From Pseudomonadota bacterium (GTDB taxonomy: Bacteria > Pseudomonadota > Alphaproteobacteria > JAGOMX01): DNA of 36,526 nt. Shown one piece after another: positions 1-36,526 of this stretch; position 1 is the first letter of the stretch, and each line of letters starts with the position of its first letter. The notes under the pieces were generated by a model. It was not told where the DNA came from. It did not search any database and saw only the letters and a list, made by a program, of their open reading frames with translations. A program made the position numbers and the translations under genes. The stretch lies in contig JBDLIP010000004.1 of NCBI GenBank assembly GCA_039714795.1, positions 1-36,526 of the forward strand, read 5' to 3'.

Positions 1-144
1 AACCACGTGATGCGGTCTGGAAAGGCTTTTGTCTGAGTCGGTTACAAGCTCAAAACTCATGATGCGAATGTGGTTAGGCGTGAAATAAACACGTGGATCA
101 TCCGCTATTTTGCCAATTAGGTTAACTCTATTCAATAAACGCAT
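1..144 (-). CDS. ssb: single-stranded DNA-binding protein-like, N-terminal 48 residues (runs off the left edge)
   Basis: The minus strand reads MRLLNRVNLIGKIADDPRVY, then FTPN and a run ending PHHVV. This matches the start of the SSB OB-fold (family pattern NKVILIGNLGxDPExRxTPxG, then a WHxVV-like strand). The start ATG is at 144-142 behind a strong Shine-Dalgarno run (GGAGAAGGAGA), so the start is secure. SSB coats single-stranded DNA in replication, recombination and repair. The copy is diverged from ordinary alphaproteobacterial SSB: Trp of WHxVV is replaced and the loop between strands is short. It could therefore be a second, accessory or element-borne SSB. A -10 box and a 20-bp palindrome lie just upstream. 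The family is reasonably clear; the exact type cannot be judged from 48 residues. Confidence 0.68.
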   Translation of the reverse strand, partial: MRLLNRVNLIGKIADDPRVYFTPNHIRIMSFELVTDSDKSLSRPHHVV

Positions 145-172
145 AGTTCTTTCTCCTTCTCCTTAGGGCTTT

Positions 173-205
173 ATTATAAACGCCTCGGGGAACAATTGTT
201 CCCCG
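173..205 (-). promoter_or_regulatory. putative promoter and palindromic operator of the ssb-like gene
   Basis: On the minus strand a consensus -10 box TATAAT lies at 178-173, about 30 nt before the ssb-like start. Just upstream is a perfect 20-bp palindrome at 186-205 (CGGGGAACAATTGTTCCCCG), covering the place where the -35 box should be. No good -35 hexamer is visible. The palindrome core is GAAC-N4-GTTC, the form of the Bacillus-type LexA box. The typical alphaproteobacterial LexA site is instead the direct repeat GTTC-N7-GTTC. Operator function is inferred from position and symmetry. Confidence 0.5.
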
Positions 206-206
206 G

Positions 207-609
207 GACTGGCCGTAACGAAAAGCACCACGCACCCCAATGACATAGCTACATAAATACTCAAGTCCTGGGAGGCCACCGTCTGCGTCGCAGACTTTTG
301 CCACAAGAATACGCGAAATAAGCAAACTTGTGGCACACAGCGGCGCTTTTGGTGGTAAATAGGGACGAGATATAGTATGCTGGCGTCAGCCATCGGTTGA
401 TCTCCTAACGGTTAAGATCGATTGTGGTTAGTGGCGCTGTGGGTGTTTCTGGCACCCGTTGCGTCACGACTTAACATCCAGGCTAGCGCAAATTTCTTGG
501 TAAGGCAACAGTAAATTTAATTTAATTTCTATGTAATTCGTTGAGAATATTATGCGTGATATGCATAGGTGCCCATTATACCCATCCCGGGCATAAATTG
601 CACTTCCAG
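207..609. other. gene-poor stretch with a 65-nt imperfect hairpin
   Basis: I see no convincing gene here. A nested hairpin occupies 411-475: outer arms GTTAAG (411-416) and CTTAAC (470-475), middle arms GTGGCGC (431-437) and GCGTCAC (461-467, one G-T pair), inner arms GGGTG (441-445) and CACCC (453-457) with a 7-nt loop. On the minus strand it is followed by AGGAG 7 nt before an ATG at 393. That opens a 76-codon frame (163-393) with no recognisable family, and the frame overlaps the ssb-like promoter. A structured leader or small RNA is possible but unproven. Confidence 0.35.
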
Positions 610-3600
610 CTAACGCCGCATTACACGCACCCACAACCATTGCCAAATGACTCGGTACAGCCGGTCGTATTCTTGTTTCCAAACCCGGTAATTCTCGCGA
701 GCCATTAAAGCGCAGGGTGTCACAACCAGGGTCAATGTGGAAGCAAACAACACCCCAAATACGATGGCTGTGGCTAGCTGTACCCACCATTGGGTTGCTG
801 GAGACCCATAAGTGATGCTGCGGTTTAGAAAGTCGATGTTGAGCCCCAACATGATTGGTAGCAATCCTAAAATAGTTGTTAGTTTGGTGAGGATAACTGG
901 CCTTAGGCGCTGAGCACCGGTCAGCAAAATTGCATCTCGCACATTTTTCATGCGCACTTTTAGATGATCAAAGGTATCAAGCAGAATGATGTTATTGCTA
1001 ACGATAATTCCAGAAAGGGCAATAATACCAATGCCGCCCATGACGATACTATAAGTTTGGCGCATGATGATTAAGCCTATGAAGACTCCAAACGTGGACA
1101 TCACCACTGAACTTAAAATCAATACCATACTGAAGAAACTGTTAAACTGAGTAACCAAGATAATGGCAATGGAAAAAATGGCGATAGCAAAAGCTTTGAT
1201 CAAAAAGCTTCCTGTCTCTTTTTTGTCTTCTTCTTCTCCCTTAAATGCAACATTGACTGCTGGGTCGATTTGGGTTTTGCGGATCCAAGCTGCAATCTCT
1301 TGAACCTTATCATCAGTGAGTACGCCAGGGGCGACATCTGCTTCAACCGAAATAGAGCGCTTACTGTTGGTGCGGTTTAAAACACTCACTCTTGATTGGG
1401 GTGCAAGAGTCATAAATGTGCTAATGGGGACTAAGCCTTTGCTGGTTTTCACCCGGAGTTTTTTAAGCTGCTCGAGAGTGCGAAATTCTTTAGGAAACCG
1501 CACTACAATATCCACTTCATCTCGGCTGTCGTCGGGCCTAAATGAGTCAATTTTTAGGCCTGCGGTAATCAACTGAATTGTTTGACCAATTAGGGTCACA
1601 TCAGCTCCAAACTTGGCCGCCTGTGCGCGATCGATTTTGATTTCCCAATCAATTCCCGGAATGGATCCTGTGTCATCGACATTGATGAGGCCGGGTAGGG
1701 AATCCACATATGTCTTAAGCTTTTTAACTTCAATATCTAACTTTTCTGGAAAACGCGAAGAGAGTTGGATTTGAATATTTTTATCAGCAGGGGGGCCTGG
1801 TTTGTTCTTGCGAATCTCGACAATAATTCCGGGGATCGAACCCACGCGCTCATTGACTTCTTGAATAATTTTATCTGCTGTGCGGCGCTGTTGCCAATCG
1901 ACAAACTCGAGAGTGATTGTCCCAATTACATCCTGTGGCAAGGGGGGGCCTGTGCGTCCGACTTGTCGGCCCACATCCGAATTGGTGTAAATGGATTGCA
2001 GTTCTTGCATATCCAGCAATTTATTCTCGACTTTTTGCACCAGCCTATCTCGCTCAGCAACAGATAGGTTTCCTCTGGCATGAACCATAACCAGTGCTGT
2101 TGGTGGTTCGATATTGGGAAAGAACTCGATACCTTTACCAAATATTTTGTATAAAATGAAAACACTGACAAGAGCTGCCAAAGCTCCTAGCAAAATGGTT
2201 TTAGGCCTGTCGAGGGCGTAATCTAAGGTACGTACATACCAACCCGTTAAGCCTTGCTGGAATTCGGATAAACCTGACATCTTAGGTTTATTCGGCTTTT
2301 CTTCTGCCTGAGCCCGGCCAATGAGACTCCCGATGGTGGGGACAAAAACCAGCGCCATCAGTATAGAAGCGGTTAAGGTTGCAATTAATGTGAGCGGCAG
2401 AAATCTCATGAATTTACCGATAACACCGGGCCAGAACAAAAGCGGGAAAAACACGACTAGGATTGTTGTTATAGAGGTAATTACCGGCCATGCCATACGT
2501 TTGGCCGCTTGGGCGTAAGCCTCTTTTCGACCAGCACCTTCTGCCATATGCCGATCAGCATATTCAACCACAATAATTGCCCCATCAACCAACATGCCAA
2601 CGGCTAAAATTAGGCTAAACAGCACCACTGTATTGAGCGTGAGTCCTAACAACTGGAGGGTGAAAATCCCCATCAGAAATGATCCAGGAACCGCCAATCC
2701 CACAAGCCAAGCTGAGCTCCAACCCAGTGATCGAACAATCACCAACATGACCAGTAGTACTGCAATAATCAAGCTATTTTGTAAATCAGCGAGCATATCC
2801 CGGATACGCCCAGATTCGTCTTGGGAAAAATTTACCTGAATTTGGGCTGGCCAATTTTCTTTCTCTTCAGCAACGACTTTGCGAACCCCCTCGATGGTTT
2901 CGATAATGTTTTGACCTGTGCGTTTAATTACTTCAAGGGCAACTGCCGGCGTACCTCGATCTCTGGCATAGCCGGTCGGATCTTTAAATGTGCGGCGCAG
3001 ATCAGCAACATCGGAAAATTTTACAACCGCGTCGTCCTCACTCTTGAGCGGAAGATCCAGTAAATCTTGGCTGGTTTGTAAAAGCCCGGGCACCTTAATG
3101 GCCATCCGACCCAAGCCGGTGTCTAAGGTACCGGCCGAAATCAGCTGATTATTTTTGCGCACAAAGCCAATGGTTTCTTCAAATGAAAATCCATACCCTT
3201 CCAGCCGAATGGGATCAATTAGGATTTCCACCACTTCATCCCGGTCACCAACCACATTGACTTGGAGCACGCTGGGAACATTCTCTTCGATTTCATCTCG
3301 TAAATCTCGCGCCAATTTGTAAAGACTACGCTGTGGTACTTGGCCTGACAGACTAATCACAAGAACGGGAAACAAAGAAACATTGACCTCATGAATTGTA
3401 GGATCGTCTGTATCTGTGGGTAGATCTGGCTTGGCTTCATCTACCTTGTCTCTGACGTCAGCTTTGGCTTTATCAGCATTAAATCCAGCTATGAACTCAA
3501 GCAGGATATTGCCACCTCCCTCATGTGCGGTGGCTTTCATCTCTTTAACACCTTCGATGCCGCGCAATTTTTGCTCCAGAGGTCGAATCAGAAGCCTTTC

Positions 3601-3780
3601 GGCATCTTCAGGGGATATTCCCTCATGATGCAATGAGATATAAATAATAGGAATCTGCACATCCGGCATTGATTCTTTGGGAATGCTGATATAAGCACTC
3701 CAGCCAGCGATAATCAAAAGAACAAAAACAGAGACAACGGTGCGAGAGTACCGCAGTGCCAGATCAATCAGGGTGTTCAT
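610..3780 (-). CDS. RND-family efflux transporter permease with an altered proton-relay motif
   Basis: 1056 residues, full length for an RND permease. An N-terminal membrane segment (about residues 10-32) and a first periplasmic loop with SIPKESMPDVQIP and ISPEDAERLLIRPLE are typical. A membrane block lies near residues 335-490, a second periplasmic loop follows, and a final membrane block lies near 865-1030. It would extrude substrates across the inner membrane using proton flow, with the adaptor encoded directly upstream and an outer-membrane channel encoded elsewhere. The 4-bp overlap with the adaptor gene (ATGA) indicates translational coupling. Oddity: the usual transmembrane-4 pair VDDA is VDGA (residues 398-401), and the usual transmembrane-10 Lys (xKNxIL) is Ser in IIVSNN (about residue 928). 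Substrate unknown. No clear terminator follows. Confidence 0.93.
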   Translation of the reverse strand: MNTLIDLALRYSRTVVSVFVLLIIAGWSAYISIPKESMPDVQIPIIYISLHHEGISPEDAERLLIRPLEQKLRGIEGVKEMKATAHEGGGNILLEFIAGFNADKAKADVRDKVDEAKPDLPTDTDDPTIHEVNVSLFPVLVISLSGQVPQRSLYKLARDLRDEIEENVPSVLQVNVVGDRDEVVEILIDPIRLEGYGFSFEETIGFVRKNNQLISAGTLDTGLGRMAIKVPGLLQTSQDLLDLPLKSEDDAVVKFSDVADLRRTFKDPTGYARDRGTPAVALEVIKRTGQNIIETIEGVRKVVAEEKENWPAQIQVNFSQDESGRIRDMLADLQNSLIIAVLLVMLVIVRSLGWSSAWLVGLAVPGSFLMGIFTLQLLGLTLNTVVLFSLILAVGMLVDGAIIVVEYADRHMAEGAGRKEAYAQAAKRMAWPVITSITTILVVFFPLLFWPGVIGKFMRFLPLTLIATLTASILMALVFVPTIGSLIGRAQAEEKPNKPKMSGLSEFQQGLTGWYVRTLDYALDRPKTILLGALAALVSVFILYKIFGKGIEFFPNIEPPTALVMVHARGNLSVAERDRLVQKVENKLLDMQELQSIYTNSDVGRQVGRTGPPLPQDVIGTITLEFVDWQQRRTADKIIQEVNERVGSIPGIIVEIRKNKPGPPADKNIQIQLSSRFPEKLDIEVKKLKTYVDSLPGLINVDDTGSIPGIDWEIKIDRAQAAKFGADVTLIGQTIQLITAGLKIDSFRPDDSRDEVDIVVRFPKEFRTLEQLKKLRVKTSKGLVPISTFMTLAPQSRVSVLNRTNSKRSISVEADVAPGVLTDDKVQEIAAWIRKTQIDPAVNVAFKGEEEDKKETGSFLIKAFAIAIFSIAIILVTQFNSFFSMVLILSSVVMSTFGVFIGLIIMRQTYSIVMGGIGIIALSGIIVSNNIILLDTFDHLKVRMKNVRDAILLTGAQRLRPVILTKLTTILGLLPIMLGLNIDFLNRSITYGSPATQWWVQLATAIVFGVLFASTLTLVVTPCALMARENYRVWKQEYDRLYRVIWQWLWVRVMRR

Positions 3781-4829
3781 TCTGGTACCGCAACAACCTT
3801 TTGCCCATGGGTGATAAAGTCATGGCCTGTGGTCACCAGCCTTATGCTTTCTGGCAATCCGGTGACCCAGAGCCCATCGCCATCATGACCGATCACCTTA
3901 ATTGGGTGGAATTGCACAAGGGATTGAGCATTCACGCTTTTAACTCCCACTTGTCCGGCATCATTAAGCGAGAGAATCGCAGGAGATACCTTATGTGCTA
4001 ACACCTGTTTGACAGGGATATAAACTTCAGCAGTCAAGCCATCGCGGATTTGATAGCCGGGATTTGCAAAAGCTAGTTCTACCGGGAAAGTGCGCGTGCC
4101 TGCTTCAGCCACAGACCCCACGAATGTCACCACGCCTTTAACTGTTTCTCCTGAGGCCAGACGAATGCGACTAGTGGTCTCCAGGTTGATGTGGCCTACG
4201 TCTTGTTCGGAAACACTGGCTACAACTTTTAACGGGTCGAGCTCCACGACCATCGCCAACTTGTCGCCGACGATGACATAATCGCCGACTTCAACGTAGC
4301 GATCGGCTAGAATGCCTGAAAAAGGCGCTAGGATTTTGGTGTTTTTTAAATCGGTACGAATACGGGCCAGCTCAGCTTCTGCTTCCCGCAATTGAGCTTC
4401 TGCTTGTGCCAGCTGTGTTTTTGAGCGAAATTTTTTGATTCCTAACTTTGTCGCTGCATCGAATTCGAGTTGGCGTTGATCTAAAAGCGCTTGTCCTTGT
4501 TTGAGAAGCTCAAGGCGTTCTTCTGGATCAATCAATAAAATTTCTTGGCTTTGGATCACTCTCGCACCCTTCATTACCTCAATGGAGGCTACCGGTCCAG
4601 GGACTTCAGCACGCAAGGTTACCGAGCGATTGGCCTGAGTGTGACCGCGCAACACCAGTTCTGATACTCTCTGTACGGCTTTTGAAGAGCGTACCGCAAC
4701 ACGCACGAGAGCGGGAGCCTTGGTTTGTTCAGTATGTCTACCTTTGAATAAACCGCTGGCAAACCACAACAAGAGCAGTAATCCAATGCTGCCACCAATG
4801 ATGTAACGTTGGTTGAGTTTGTGGATCAT
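3777..4829 (-). CDS. RND efflux periplasmic adaptor (membrane fusion protein)
   Basis: 350 residues. An N-terminal hydrophobic anchor (IIGGSIGLLLLLWFASGLF, about residues 10-28) is followed by the biotinyl-lipoyl half-motifs. A long alpha-helical hairpin rich in Glu, Ala, Gln and Arg follows (about 105-165), then KILAPFSGILADRYVEVGDY (about 167-186), the hallmark of the HlyD/AcrA family. It bridges the inner-membrane pump to an outer-membrane channel. Its gene is first in the operon and overlaps the pump gene by 4 bp. The start at 4829 lies about 57 nt downstream of the predicted start of transcription in palindrome 1, so the operon is probably controlled through the divergent palindrome region. 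The family is certain; the substrate is not visible. Confidence 0.92.
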   Translation of the reverse strand: MIHKLNQRYIIGGSIGLLLLLWFASGLFKGRHTEQTKAPALVRVAVRSSKAVQRVSELVLRGHTQANRSVTLRAEVPGPVASIEVMKGARVIQSQEILLIDPEERLELLKQGQALLDQRQLEFDAATKLGIKKFRSKTQLAQAEAQLREAEAELARIRTDLKNTKILAPFSGILADRYVEVGDYVIVGDKLAMVVELDPLKVVASVSEQDVGHINLETTSRIRLASGETVKGVVTFVGSVAEAGTRTFPVELAFANPGYQIRDGLTAEVYIPVKQVLAHKVSPAILSLNDAGQVGVKSVNAQSLVQFHPIKVIGHDGDGLWVTGLPESIRLVTTGHDFITHGQKVVAVPE

Positions 4830-4868
4830 AATGGTTGTAGGATATCAGAAAATCCGTCATCTAAAAAG

Positions 4869-4904
4869 CTCGCACATAATCGACATATGTCAATTATGTG
4901 CGAG
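4869..4904. repeat. palindrome 1 of a pair, 36 bp with one mismatch
   Basis: The arms run outward from a central CATATG (4884-4889). The left arm is CTCGCACATAATCGACAT and the right arm is the reverse complement of CTCGCACATAATTGACAT, so 17 of 18 positions match. It covers the -10 box of the minus-strand promoter for the efflux operon. Its partner lies 53 bp away, centre to centre. Confidence 0.9.
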
Positions 4905-4921
4905 TTGCAATATCGTTTCAA
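4893..4921 (-). promoter_or_regulatory. predicted promoter of the RND efflux operon
   Basis: On the minus strand, -35 TTGAAA (4921-4916), a 17-nt spacer and -10 CATAAT (4898-4893). The -10 lies inside the right arm of palindrome 1, and transcription would begin near its centre. This is a mirror image of the plus-strand promoter described next. Predicted from hexamer match and spacing only. Confidence 0.5.
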
Positions 4922-4933
4922 TTCGCACATAAT
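4905..4933 (+). promoter_or_regulatory. predicted promoter of the AAA-ATPase gene
   Basis: -35 TTGCAA (4905-4910), a 17-nt spacer and -10 CATAAT (4928-4933). The -10 lies inside the left arm of palindrome 2, and the start would fall near that palindrome's centre. The 18-nt gap between the palindromes thus holds both -35 boxes of two divergent promoters. Predicted from hexamers and spacing. Confidence 0.5.
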
Positions 4934-4956
4934 TGACATATGTCAATTATGTGCGA
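4923..4956. repeat. palindrome 2 of a pair, 34 bp and perfect
   Basis: Arms TCGCACATAATTGACAT and its exact reverse complement meet at CATATG (4937-4942). The right end (GCGAGG, 4953-4958) supplies the Shine-Dalgarno GAGG for the ATPase start at 4965. A transcript starting upstream of the palindrome could therefore hide the ribosome site in a hairpin, whereas one starting at its centre would not. Confidence 0.92.
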
Positions 4957-4964
4957 GGTTAATA

Positions 4965-6410
4965 ATGCAAACATTCGTGGGACGGCAAAGAGAGCTGCAG
5001 AGATTAAAAGATCTTCAGGATGCTCCGCGCCCTATTCTTGCAGTTATAAAAGGGAGAAGACGAATTGGAAAAAGCAGTCTAGCACAAGAGTTTGGCAAAG
5101 ATTATACATTTTTTGAATTTTCAGGGGTTGCACCTAATGATAATGTCAATGCTCAAGATCAATTGGATGAGTTTGCAAGCCAACTATGCACTCGTCTGAA
5201 CCTCTCTCCAGTGACTTTTAAAAATTGGAATGACGCTTTTGCTTTCCTCACCCAGTATCTTACACAAGATCCAACGGTACTCCTCTTTGACGAAATTTCA
5301 TGGATGGGCTCTAAGGACCCTACTTTTGTCCCCAGGATCAAGAATTGGTGGGATATGACATTACAAGCCTATCCCCATCTTACTCTTATTCTTTGCGGTT
5401 CTATCTCTTCATGGATTGAAAAGAATATTCTGAACAGTACAGCACTATTTGGAAGAATTTCTCTTGAAATTGATCTTGATGAGCTTTCCTTTGCCAATTC
5501 ACGCAGGCTTTTGCAACAAATAGGTGCTCAATATTCACACGAAGAAATTCTCAAAATTCTATCCATTACAGGCGGAGTTCCGTGGTATCTTGAACAAATC
5601 GATCCTAAATTCACTGCAAATGAGAATATAAAACGATTATGCTTTGAACCAGGAGGCTTGTTCATTCGTGAATTTAATCGAATTTTTCATGACCTTTTTG
5701 AGCCGAGAAACCCAATTTATAAAGAAATTGTCCACCATCTTGCAGGTGGAATGAAGACCCTTACACAATTACGCAGTGGCACCCACTATTCCCATAGCGG
5801 TTCTTTTAGTGAATATCTTAAGATTTTATGCTCAGCAGGTTACATCACAGAACATCAAAATTGGTCTTTAAAAACAGGCAGCATGGGTAGACGCAATTTA
5901 TACCGCTTAAGCGATAACTATATACGCTTTTACATAAAATATATTGAACCCAATCTTGCTAAAATTAACAGTCAACGTTTCAAACACACATCCCTAAGCA
6001 CCTTACCTGGATGGGAAACCATGATGGGACTTCAGGTGGAAAATCTTATTCTCAAAAACCGACACCTTATTCTGAAAAAGTTGGGAATACCGCCACACGA
6101 TATTGTCAATGACAATCCTTATATCCAACATCCTACAAAGAGACAGCGAGGGTGCCAAATTGACTACTTGATACAAACCCACACCAACAATCTATACGTC
6201 TGCGAATTTAAATTTCGACGCAAAGAAATCAAAAGTGATGTCATCGATAGTATGCAGGAAAAAATCAAGCGATTTGTTGTACCCAAAGGCTTTGCTATCA
6301 GCCCCGTACTTATCCACTCCGGAGGAGTCTCTGATGCTGTTTATGATCGACGATACTTTTACCGCATTATTGATATAACTGATTTTTGGGAGCCTTGTTC
6401 GGCTGGCTGA
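4965..6410 (+). CDS. AAA ATPase with C-terminal PD-(D/E)XK-like domain (archaeal-type ATPase, DUF234 class)
   Basis: 481 residues from the ATG at 4965. I chose this over an upstream frame because FVGRQREL is the usual beginning of the family and GAGG lies 6 nt before it. Domains: Walker A GRRRIGKSSL (about 30-39), Walker B VLLFDEISWM (about 105-114), a sensor strand LILCGSISSW, and GGVPWYL typical of the STAND-related MNS clade. A winged-helix region follows, then a C-terminal D-X13-E-F-K pattern (QIDYLI ... CEFKF, about 398-416) matching the PD-(D/E)XK nuclease core of DUF234 proteins. Its function is unknown in general; defence, selfish or toxin-like roles have been suggested for relatives. 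It looks more AT-rich than its neighbours and sits alone between chromosomal genes, which suggests horizontal acquisition. The last five residues (EPCSAG tail) may be read-through into older flanking DNA. Confidence 0.88.
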   Translation: MQTFVGRQRELQRLKDLQDAPRPILAVIKGRRRIGKSSLAQEFGKDYTFFEFSGVAPNDNVNAQDQLDEFASQLCTRLNLSPVTFKNWNDAFAFLTQYLTQDPTVLLFDEISWMGSKDPTFVPRIKNWWDMTLQAYPHLTLILCGSISSWIEKNILNSTALFGRISLEIDLDELSFANSRRLLQQIGAQYSHEEILKILSITGGVPWYLEQIDPKFTANENIKRLCFEPGGLFIREFNRIFHDLFEPRNPIYKEIVHHLAGGMKTLTQLRSGTHYSHSGSFSEYLKILCSAGYITEHQNWSLKTGSMGRRNLYRLSDNYIRFYIKYIEPNLAKINSQRFKHTSLSTLPGWETMMGLQVENLILKNRHLILKKLGIPPHDIVNDNPYIQHPTKRQRGCQIDYLIQTHTNNLYVCEFKFRRKEIKSDVIDSMQEKIKRFVVPKGFAISPVLIHSGGVSDAVYDRRYFYRIIDITDFWEPCSAG

Positions 6411-6440
6411 AAATCACCTCGTTTTGGATAATAGGGCTTT

Positions 6441-7136
6441 CTACCTACGGTCCGTCATAAATCCCTTCGCCACCACATACATTTCAGAAGAATCAGACCG
6501 CGTTGCAGCTGGTTTGAACAACTTTACAGTTTTGAAGTGCTTACGTAAATTAGACATAAATTCTTGTTCACTGCGACCTTGCCAGATTTTGACAACAAAA
6601 TCACCGCCGCTTACAAGAATCTCTTTGGTAAAATCAAATGCTGCTTCGGAGAGGGCCATAATGCGGTCGTGGTCGGTGCTCTTGTGGCCAACAGTTGAGG
6701 GAGCCATGTCGCTTAGAATAAGATCCGGAAATTGACGTTTCAAGGCCCTGCATATTTTTTCTGGGGCATCCTCATCCCAAAAGTCCATACACAGAAAATT
6801 GACGGATGCAAGTGCATCCATTTCAAGAAGGTCTACAGCAACAATTTGTCCATTTCCTATATACTGTGTTGCCACCTGACTCCAGCTTCCTGGTGCAGCA
6901 CCCAGATCAAGAATTCGTTGCCCTTTTTTAAACAGATTGGTTTTTTCATGTAGCTCTATGAGTTTGAAGGCGGCTCTTGACCTGTACCCGGCTTCACGAG
7001 CCTTGTTGACGTACACATCATTCAGCTGGCGTCTCAGCCAACGTTGCGAGGACGGCTTGTGTTTGCGGGCATTGCGCAACTCTACTGAGAGAAAGCGGGA
7101 ATTGCGTTTGGCTTTATGTTGTGCAGACTGAGGCAT
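6441..7136 (-). CDS. rlmE: 23S rRNA 2'-O-methyltransferase RlmE (FtsJ/RrmJ)
   Basis: 231 residues. It methylates the 2'-OH of U2552 (E. coli numbering) in the A-loop of 23S rRNA, using S-adenosylmethionine. The SAM motif ILDLGAAPGSW lies at about 75-85. The K-D-K-E catalytic tetrad is visible as Lys58 (SRAAFKL), Asp143 (LSDMAP), Lys183 (VVKIWQG) and Glu218 (SSEMYVVAKGF). The basic N-terminal 35 residues suit an rRNA-binding protein. It lies 15 nt downstream of the ppx/gppA gene on the same strand, a pairing seen in many alphaproteobacteria, so the two are probably co-transcribed. No Shine-Dalgarno sequence is evident before the ATG, which supports coupling to the upstream gene. Confidence 0.95.
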   Translation of the reverse strand: MPQSAQHKAKRNSRFLSVELRNARKHKPSSQRWLRRQLNDVYVNKAREAGYRSRAAFKLIELHEKTNLFKKGQRILDLGAAPGSWSQVATQYIGNGQIVAVDLLEMDALASVNFLCMDFWDEDAPEKICRALKRQFPDLILSDMAPSTVGHKSTDHDRIMALSEAAFDFTKEILVSGGDFVVKIWQGRSEQEFMSNLRKHFKTVKLFKPAATRSDSSEMYVVAKGFMTDRR

Positions 7137-7151
7137 GAGTTATTTTTTTGT

Positions 7152-8153
7152 CTATGACACTTGCGTTATTTTAGATTGTTTTAGCTGTTGCTCGCGAAGG
7201 GCGTGCAAAATGCCATCGCGCACTCCTCTATCTGCAACCTTTAAGTCTTTAACCGGCCAGCAATCACAAATCCCCTCCAGGATGGCCATGCCACCAATGA
7301 TGAGATCACTGCGACTGGGCCCAATGCATGCGTGTTGAGCGAGTTGTCGCGGCGTCATATCGGCAAGCTTCTTGCCAATTTCGTGTATGCGCATCAAAGG
7401 AATCAAGGTTCCATCAACCTGAAAACGGTCATAAACAGGAAGGTCTAGATGGATGGCAGTCACTGTTGTGGTCGTTCCAGATGTGCCAATCATTTGCACA
7501 TTGTGTTCACCAACTAGCGCTGTAATTTCCTGATAACGTGATAGCTGGTGTAACTCTTTCTGGATGCGCTCGCGAATATCGGTGTAAAAAATCGATGGGC
7601 TTCCACCTGCTGCTTCCACGACATTGACAACCCCAAAGGGAACCGACATCCAGTCCTGTACCTTTGGGGGATTGTTATGCTCCACTTTCGCCCACATGAC
7701 TTCTGTGCTACAGCCTCCAATATCAAAAGCCAGGAGGTAAGGAGTGGCAGGATCAATATGCATGTTGCATCCCAAAAGCGCTAGTTGCCCTTCCTCGAAT
7801 TCGGGAATAATTTCCAATTCGATCCCGGTTTCAAAAGTGACACGTCTCAAAAATTCTTGTGCATTTTTAGCTTGGCGACACGCTTCTGTTGCAACACTGC
7901 GCAAACCCACAATATTGTATTTCTGTAGTTTTCGCGCACAGTCCTTAATAGCCTGAATGGAACGGTCCATGCCTTCTGTTGACAGCAAACCCGTGTCACG
8001 AACGCCTGCACCTAAACGTACCACGCGTGCCAGCGAGTCCACCACTTTGTGGCTTTTTCCGTCATCTTCTAGTCGTGCAATCAAAATCCGACAAGTATGG
8101 CTTCCAAGATCGATCGCAGCCACATGTGGTTCATCCTGCAAATGGCTTATCAT
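7152..8153 (-). CDS. Ppx/GppA family exopolyphosphatase / pppGpp phosphatase
   Basis: 333 residues, the length of the short, two-domain members that lack the C-terminal HD domain. The phosphate-1 loop AAIDLGSHTCRILIA (about 13-27) and the second nucleotide-binding loop IGTSGTTTTVTAIH (about 220-233) place it in the ASKHA ATPase fold. The family releases terminal phosphate from polyphosphate or from pppGpp. Which substrate is used cannot be told from sequence. SYLQQ-type extensions are absent. The Shine-Dalgarno is weak (AGAG). It is first in a two-gene unit with rlmE. Confidence 0.9.
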   Translation of the reverse strand: MISHLQDEPHVAAIDLGSHTCRILIARLEDDGKSHKVVDSLARVVRLGAGVRDTGLLSTEGMDRSIQAIKDCARKLQKYNIVGLRSVATEACRQAKNAQEFLRRVTFETGIELEIIPEFEEGQLALLGCNMHIDPATPYLLAFDIGGCSTEVMWAKVEHNNPPKVQDWMSVPFGVVNVVEAAGGSPSIFYTDIRERIQKELHQLSRYQEITALVGEHNVQMIGTSGTTTTVTAIHLDLPVYDRFQVDGTLIPLMRIHEIGKKLADMTPRQLAQHACIGPSRSDLIIGGMAILEGICDCWPVKDLKVADRGVRDGILHALREQQLKQSKITQVS

Positions 8154-8201
8154 AAAACTATTCTACTCTCTTTTGAGATTCGATGATCTCTTTGAACCGT
8201 T

Positions 8202-8231
8202 GGTGTTATATGTAAGTACATAACACCTTTT
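8202..8231. repeat. short hairpin upstream of ppx/gppA
   Basis: Arms GGTGTTA (8202-8208) with TGTA (8211-8214), loop AG, then TACA (8217-8220) with TAACACC (8221-8227), followed by TTTT on the plus strand. The T-run faces the plus direction, where no gene needs terminating. I therefore record a hairpin and not a terminator. It lies between the convergent end of the YbhB-like gene and the start of ppx/gppA. Confidence 0.5.
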
Positions 8232-8257
8232 GGCAGAAATTCCCAATTATTATCCAC

Positions 8258-8337
8258 AAATCAGAAGTCAGCAAGATAGCACCGCGCCGGAATGCTGCGC
8301 AGATATCCTGAACTAACGGGGAACCGATTTCTGATTT
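8258..8337. repeat. imperfect inverted repeat, about 80 bp, possible small dispersed element
   Basis: The left arm AAATCAGAAGTCAG (8258-8271) pairs with the right arm CCGATTTCTGATTT (8324-8337) at 12 of 14 positions. A further inner pairing (GATA...GCGC with GCGC...TATC) lies between. The right arm also contains tandem TCTGATTT-like units that touch the YbhB stop codon. It has the form of a small palindromic intergenic element. No second copy is seen in the window. Confidence 0.45.
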
Positions 8338-8342
8338 CTGAA

Positions 8343-8804
8343 TTACTGATTTTGCGGGCGATTGTATCGTCCCAGGAGTTCAGTTTCTCCAATAATGTGA
8401 CCTTCCATCGTTTGTTCAAGTTCTTGTTTAGTTACGCCATCGACTAACTTTAACATTATATCTAGGGCATACAACTTAAAAAAGTACCGATGTTCTTTAT
8501 CGGGCGGGCAGGGCCCACCATACCCAGTTTTATTCCAGCTGTTTGTCCCTTCTTGAACGCCAGCAGGTAATTTGCTGACTCCTTCGAGCAGTCCAGTGGT
8601 ATTTGGCGGAATGTTGAATAAAATCCAGTGATCCCATGTTCCCATCGGTGCATCTGGATCATCCATAATCAGAGCAAGCGACTTGGTTCCAGCAGGAATA
8701 TCTTGCCAGTGCAGAGCTGGTGATCGATCCCCTCCGTCACAGGTGAAAACCTCTGGAATAAATCCATTATGTTCAAATGCCGGTGAGCGAAGCGTAAATC
8801 CCAT
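8343..8804 (-). CDS. YbhB/YbcL family (PEBP-like) protein
   Basis: 153 residues from the ATG at 8804, chosen because AAAGGGA lies just before it and because MGFTLRSPAF is the usual family start. An upstream in-frame ATG (8873) would add a hydrophobic stretch but lacks a ribosome site. PEBP signatures: GDRSPALHW, MDDPDAPMGTWDHWILFNIP (about 48-67), GYGGPCPPDKEHRYFFKLYALD (about 95-116, ligand pocket with the PPxxxHRY motif). The family binds phosphorylated or phospholipid-like anionic ligands; the physiological role in bacteria is poorly known. The gene stands alone, convergent with nothing and divergent from coaX. Confidence 0.9.
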   Translation of the reverse strand: MGFTLRSPAFEHNGFIPEVFTCDGGDRSPALHWQDIPAGTKSLALIMDDPDAPMGTWDHWILFNIPPNTTGLLEGVSKLPAGVQEGTNSWNKTGYGGPCPPDKEHRYFFKLYALDIMLKLVDGVTKQELEQTMEGHIIGETELLGRYNRPQNQ

Positions 8805-9041
8805 ATCAGTCCCTTTAAGTTCTACGACTGTGATAAAACACAGTACAACTGTTTTAATTATCCTCCACGTCATTGTACCATCATGAAGCATATGGGCGTA
8901 AGCTGTCAATAGTTTACCTGCTGTCGCAATACGCAAATGTCGGCAAAGCTGGATTTTATAAATACATTCGTGTTAAAAGTGACGGATGATGTTATGCAAC
9001 TGTGCGATTTCCTTAATGCTGTGTTTGCAAAGGGCAAACCC

Positions 9042-9857
9042 ATGTTATTAGCAATTGACGCTGGTAATACGACGGTTTGTTTTGCGGTACTTGAGCTTGT
9101 AGCGGATCCCGTGATAAAGGTGCAATGGCATACCTATACAAGTGAAAAAAGGACCTCTGATGAGTGGGGTGCTTGGCTTGTTTCTATGTTGGGTCATGCT
9201 GGTTTGAGCATTAAGGATATTAAAGGCTGTATCATTGCGTGTGTGGTTCCTGATATTTTGGAAGATCTGAAAGATCTGTGTATGAAGTATTTTTGCGCAA
9301 ATCCTATGGTGGTAGGTGATACAGGGGTGGCGTTAAATATTGAAATCAAAACCGATAACCCACCAGAAGTTGGGGCAGATTTATTGTCTGCCGCAGTTGC
9401 TGCTGGGAAACTTTATCAACCGCCGCTTTTTGTATTAAGTATGGGAACAGCAACGACTTTGAGTTTGGTAGATGAAGGGGGAGTTTTTGCTGGTGTAGCC
9501 ATTGCACCAGGCATTGATTTGGCGATTGCTGCCCTTTCCAAAGGGGCTGCAAACTTACCGCCGGTTTGTTTTAAGCGTCCTAAAAAAGTGATAGAAACCG
9601 CGACTGTCCCTTGTATCCAGGCGGGCATCTATTGGGGGATGATAGGATTGGTTAAGGGGCTAATTTTTAGGGCTCAGCAAGAATTTAAAGGGCCTGATTT
9701 GCCAGTTATTGCCACAGGCGGATATGCTCGTATGATTATAAAAGAAATGTCAAGCGCGATAGAACTAGATTCCGATTTGGTTTTGAAAGGTTTACAGATA
9801 ATACATCGATATAATCAATCCAATTCGCAGTCAAAAACGATTAGAGTTGTAGCATAA
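9042..9857 (+). CDS. coaX: type III pantothenate kinase
   Basis: 271 residues from the ATG at 9042 (AAAGGG 8 nt before). An upstream in-frame ATG at 8937 would add 35 residues before the phosphate loop and is unlikely. It phosphorylates pantothenate in the first step of coenzyme A synthesis. Motifs: LLAIDAGNTT (2-11, phosphate loop with catalytic-type Asp), PPEVGADLLSAAVAAG (about 101-116, active-site Asp in GADLL) and LSMGTATTLSLVD (about 124-136). It lies 22 nt upstream of the RNase J gene on the same strand, the usual alphaproteobacterial arrangement. No biotin-ligase gene precedes it here, although birA often does in this order. Confidence 0.94.
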   Translation: MLLAIDAGNTTVCFAVLELVADPVIKVQWHTYTSEKRTSDEWGAWLVSMLGHAGLSIKDIKGCIIACVVPDILEDLKDLCMKYFCANPMVVGDTGVALNIEIKTDNPPEVGADLLSAAVAAGKLYQPPLFVLSMGTATTLSLVDEGGVFAGVAIAPGIDLAIAALSKGAANLPPVCFKRPKKVIETATVPCIQAGIYWGMIGLVKGLIFRAQQEFKGPDLPVIATGGYARMIIKEMSSAIELDSDLVLKGLQIIHRYNQSNSQSKTIRVVA

Positions 9858-9879
9858 GGATAATGTTAAGGATAATTTT

Positions 9880-11526
9880 ATGACCAAAGTAAAAGGTGGA
9901 TTACATTTTTTGCCCCTTGGGGGATCAGGTGAGATTGGGATGAACCTCAATCTGTATGAGTACGAAGGTAAGTGGCTCATGGTCGATTGCGGGGTTACCT
10001 TTGGTAATAAGCTCGGAATCGATGTCATTATGCCGGATACTGAATTTATCGAGAAATATCGAGGTAAAATATTAGGGCTGGTTCTGACACACGGTCACGA
10101 AGACCATATTGGTGCTGTTCCTTATTTGTGGAAACGTTTGCTATGTCCTATGTATGCCACCCCTTTTACCGCAGTGCTTGTCCGCGGTAAATTGCGTGAG
10201 GCAGGCTTGCTTGATGCAGCTGCATTGGTTGAAGTGCCCATCGGCGGTGACGTGCAATTGGGACCGTTTGACGTTGAGTTTATCACTTTGACGCACTCCA
10301 TCCCTGAACCCAATGCCTTAGCGATTAAAACCCCTGTAGGAACTGTGATTCACACCGGAGACTGGAAGCTAGATCCACAACCGTTGATAGGTGAGGCAGC
10401 AGATGAAAAACGTCTGCGTGAGCTTGGGGACGAAGGTGTGCTTGCTCTCGTGTGTGATTCTACCAATGTTTTTGTTGAAGGACGCACCGCATCTGAATCA
10501 GAAGTTCGCCAAAATATTATTGATTTGGTCAAGAAACAAAAAAATCGTGTTGCTATTGGTTTGTTTGCTAGTAATGTGGCTCGCTTAGAGACCTGTTTGC
10601 TGGCAGCCAAAGCCAGTAAACGCCATGTTGCTCTGTTAGGGCGATCATTGCACCGCATGTACCGGGCAGCTCGAGAAAGTGGTTACTTGCTAAATACGCC
10701 TGATTTAGTTGAGGCAGAGCATGCCATGAGCTTGCCGCGCAACAAGTGCTTGTTTTTGTGTACTGGAAGTCAGGGAGAGTCTCGTGCAGCATTAACTCGC
10801 ATAGCCAATAAAAAGCACCAGAGTGTACTTTTAAAGGCCAAAGATACAGTGATTTTTTCGTCGCGTCAGATTCCTGGAAATGAAACGGCAATTGGTGCAT
10901 TGCAGAATGCACTGCAAAGCCAGGGTATTGAAGTGATTGGTAGCAGGGACGAATTTATCCATGTGTCAGGTCACCCTGCTCGAGATGAATTGCGGGATAT
11001 GTATGAATTGATTCGCCCGCAGATTTTGGTTCCCGTGCATGGTGAGCAAATTCATATGCGTGAACAGGCGGAACTTGGAAAACAATTAGGTATTCCCAAG
11101 GCTATAGTTCCCTTTAATGGTAGCTTGATTCATCTCTCCCCAGATAACCCAAAAATTATCAAAGAGGTTCACAATGGCCGTTTAGGATATGACGGTAATC
11201 GAGTGGTGCCTTTTGATTGCCAGCACATCAGTGATCGTTCTTATCTTAGCCAAGAGGGTATTGTATTTTTGACTATGGTTATTAATGATGCTGGAGAGGT
11301 CGACCAACCATCCTTATCTTTTGTGGGACTGGCTGCAAACAAGGAAGAAGAGGGGCTTCTAACCCATGGGGTGTTGACGGAGATAGCTTATTTTATCGAA
11401 AACGAGCCCCCTTCGTCCTGGCAAAATGACGCTATTGTGCAAGAGTTTTGCTCAATAGCAGTGCGCCGGACGGTGCGAAAAGTGTGTGGGCGTAAGCCCA
11501 TGATTGTAGTGCATATCATTCGATGA
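9880..11526 (+). CDS. rnj: ribonuclease J
   Basis: 548 residues, the usual length. It is a metallo-beta-lactamase/beta-CASP ribonuclease with endonuclease and 5'-to-3' exonuclease activity, used in rRNA maturation and mRNA decay. Zinc-binding HGHEDH is at residues 71-76, with further ligands in TLTHSIPE (His near 143) and GTVIHTGDWKLD (about 162-173). Beta-CASP motifs include CDSTNVF, ASNVARLE, FSSRQIPGNE and VSGHPARDEL. The C-terminal domain is present (from about 460). It overlaps the DUF1467 gene by 4 bp (ATGA), so the two are translationally coupled. Confidence 0.96.
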   Translation: MTKVKGGLHFLPLGGSGEIGMNLNLYEYEGKWLMVDCGVTFGNKLGIDVIMPDTEFIEKYRGKILGLVLTHGHEDHIGAVPYLWKRLLCPMYATPFTAVLVRGKLREAGLLDAAALVEVPIGGDVQLGPFDVEFITLTHSIPEPNALAIKTPVGTVIHTGDWKLDPQPLIGEAADEKRLRELGDEGVLALVCDSTNVFVEGRTASESEVRQNIIDLVKKQKNRVAIGLFASNVARLETCLLAAKASKRHVALLGRSLHRMYRAARESGYLLNTPDLVEAEHAMSLPRNKCLFLCTGSQGESRAALTRIANKKHQSVLLKAKDTVIFSSRQIPGNETAIGALQNALQSQGIEVIGSRDEFIHVSGHPARDELRDMYELIRPQILVPVHGEQIHMREQAELGKQLGIPKAIVPFNGSLIHLSPDNPKIIKEVHNGRLGYDGNRVVPFDCQHISDRSYLSQEGIVFLTMVINDAGEVDQPSLSFVGLAANKEEEGLLTHGVLTEIAYFIENEPPSSWQNDAIVQEFCSIAVRRTVRKVCGRKPMIVVHIIR

Positions 11527-11729
11527 CGTTGTTTACCGGATCAATTGCCTACATTCTGATCTGGTGGTTGGTTTTGTTTACGGTACTACCGTGGGGAATA
11601 AAACCTGCTGTAACACCTGAAGCTGGCTTTGATCCAGGTGCTCCTGAAAATCCCAGAGTGTTGTTGAAGTGTGCCGTGACAACCGTGATTGCAGGTGTGG
11701 TGTGGTTTTTGGTGTATTTGTTGGTTTAG
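11523..11729 (+). CDS. DUF1467 family small membrane protein
   Basis: 68 residues with two transmembrane helices, about 6-26 (IAYILIWWLVLFTVLPWG) and 49-67 (AVTTVIAGVVWFLVYLLV). Between them lies the family signature PWGIKP followed by a PGAPENPRVLLK loop. The function is unknown. The gene is almost confined to alphaproteobacteria, where it commonly follows RNase J, often with proS after it. Here proS is absent and an accessory region begins. The start overlaps the RNase J stop by 4 bp. Confidence 0.88.
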   Translation: MTLFTGSIAYILIWWLVLFTVLPWGIKPAVTPEAGFDPGAPENPRVLLKCAVTTVIAGVVWFLVYLLV

Positions 11730-11741
11730 GATAACTTGGAT

Positions 11742-11852
11742 CTTATACTGATACGCTCGAAGTGCTCATTTACCCAGGTAAACTGGGAGCTGGCAGCCAT
11801 CATTAAACTAGAGGTTTGCATTTCTCGTGGGTATATATACTCTTGCTGAATC
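11742..11852 (+). repeat. dispersed hairpin repeat, copy A
   Basis: The segment 11778-11845 matches copy B (15809-15876) in direct orientation at about 53 of 68 positions by hand count. The segment 11749-11785 matches copy C on the opposite strand (32219-32182) at about 34 of 37 positions. It holds a hairpin of GTGCTCATTTACC against GGTAAACTGGGAGC, and a second small one at GGGTATA/TATACTC. It lies between the DUF1467 gene and abiEi. Confidence 0.75.
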
Positions 11853-11896
11853 AAAATAATCTGCATGAGGTAGCCCTGTATGTCATGGCTTGTATG

Positions 11897-11923
11897 TTGA
11901 CAACTTCAATGTTAGCGTATAGC
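11897..11923 (+). promoter_or_regulatory. possible promoter of the abiE operon
   Basis: A perfect -35 hexamer TTGACA (11897-11902) is followed by TATAGC (11918-11923) at a 15-nt spacing, shorter than ideal. AbiEi proteins usually repress their own operon at inverted repeats upstream. The only small symmetry here is GTTGACAAC at the -35 itself. Confidence 0.35.
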
Positions 11924-11953
11924 TAGAATGACGAAAAACATCATTTTGGACAT

Positions 11954-12757
11954 ATGATAGAAATCAGTGAGTACATCAAGAAAGTACGTGCAAGTGGCAG
12001 GTGGTGCTTTACAACCGGTCAGGCGATTGCTGACTTAAAAATCTCGCAACCTGCTCTGCGATCTGGCATTTATCGACTTAAGAAGAAGGGGGATATCGTC
12101 AGTCCTGCCAAAAATTTATATGTCATCGTTCCACCCGAATATCAATACTTAGGATGTCTTCCAGCCGCAGAATTGATTCCAATTCTAATGAAGCATTGGG
12201 GGTTAAACTACTATGCATGCCTATTGACGGCCGGTATGTACCATGGTGCCTCGCATCAAAAGCCGCAAATATTTCAGATCATGGTTGCCAAGCAAATAAA
12301 ACCATTGATTTGTGGTAAGGTAAGGGTTGAGTTTATCAGAAAAAAAGACATGAATGGATTGCCATTGCAAGATTTTGTGGTCAAGACTGGTATACTGAAG
12401 GTTTCTTCGCCAGAACTGACTGCTATTGATCTATTGCTTTATCGCTTGCAATCAGGTGGATTGAACAATATAGCTACAGTCTTAAGCGAGTTGCTTGAGG
12501 TTATGATTCCCCACAAATTGATAGAAACGGCTAATCTTGTTGAGGAGAAAGCATGTCTGCAAAGGCTTGGTTATATCTTAGAGCATATTGATCCAATGGA
12601 AGATGAGAAAAGAGATGACATTGTTGCAAAGCTACATGAATATACAGCGACACTAAAATTAACTCCCGTATCTTTGATGGCTGGATTGCCGACAAAAAAC
12701 TGTTCTTTGAACAAAAAATGGATGATTATAGAAAACACAACGATCGAGAATGACTAA
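11954..12757 (+). CDS. AbiEi-family antitoxin / transcriptional regulator (type IV toxin-antitoxin)
   Basis: 267 residues. The N-terminal winged helix (about 1-60: GQAIADLKISQPALRSGIYR, LKKKGDIVSPAKNLYVIVPP) is followed by the AbiEi C-terminal region. That region has the typical YYACLLTAGMYHGASHQKPQ block (about 92-111) and SPELTAIDLLLY. AbiEi neutralises its cognate AbiEii without direct binding and represses the operon. The gene ends 2 nt before the AbiEii start, the usual order. The ribosome site is weak (GGA). It is part of an accessory block bounded by repeat copies A and B. Confidence 0.9.
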   Translation: MIEISEYIKKVRASGRWCFTTGQAIADLKISQPALRSGIYRLKKKGDIVSPAKNLYVIVPPEYQYLGCLPAAELIPILMKHWGLNYYACLLTAGMYHGASHQKPQIFQIMVAKQIKPLICGKVRVEFIRKKDMNGLPLQDFVVKTGILKVSSPELTAIDLLLYRLQSGGLNNIATVLSELLEVMIPHKLIETANLVEEKACLQRLGYILEHIDPMEDEKRDDIVAKLHEYTATLKLTPVSLMAGLPTKNCSLNKKWMIIENTTIEND

Positions 12758-12759
12758 TC

Positions 12760-13581
12760 ATGATTTCTGAAAGCTTTATCGAACAATGGCGTATGTGCGC
12801 CCCTTGGCAAACTATGGCTATGATTGAACAAGACCTGGTTTTGAGTAGAGCCCTGGTTAATTTATACAATCAGCCTAAAATCATTCAGTCCCTAGCTTTT
12901 AGAGGAGGGACGGCCCTAAATAAGCTTTACCTTGACCGAGCAGCACGGTACAGCGAAGATATAGACGTCGTGCAAATTAACCCAGAGCCCATTGGTGATA
13001 CTATCAAGGCCATTCGGGCATCTCTAGATGATTGGCTTGGTTCACCAAAAAGTAAGCTCACCCAGAGAAGTGCAAAACTTGTTTACCGTTATCAAGCCAT
13101 TGATGATACGCTGGCAAGGCTCAAAATTGAAATCAATACCACGGAGCACTTTCATATTCAGCCGCTGAAGACTATTCCTTACGCAGTCAATTCGGAATGG
13201 TTTTCGGGCAGGGCTGACATTGTGACGTACCATTTGAACGAACTCATGGCAAGTAAACTGTGTGCCCTCCATCAAAGATCAAAAGGACGCGATCTGTTTG
13301 ATTTGTGGCTAGTTAAAAGTCAGGGGTTGATTGATCTGGAACAACTGTTGTCCTTATTCGAACAGTATTGCAGGTACGCACAACATCATATAACGAGAGC
13401 AATGTTTGAGTTAAGCTTATCGCAGAAGTGCCAGTTTAAGGATTTTATCACAGACACAACAAAATTGCTGACTCCTGATACTGATTGGGATTTTGAAGAA
13501 GCATTGACAATGGTTAGACGTGAAATTATCAGCCATTTGCCAGGGAAACCCTGGAAGGGGATAAAGCAGGTGGCTTCATAG
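12760..13581 (+). CDS. AbiEii/AbiGii-family nucleotidyltransferase toxin
   Basis: 273 residues. The nucleotidyltransferase core is FRGGTALNKLYLDRAARYSE followed by DIDVV (about 47-71): GG(T/S) and DxD metal-binding motifs with the conserved Lys. A second conserved segment is NTTEHF (about 126-131), followed by ELMASKLCALHQRSKGRDLFDLW (about 162-184), where the K...R.KGRD(L/F)DL pattern is diagnostic. Members are GTP-binding nucleotidyltransferases that arrest growth in abortive phage defence or as plasmid and island stabilisers. All the core motifs are intact, so it is probably active. It is coupled to the AbiEi gene with a 2-nt gap. Confidence 0.92.
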   Translation: MISESFIEQWRMCAPWQTMAMIEQDLVLSRALVNLYNQPKIIQSLAFRGGTALNKLYLDRAARYSEDIDVVQINPEPIGDTIKAIRASLDDWLGSPKSKLTQRSAKLVYRYQAIDDTLARLKIEINTTEHFHIQPLKTIPYAVNSEWFSGRADIVTYHLNELMASKLCALHQRSKGRDLFDLWLVKSQGLIDLEQLLSLFEQYCRYAQHHITRAMFELSLSQKCQFKDFITDTTKLLTPDTDWDFEEALTMVRREIISHLPGKPWKGIKQVAS

Positions 13582-13630
13582 ATTATGCTTAGGATTACAT
13601 AGTTACATTTGTCGGGAATTCAGGATAGTT

Positions 13631-14155
13631 ATGAGTTATTGCCAATTTGCCTATCAACACCCCCTACATCAAGAACATCATGACCGTGAGCATGGTTTTC
13701 CTGTCGCCGATGAAAAAGTTTTATTTGAGCGATTGGTGCTGGAGATTAATCAGCCGGGATTGTCGTGGCTAACGGTTTTAAAAAAACGTGAACATTTTCG
13801 AGACGCTTTTGCAGGATATGATTTGGAACAACTTGCATCCTATGGAACTGGGGAAATTGAACAGTTATTGAAGAACCCAGGTATTATTCGACATCGGCAG
13901 AAGATTGAAGCAGTTGTTTATAATGCCCAGCAAATCTTGGATTTTGTAGATGGTTTTTCAGGCTGGCTTCAACAGTTGCACCCATGCCCCCTTGATGCTT
14001 GGGTCAAATGCTTTCGCAAAGTTTTCCGTTTTACAGGCCCCAGCGTGGTGCACGAATTTCTGATGAGTGTCGGTTATCTACCGGGAGCACATCAGAAAGA
14101 GTGCCCGGTTTATGAAAAGGTGTTGAGAGCAAATCCGGCTTGGGCAGAAATTTGA
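13631..14155 (+). CDS. tag: DNA-3-methyladenine glycosylase I, variant
   Basis: 174 residues, against 187 for E. coli Tag. It excises alkylated adenine (N3-methyladenine) in base-excision repair. Zinc ligands are kept: Cys4, His17, and the HQKEC pair His154/Cys158, in the same H-x3-C spacing as in E. coli. Glu38 and Trp46 of the pocket (LEINQPGLSW) are also kept. Oddity: in an ungapped alignment of the first 46 residues with E. coli Tag, Trp6, Tyr13, Tyr16 and Trp21 are Phe, His, His and His (HHDREHG in place of YHDNEWG). The middle is about 20 residues shorter. It lies 49 nt after the AbiEii gene and may share its transcript. Substrate range could differ from that of classical Tag. Confidence 0.88.
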   Translation: MSYCQFAYQHPLHQEHHDREHGFPVADEKVLFERLVLEINQPGLSWLTVLKKREHFRDAFAGYDLEQLASYGTGEIEQLLKNPGIIRHRQKIEAVVYNAQQILDFVDGFSGWLQQLHPCPLDAWVKCFRKVFRFTGPSVVHEFLMSVGYLPGAHQKECPVYEKVLRANPAWAEI

Positions 14156-14255
14156 TTATTTTTGCTTGAAAAATGTGCAATCATTAATATATTTATGTTA
14201 GGGTAATGTTGAATTATTACTGATAGATTATTGTTTTTATTATAGGGGTTTAATT

Positions 14256-15353
14256 GTGAGAAATATATATTTTATATTATTTGTGTCATTGATGTTAAAC
14301 GCGGTTGGCGTGGAATATATTGTTGCTTCTGAAGTAGAAGTTTCACACAGTACAAAGAAGAGGAATTATGGATTCTGGGCAGTGCACCCAGATAATTCTG
14401 AGCAAAAAATTCTTTTAGTCGGAAGCTGTCATAGTTATCCTCTTGTAGAACTTCCCACCGATCTTGTTAAAGAAATGAAAAGTCATGATATTTTGGTAAC
14501 AGAAGTAGTAAAAGATACAAATATTGAAGAACATCTAAAATATGCTAGGAAGGCATTTAAATCTTTCAACCCTAAAGTATTAACTGAAAGGAATAATAAA
14601 ACAGTTGGTTGGAAAACGGATGATCAAGGTTGGGAAATAGGTGATAATCCATGGACCGAGTCTCAATGCTTTTCAGAGGAAATCAAAGCTTTTTTCCAAG
14701 AGAATATGCAAGATATTTTGGGAGAAGATTTGCTTCTTCATCATTTGCATCCCGAGACTTTATTGTGTTTTTTGAAGTGCTGCGTGGGAAAATTATATGG
14801 TGTTGATAATGACATAATAAGGTACTATAGAGATTCAGGTAAAGAATCTTCTGGTCTTGAAACTTCAGAAGATAGAAAAAAAGCTATCTCGGAAGATGTG
14901 TATTTTAGATTAGGCCATAAAACAGTATCTTTTGTGCCATCGTATTCACAGGATATGGTGTCATTTGGTCTTGAAAAGTTAATTGATGAATTCGAGGTTT
15001 ATAGAAGTATTTTGAACGCTGATATTGAAGTTGTGGGATCAGAGCATCATAACAAGAAATTAGTAGAGTCCGAGCTATATCTTCAATACCACGAAGATGG
15101 AGTAATTCCTTCTTCTGCAATTCCTTCGTACCATAGCACAGTTGGTTTTGAGCTTACTGAACTATACAAATATCTTGAACAAGGCCGTAATAATATTTGG
15201 GTACCAAAATTAATGGATATGTTTTCAACAAACCCTGAAAAATCTTTTACCATTGTCGTAGGGGCTAAGCACATCACGACTAGTGAAGATAGCCTCATTA
15301 CCTTGCTAGAGACAGAAGGATTTACTTTCAAGCCATTTGTTGCAGATGACTAG
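14256..15353 (+). CDS. secreted TraB/GumN-family-like protein
   Basis: 365 residues from a GTG start behind TAGGGG. The N-terminal 25 residues form a signal peptide (hydrophobic IYFILFVSLMLNAVGV, cleavage near VAS-EV), so export is likely. The pattern fits TraB/GumN (Tiki-like metallopeptidase fold) at low similarity: LLVGSCHSYPLVELP (about 53-67, Gly and His of the GxxH motif), YGVDNDI (181-187), GLETSEDRKKA (200-210), RNNIW (311-315) and VVGAKHITTSEDSL (334-347, second GxxH), ending with LLETEGF. A Cys-rich spot LLCFLKCC lies at 169-176. It is distinctly AT-rich compared with its neighbours, which suggests transfer. The assignment rests on motifs and not on overall similarity. Confidence 0.65.
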   Translation: MRNIYFILFVSLMLNAVGVEYIVASEVEVSHSTKKRNYGFWAVHPDNSEQKILLVGSCHSYPLVELPTDLVKEMKSHDILVTEVVKDTNIEEHLKYARKAFKSFNPKVLTERNNKTVGWKTDDQGWEIGDNPWTESQCFSEEIKAFFQENMQDILGEDLLLHHLHPETLLCFLKCCVGKLYGVDNDIIRYYRDSGKESSGLETSEDRKKAISEDVYFRLGHKTVSFVPSYSQDMVSFGLEKLIDEFEVYRSILNADIEVVGSEHHNKKLVESELYLQYHEDGVIPSSAIPSYHSTVGFELTELYKYLEQGRNNIWVPKLMDMFSTNPEKSFTIVVGAKHITTSEDSLITLLETEGFTFKPFVADD

Positions 15354-15403
15354 CGAGATGCATAACCTCGGGCCGTAGCCCCGACCGGCATACTTGGTCA
15401 GCG

Positions 15404-15446
15404 GATTTTGTCCAGCTTGGCTTTTGCCAAGCTGAAGTGCAAAATC
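15404..15446. repeat. hairpin downstream of the GumN-like gene
   Basis: Inner stem CAGCTTGGC (15413-15421), loop TTTT, GCCAAGCTG (15426-15434). Outer stem GATTTTG (15404-15410) with CAAAATC (15440-15446). It could slow or end transcription of the GumN-like gene, but there is no T-run after it. The segment before it (15370-15403) is GC-rich with a further GACC/GGTC pairing. Confidence 0.5.
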
Positions 15447-15453
15447 TAGCTAA

Positions 15454-15572
15454 GGACGCTAGGAAAAATAACATTTATAATCGTGTTTCGCGTTCTGTTG
15501 CTTGATCTTGCTGCGTAACGCTGTCTATAAAGTATTTTAGTTAAATTGTAAAGGTTATTTTTCCTAGCGTCC
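15454..15572. mobile_element. miniature inverted-repeat element, 119 bp, non-coding
   Basis: Perfect 19-bp terminal inverted repeats: GGACGCTAGGAAAAATAAC at 15454-15472 and its exact reverse complement at 15554-15572. Both sides are flanked by TAA (15451-15453 and 15573-15575), which could be a short target duplication. The interior (81 bp) has no reading frame. The form is that of a MITE. The parent transposase family is not identified; a TA or TAA target would fit IS630/Tc1-like movers. The whole could equally be a large hairpin acting on RNA. Confidence 0.65.
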
Positions 15573-15808
15573 TAACCGGTATCTTAGGCTTAATTAGGGT
15601 TGCTGCGTCGTACATTATTGGATAGATCGTGATATTATTCAGACACGAAAAATCCTAGGACAACAAACAAAATATGGATATCTATTGATGAGGGTAAAGA
15701 ACGAGAGCTTAAAAAGTGGGTGGAAAATTCCCCCCGAATTCGAAAGCAAAAAAGTAACATTCCGAAAAGAAATTGAAGGAGGAGCATTATGAGGTCACCG
15801 TCACACTT
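15573..15808. other. intergenic stretch without a recognised gene
   Basis: The stretch from 15354 to 15903 has no convincing gene. Besides the hairpin, the miniature element and repeat copy B, it holds a 34-codon frame (15688-15792, MRVKNESLKSGWKIPPEF...). That frame ends in ATGA after GGAGGA, and the second ATG opens only seven codons. It may be a decayed gene remnant. I recognise no family in it. Confidence 0.4.
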
Positions 15809-15876
15809 GTAAACTGCAAGCTGGTAGCTATAATTAAACTAGAGATTTTGATTTCACGAGAGTATAGTTACTCTCA
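15809..15876 (+). repeat. dispersed hairpin repeat, copy B
   Basis: Matches copy A (11778-11845) in the same orientation at about 53 of 68 positions. It contains the inverted pair GAGAGTA/TACTCTC (15859-15865 and 15870-15876 region) around TAGT, where copy A has GGGTATA/TATACTC. The small hairpin is thus kept although the bases differ. It lies 28 nt before the start codon of the thioredoxin-fold gene and may form part of its leader. Confidence 0.7.
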
Positions 15877-15903
15877 AAAGCAAACAAAAAAAGGAGAAGT
15901 CCC

Positions 15904-16461
15904 ATGGCTGTTATTGAATCTGAAATGATCCCTCTAGGGACCAAGGCCCCTGATTTTAACTTGAAAGATGCCACTTCTGGGCAAATGGTTATCTTATCAA
16001 AGCAGAAATCAGATGTGGCAACGGTAGTCATGTTTATTTGCAACCACTGCCCATTTGTAAAGCATATTCAAAAAAAATTGGCAGAAGTTGCCCAAAGTTA
16101 TCAAAAACAAGGAGTGGTTTTTCTGGGAATTAACGCCAACGACTTTATAGCCTATCCTAGTGACTCACCTGAAAATATGAAGCGGGTCGCTGCTGAAAAC
16201 GACTACTCATTCCCCTATTTGATCGATGAAACTCAAGATGTTGCGCGTGCATATAATGCTGTTTGCACACCAGAGTTTTACATTTTTGACGCCAATCTAA
16301 AATGTATCTATCGCGGTCGATTTGACGATTCAACTCCTGGCAATGGTGTTAAAGTCACAGGTAACGATCTTACCACGGCCTTAGATCAAGTTCTGAAGGG
16401 ACAAGATGCTGATTTAGAACAAATTCCCAGTCGTGGATGTAGTATTAAGTGGAAGCCGTAG
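15904..16461 (+). CDS. thioredoxin-fold / AhpC-TSA family protein with CNHC motif
   Basis: 185 residues, start behind AAGGAGAAG. The frame begins with the peroxiredoxin-like APDFNLKDATSG (about 15-26), then VVMFICNHCPFVKHIQKKL (about 40-58), in which CxxCP replaces the usual WCGPC active site. Later come FLGINANDF and the cis-Pro region YNAVCTPEFYIFD (about 118-130). This is the family commonly annotated as thioredoxin family or redoxin-domain proteins with CNHCPFVK; physiological substrates are not known. No signal peptide, so cytoplasmic. Convergent with rplI and separated from it by a hairpin. Confidence 0.88.
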   Translation: MAVIESEMIPLGTKAPDFNLKDATSGQMVILSKQKSDVATVVMFICNHCPFVKHIQKKLAEVAQSYQKQGVVFLGINANDFIAYPSDSPENMKRVAAENDYSFPYLIDETQDVARAYNAVCTPEFYIFDANLKCIYRGRFDDSTPGNGVKVTGNDLTTALDQVLKGQDADLEQIPSRGCSIKWKP

Positions 16462-16487
16462 AGGAAAATTTTCATAATCTACGGCTT
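16453..16487. terminator. probable bidirectional terminator hairpin between convergent genes
   Basis: Perfect 10-bp arms AAGCCGTAGA (16453-16462) and TCTACGGCTT (16478-16487) enclose GAAAATTTTC, itself a palindrome. The left arm contains the stop codon of the thioredoxin-fold gene. T-runs are short on both sides, so efficiency is uncertain. Its place between two converging genes supports the call. Confidence 0.55.
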
Positions 16488-16497
16488 ATCCATCCCT

Positions 16498-17091
16498 TTA
16501 TTCCCCAGCTTCACTTTCCTCAGCAGCATCTTCTTCAGCACTTTCTAACATTGCTTCAGGTACATCATACTGATAGGGATCTTCTGCCTTTTTAGCACTC
16601 TGTTCAATCAAGGCTTTTTCTGCTTCTATCTGGGCTTCAGCTTCTTCTGCAGATTTGGCAACGTTGACCACCGCCCATACACTTACCTCTGGGTGCAGCA
16701 TGATTTTAGCGCGGTGCAGCCCAAGCATCTTAATGGAATGGTGCAAAATAACCTGATCGCTCCTTAAGCTGACACCGGCTTCTGTCATAGCAGCTGCGAT
16801 ATCACGTGTGGTAACCGAACCGTATAACTGACCTGAGTCTCCAGCTTTGCGAATCATCACAACTGTCATGCCATCTACTTTGTCCTGAATCTTTTCAGCA
16901 TCCTGACGAGCTTTTAAGTTGTTTGCTTCAAGCTGTACTTTTTGGGTTTCAAAGTACTCTCGATTTTCTTTCGACGCCCTTAAAGCTTTTTTCTGAGGCA
17001 AAAGAAAATTGCGTGCATAGCCATTCTTGACCTTGACTACGTCACCGATAAACCCCAGTTTCTCAATGCGTTCTAATAAAATAACTTCCAT
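16498..17091 (-). CDS. rplI: 50S ribosomal protein bL9
   Basis: 197 residues against about 148 in E. coli. The N-terminal domain MEVILLERIEKLGFIGDVVK followed by NGYARNFLLPQKKAL is diagnostic, then the connecting helix (about 45-75) and the C-terminal rRNA-binding domain. The extra length is an acidic tail of about 45 residues (AEAQIEAEKALIEQSAKK... ending EEDAAEESEAGE), as is common in alphaproteobacteria. It is last in the rpsF-rpsR-rplI operon, 15 nt after rpsR. Confidence 0.97.
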   Translation of the reverse strand: MEVILLERIEKLGFIGDVVKVKNGYARNFLLPQKKALRASKENREYFETQKVQLEANNLKARQDAEKIQDKVDGMTVVMIRKAGDSGQLYGSVTTRDIAAAMTEAGVSLRSDQVILHHSIKMLGLHRAKIMLHPEVSVWAVVNVAKSAEEAEAQIEAEKALIEQSAKKAEDPYQYDVPEAMLESAEEDAAEESEAGE

Positions 17092-17106
17092 GATCTTTCC
17101 CAGCCT

Positions 17107-17391
17107 TTATTTCACAACGTAAGGCAACAATGCCAAGTGGCGTGCCCGTTTGATTGCTTGTGCTAACTCTCTTTGGTGTCCAGAGGATACAAATGAGATA
17201 CGACGAGGTAATATTCTGCCCCTTTCAGACAAATATCTTTGCAACAACCGCACATCCTTATAATCGATTTTCGGTGCTCCCTTTTCACAGAAGGGACAGA
17301 CTTTACGACGCCTAAACAGTTGACGTTGAGCACTGGGGCGCCCCCCATCACCTGAGGACGTCTCACTTCTTGATCTTGAATCATATGCCAT
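17107..17391 (-). CDS. rpsR: 30S ribosomal protein bS18
   Basis: 94 residues. The core [10 protein letters not shown] (about 26-35), [19 protein letters not shown] and [16 protein letters not shown] with the final [14 protein letters not shown] is diagnostic. It pairs with bS6 on the small-subunit platform. The N-terminal 24 residues (Ser, Gly and Arg rich) are longer than in E. coli. AAGG lies before the ATG. It is 16 nt downstream of rpsF and 15 nt upstream of rplI on the same strand. Confidence 0.97.
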
Positions 17392-17407
17392 AATTTACCT
17401 TTTCTAC

Positions 17408-17899
17408 CTAACTTTTATCACTTGGGCTTTTATCATTTGGAGTATCTTGACTGGAGCTGTCCCGATTGGAACTATCTTGCGCGCTAGTAGACCCAGAGCT
17501 TCGATCTCGATCCCCTCGGAAAGGTCGCTTTGGTCTATCATCAGAAAAATCCCGTCCCCCGTAAGTGCGCGGCGGACGAGGTTGCTGTAGCAATGCAGAG
17601 GGTTGCGTCTGGTGCTCGTCAACAGCGATTGTTAAAAAGCGAATCACATCTTCACTGAGTCGCATGTTGCGCTCCATCTCTTCGATAGCGTCACCACCGG
17701 CAGTCACATTCATCAACACATAGTGTCCTTTGTGACTTTTCTTAATAGGATACGCTAGCTGTTTCAGACCCGCGTACTCAGTCCTGCTGACTTCAGCACC
17801 CTTTTCCGTCAAAATTCCTGAAAATTTCTCCGTAAGCGTATCAACTTGCGCTGACGATAATTCTTGGCGAGCAATAAAAATGCTCTCATATAGGTTCAT
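17408..17899 (-). CDS. rpsF: 30S ribosomal protein bS6 with long disordered tail
   Basis: 163 residues. MNLYESIFIARQELSSAQVD, KQLAYPIKKSHKGHYVLMNV and MRLSEDVIRFLTI are the conserved S6 segments. The globular domain ends near residue 95. The remaining 65-70 residues form a low-complexity tail rich in Arg, Asp, Ser and Pro (PRPPRTYGGRDFSDDRP, then Ser/Asp repeats). S6 tails are often extended, but this one is long and first basic, then acidic. It is first in the operon behind AGAGGGGA. A leader with two hairpins precedes it. Confidence 0.96.
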   Translation of the reverse strand: MNLYESIFIARQELSSAQVDTLTEKFSGILTEKGAEVSRTEYAGLKQLAYPIKKSHKGHYVLMNVTAGGDAIEEMERNMRLSEDVIRFLTIAVDEHQTQPSALLQQPRPPRTYGGRDFSDDRPKRPFRGDRDRSSGSTSAQDSSNRDSSSQDTPNDKSPSDKS

Positions 17900-17926
17900 T
17901 TGTAGTCCCCTCTCGGTTAATCATTT

Positions 17927-17964
17927 GCCCAACCCTGGGCCTTAAAAAGCTGGCACTCACCAGC
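17927..17964 (-). promoter_or_regulatory. two-hairpin leader of the rpsF operon, possible attenuator
   Basis: On the minus strand, reading toward rpsF: GCTGG-6 nt-CCAGC (17964-17949) followed by TTTTT (17948-17944), the layout of a short intrinsic terminator. Then comes a second hairpin, GCCCA-4 nt-TGGGC (17940-17927). Ribosomal operons are often controlled in the leader; a known S6:S18-binding motif exists upstream of rpsF in many bacteria. I cannot confirm its CCG-containing consensus here. A promoter upstream is not clearly seen. Confidence 0.45.
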
Positions 17965-18178
17965 AAGGAGATATCAAAGGGTAAATTTGTCCTCTAATGC
18001 CTTGGACTATAGCTGATGGAGACTAGCAAAAGCAAGAAAAATCAGGAAAGCAACAGCCCTGGGAAACAGAAGTTTTAATTTCACCCCAGTACATAAGTAG
18101 TTTATTATATTTTTTCTGACATACTTTGAAGAATTTGCTGGGAAGAATTTGCTAGAAAAATTAGAGGACACTTAAAAT

Positions 18179-19195
18179 ATGATCTACATTGCTCTTATTT
18201 TCATACTGATCGCCACGATTTTGCCGGTCCAGGCTGACAATCCCAAAGGCTTACATCCACCCAAAGTTGTGGAAACAGCAACCGCACGCGTTGGTCCTAT
18301 ACAGCGAAAGGCGCAATTGGTCGGACGTGTCAAATCAAAAAAAGCCTCAACTCTAAGAGCACGACGCTCTGGCCCGATTAAGCAAATTAATTTCCAAGAC
18401 GGCGCTCAAGTACGTCATGGCGAAACTCTACTTCTGATTGATGATCCTGAAGTCGTACAAAGATACGAAATAGCAAAACAACAATCTAGTTTGGCTCACG
18501 AGGAGTTCAAGCGCCAAGAAATTTTGCTGAAAAGCAAAACGGGAACTAAGAAAAAACTTGAGCAAGCACAAACAGCTTGGCTTGCAGCCCAGGCAATTGA
18601 AAGCCAGGCTAAACTTGAACTTGATATGCACACCATTGTGGCACCATTTGATGGTGTCTTGGGCACGTTTCGCCTGAGTCAGGGGGCATTTATTCAGACA
18701 GGGGATGTATTGGTTAACGTCTACGACCCAAAATCCTATTACATTGAGTTTGAAGTTCCTGGGGATGCCTCGCTGCACTTACGTCCCGGACAAAAGCTGG
18801 AAGTAATCGCCCGTCTGGCAAAGGCTCCGCTTCCTGCACATATCAAAACCATTGAAAGCTGTATTGATACTCCGACACAAACTGCGCTGGTTCGCGCTGA
18901 TATCGAAACGCATGCTCCTGTCCAGCCTGGGGAGTTTGTCAACATCAACCTGGTGATTGATACCAGTGGCGATAATGTCATCCAGGTACCCCTTACAGCC
19001 ATGTTTCTAAATGAGGGAACTCCTCATGCCTATATTATTGAGAAAGACAAACTCAAGCTGGTGGCCATAGAGCCTGGCCTTGAAAGTGCTGGAATGCTTG
19101 AAATTAAAAAAGGCCTTAAAGCAAATGATACTGTCGTCGTAGGCGGGCAGTTGCGTCTAAAAGATGGGGAGTTGATTAAGGTGTACACAAAGTGA
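18179..19195 (+). CDS. RND efflux periplasmic adaptor (second system)
   Basis: 338 residues. An N-terminal signal peptide (MIYIALIFILIATILPVQA, cut near residue 19) suggests a fully periplasmic protein. Lipoyl half-motif SGPIKQINFQDGAQVRHGE (about 63-81), an alpha hairpin (about 95-145), then TIVAPFDGVLGTFRLSQGA (about 150-168) and the beta-barrel and membrane-proximal domains are typical of HlyD/AcrA-type adaptors. It is first in a two-gene operon. Its stop overlaps the GTG start of the pump gene by 4 bp (GTGA). AGAGGACA precedes the ATG. Substrate unknown. Confidence 0.92.
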   Translation: MIYIALIFILIATILPVQADNPKGLHPPKVVETATARVGPIQRKAQLVGRVKSKKASTLRARRSGPIKQINFQDGAQVRHGETLLLIDDPEVVQRYEIAKQQSSLAHEEFKRQEILLKSKTGTKKKLEQAQTAWLAAQAIESQAKLELDMHTIVAPFDGVLGTFRLSQGAFIQTGDVLVNVYDPKSYYIEFEVPGDASLHLRPGQKLEVIARLAKAPLPAHIKTIESCIDTPTQTALVRADIETHAPVQPGEFVNINLVIDTSGDNVIQVPLTAMFLNEGTPHAYIIEKDKLKLVAIEPGLESAGMLEIKKGLKANDTVVVGGQLRLKDGELIKVYTK

Positions 19196-22100
19196 CATTA
19201 CCTGAACTCTGTATTAAACGCCCCGTATTTGCAACAATCTTAAGTGTATTGATCCTTCTGGTTGGTGCATTGTCCTACCAGAAATTGACAGTTCGAGAAT
19301 ACCCAGATGTTTCGATTCCAGTCCTTTCTGTGCAAACCAATTATCCCAATGCCAGCCCAGAGCTAGTCGAAAACGATATCACCTTTCCTCTTGAACAAGA
19401 GCTATCGGGTATCGAAGGGGTAGAATCCATCAGCTCACAATCGAAAAAGCAACAGAGTCATATTACACTTAAATTCAAACCTGGAACCCAGCTAGATAGA
19501 GCGCTTTCAGATGTTAGAGAACGTTTATCAAGGGCCAAGGCAAAGCTTCCAGACAATGCCAAAGAACCCACAGTTGAAAAGAAAAATAGTGACAGCGATC
19601 CTTTCCTGTATCTCTCTCTGGGAGCAGAAAATTACAGCCCTTCTGAACTGATACAGTACGCACAGCTGTACTTAAAAAACCCTCTGGAAAATATTGTAGG
19701 CGTGGCGCAAGTCCAAATCATTGGCACCCCTTACTTAATGGAGATTACTCTTGATCCCCGCAAAATGATGGCCTTAGGCATTTCTTATCAAGAAGTCCTC
19801 GATCTGCTTGAAAAACATCGTCTTTTTACCCCTGCTGGTGAAGATAATCGCGAAATCCCGCTAACGGTGATTTCTCCTCTTTCTACGCCTGAAAATTTCG
19901 AAAATCTTGTGATTCGTAAAATTGGAAATAGCGTCATTACCTTACAAGACGTTGCCAGCATCAAACTCACCGCAGATGACAAATTTCTTGTTCGAGTCAA
20001 TGGTAGAAATGGAGTTTTGCTTGGGATTGTAAAAACGTCGCAAGGAAATCCCCTGGAAGTCTCTCAAATGGCCCGTAAGATAATGCCAAAGTTGCAGCAG
20101 AGCTTGCCCCCGGGTATCAAATTGAGTGTAGAGATGGATAAATCAACATTCATCCAAGTATCCCTGCACAATGTTAAAAAGACAATCTTTGAAGCCTGTG
20201 CTTTGGTGTTGTTGATCATTTTTTTGTTTTTACGCACCTTTCGCGCAACTTTGATTCCGTTGGTAACGATTCCAATTTCATTAATTGGGGCTTTTGGGCT
20301 CATGGCTGCTCTTGGTTTTTCCATCAACACCATCACTCTACTTGCCATGGTCTTGGCAATTGGTCTTGTTGTTGATGATGCCATTGTTGTGCTTGAAAAT
20401 ATATACCGCCACATAGAAGCAGGTATGCCACCCATTGAGGCCGCAAAAAAAGGCGGACGGGAAATTGGCTTTGCCATCATCGCAATGACGCTGACTCTAG
20501 CAGGTGTTTACACCCCCATCATTTTTTTGGAGGGCACAATTGGTCAACTCTTTTTCGAATTTTGCCTCACTCTTGTCTGTGCGGTTATTGTTTCAGGGGT
20601 TGTTGCGTTAACCCTGTCTCCCATGATGTGCTCAAGAATTTTGCAACCAAATCCAAAAAAACGATTTCCGCAAATTGATCAGGGACTTGAATGGATCGAA
20701 TCGATGTATCAAGGGATCTTGCCTTTCTTTTTAAACCGCCCTCGCATTGTTGCTGGCGGGTTTGCAGGGGTTTTGGCGTTGAGTCTTCTATTTGTGCACT
20801 TTCTACCCCAAGAACTAGCACCGCAAGAGGATCGAGGTATCATTGGCGTTTTTTATCCACCGATGCCAGATGCCTCAAAAGAGACTTTGAATCGATATGT
20901 CGAACAGGGCGAAAAGATAGCCACACAAATACCAGAAGCCCAAAATATTCTCGCGTTTATTGGAAATTGGGGCGGCAATATCCCCATCTTGCTCAAACCC
21001 TGGTCGCAAAGAAAAAGATCTGCAAAGGAAATAGAAAAAGATCTGCGTGAAAAAGTAGACACGATTCCGACAGTAGTGACGCATGTGTGGAACTGGAGCC
21101 AATCTCTGCCTGGCACTGATTCAGGGGGTAAACCTTCTAGTATTTCAGTGGTGATCCAAACCTCAAAGGATTACTTGAACTTGTTTCATACTATGCAAAA
21201 TATCAAAAAAACCTTTGAGGATTCCCCATTTTTCAGTGAGGTTTCGCATGACTTACAACTCAATGTACCGGGCTATCACGTCACAATTGATGAGCTTAAG
21301 GCAACCCTTGCTGGACTCGACCGCCAGCAAATTGCCAGAACTCTCGAGGTTTATTATCGAGGGGCACGCCCCATCGAGTTTAATAAAGACGGTATTCGCT
21401 ACGATGTTAAAGTCAAAACAGCTACCGTCCCTCAAGACCTCTCTGAAGTTTATCTGAAAAACGAAGACGACAAATGGGTTCCGTTACGCAGTTTTGCCCA
21501 ACTTGATCTTACCCCCAGCCCTGAAAAGCTCAGTCACTATGACCAAATGCGCGCAGCAAAATTCTCGTTATCCCTGGCATCTGGGGTTTCATTACAGGAA
21601 GGGATGAGCTACATCGATAAAACCTTTAAAAAAATGTTACCAAGCTCAATGAAGTTCAATTATACGGGAAGTGCCAAACAATTCTTGGAATCCAGCTCTA
21701 TGATGATCCTTATTTTTGGACTCGCCTTGGCCTTCATCTATTCGATTCTGGCAATCCAATTTGAAAGCTTTGTTGATCCACTGATCATTATGCTAACGGT
21801 TCCTTTGGCCTGTGTTGGAGCCCTGGCCTTTTTGTGGATGAGCGGTGGAAGCCTTAATATCTTTTCACAAATTGGACTGGTGACATTGATTGGGCTTGTC
21901 AGCAAACATGGTATCCTGATTGTTGAGTTTGCCAATCAAGCCTTTCACAAAGATAGAGACGCACTTGCAGCTATCAAACAAGCTGCACACTTACGCCTGC
22001 GGCCTATTTTGATGACGACGGGTGCAATGATCTTTGGCTGCGTGCCGCTTGCTCTTACAACAGGCGCCGGATCTGAGGCCCGTAGATCTCTTGCAACCGT

Positions 22101-22230
22101 CCTCATTGGCGGCCTTTTACTGGGCACACTGCTAACGCTTGTGGTGGTCCCAACGGCTTATTTGATTCGCCACCGTGTTGAGAATTGGATTGCCAAACGG
22201 CGCTCAAAGACGGTTTTATCGCATCAGTAA
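19192..22230 (+). CDS. RND efflux transporter permease, HAE1 type
   Basis: 1012 residues, GTG start overlapping the adaptor stop. CIKRPVFATILSVLILLVGA (about 7-26) and YPDVSIPVLSVQTNYPNASPE (about 38-58) are the hallmark N-terminus of hydrophobe/amphiphile efflux pumps. The proton-relay residues are intact: GLVVDDAIVVLEN in transmembrane 4 (about 393-405) and GLVSKHGILIVEF in transmembrane 10 (about 900-912). This contrasts with the other RND pump in the window. An outer-membrane factor gene is not in the operon. Followed by about 30 bp and then the miniature ISL3-type element. Confidence 0.94.
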   Translation: MTLPELCIKRPVFATILSVLILLVGALSYQKLTVREYPDVSIPVLSVQTNYPNASPELVENDITFPLEQELSGIEGVESISSQSKKQQSHITLKFKPGTQLDRALSDVRERLSRAKAKLPDNAKEPTVEKKNSDSDPFLYLSLGAENYSPSELIQYAQLYLKNPLENIVGVAQVQIIGTPYLMEITLDPRKMMALGISYQEVLDLLEKHRLFTPAGEDNREIPLTVISPLSTPENFENLVIRKIGNSVITLQDVASIKLTADDKFLVRVNGRNGVLLGIVKTSQGNPLEVSQMARKIMPKLQQSLPPGIKLSVEMDKSTFIQVSLHNVKKTIFEACALVLLIIFLFLRTFRATLIPLVTIPISLIGAFGLMAALGFSINTITLLAMVLAIGLVVDDAIVVLENIYRHIEAGMPPIEAAKKGGREIGFAIIAMTLTLAGVYTPIIFLEGTIGQLFFEFCLTLVCAVIVSGVVALTLSPMMCSRILQPNPKKRFPQIDQGLEWIESMYQGILPFFLNRPRIVAGGFAGVLALSLLFVHFLPQELAPQEDRGIIGVFYPPMPDASKETLNRYVEQGEKIATQIPEAQNILAFIGNWGGNIPILLKPWSQRKRSAKEIEKDLREKVDTIPTVVTHVWNWSQSLPGTDSGGKPSSISVVIQTSKDYLNLFHTMQNIKKTFEDSPFFSEVSHDLQLNVPGYHVTIDELKATLAGLDRQQIARTLEVYYRGARPIEFNKDGIRYDVKVKTATVPQDLSEVYLKNEDDKWVPLRSFAQLDLTPSPEKLSHYDQMRAAKFSLSLASGVSLQEGMSYIDKTFKKMLPSSMKFNYTGSAKQFLESSSMMILIFGLALAFIYSILAIQFESFVDPLIIMLTVPLACVGALAFLWMSGGSLNIFSQIGLVTLIGLVSKHGILIVEFANQAFHKDRDALAAIKQAAHLRLRPILMTTGAMIFGCVPLALTTGAGSEARRSLATVLIGGLLLGTLLTLVVVPTAYLIRHRVENWIAKRRSKTVLSHQ

Positions 22231-22253
22231 AACCAACAGTTTGAGTTAACTTC

Positions 22254-22751
22254 AGATCATTGGCTCTTTTGCGTTTTGAGTGGGTAAGGAGATTTTTTCC
22301 TAATCAGAAAATTCGATGCTAACTACCCTCAGTTAAGTAAAAAAACAGCAATGGTCAAAACCACGATAGGCTCTAACACCTTGTTTTTCAAGGAATTACG
22401 AGTGACCCATCTTTTGTATACTTTCGATATTCGAAAAATATCTAAAAGATATATTTAAATATTAAGATAACATTTGCACAGGAAAGCACTTTTGCCTATA
22501 AAGATGATAGGTCAGGAGAGAAACTATACTGAGCCCCGTTTTTGCTGCAAATTCGTGGGGGCTCATTGCCGCCCCTACTAGCTTGCAACAGACAAGTTGC
22601 AAAAAGAAAAACAAAAAGGCTTAAGAATAAATTATTTAAAACGATGCTTTATTTACTTGTTGGAGGCTTGGAATTTTACCTGCTGAACCTATGCTGTTCG
22701 CCTACCTAAAATTCAGATTACCCACTCAAAACGCAAAAGAGCCAGATCATT
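22254..22751. mobile_element. non-autonomous ISL3-type element (MITE), 482 bp, with 8-bp target duplication
   Basis: Perfect 26-bp terminal inverted repeats lie at 22262-22287 (begins GGCTCTTTTGCGTTTTGAGT) and 22718-22743. The element is flanked by the direct repeat AGATCATT at 22254-22261 and 22744-22751. ISL3-family elements have 15-39-bp inverted repeats beginning GGCTCTT-like and make 8-bp duplications, so the match is close. No transposase frame is inside. It holds a consensus-like promoter and a hairpin. The right duplication overlaps the stop codon of ald by one base, so the insertion left that gene intact. Perfect ends imply a recent insertion. Confidence 0.88.
22474..22502 (+). promoter_or_regulatory. 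promoter-like sequence inside the miniature element
   Basis: -35 TTGCAC (22474-22479), a 17-nt spacer and -10 TATAAA (22497-22502). About 25 nt downstream lies a perfect 8-bp hairpin, TGAGCCCC (22530-22537) with GGGGCTCA (22558-22565), followed by TTGCAAC/GTTGCAA arms near 22583-22602. The transcript would run antisense into ald. A small RNA or an ald antisense RNA is possible; nothing proves expression. Confidence 0.4.
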
Positions 22752-23869
22752 TAGGTTTTGAGTACTTCATGGGCAAAAACGTAAGGGATATCTAAAGCCT
22801 GCGCGACCGTTTGATGGGTAATGGCACCACGGTAAACATTTAGACCATTGCGCAAGTGTTCATCGTCTCTCAAGGCCTGATGCACTCCTTTGCTTGCGAT
22901 ATTCAAGATATGAGGAAGGGTTGCATTATTGAGAGCAAAGGCTGACGTTCGGGGCACAGCACCTGGCATGTTTGTCACACAATAGTGAATGACGTCATCT
23001 ACGACGTAGATTGGATTTTCGTGCGTGGTGGGACGGCTTGTTTGGCAACAGCCTCCCTGATCAATAGCCACATCAATCAACACTGATCCAGGTTGCATAC
23101 ACTTAACCATTGCTTGAGTGATAAGTTTAGGGGCCGAACCACCAGGTACAAGCACAGCGCCAATAACTAGATCTGACTGACACACATAAGATTCGATTGT
23201 TTCAAGTGTGGGTACAATGGTTTTCACCCTTGACTCTAGCAGGATGTCGAGTTCTCGCAAGCGCTTAGGACTTTTGTCAATAATGACAACTTCAGAACCC
23301 ATGCCAAGACATATTCGGGCTGCATTCGTACCCACAACTCCCCCACCGATGATGGTGGTACGCCCGGGATGCACCCCTGGAACACCCCCCAAAAGGATAC
23401 CGAGTCCATTTTGGGTTTTTTCAAGATAATGCGCACCGGCTTGTGCTGCCATACGTCCGGCAACTTCACTCATTGGCGCCAGGAGAGGGAGTCCACCTAG
23501 ATGATCCGTAACTGTTTCGTAAGCAATAGCAATACAGCGGCTGTCAATTAAGCCTTGTGCTTGAATGGGATCTGGCGCTAGGTGCAAAAAAGCAAAGAGG
23601 ATTTGCCCCTCATGCAATAAGTGAAACTCATTCTCTTGAGGTTCCTTGACCTTGACGATCAGCTCAGCGCGCTCATAGACTTCTTCCTTGGTTTGTACAA
23701 CTTTTGCGCCTGCTTGGGCATAATCATGATCTTGAAAACCAATGCCAACTCCTGTTTGCGATTCGGTCAACACTTGATGCCCATGGTGCACAAGCTCACG
23801 TACACTGGCCGGCACCAGGCCTGCTCTAAATTCTAACGCTTTTATCTCTTTTGGTACGCCAATGATCAT
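22751..23869 (-). CDS. ald: alanine dehydrogenase
   Basis: 372 residues, the usual length. It interconverts alanine and pyruvate plus ammonia with NAD. MIIGVPKEIKALEFRAGLVP (1-20, with the substrate-binding Arg and the conserved KE), IVKVKEPQ (about 70-77, catalytic-type Lys), YETVTD, LAPMSEVAGRMA (about 129-140), the Rossmann motif IIGGGVVGTNAARICLGMGS (about 173-192), and the C-terminal block VTNMPGAVPRTSAFALNNATLP. All key elements are present. The 3' end abuts an ISL3-type miniature element without loss of coding sequence. Confidence 0.95.
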   Translation of the reverse strand: MIIGVPKEIKALEFRAGLVPASVRELVHHGHQVLTESQTGVGIGFQDHDYAQAGAKVVQTKEEVYERAELIVKVKEPQENEFHLLHEGQILFAFLHLAPDPIQAQGLIDSRCIAIAYETVTDHLGGLPLLAPMSEVAGRMAAQAGAHYLEKTQNGLGILLGGVPGVHPGRTTIIGGGVVGTNAARICLGMGSEVVIIDKSPKRLRELDILLESRVKTIVPTLETIESYVCQSDLVIGAVLVPGGSAPKLITQAMVKCMQPGSVLIDVAIDQGGCCQTSRPTTHENPIYVVDDVIHYCVTNMPGAVPRTSAFALNNATLPHILNIASKGVHQALRDDEHLRNGLNVYRGAITHQTVAQALDIPYVFAHEVLKT

Positions 23870-23947
23870 GAAATAAGGCCGTCCATTGTTGTTCTTTTGC
23901 TATTATTGGCGGTGAAAGTTAAGGTTTTCTTAACTCAACAGTTTGCT

Positions 23948-23978
23948 CTTGCAAAAACGACCTGCAAGTGACTATATT
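23948..23978 (+). promoter_or_regulatory. putative dnaK promoter with inverted repeat
   Basis: -35 CTTGCAA (23948-23954) and -10 TATATT (23973-23978) with an 18-nt spacer. CTTG followed by CTATAT also resembles heat-shock (RpoH) promoters of alphaproteobacteria. An inverted repeat CTTGCA-N9-TGCAAG (23948-23953, 23963-23968) overlaps the -35; the 9-nt spacing recalls CIRCE, although the arms are different. A leader of about 95 nt with three GTGCTTG units (24027-24065 region) follows before dnaK. Confidence 0.5.
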
Positions 23979-24081
23979 AGGGATGTAAGCAAGGATTTTG
24001 CCTGCAATTTTTGAAAACCTTAAGGGGTGCTTGGCGTGCTTGATTATGAGGCGTTGGGTGCTTGCTAATGAATGAGGAAAA

Positions 24082-26034
24082 ATGATGAGTAAAGTAATTG
24101 GTATCGATCTCGGTACAACCAATTCGTGCGTTGCTGTTATGGATGGAAAGGATGCACGGGTTATTGAAAACGCAGAAGGTGTCCGTACTACTCCTTCGAT
24201 GGTTGCCTTCACAGACAACAAAGAGCGCTTGGTTGGGCAATCTGCAAAGCGGCAGGCTGTCACGAACCCCCAAAATACTCTGTTTGCAATCAAGCGATTG
24301 ATTGGCCGGAGGTTTAGTGATCCACTGACGAAAAAGGACCAAGACCTTGTGCCATTCAAGATTGTAGAGAGCGATTCGGGTGACGCTTGGGTTAAAGCGC
24401 AAGGCGAAAATTATAGTCCAAGCCAGGTTAGCGCTTTTATTTTGCAAAAAATGAAAGAGACAGCAGAAAATCACCTTGGTGAAAAAGTCACGCAAGCAGT
24501 GATTACGGTCCCGGCTTATTTTAATGATGCCCAACGCCAAGCAACTAAGGATGCTGGAAAAATTGCTGGTCTCGAGGTCTTGCGTATTATTAACGAACCC
24601 ACAGCTGCTGCTTTGTCTTATGGGTTAGACAAAAATGAAGGTGGTATGATTGCCGTTTACGACCTTGGTGGTGGAACATTCGATGTATCGATTCTGGAAA
24701 TCGGCGATGGGGTTTTTGAAGTTAAATCGACGAACGGAGATACTTTTCTTGGCGGTGAAGACTTTGATAAGCGAGTTATCGACCATTTGGCTGATCAGTT
24801 CAAGCAAGAGCAGGGTATTAATTTAAGAGATGATCCGCTAGCATTGCAACGTCTGAAGGAAGCAGCTGAAAAAGCTAAGATTGAGTTGTCGGCGACCATG
24901 GAGACGGAAATCAATCTTCCCTTCATCACCGCAGATGCGTCAGGACCTAAGCACTTAACCGTTAAGCTTTCCCGCTCAAAGCTAGAATCTTTAGTTGCTG
25001 ACCTAGTTGAGCGCACGGTTGACCCTTGTAAAAAAGCTTTAAAGGACGCCGGTCTTTCCGCAGGTGACATCAAAGAGGTGATCTTGGTTGGTGGTATGAC
25101 TCGTATGCCCAAGGTTATTGATACGGTTAAGAATTTCTTTGGTCGTGAACCACACCGTGGTGTAAACCCTGATGAAGTTGTTGCCATTGGTGCAGCCGTT
25201 CAAGGTGGAGTGCTAAAAGGTGATGTAAAAGACGTTTTGTTGCTCGATGTAACGCCACTTTCGTTGGGTATTGAAACCCTTGGCGGGGTCTTTACCCGGC
25301 TTATTGATCGCAACACCACGATCCCCACTAAGAAAAGTCAGGTGTTTTCCACAGCTGATGACAATCAGTCGGCCGTAACGATTAGCGTTTATCAAGGGGA
25401 GAGGGAAATTGCCCAACAAAACAAGGCATTGGGTCAATTCAACCTAGAAGGAATTGCGCCAGCACCACGTGGCATGCCTCAGATTGAAGTAACTTTTGAT
25501 ATCGATGCTAATGGTATAGTCAATGTATCAGCCAAAGATAAGGCCACTGGTAAAGAGCAACAAATCCGCATTGAAGCCTCTGGCGGTTTGTCTGATGATG
25601 AAATCAATAAAATGGTTAAGGATGCCGAAGTCCACGCTGAAGAGGATAAAAAACGCAAAGAGCTTATAGAAGCCCGCAACCACGCCGAAGGCTTAACGCA
25701 TAGCACCGAAAAAAGTTTGAAAGAGTTTGGTGATAAGATCTCTGTGGAAGAAAAGCAGGCTATTGAAACCGCATTGGAAGAGCTAAAAGAAGTGAGCAAA
25801 GGTGAGGATCTTGGAGCAATTCAATCCAAAACTGAAACGCTCAGTCAGGTTTCAATGAAGCTAGGTGAAGCGATGTATAAGGCGAATCAGGAAGCTCAAA
25901 CCACGGGTGATGAGGCAGGTACCCAGACTACGGAATCTCCAGAGAATGTTGTTGACGCTGAGTTTGAGGAAGTTGATGCTGACAAGTCTGATACCACTTC
26001 AGAAAATGGTGATAACGAGCAAAAGCAAGCTTAA
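24082..26034 (+). CDS. dnaK: chaperone DnaK (Hsp70)
   Basis: 650 residues (two adjacent ATG codons at 24082 and 24085; GAGG precedes both, and the second gives the usual [15 protein letters not shown]). The ATPase signatures [26 protein letters not shown] (about 192-205) and [13 protein letters not shown] (about 333-345) are followed by the substrate-binding domain with [14 protein letters not shown]. The C-terminus ends in an acidic Glu/Asp-rich segment containing [10 protein letters not shown], the usual alphaproteobacterial tail. It folds and refolds proteins with DnaJ and GrpE. dnaJ follows after an internal hairpin. Confidence 0.98.
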
Positions 26035-26058
26035 ATCAGGCATCGTTTAAAGTAAAAG

Positions 26059-26094
26059 TCTCCTACGGGTTATGCACCTGTGGGAGATTTTATT
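26059..26094 (+). terminator. hairpin terminator or attenuator between dnaK and dnaJ
   Basis: A 12-bp stem, TCTCCTACGGGT (26059-26070) with ACCTGTGGGAGA (26076-26087), two wobble pairs, loop TATGC, then TTTTATT. It lies 25 nt after the dnaK stop and ends 16 nt before dnaJ. As the genes are on the same strand, it most likely trims transcription so that less dnaJ than dnaK is made; a full stop would require a dnaJ promoter that I do not see. Confidence 0.75.
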
Positions 26095-26110
26095 AAAGGG
26101 TTTCAAAAGT

Positions 26111-27271
26111 ATGGCAAAGAGCGATTATTATCAGTTATTGGGTGTTTCACGTACTGCCTCAGCGGATGAATTGAAAAAGGCTTATCGCAAATTGGCGATG
26201 AAGTATCATCCCGACCGCAATCCAGACGATAAGGAAGCTGAGAAAAAATTCAAAGATGTGAGCAAGGCGTACGAAGTCTTGCGAGATGATCAAAAACGAG
26301 CTGCCTACGATCAGTTTGGTCATCAAGCCTTTGAAGGAGGAGCAGGATCAGCTGGTGCGGGACGACAGACCCGCGGTGGTTTTGAATTCAATTTTCAAAA
26401 CGCAGGCAGTTTTTCTGATCTTTTTGAAGAAGTCTTTGGAGATATGATGGGTGGTGGTCATCGCGGCCAAAGGGCAGCCAGACGTGGTAGTGACTTGCAA
26501 TACAATATGAGCATATCTTTGGAGCAAGCATTTGCGGGCACCAAGAGATCCATTTCAATAACAACCCTTGTGGCTTGTTCTCCCTGTCAAGGATCTGGTG
26601 CCAAACAGGGCACAGAGCCAATACAATGCCAATCGTGTCACGGGCGCGGTAAAGTACGCTCGCAACAGGGGTTTTTCACAGTTGAACGGGCTTGTCACAC
26701 ATGTGGGGGTACCGGCCAACACATTGAGGAAAAATGCCAGTCTTGTGGAGGATTGGGCCGCACGAATAAATCTAAGGTTGTGCAGGCGAACATTCCAGCT
26801 GGTGTGGAGGATGGGACTCGCATTCGTGTATCAGACCAGGGAGAAGCTGGATTTCAGGGGGCCCCGGCAGGAGATTTATACATTTTTGTTGAGGTTAAAC
26901 CGCATGAGTTATTTCACCGTGAAGGTGCAGATATTCACTGCCAAGTGCCGATTTCAATGCCTACGGCAGCACTTGGTGGCTCAATTGAAGTTCTCACGAT
27001 TGATGGCAAGAAGGCACGCGTGAAAATTCCTGAAGGGACACAATCGGGTGAAAAATTTCGCTTAAGGGGCAAGGGAATGAGCGTTTTGCGTCGCTCAGGC
27101 AGAGGAGATATGTTTGTCCATACATTAGTTGAAACCCCCGTCAAGATGACAAAAAAGCAAAAAAAGTTGTTGCAAGACTTTATGGAAGAGGAGAAAGAAT
27201 CTCACTCAAGTCCTAAATCTGAAGGATTTTTCGCCAAGGTCAAAGATCTTTGGGAGAATTTGCAGGAATAG
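26111..27271 (+). CDS. dnaJ: co-chaperone DnaJ
   Basis: 386 residues from the ATG at 26111 (AAAGGG about 10 nt before). An upstream in-frame ATG at 26072 lies in the hairpin and is unlikely. J domain with KYHPDRNP (HPD at 33-35), Gly/Phe-rich linker ([24 protein letters not shown]), and four zinc motifs [24 protein letters not shown] and CQSCGGLG (about 156-225). The C-terminal beta domains follow. It stimulates the DnaK ATPase and binds unfolded substrates. Convergent with holA. Confidence 0.97.
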
Positions 27272-27327
27272 CCCTTCAAGCCAAAATTCACAATCTCAAG
27301 CTAACAGGGCTGTTCAAGCTAATCTTC

Positions 27328-28323
27328 TCACCGACACAATTCCAAACAAAGTTGGTGTGTAGCTGCTGATACGCCTTGCAGCCCTTTCTTTAGGTTGAGC
27401 TCTACTTGCTGAAGCCGCGCGGTAGCCTGCACCATCTTAGTCGTTGTCCATTTTTGCAAATGGGTTTTGTAACGAGGCTGGTTTTTAAAAAAGATTAAAG
27501 GTCTTGCTTGAGTTACCGCCTCATGTATCGATTTTCCTTTAGCTATTTCAGCCTTCAGCTGTAATAACTTATTAAAGTGCAGCAGTACTCCGCGTAAAAT
27601 GTGCATGTCTTCAATCCCCGACTGTTGCGCCTCTTCTAAAGCCTTCACCACCAGCAAAGGGTTGCCATCGGCAATGGCTAACGCAAGTTCACCAACCTGT
27701 CCTTCGACAAAGCTGTGACAACAGGCATGCCAATCATCCGTAGTTAGTTCGCTGTCATCTTTTTGCTGATACAGAGATAATTTATAAAAATTCTCTGCTA
27801 AGTCAGCACTGTAGTGTTCAAAATTTGCAAATATATAATGCTTTAAGTCTGGTGCAAAGCGCACGCTATGCTGCGCAGTTAACGCTCTTAGATAGTGTCT
27901 TTTTTCCTCTGGAGTTCCCAGATAACACCCCACGAATGCTGCTCTCTTGGATGTCTCATGCAAGGTTTTCAACTTTCTCAATGATGAGCCAACTAAACAA
28001 GAAAAAATTAACTGTACGGTCGTATCCTTTTCCAACACTGCCTCAATGAGCTTCACCGAACGATCAGTGGCTTCTGTGACAATGATGATTTTTAAATGGG
28101 CGGCCTTAGAAAAGAGATCACCCTGATTTTTCAAGAGATGAGGCTGTTCAAGCAAGCGATTTTGTGAGTGCTTTTCCACCACAATAGATTCTTGAGTCTT
28201 TTTGTGTGCGTCACAAATACTCTTTGTGCAAAACTGTAGATAACTCTCGTTTGTGCCATACAATAGGACGCTCTGCACGGATGCATCTGGAAAGTGAATG
28301 TATTGATCAAAACGTTTTTTCAT
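27328..28323 (-). CDS. holA: DNA polymerase III delta subunit
   Basis: 331 residues from the ATG at 28323; a TTG two codons upstream (28329) has a slightly better ribosome spacing. The delta subunit opens the sliding clamp in the clamp-loader complex. Family pattern: VLLYGTNESYLQF near the N-terminus, the LFSKAAHLKIIIVTEATDRS segment, GCYLGTPEEKRHYLRAL, and the C-terminal helical collar (LLQLKAEIAKGKSI, IFFKNQPRYKTHLQKWTT). Sequence conservation is low, as usual for HolA, but context supports it: lptE-holA directly follow leuS, as in alphaproteobacteria generally. It overlaps lptE by about 17 bp. Confidence 0.88.
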   Translation of the reverse strand: MKKRFDQYIHFPDASVQSVLLYGTNESYLQFCTKSICDAHKKTQESIVVEKHSQNRLLEQPHLLKNQGDLFSKAAHLKIIIVTEATDRSVKLIEAVLEKDTTVQLIFSCLVGSSLRKLKTLHETSKRAAFVGCYLGTPEEKRHYLRALTAQHSVRFAPDLKHYIFANFEHYSADLAENFYKLSLYQQKDDSELTTDDWHACCHSFVEGQVGELALAIADGNPLLVVKALEEAQQSGIEDMHILRGVLLHFNKLLQLKAEIAKGKSIHEAVTQARPLIFFKNQPRYKTHLQKWTTTKMVQATARLQQVELNLKKGLQGVSAATHQLCLELCR

Positions 28324-28951
28324 CGCCAACGTTACCTTGTTTTGCCATTGCCCGGGAGGATAGAAAGCCCGCCAATAGTAGTTTAATATCTTCAGATAAA
28401 ATCTTCAGTGCTCGCTTGCGCGCATCATTTTGAGCTGTTCGGGCCGAAAAGGAGCCAAACTCCGCCTTGGGACCCAGTGAGTAAGAAGCAACAGCTTTAC
28501 GTGTTTCATTCAGTACGGTACCTCCTTCAACGACCTTTGTAAGCTTAATATCTGCCGTAACGGTAAGCTCAGAGTGGCGAGGTGTGTTATCTCTGCGAAA
28601 CCCGAGACGCCGTATATTTTCTGAAAGTTCTACTTTTAAACGATAGACCGATGGGCATTTTTTGCCTTTCGGTGTCATCGTATCAAGCAAATAATTGCGG
28701 AGTTGCTGACCTGAACGATCTGCAATAATGTCGACACGAATGGCTTGCAATTGCTCATTGATGCTGCCTGCTCCTTCCGGGGAATAGAGAGGTTGAAAGC
28801 CACAACCGACTAGTAAAAAGAAACAACTGATAATGACAGGATAGGCTAATTTTCTGACCTTGAATGGAGAAAATAATTGGATTTTGAACCGCAAAGATTT
28901 TCCAATTCGTACCCCATACTTGAGCCACATCAAATTTTTTCTAAACAACAA
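28307..28951 (-). CDS. lptE: LPS assembly lipoprotein LptE
   Basis: 214 residues as an open frame. A lipobox FLLVGC (Cys50) follows a hydrophobic stretch ([15 protein letters not shown]), and the mature part starts GFQPLYSP, the diagnostic LptE motif. LptE plugs the LptD barrel that inserts lipopolysaccharide in the outer membrane. The 49 residues before the lipid-binding Cys are too many for a signal peptide, so the true start is probably internal. No ATG or GTG lies between residues 9 and 49; TTG at codon 20 is one candidate. The frame overlaps the leuS end by 11 bp. The context leuS-lptE-holA is standard. Confidence 0.87.
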
Positions 28952-31511
28952 TGTTTACAACTCGCTTGGGGACTATAATCACCTTTTTAATAGGCTGGCT
29001 TGCCACAATATTCTGCACACTTTGTAGCTCTAATGAAGCTGACTCAATTTCTGCATTATTCGCCTCCGCCGGTACCTCAATCGTCCCCCGCAACTTGCCA
29101 TTTACCTGTACCGCCATGGATATGATTTCCGCGATCAACAGCGCCGGCTCTGTCTCAGGCCAAGGGTGATGCACGAGAAATGTTGCATGCCCAAGTATTT
29201 GCCAAAGCTCCTCGGTTATATGCGGCACAATTGGATTCAACATTTGCACCAGTACTTCCAATGCTTCACGAACGACAGCTGGGTGCAAATTTTGTGTGGA
29301 CGCCTTTTCCAAATCGTTGCTCAGTTCACGTAGTCTTGCAACATATTTGTTAAAATGAAATGACTCCAGATCCTTGGTTCCTGCCGCAATAGTGCGATGC
29401 ACCAGAGTGCGCAGCTGCAAATCTTTCTGTGACAAACTTTTTGAATCTGGCATGGGAGTCTTGAGGGGTGCAGCAATCTGACAGAGCTGATGCACGAGTT
29501 GCCAAAGGCGGTTCAGGAACTTCCACATTCCTTGAATCCCTGATTCGGTCCAATATAAATCTTTGTGCGGCGGGCTATCGGACATCATAAAGAGACGCGC
29601 AGTGTCAGCGCCAAACTCTTTGGTAATGACGTTAGGATCGATCACATTTTTGCGTGATTTGCTCATTTTTTCTGCCCGACCAATACGTACAGGGCTACCA
29701 TCTTCGATTTTAACATATTGGTCATTACCTAACGTTCGCACTGCATCAGGCTGCACCCATTGACCATCTTCATCTCGATAAGTCTCGTGGCATACCATGC
29801 CTTGGGCCAGAAGACGCTTGAAAGGCTCTTCAATTTGCCAGTAACCACACCGTTTTAGAGCTCTTGAAAAAAACCGTGCGTACAACAAGTGCAGGACTGC
29901 ATGCTCAATACCGCCAATATACTGATCAACAGGTAGCCAATAGTGTGTGGCTTCCTTATCCAACGGTGTTTGGGCATTGGGGGCACAAAAGCGCCCAAAA
30001 TACCAAGAAGATTCAAAAAACGTATCCAGCGTATCTGTTTCACGTTGAGCGTCCTTGCCACAACTTGGACAGGCAACAAACTTCCACGTGGGATGGAGAT
30101 CAAGGGGGTTACCAGATTGTCCGATCTCAATATCCTCAGGTAATGCAACCGGCAAATCCGATTCTGGAACGGGAACCGGTCCACATTGTGCACATTGTAT
30201 GATAGGAATCGGACAACCCCAATAGCGCTGCCGGGACACGCCCCAATCCCGTAAACGGTACGTGATGGCACCACGCCCTTTACCCTCTGCTTCTAAGCGC
30301 TCAATCATCTTGGATTTTGCTTGTACAGTAGTGAGACCGTTTAAAAACTCAGAATTAATCATCTGCCCCATACCGTCATATGGTAGTTCAGGAATCGTTT
30401 TTCCATCAGGAGAAACAACAGGTATAATGGGCAATTTGTACTTTTGTGCAAACTCAAAATCACGTTGGTCGCCCCCAGGGCAGGCAAAAATTGCCCCCGT
30501 GCCGTACTCAGCCAAGACAAAATTGGCAACGTAGAGAGGCAATTCTTGGTTTGAGTTAAAGGGGTGCAATACCTGTAACTGGGTATCAAAACCCTTCTTA
30601 TCAGCTTTTTCAATTTGCTCTTGGCTGGTCCCCAAAGCATTACATTCATCGATAAATGCGGCTAATTCAGGATTATTTTTCGCCAACTCCGTACTTAAAG
30701 GGTGGTTAGGGGAAAGCGCACAAAAGGAAGCCCCAAAAAGCGTATCAGGACGTGTTGTAAAGATCTCTAAAGGATCAGATCTACCCTGAATCGGGAAATA
30801 AACATATGCCCCTTGTGACTTGCCTATCCAGTTGCGCTGCATGGTCACCACACGCTCGGGCCACTCAGTTAATTCATCGAGTCCTTGCAGCAAGTCTTCA
30901 GCAAAATCTGTGATTTTTAAAAACCACTGTTTTAGTTGCCGCTTTTCGATTTTAGCTCCAGAGCGCCAACCACAGCCATCGATGACTTGCTCATTCGCCA
31001 GCACCGTGTTTTCAACTGGATCCCAGTTCACCCAAGCTTCTTTCTGATACACAAGGCCATTCTTCAGAAAATCGAGAAATATTTTCTGCTCATGACCGTA
31101 ATAGTCAGGGCGGCACGTTGCAAGTTCACGTGACCAATCATAGGCAAAGCCCACGGATTGTTGCTGCTCTCGCATAACCTTAATATTTTCTTCAGTCCAT
31201 TGCTTTGGATGCAGGTTTTTCTCGAGAGCTGCGTTTTCAGCAGGGAGGCCAAAGGCATCCCAACCCATGGGATGTAACACATTAAACCCTTGAGACAACT
31301 TAAAACGCGCAATTACATCCCCAAGTGTGTAATTGCGAACGTGCCCCATGTGCATCCGACCTGAAGGGTAGGGAAACATCTCCAATACATAATATTTGGT
31401 TTTGTACTCATCATCGCTGGCCTGAAAACAATTGTTTTCAGTCCAGGTTTGCTGCCATTTTCTCTCTGTTTCCTGGACGTTATAACGCGCAACTTTTGCC
31501 ATCACATTCAC
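28941..31511 (-). CDS. leuS: leucyl-tRNA synthetase
   Basis: 856 residues, full length. Class I signatures: [13 protein letters not shown] (HMGH at 54-57) and KMSKS at 615-619. The zinc-finger-like CAQCGPVP and CPSCGK lie near 440-490. The editing (CP1) domain contains the TTRPDTLFG motif (about 247-255). The anticodon-binding helices and the C-terminal domain ending VVNIVV are present. Start: ATG at 31511 with AAGGG 7 nt upstream; a second ATG is three codons downstream. It charges tRNA-Leu. It follows the DUF3576 gene and precedes lptE and holA on the same strand. Confidence 0.97.
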
Positions 31512-31531
31512 ATACCCTTGCCCTTAAATAC

Positions 31532-32056
31532 TTAAGACTTTACGTTGTTCATCTTGATTTGACGCGCCCTGGTCAAAATTGCCTCTTCAAATTCAGCAAA
31601 TGACTTGGGGTCAACAAACGTATCCTGCCAGCCACTTTTGGCCATTTTTTGCTTGTGAATAGAAACCCGAACGCCGTCAGCTCGTAGTTGGCGATCCAAG
31701 ATCACAATGTCTACTTTCAGCCTTTCACTGGGGCTTTCAGGTGGTGTATACCATTCGCTAATAATTACCCCGCCAAAGGGATCAACGGAACGCAAAGGCA
31801 TAAAAGAGACCGTATCTAAAGCCCCGCGCCATAAATAATAGTTAACGCCAAGTCCGCCTTCTGCCTGCTGTTGGCGCTGTTCATCCCCGCCAAACAAAAA
31901 CAGATCATCACCGAACATTTTGCCAAGCTTGTCCTCTCGGCGCTCTTTCTTTGACATACTATCGTCATCACTGACTTTAGAATCTGTTCCACTGCATCCA
32001 ACCAGCAATAGGAAAAATCCGATTGCCCCAAAAGTCTTAGCTTCAAATCGTAACAT
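31532..32056 (-). CDS. DUF3576 domain lipoprotein
   Basis: 174 residues. Signal peptide with lipobox LLLVGC (Cys21). The mature part carries the DUF3576 features: LGVNYYLWRGALDTVSFMPL (about 84-103), SVDPFGGVIISEWY and LKVDIVILDRQLRADGVRV. The function is unknown. The family is found in alphaproteobacteria, very often directly upstream of leuS, as here (20 nt). The ribosome site is weak. Probably first gene of the DUF3576-leuS-lptE-holA unit. Confidence 0.88.
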   Translation of the reverse strand: MLRFEAKTFGAIGFFLLLVGCSGTDSKVSDDDSMSKKERREDKLGKMFGDDLFLFGGDEQRQQQAEGGLGVNYYLWRGALDTVSFMPLRSVDPFGGVIISEWYTPPESPSERLKVDIVILDRQLRADGVRVSIHKQKMAKSGWQDTFVDPKSFAEFEEAILTRARQIKMNNVKS

Positions 32057-32140
32057 GCTGTATCACCATATCTACATCGTTGTTCATAACTAACACCCAG
32101 CCAAATTTGAAATGTGGGATTTGCTTCAGTATATACTCGT

Positions 32141-32242
32141 GCGGATTCAAAATGTTGGATTTTATGATAGCGCAAAGCGCGCAGTTTACACTTGGTAAAT
32201 GAGCACTTTAAGCGTATCAGAAAACCTACATTTTGGATCCGC
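32141..32242 (-). repeat. dispersed hairpin repeat, copy C, about 102-bp imperfect palindrome
   Basis: The ends GCGGATTCAAAATGT (32141-32155) and the reverse complement of GCGGATCCAAAATGT (32228-32242) match at 14 of 15 positions. The pairing continues inward with few breaks to GTTTAC/GTAAAT around the loop near 32190-32195. The core 32182-32219 matches copy A. The whole could extrude as a cruciform or fold as an RNA hairpin. It lies between the DUF3576 gene and the porin terminator. Confidence 0.75.
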
Positions 32243-32445
32243 TTCAATATGGTTAGATTGTGCTGTTTGCAGCCAAAGGTCAACAAAAAATTGTATACCG
32301 GATAGCACGGTTTTGTACTACAGCGCCCCTGTATGCCCATTATCATAGGCACCAGGAAACTTCTAATAAAACCGGCTTCTACAGTATGACAGCCGAGGAA
32401 GGGGATGACCGATGTACTTCACCATATACTTTCAATCACGCCCAC
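32243..32445. other. intergenic stretch without a recognised gene
   Basis: Between repeat copy C and the porin terminator I see no gene or clear signal. A promoter for the DUF3576 unit is expected in the gap 32057-32140 or within this stretch, but no convincing pair of hexamers stands out. Confidence 0.4.
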
Positions 32446-32473
32446 AAAAAAAGGGGGAGCTCAGCTCCCCCTT
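32446..32473 (-). terminator. intrinsic terminator of the porin gene
   Basis: On the minus strand GGGGGAGC and GCTCCCCC (32471-32453) form an 8-bp GC-rich stem with a 3-nt loop, followed by seven T (32452-32446). It lies 26 bp after the porin stop codon. This is the clearest terminator in the window. Confidence 0.9.
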
Positions 32474-32498
32474 GCAATTTAACCAATTAAAATTCAAC

Positions 32499-33812
32499 CT
32501 AGAATTTGAACTTCGCACCCAACGCAACCGCGTGAGTATCGTTGTTGTTTTTGCCGCTGGAGAAGTCCGAATTTCCAACCTTCAACTCATTGTCATAGTC
32601 AACTGCTGCCTTACCAGTATTCAAACCTAATTTGTTATACTCAACAAACACAGATAAACCTGGAGCAAGTTTGCGGTCGTAAGTCACCGAGTAAATATCG
32701 GCTTCGGCTTTTATACCATTGTACTTGCGTTCACTGTGGTAATAACCAACAGCGACCTTGTCAGGTCCATAGGTATATCCTGCCGCAAACGAGTAGGCTT
32801 CACCAGCGTCGAACTTGCCAATGGTGATACCTGGATCATTCTGAAGATTCCTCAACTGATTCAGATTCTTAACCTGCCTCGAGTCACCGTTGTCAATCCA
32901 CTCTGCACCCAACTCAAAACCACGGAACTCAGCAACACCACCAATGGCATAAGACATAGCCCGCTCACGAATTGCAGTCTGATTCGCAGTCGCCAAATTC
33001 GTAGAATTAAATGTACTGCCCGCCGCTGACTTGGTATGGCTCACCAAACCAGTTGCCGACAATGCAACACTAAAGCCATTGGCAAACTCGTGCATAAAGT
33101 TTACAGCACCAGACCAGTTACTCAAACCAAACGCTTCAGGAGGGGAGCTCTTAGTGCTTGTGCGGTTATGAGCAGAACCATCCTTGCCTTGACCTTTGTG
33201 CTCGCTGTTTGGCGCATAAGAAGCACCCAACTGGAAGCCCCAAAGACGCGGCGTAATGTAGCTGACCTTCGTGGCATACTTGGTCGATCCAACCAAATCT
33301 GTTGTTAGCAAGACACCTGAGGGACGATTGATCACAGTCTGGAAGTTACCATCGAAACCACCAGTTGCTCCCATCACACCGAAAGCACCACGAGCCATAA
33401 AGTTTTCAACACCCTGGGCATTACCAAACAAAACCGTACCCCATTCGCCTTTAATACGCAGACGGTTTTCTTCGATCGGATTATGGTTTGTAGAGTTGTA
33501 TCGAACCCCAGTATCACCCGTAATTCCAAGTCTCCAGTCGTAGAACATTTGACCCAACCAGTCCATACGCCCAATGACATCAAAGTTCAAGCGAGAGTCT
33601 TCCATGGCAAAGTGGCTTCCATAGCCTTTTTCACCCTTACCTCCACCAAGACTAGGATCATCCTTGTTACTGAATATATGGTACGTTGCAGTAGCACGGC
33701 CACTAACTTTTAAGGCTGGTTTTGTTGCTTTCCTTGCCTCAGCAGCATCAGCAAACAAACCAAATCCCATTACGACTCCAAGTGCTGCACTTCCCAGCAA
33801 AAAGTTTCTCAT
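32499..33812 (-). CDS. outer-membrane porin (beta-barrel)
   Basis: 437 residues from the ATG at 33812, chosen because GGAGGAGAA directly precedes it; 21 further in-frame codons upstream lack a ribosome site. A signal peptide MRNFLLGSAALGVVMGFGLF, cut near ADAAEA, is followed by alternating hydrophobic strands (LNFDVIGRMDWLGQMFYDWR, FSVALSATGLV, FAAGYTYGPDKVAVGYYHS). It ends in AKFKF with C-terminal Phe, the outer-membrane insertion signal. The start of the mature part (KVSGRATATYHI) and the internal loop order suit a Gram-negative porin of the alphaproteobacterial type. A strong terminator follows. Likely an abundant diffusion channel; selectivity unknown. Confidence 0.87.
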   Translation of the reverse strand: MRNFLLGSAALGVVMGFGLFADAAEARKATKPALKVSGRATATYHIFSNKDDPSLGGGKGEKGYGSHFAMEDSRLNFDVIGRMDWLGQMFYDWRLGITGDTGVRYNSTNHNPIEENRLRIKGEWGTVLFGNAQGVENFMARGAFGVMGATGGFDGNFQTVINRPSGVLLTTDLVGSTKYATKVSYITPRLWGFQLGASYAPNSEHKGQGKDGSAHNRTSTKSSPPEAFGLSNWSGAVNFMHEFANGFSVALSATGLVSHTKSAAGSTFNSTNLATANQTAIRERAMSYAIGGVAEFRGFELGAEWIDNGDSRQVKNLNQLRNLQNDPGITIGKFDAGEAYSFAAGYTYGPDKVAVGYYHSERKYNGIKAEADIYSVTYDRKLAPGLSVFVEYNKLGLNTGKAAVDYDNELKVGNSDFSSGKNNNDTHAVALGAKFKF

Positions 33813-34231
33813 ATTCTCCTCCAGTTTACGATTCCAGGTACCATACTTAGGTACGAAAAGCCTAAAACGGCCCAACGTTTCTTACATCTACAGCCAATCT
33901 ACCTCAACTAGCCCAAATCTTTGCAACGGCAATCGCTCCACCACCAAAGATTCTCAATCACTGTTGCTAGCAAGTCACACCATTCAAAATGAACTTTATT
34001 AAAAATTGTTTCACATTCGTGATCAACCTGAGTTTTGGATAAGGGAGGATTTTGCTTATCTGCCGCAGACTGTAATACCGGTCACCATCCCGGATCCATT
34101 CCGGGACAAGTTTTTCTCCAGTTCACCAATTGATCTAGAATGTCAGGTCTGTCGGTTGTGCCATAGGGGTATAAATATCTTGCGCTTTGTAACTATCCAA
34201 CTTGCTCAGTCAAAAGCGCAATTTAAAACCA
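33813..34231. other. intergenic region between porin and the peptidase C26 gene
   Basis: No gene is recognised. The porin promoter and leader must lie in 33813-34000. A hairpin TCCCGGA-TCCAT-TCCGGGA stands at 34088-34106, listed separately. A frame in this region (from 34006) overlaps the hairpin and resembles translated repeat, not a protein. Confidence 0.4.
34088..34106. repeat. palindromic GC-rich repeat unit
   Basis: TCCCGGA (34088-34094), loop TCCAT, TCCGGGA (34100-34106), preceded by GTCACCA. Repeats of the form GTCATCCCGGA...TCCGGGA are widespread between genes in several alphaproteobacteria; this looks like one degenerate copy. A TTTTT follows 4 nt later, so a weak terminator on the plus strand cannot be excluded. 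Confidence 0.5.
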
Positions 34232-34261
34232 TTGAAAAAATGCCATCTAAGGGTTTAATAT
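34232..34261 (+). promoter_or_regulatory. putative promoter, possibly giving a leaderless mRNA
   Basis: -35 TTGAAA (34232-34237), an 18-nt spacer and -10 TAATAT (34256-34261). Transcription would start near 34268, only about 3 nt before the ATG at 34271. No Shine-Dalgarno lies at the right distance (AAGGG is 18 nt away). Confidence 0.45.
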
Positions 34262-34270
34262 GTTCATATC

Positions 34271-34981
34271 ATGCGTCCTATTATTGGTATAACACTCGAT
34301 CGTGAGGAAACAGAGAGTTACTCAAAGCTACCTTGGTATGCGGTACGGGAAAATTATGTAGACCCTATTGCTTTCCTTGGTGGTACTCCCGTGTTGTTGC
34401 CTTACCAATGTGATCACATTGAAAATTATTTGGATGTTATCTCGGGCCTTATTATCACAGGTGGGGGGTTTGACGTTGATCCTAAGTTTTATGGGCAAGA
34501 GGCTTGCCACCCTAGAATCAAATTAAAGCCAAAACGAAGCGAGTTTGAGCACAAACTTGCATCACGTGCGCTTGAACGTGATATGCCGGTCCTGGGCATT
34601 TGTGGAGGCCATCAGCTGATTAATGTCATTTTCGGGGGAAATCTCATTGCACATATCCCTGAAGATGACCCTAGTTATCTCTCGCATGAACAGTCACCTC
34701 CCTTTAATCAACCCGGACACACAATTAAAATCACTCCAAACACCAAGCTGCACCAAATCATGCAAATGGAGGGTGCCCCGGTCAACACAGCCCATCACCA
34801 GGCAATAGCTGATGTTGGAGACGGTTTAATTGTCAACGCAGTGGCACCCGATGGGATTATCGAAGGTATAGAATCTTTGACACACAGATTTTGTCTTGGA
34901 GTACAATGGCATCCTGAGTATTTGATCACCGAAGGTGATCAGCGTTTATTTGCAGCCCTGATCCAAGCGTGTATCCGATGA
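34271..34981 (+). CDS. gamma-glutamyl-gamma-aminobutyrate hydrolase-like (peptidase C26, class I amidotransferase)
   Basis: 236 residues. Family pattern: IGITLD, then YVDPIAFLGGTPVLLP (about 29-44), GLIITGGGFDVDPKFYG (about 59-75), the nucleophile in GICGGHQLIN (Cys111), and the second catalytic block VQWHPE (His214, Glu216). The Cys-His-Glu triad is complete. The usual Arg after the nucleophile (GxCRGxQ) is Gly here. Relatives hydrolyse gamma-glutamyl amide bonds, for example in putrescine breakdown (PuuD); the substrate here is not known. It overlaps the next gene by 4 bp (ATGA). Confidence 0.9.
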   Translation: MRPIIGITLDREETESYSKLPWYAVRENYVDPIAFLGGTPVLLPYQCDHIENYLDVISGLIITGGGFDVDPKFYGQEACHPRIKLKPKRSEFEHKLASRALERDMPVLGICGGHQLINVIFGGNLIAHIPEDDPSYLSHEQSPPFNQPGHTIKITPNTKLHQIMQMEGAPVNTAHHQAIADVGDGLIVNAVAPDGIIEGIESLTHRFCLGVQWHPEYLITEGDQRLFAALIQACIR

Positions 34982-35724
34982 ACCAAGGGCAAGATCAAGG
35001 ACAAGGGGAACGTGTCTCAAAACACATTGCACGCTCAGGACTTTGTTCCCGGAGAGAAGCCGATCGTTGGATTGAAAAGGGACGCGTGCAGATCGATGGA
35101 AAAACAGTTATTGCCCTTGGAACCAGAGTAAAATCTGCTTTACAGATTACAGTTGATGGGAAATCGTTGCCACAACAGTCTGCTCCCAGGTTATGGCGCT
35201 TTTACAAACCTGTTGGACTTGTGACAACTCATAAAGATCCAGAAGGACGTCCCACTGTCTTTTCTGCTCTTGCCAAAAAGCTACCGCGGGTGGTTTCAGT
35301 TGGACGTCTTGATATGTATTCGGAAGGTTTGCTGCTGCTGACCAACGATGGAATGCTTGCCAGAACCTTAGAGCTTCCCAAAAGCAAAATTAAAAGACAT
35401 TATCGCGTTTGTGTTGAAGGCCACGTGGATGTGGAGAAGCTTTCCGCCCTAAAAAAAGGCATCGATATTGAGGGCGTAAGGTACGAGGGCATACACATAG
35501 GTCTCGAGAAACAAAAAAAGAACACCTGTTGGTTACACATCATCCTGCAAGAGGGCAAAAATCGTGAGATTCGACGGATTATGACATTTTTTGGTTATAC
35601 CATCTTAAAGCTTATTCGCACCAAGTATGGCCCTTTCGACCTTGGAAACCTTAAGCCAGGAGAGGTTGAAGAAGTTCCTTCTGCTGTATTAGATGATTAT
35701 ATCTCTCGAGATTTGCGAAAGTAA
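34978..35724 (+). CDS. RsuA/RluB/RluE/RluF family pseudouridine synthase
   Basis: 248 residues from the ATG at 34978, which overlaps the previous stop (ATGA); a GTG at 34969 would add three residues. The S4 RNA-binding domain is at about 12-70 (VSKHIARSGLCSRREADRWI, then VQIDGK). The catalytic motif VGRLDMYSEGLLLLTNDG has Asp112 in GRLD. Downstream are KIKRHYRV, EGKNREIRRI and a final L..LKPGE. The similarity is closest to RluB-like 23S rRNA enzymes (U2605 in E. coli), but I cannot exclude an RsuA role. It is coupled to the peptidase C26 gene and 5 nt upstream of rsmD, an arrangement usual in alphaproteobacteria. Confidence 0.92.
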   Translation: MNQGQDQGQGERVSKHIARSGLCSRREADRWIEKGRVQIDGKTVIALGTRVKSALQITVDGKSLPQQSAPRLWRFYKPVGLVTTHKDPEGRPTVFSALAKKLPRVVSVGRLDMYSEGLLLLTNDGMLARTLELPKSKIKRHYRVCVEGHVDVEKLSALKKGIDIEGVRYEGIHIGLEKQKKNTCWLHIILQEGKNREIRRIMTFFGYTILKLIRTKYGPFDLGNLKPGEVEEVPSAVLDDYISRDLRK

Positions 35725-35729
35725 ATCCT

Positions 35730-36293
35730 ATGCGTATTGTTACAGGTATCCATAAAGGTCACGCACTTTCAAGACCACCTGGTCATATTACCCGTCCAAT
35801 GATGGACAAAGTGCGTGAGTCCGTTTTTAATATTCTCATGCACCAGAATTGGAAAGTATGCAGTGGTACCATACTTGAGGGTGCTATCGTGCTTGATGCC
35901 TTTGCAGGAAGTGGAGCCATTGGTCTAGAGGCCATCTCCCGTGGAGCAAAGCAGGCTTATTTTTTTGATAAAAGTCCAAAAGCTCTAGGGATTGTGCGAG
36001 AAAATGTCTGGAACCTAAAAGAGCAAGATCGCTGTAAACTGCTTAAGGTCGATGCTACCAATCCCCCAAGGGCACCTCAGAGTATGGATTTGGTATTTCT
36101 CGATCCTCCCTTTGGTAAAAATCTTGTCCTAGCCTGTTTGCCTCCCCTAATCAAAACAGGTTGGATTAACAATAACACAATCATTGTTGCAGAAGTTGAA
36201 AGCGGTAAACCCTTATCCCTGCCAGCAGGAGTTCATATCCTACTTGAAAAATCATATGGTGCTGCGCAGGTTTTTTTTCTACAATTAACCTGA
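35730..36293 (+). CDS. rsmD: 16S rRNA (guanine966-N2)-methyltransferase RsmD
   Basis: 187 residues. N-terminal MRIVTGIHKGHALSRPPG and TRPMMDKVRESVFNIL are characteristic, SAM motif I VLDAFAGSGAIGLEAISRGA (about 53-72), and catalytic motif IV FLDPPF (about 128-133), with the DPPF of N2-guanine and N6-adenine methylases. It methylates G966 of 16S rRNA in assembled 30S subunits. It is 5 nt downstream of the pseudouridine synthase gene, so likely co-transcribed. About 50 bp later an ISL3 element begins. Confidence 0.95.
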   Translation: MRIVTGIHKGHALSRPPGHITRPMMDKVRESVFNILMHQNWKVCSGTILEGAIVLDAFAGSGAIGLEAISRGAKQAYFFDKSPKALGIVRENVWNLKEQDRCKLLKVDATNPPRAPQSMDLVFLDPPFGKNLVLACLPPLIKTGWINNNTIIVAEVESGKPLSLPAGVHILLEKSYGAAQVFFLQLT

Positions 36294-36344
36294 ATTTTGC
36301 TCGTTATAACGGATTCTGTGGGACAATTTTGGGTTGAAAAAGGA

Positions 36345-36526
36345 GGCTCTTCGACGTTTCAAGTGGAATTAAATAAAAAATCCAGAGGAGCTCCGATCAG
36401 GTAGATCATAGTCATAAAGGACTCCATATTTCGGTATCCTCTAGCTCTTGCTCTGACTGCTTTGAACACGCCATTAAGGCCCTCCATCCTTGCATTTGTA
36501 TGCTTTGAACTCCATCTTTGTATGAT
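36345..36526 (-). mobile_element. ISL3-family insertion sequence, one end (continues beyond the window)
   Basis: The terminal inverted repeat begins GGCTCTTCGACGTTTCAAGT at 36345. The transposase frame ends inside this repeat. The repeat matches the 26-bp repeat of the miniature element at 22262 at about 17 of the first 22 positions. The rest of the element, including the other repeat and target duplication, lies to the right. Confidence 0.8.
36359..36526 (-). CDS. ISL3-family transposase, C-terminal 55 residues
   Basis: The minus strand, from the edge, reads IIQRWSSKHTNARMEGLNGV and FKAVRARARGYRNMESF, ending with GAPLDFLFNST and a TGA stop at 36361-36359. NARxEGLNGxF(K/Q)AxRARARGYRN is the conserved C-terminal block of ISL3 (DDE) transposases, with the last acidic catalytic residue Glu in MEGLN. 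It is partial: the coding start lies outside the window. The stop codon is within the terminal inverted repeat, typical of compact IS elements. Whether the gene is intact cannot be judged. Confidence 0.85.
   Translation of the reverse strand: MIQRWSSKHTNARMEGLNGVFKAVRARARGYRNMESFMTMIYLIGAPLDFLFNST

Follow-up and report, generated by a model that had tools for sequence, protein, structure and literature searches.

The closest described relatives of the ATPase studied here belong to PDC-S27 and PDC-S01, PADLOC phage defence candidates in which an ATPase is fused to a PD-(D/E)XK nuclease and which are predictions only (PMC12988326). Among predicted defences in prokaryotes, PDC-S01 has been reported to rank fourth in frequency. 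The PDC-S27/PDC-S01 literature that we found describes neither promoter palindromes nor autoregulation, and nothing linking DUF234, DUF4143, COG1672, PDC-S01 or PDC-S27 with palindromes, repeats or self-regulation came up in the literature searched, which took in few subscription journals and no preprints. Operators of this kind are described in other systems. In the AbiE type IV toxin-antitoxin system, the winged-helix protein AbiEi (Rv2827c) binds inverted repeats over its own promoter and represses itself, and AbiEi-related proteins do not bind one another's repeats (PMC7319586). By analogy, PDC-S27 would combine a winged-helix protein, several inverted repeats at its own promoter and the logic of autorepression, with binding as the predicted element. 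AbiEi, however, is an antitoxin that stands apart from its toxin, a nucleotidyltransferase, whereas the putative reader, the ATPase and the nuclease of PDC-S27 form one chain; the AbiE repeats are 23 bp long with gaps of 3–13 bp, in contrast to the 54-bp array of PDC-S27. The WYL regulators BrxR and CapW repress defence genes and have gene-specific inverted repeats within 200 bp upstream (PMC9122601). They share these gene-specific upstream repeats with PDC-S27 but are stand-alone wHTH-WYL proteins without ATPase or nuclease, with short 11-bp arms and no reported fixed array period. The archaeal Orc1/Cdc6 and STAND proteins (APAF1/NLR, Avs), whose structures are matched by our ATPase model, likewise carry a winged helix behind an AAA+ core; they differ in binding replication origins or sensing ligands. 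We know of no relation between Orc1/Cdc6 or STAND ATPases and promoter arrays. Defence genes with autoregulatory operators are known; what is new, as far as we checked, is an array that is family-wide, private to each gene and of fixed period.

The window, the whole 36,526-nt stretch of DNA that was analysed, carries an ATPase-nuclease gene at 4965–6410 on the plus strand, encoding a protein of 481 aa. Its divergent neighbour codes for an HlyD-type membrane fusion protein (3777–4829, minus strand), beyond which lies the gene of an RND efflux pump of the AcrB family (610–3780, minus strand). The neighbours of the ATPase in the window were these efflux genes and FtsJ, and an adjacent DUF1814 nucleotidyltransferase toxin of the AbiE type was not among them. 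The protein matched the PADLOC PDC-S27 profile PDLC04984 over nearly its full length (E=5.4e-88, residues 1–464 on profile positions 1–462 of 474), and PF01637 (ATPase_2) was found above the cut-off. At E<=0.01 the window protein had no PF03008 (DUF234) match; 7/44 family members matched this profile. In the AF2 model (pLDDT 92.7), an AAA+ domain is followed by a winged helix and, at the C-terminus, by a nuclease fold. The solved folds closest to the model were 2fna and 2qen, followed by plant NLRs, APAF1, ORC/Cdc6 and Avs3. The Walker A motif GRRRIGKS (residues 30–37; 5052–5075, plus strand) is invariant or near-invariant in the family alignment, and the PD-(D/E)XK nuclease residues E359, D400, E414 and K416 (6039–6212, plus strand) are invariant. 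The winged helix, our proposed DNA reader, was placed by the model at residues 249–315 (5709–5909, plus strand), with helices at 249–259, 266–273 and 280–290 and a wing at 294–315. The fusion of an ATPase domain to a PD-(D/E)XK nuclease, which defines the family, was recognized from ATPase_2, Walker A, the invariant nuclease residues and the fold. By its sequence, the window ATPase is a member of PDC-S27 (COG1672-type), an AAA+/STAND ATPase with a winged helix and a PD-(D/E)XK nuclease, and has a putative anti-phage function.

A reading of the same DNA made from the sequence alone (hereafter the sequence-only reading) had described two palindromes between the efflux operon and the ATPase gene, one of 36 bp with one mismatch and one of 34 bp without any, with centres 53 bp apart. 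This proved exact to the base. The first inverted repeat (P1, 4869–4904; CTCGCACATAATCGACATATGTCAATTATGTGCGAG) has one mismatched pair, which leaves 34/36 positions self-complementary, and the second (P2, 4923–4956) is perfect and longer than any other perfect palindrome of the window, the runner-up being 20 bp. The centres lie at 4886.5 and 4939.5, and the gap between the repeats is 18 bp. The promoter boxes described there were also present on both strands, namely TTGCAA and TTGAAA in the gap, each with CATAAT 17 nt away inside a palindrome arm. The ATPase promoter has its −35-like TTGCAA at 4905–4910 and its −10-like CATAAT at 4928–4933, in the left arm of P2, which spans the −10 box and the predicted transcription start. 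The possible divergent (efflux) promoter on the minus strand consists of a −35-like TTGAAA at 4916–4921 (TTTCAA on the plus strand), not general in the family, and a −10-like CATAAT at 4893–4898 (ATTATG on the plus strand) in the right arm of P1. A Shine-Dalgarno-like AGG (4956–4958, plus strand) overlaps the end of P2, again as described, and is followed by the ATG start codon at 4965. The inverted-repeat score of the window was 18, and a score of 13 or more was reached in 0.000 of the dinucleotide shuffles of such regions. Apart from itself, the palindrome region had a single match in the 1.86-Mb genome, namely the promoter of a paralogous ATPase (contig C99), in which the same twin layout is built of other arms (TCACATAATC...ATTTATGTGA) around the boxes TTGACA-17-CATAAT. 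A third paralogue, on contig C96, has the same layout; all three place the −35 box between the repeats and the −10 box within the left arm of repeat 2.

The survey of relatives covered about 200 of them, in the genome of the window and 49 others, and most had sites of this type. Nine more full or partial relatives were found in the same genome, and others in genomes of 1.0–2.6 Mb labelled TM6, Rickettsiaceae, Anoxychlamydiales, Alphaproteobacteria and Verrucomicrobia. Tandem inverted repeats stood upstream of nearly all of their start codons, with entirely different arms (TCGCACATAA, TTGCACCAAA, CCTGCTCATAA, TTTACACATAA, ACGACGATAAA, ATTCCGCTGAG and others). Nearly all clear PDC-S27 arrays consisted of two to four inverted repeats with a period of ~54 bp, or about five helical turns, over the gene's own promoter. 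A strong inverted repeat (score >=9 within the last 150 bp before the start) preceded 75% of 65 PDC-S27 genes vs 17% in 165 control genes taken from the same loci (p=7e-18) and 8% in shuffles; over the two families, PDC-S27 and PDC-S01, the shuffles gave 5–8%. Where a PDC-S27 upstream region contained a strong direct repeat, its period was 50–57 bp in 44/44 cases, with the mode at 53–55. A held-out set of 86 genes in 37 other genomes, taken from the phylum of one of the Anoxychlamydiales genomes, showed the inverted repeat in 85% and the 50–57 bp period in 43/45. Some control genes also had periods of 53–56 bp; we think, the cases not having been checked singly, that these are divergent from ATPases and share the promoter region with them. 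Concerning the possibility, allowed for in the sequence-only reading, that the palindromes occur at random and never beside such ATPases, the sites were found to recur before ATPase genes in many genomes. The palindromes appear to belong to the ATPase gene and not to a general link with efflux. The ~54-bp type of layout was also seen in records from a Desulfosarcina plasmid, Emticicia, Butyrivibrio, Wolbachia phage WO and Mesorhizobium. No recognizable array was found before some members (TM6 L010, G302:C87 and a Halobacterium plasmid), and IMG/VR viral contigs contained no close relatives. The position of the array relative to the promoter varies, with a single site upstream of the −35 box in Verrucomicrobia, and whole 54-bp units are tandemly duplicated in several loci (G306:C21, G306:C50, G307:C50). 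In Wolbachia phage WO (L193, MN180249.1), two ACCGCGGTATATAATGCTAACATACGCCGCGGT units with a period of 56 bp, each with TATAAT inside, lie ~30–100 bp before the DUF234 ATPase gene.

The COG1373/DUF4143 genes of the window's genome are of the PDC-S01 type (AAA_14+DUF4143) as described in PMC12988326, with 22 matches in this genome and 35 in the 1.5-Mb genome G306. A strong inverted repeat was present before 61% of 56 PDC-S01 genes vs 17% of controls (p=6e-11). The periods in this family were 23 bp (direct iterons, e.g. AAAATCGCGG, in one clade), 32–34, 46 and 61–62 bp, and the promoter overlapped the repeat in 28 cases vs 17.1 expected. In the clade TRRVVLLSGARQCGKTT (L097, L103, L109, L143, L160), direct iterons AAAATCGCGG or AAAACGCGG with a period of 23 or 46 bp replace the palindromes and are common to three genomes.

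The question of what reads the arrays was approached by comparing repeats with proteins. Between genomes, repeat similarity followed protein identity (rho 0.27, beyond all 300 permutations), whereas the masked flanks did not (rho 0.03). The correlation was found again in the held-out set (rho 0.22, p=0.001), where it vanished at <50% protein identity. For PDC-S01 it was weak with the first metric (p=0.12), and reached p=0.002 with the centre-aligned metric. The arms were unlike among paralogues of one genome and alike for similar proteins of different genomes; for example, G306:C21 and G303:C196 have CCTGCTCA arms and the helix sequence PSSG.LS in common, and Emticicia (Bacteroidota) and Butyrivibrio (Bacillota) have TTGGCGGAATA arms in common. 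Judged from the DNA, the repeat is private to each gene and appears to track the protein and not the host genome. One host regulator cannot explain the arrays because paralogues in one genome have different arms. When overall identity was removed, the first metric placed the strongest additional signal of both families in the winged helix, at residues 266–295 in PDC-S27 and at residues 219–248 in the L003 protein (p=0.0005 pointwise; 0.04 and 0.03 family-wise). With this metric, the held-out genes did not reproduce the 266–295 window (p=0.11, and p=0.48 when inter-genome pairs of <60% identity were taken); their peak fell at 206–255. With the centre-aligned metric, the whole winged helix (250–315) gave p=0.004 in the held-out and pooled sets and was not significant in the exploratory set alone (p=0.2); in the pooled set, residues 61–95 scored equally. 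Since the exact 30-residue window failed to replicate in the held-out set, we make only a moderate claim on the specificity of the winged helix. The fold, the HTH_5/HTH_20 Pfam matches in some family members and the partial correlation indicate that the winged helix is likely the reader of the array. The sequence-only reading had named the ATPase with its winged-helix region as one candidate regulator; it is now the best candidate binder, the binding itself being predicted. Part of the correlation could come from the promoter and gene being inherited together.

We consider it probable that the two palindromes serve the ATPase gene as its operator array, and that each ATPase binds its own array through the winged helix and is its own repressor. 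What the sequences show is the array with its period, its overlap with the promoter, its gene-specificity and its co-variation with the protein; binding, repression and release on infection are the steps that we infer. The ATPase would bind its private array as an oligomer, for which the fixed five-turn period suggests binding on one face of the helix, and would repress its own transcription by covering the −35/−10 region. Such self-repression may keep a potentially dangerous nuclease scarce, and private arrays would prevent cross-regulation among the many paralogues of one cell. An activating event, such as phage or plasmid invasion or an ATP-driven rearrangement, would release the ATPase. 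The outward efflux promoter of the window would be co-repressed merely through its chance position. If this operator model is correct, the promoter of each PDC-S27/PDC-S01 gene reveals a predicted cognate DNA site for its ATPase, so that DNA binding and autoregulation can be tested directly. Private arrays would also account for the coexistence of dozens of paralogues in a small genome, and the matched winged helices and palindromes would form a natural set for learning rules of DNA recognition.

A rather unlikely extension is that the arrays are assembly platforms, on which ordered ATPase-nuclease oligomers form on their private 54-bp array. Site occupancy would then act as the sensor, and loss of the array would release or activate the nuclease; the sensed event may be, e.g., phage take-over of transcription or breakdown of host DNA. 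PDC-S27 and PDC-S01 would in that case have a common mechanism of 'self-site guarding'.

It is unlikely that the arrangement is a joint switch, in which a dimeric or tetrameric regulator on both palindromes controls the efflux operon together with the ATPase, as the sequence-only reading had proposed. The exact, symmetric −35/−10 pairs on both strands of the window and its high minus-strand promoter score (7.5) agree with such a switch; however, a perfect palindrome automatically gives CATAAT on both strands. In 151 homologous upstream regions, good promoters were found on the ATPase strand in 46% vs 10% of shuffles (p=3e-25), and on the opposite strand in 14% vs 10%, with no enrichment (p=0.84). 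Because the enrichment is on the ATPase strand only, it is in general the ATPase promoter that the array covers, and a divergent efflux promoter is specific to this locus. The overlap of a site with its own promoter, a feature of autoregulatory operators, was found in the window and in the plus-strand enrichment. Promoter and repeat overlapped in 31 PDC-S27 regions vs 30.6 expected, as the arrays cover most of the region. Close orthologues of the efflux operon were missing in two family-level relatives, in which the best relatives had 21–23% identity, and ATPase homologues elsewhere had different neighbours each time, with efflux genes outside the pattern. The palindromes remain probable protein-binding sites over a promoter, whereas shared control of efflux found no support as the point of the arrangement.

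It is very unlikely that the palindromes are sites at which the ATPase-nuclease cuts or joins DNA as part of a TnsA/TnsC-like or homing-type selfish element. Many divergent copies (about 10 PDC-S27 and 22 PDC-S01 in 1.86 Mb), a patchy distribution among intracellular bacteria of several phyla and the fusion of the ATPase to a nuclease with a complete active site would fit mobility, but the repeats overlap the promoter and stand 5′ of the gene only, with no 3′ copy above chance in 26/28 loci. A transposon or homing element should have related terminal repeats flanking the gene, and these were missing in the same proportion. The suggestion that the sites are carried by the ATPase-nuclease cassette is correct in the sense that they go with the gene, but they do not mark the ends of an element. 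It is highly improbable that the repeats act as hairpins of the 5′ leader RNA, as an attenuator or stability element. The inverted repeats do lie close to start codons, and mismatches in PDC-S01 have a slight G-T excess (13 vs 7.2 expected), but PDC-S27 mismatches have none (16 vs 15.0 expected), which speaks against an RNA hairpin; moreover, with the −10 box inside repeat 2 a transcript would start within that repeat, and the constant ~54-bp helical spacing fits DNA. Finally, functionless passengers linked to the gene and kept symmetric by gene conversion would suit the tandem duplication of whole 54-bp units, but are hardly credible when one period is maintained in unrelated sequences across several phyla, all arms change symmetrically between paralogues and the flanks do not track the protein.

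Several further observations were made during the survey. On contig C99 (L003/L007), a PDC-S27 and a PDC-S01 gene stand back to back; the intergenic region that they share contains separate repeats for the two genes, unrelated to each other. G306, an Alphaproteobacteria MAG, presents an extreme expansion, with about 35 DUF4143 ATPase and 15 PDC-S27 matches in 1.5 Mb, which by a rough estimate amount to several percent of the genome. The genome of the window also contains a MITE-like interspersed repeat of ~100 bp (GCTGAATCAAACTGTTGGTTTTCTGA...) in at least 40 copies of about 80–88% identity, at C12:8522-8632, on C13, C105 and C27 and at other sites, several of them just upstream of ATPase genes.
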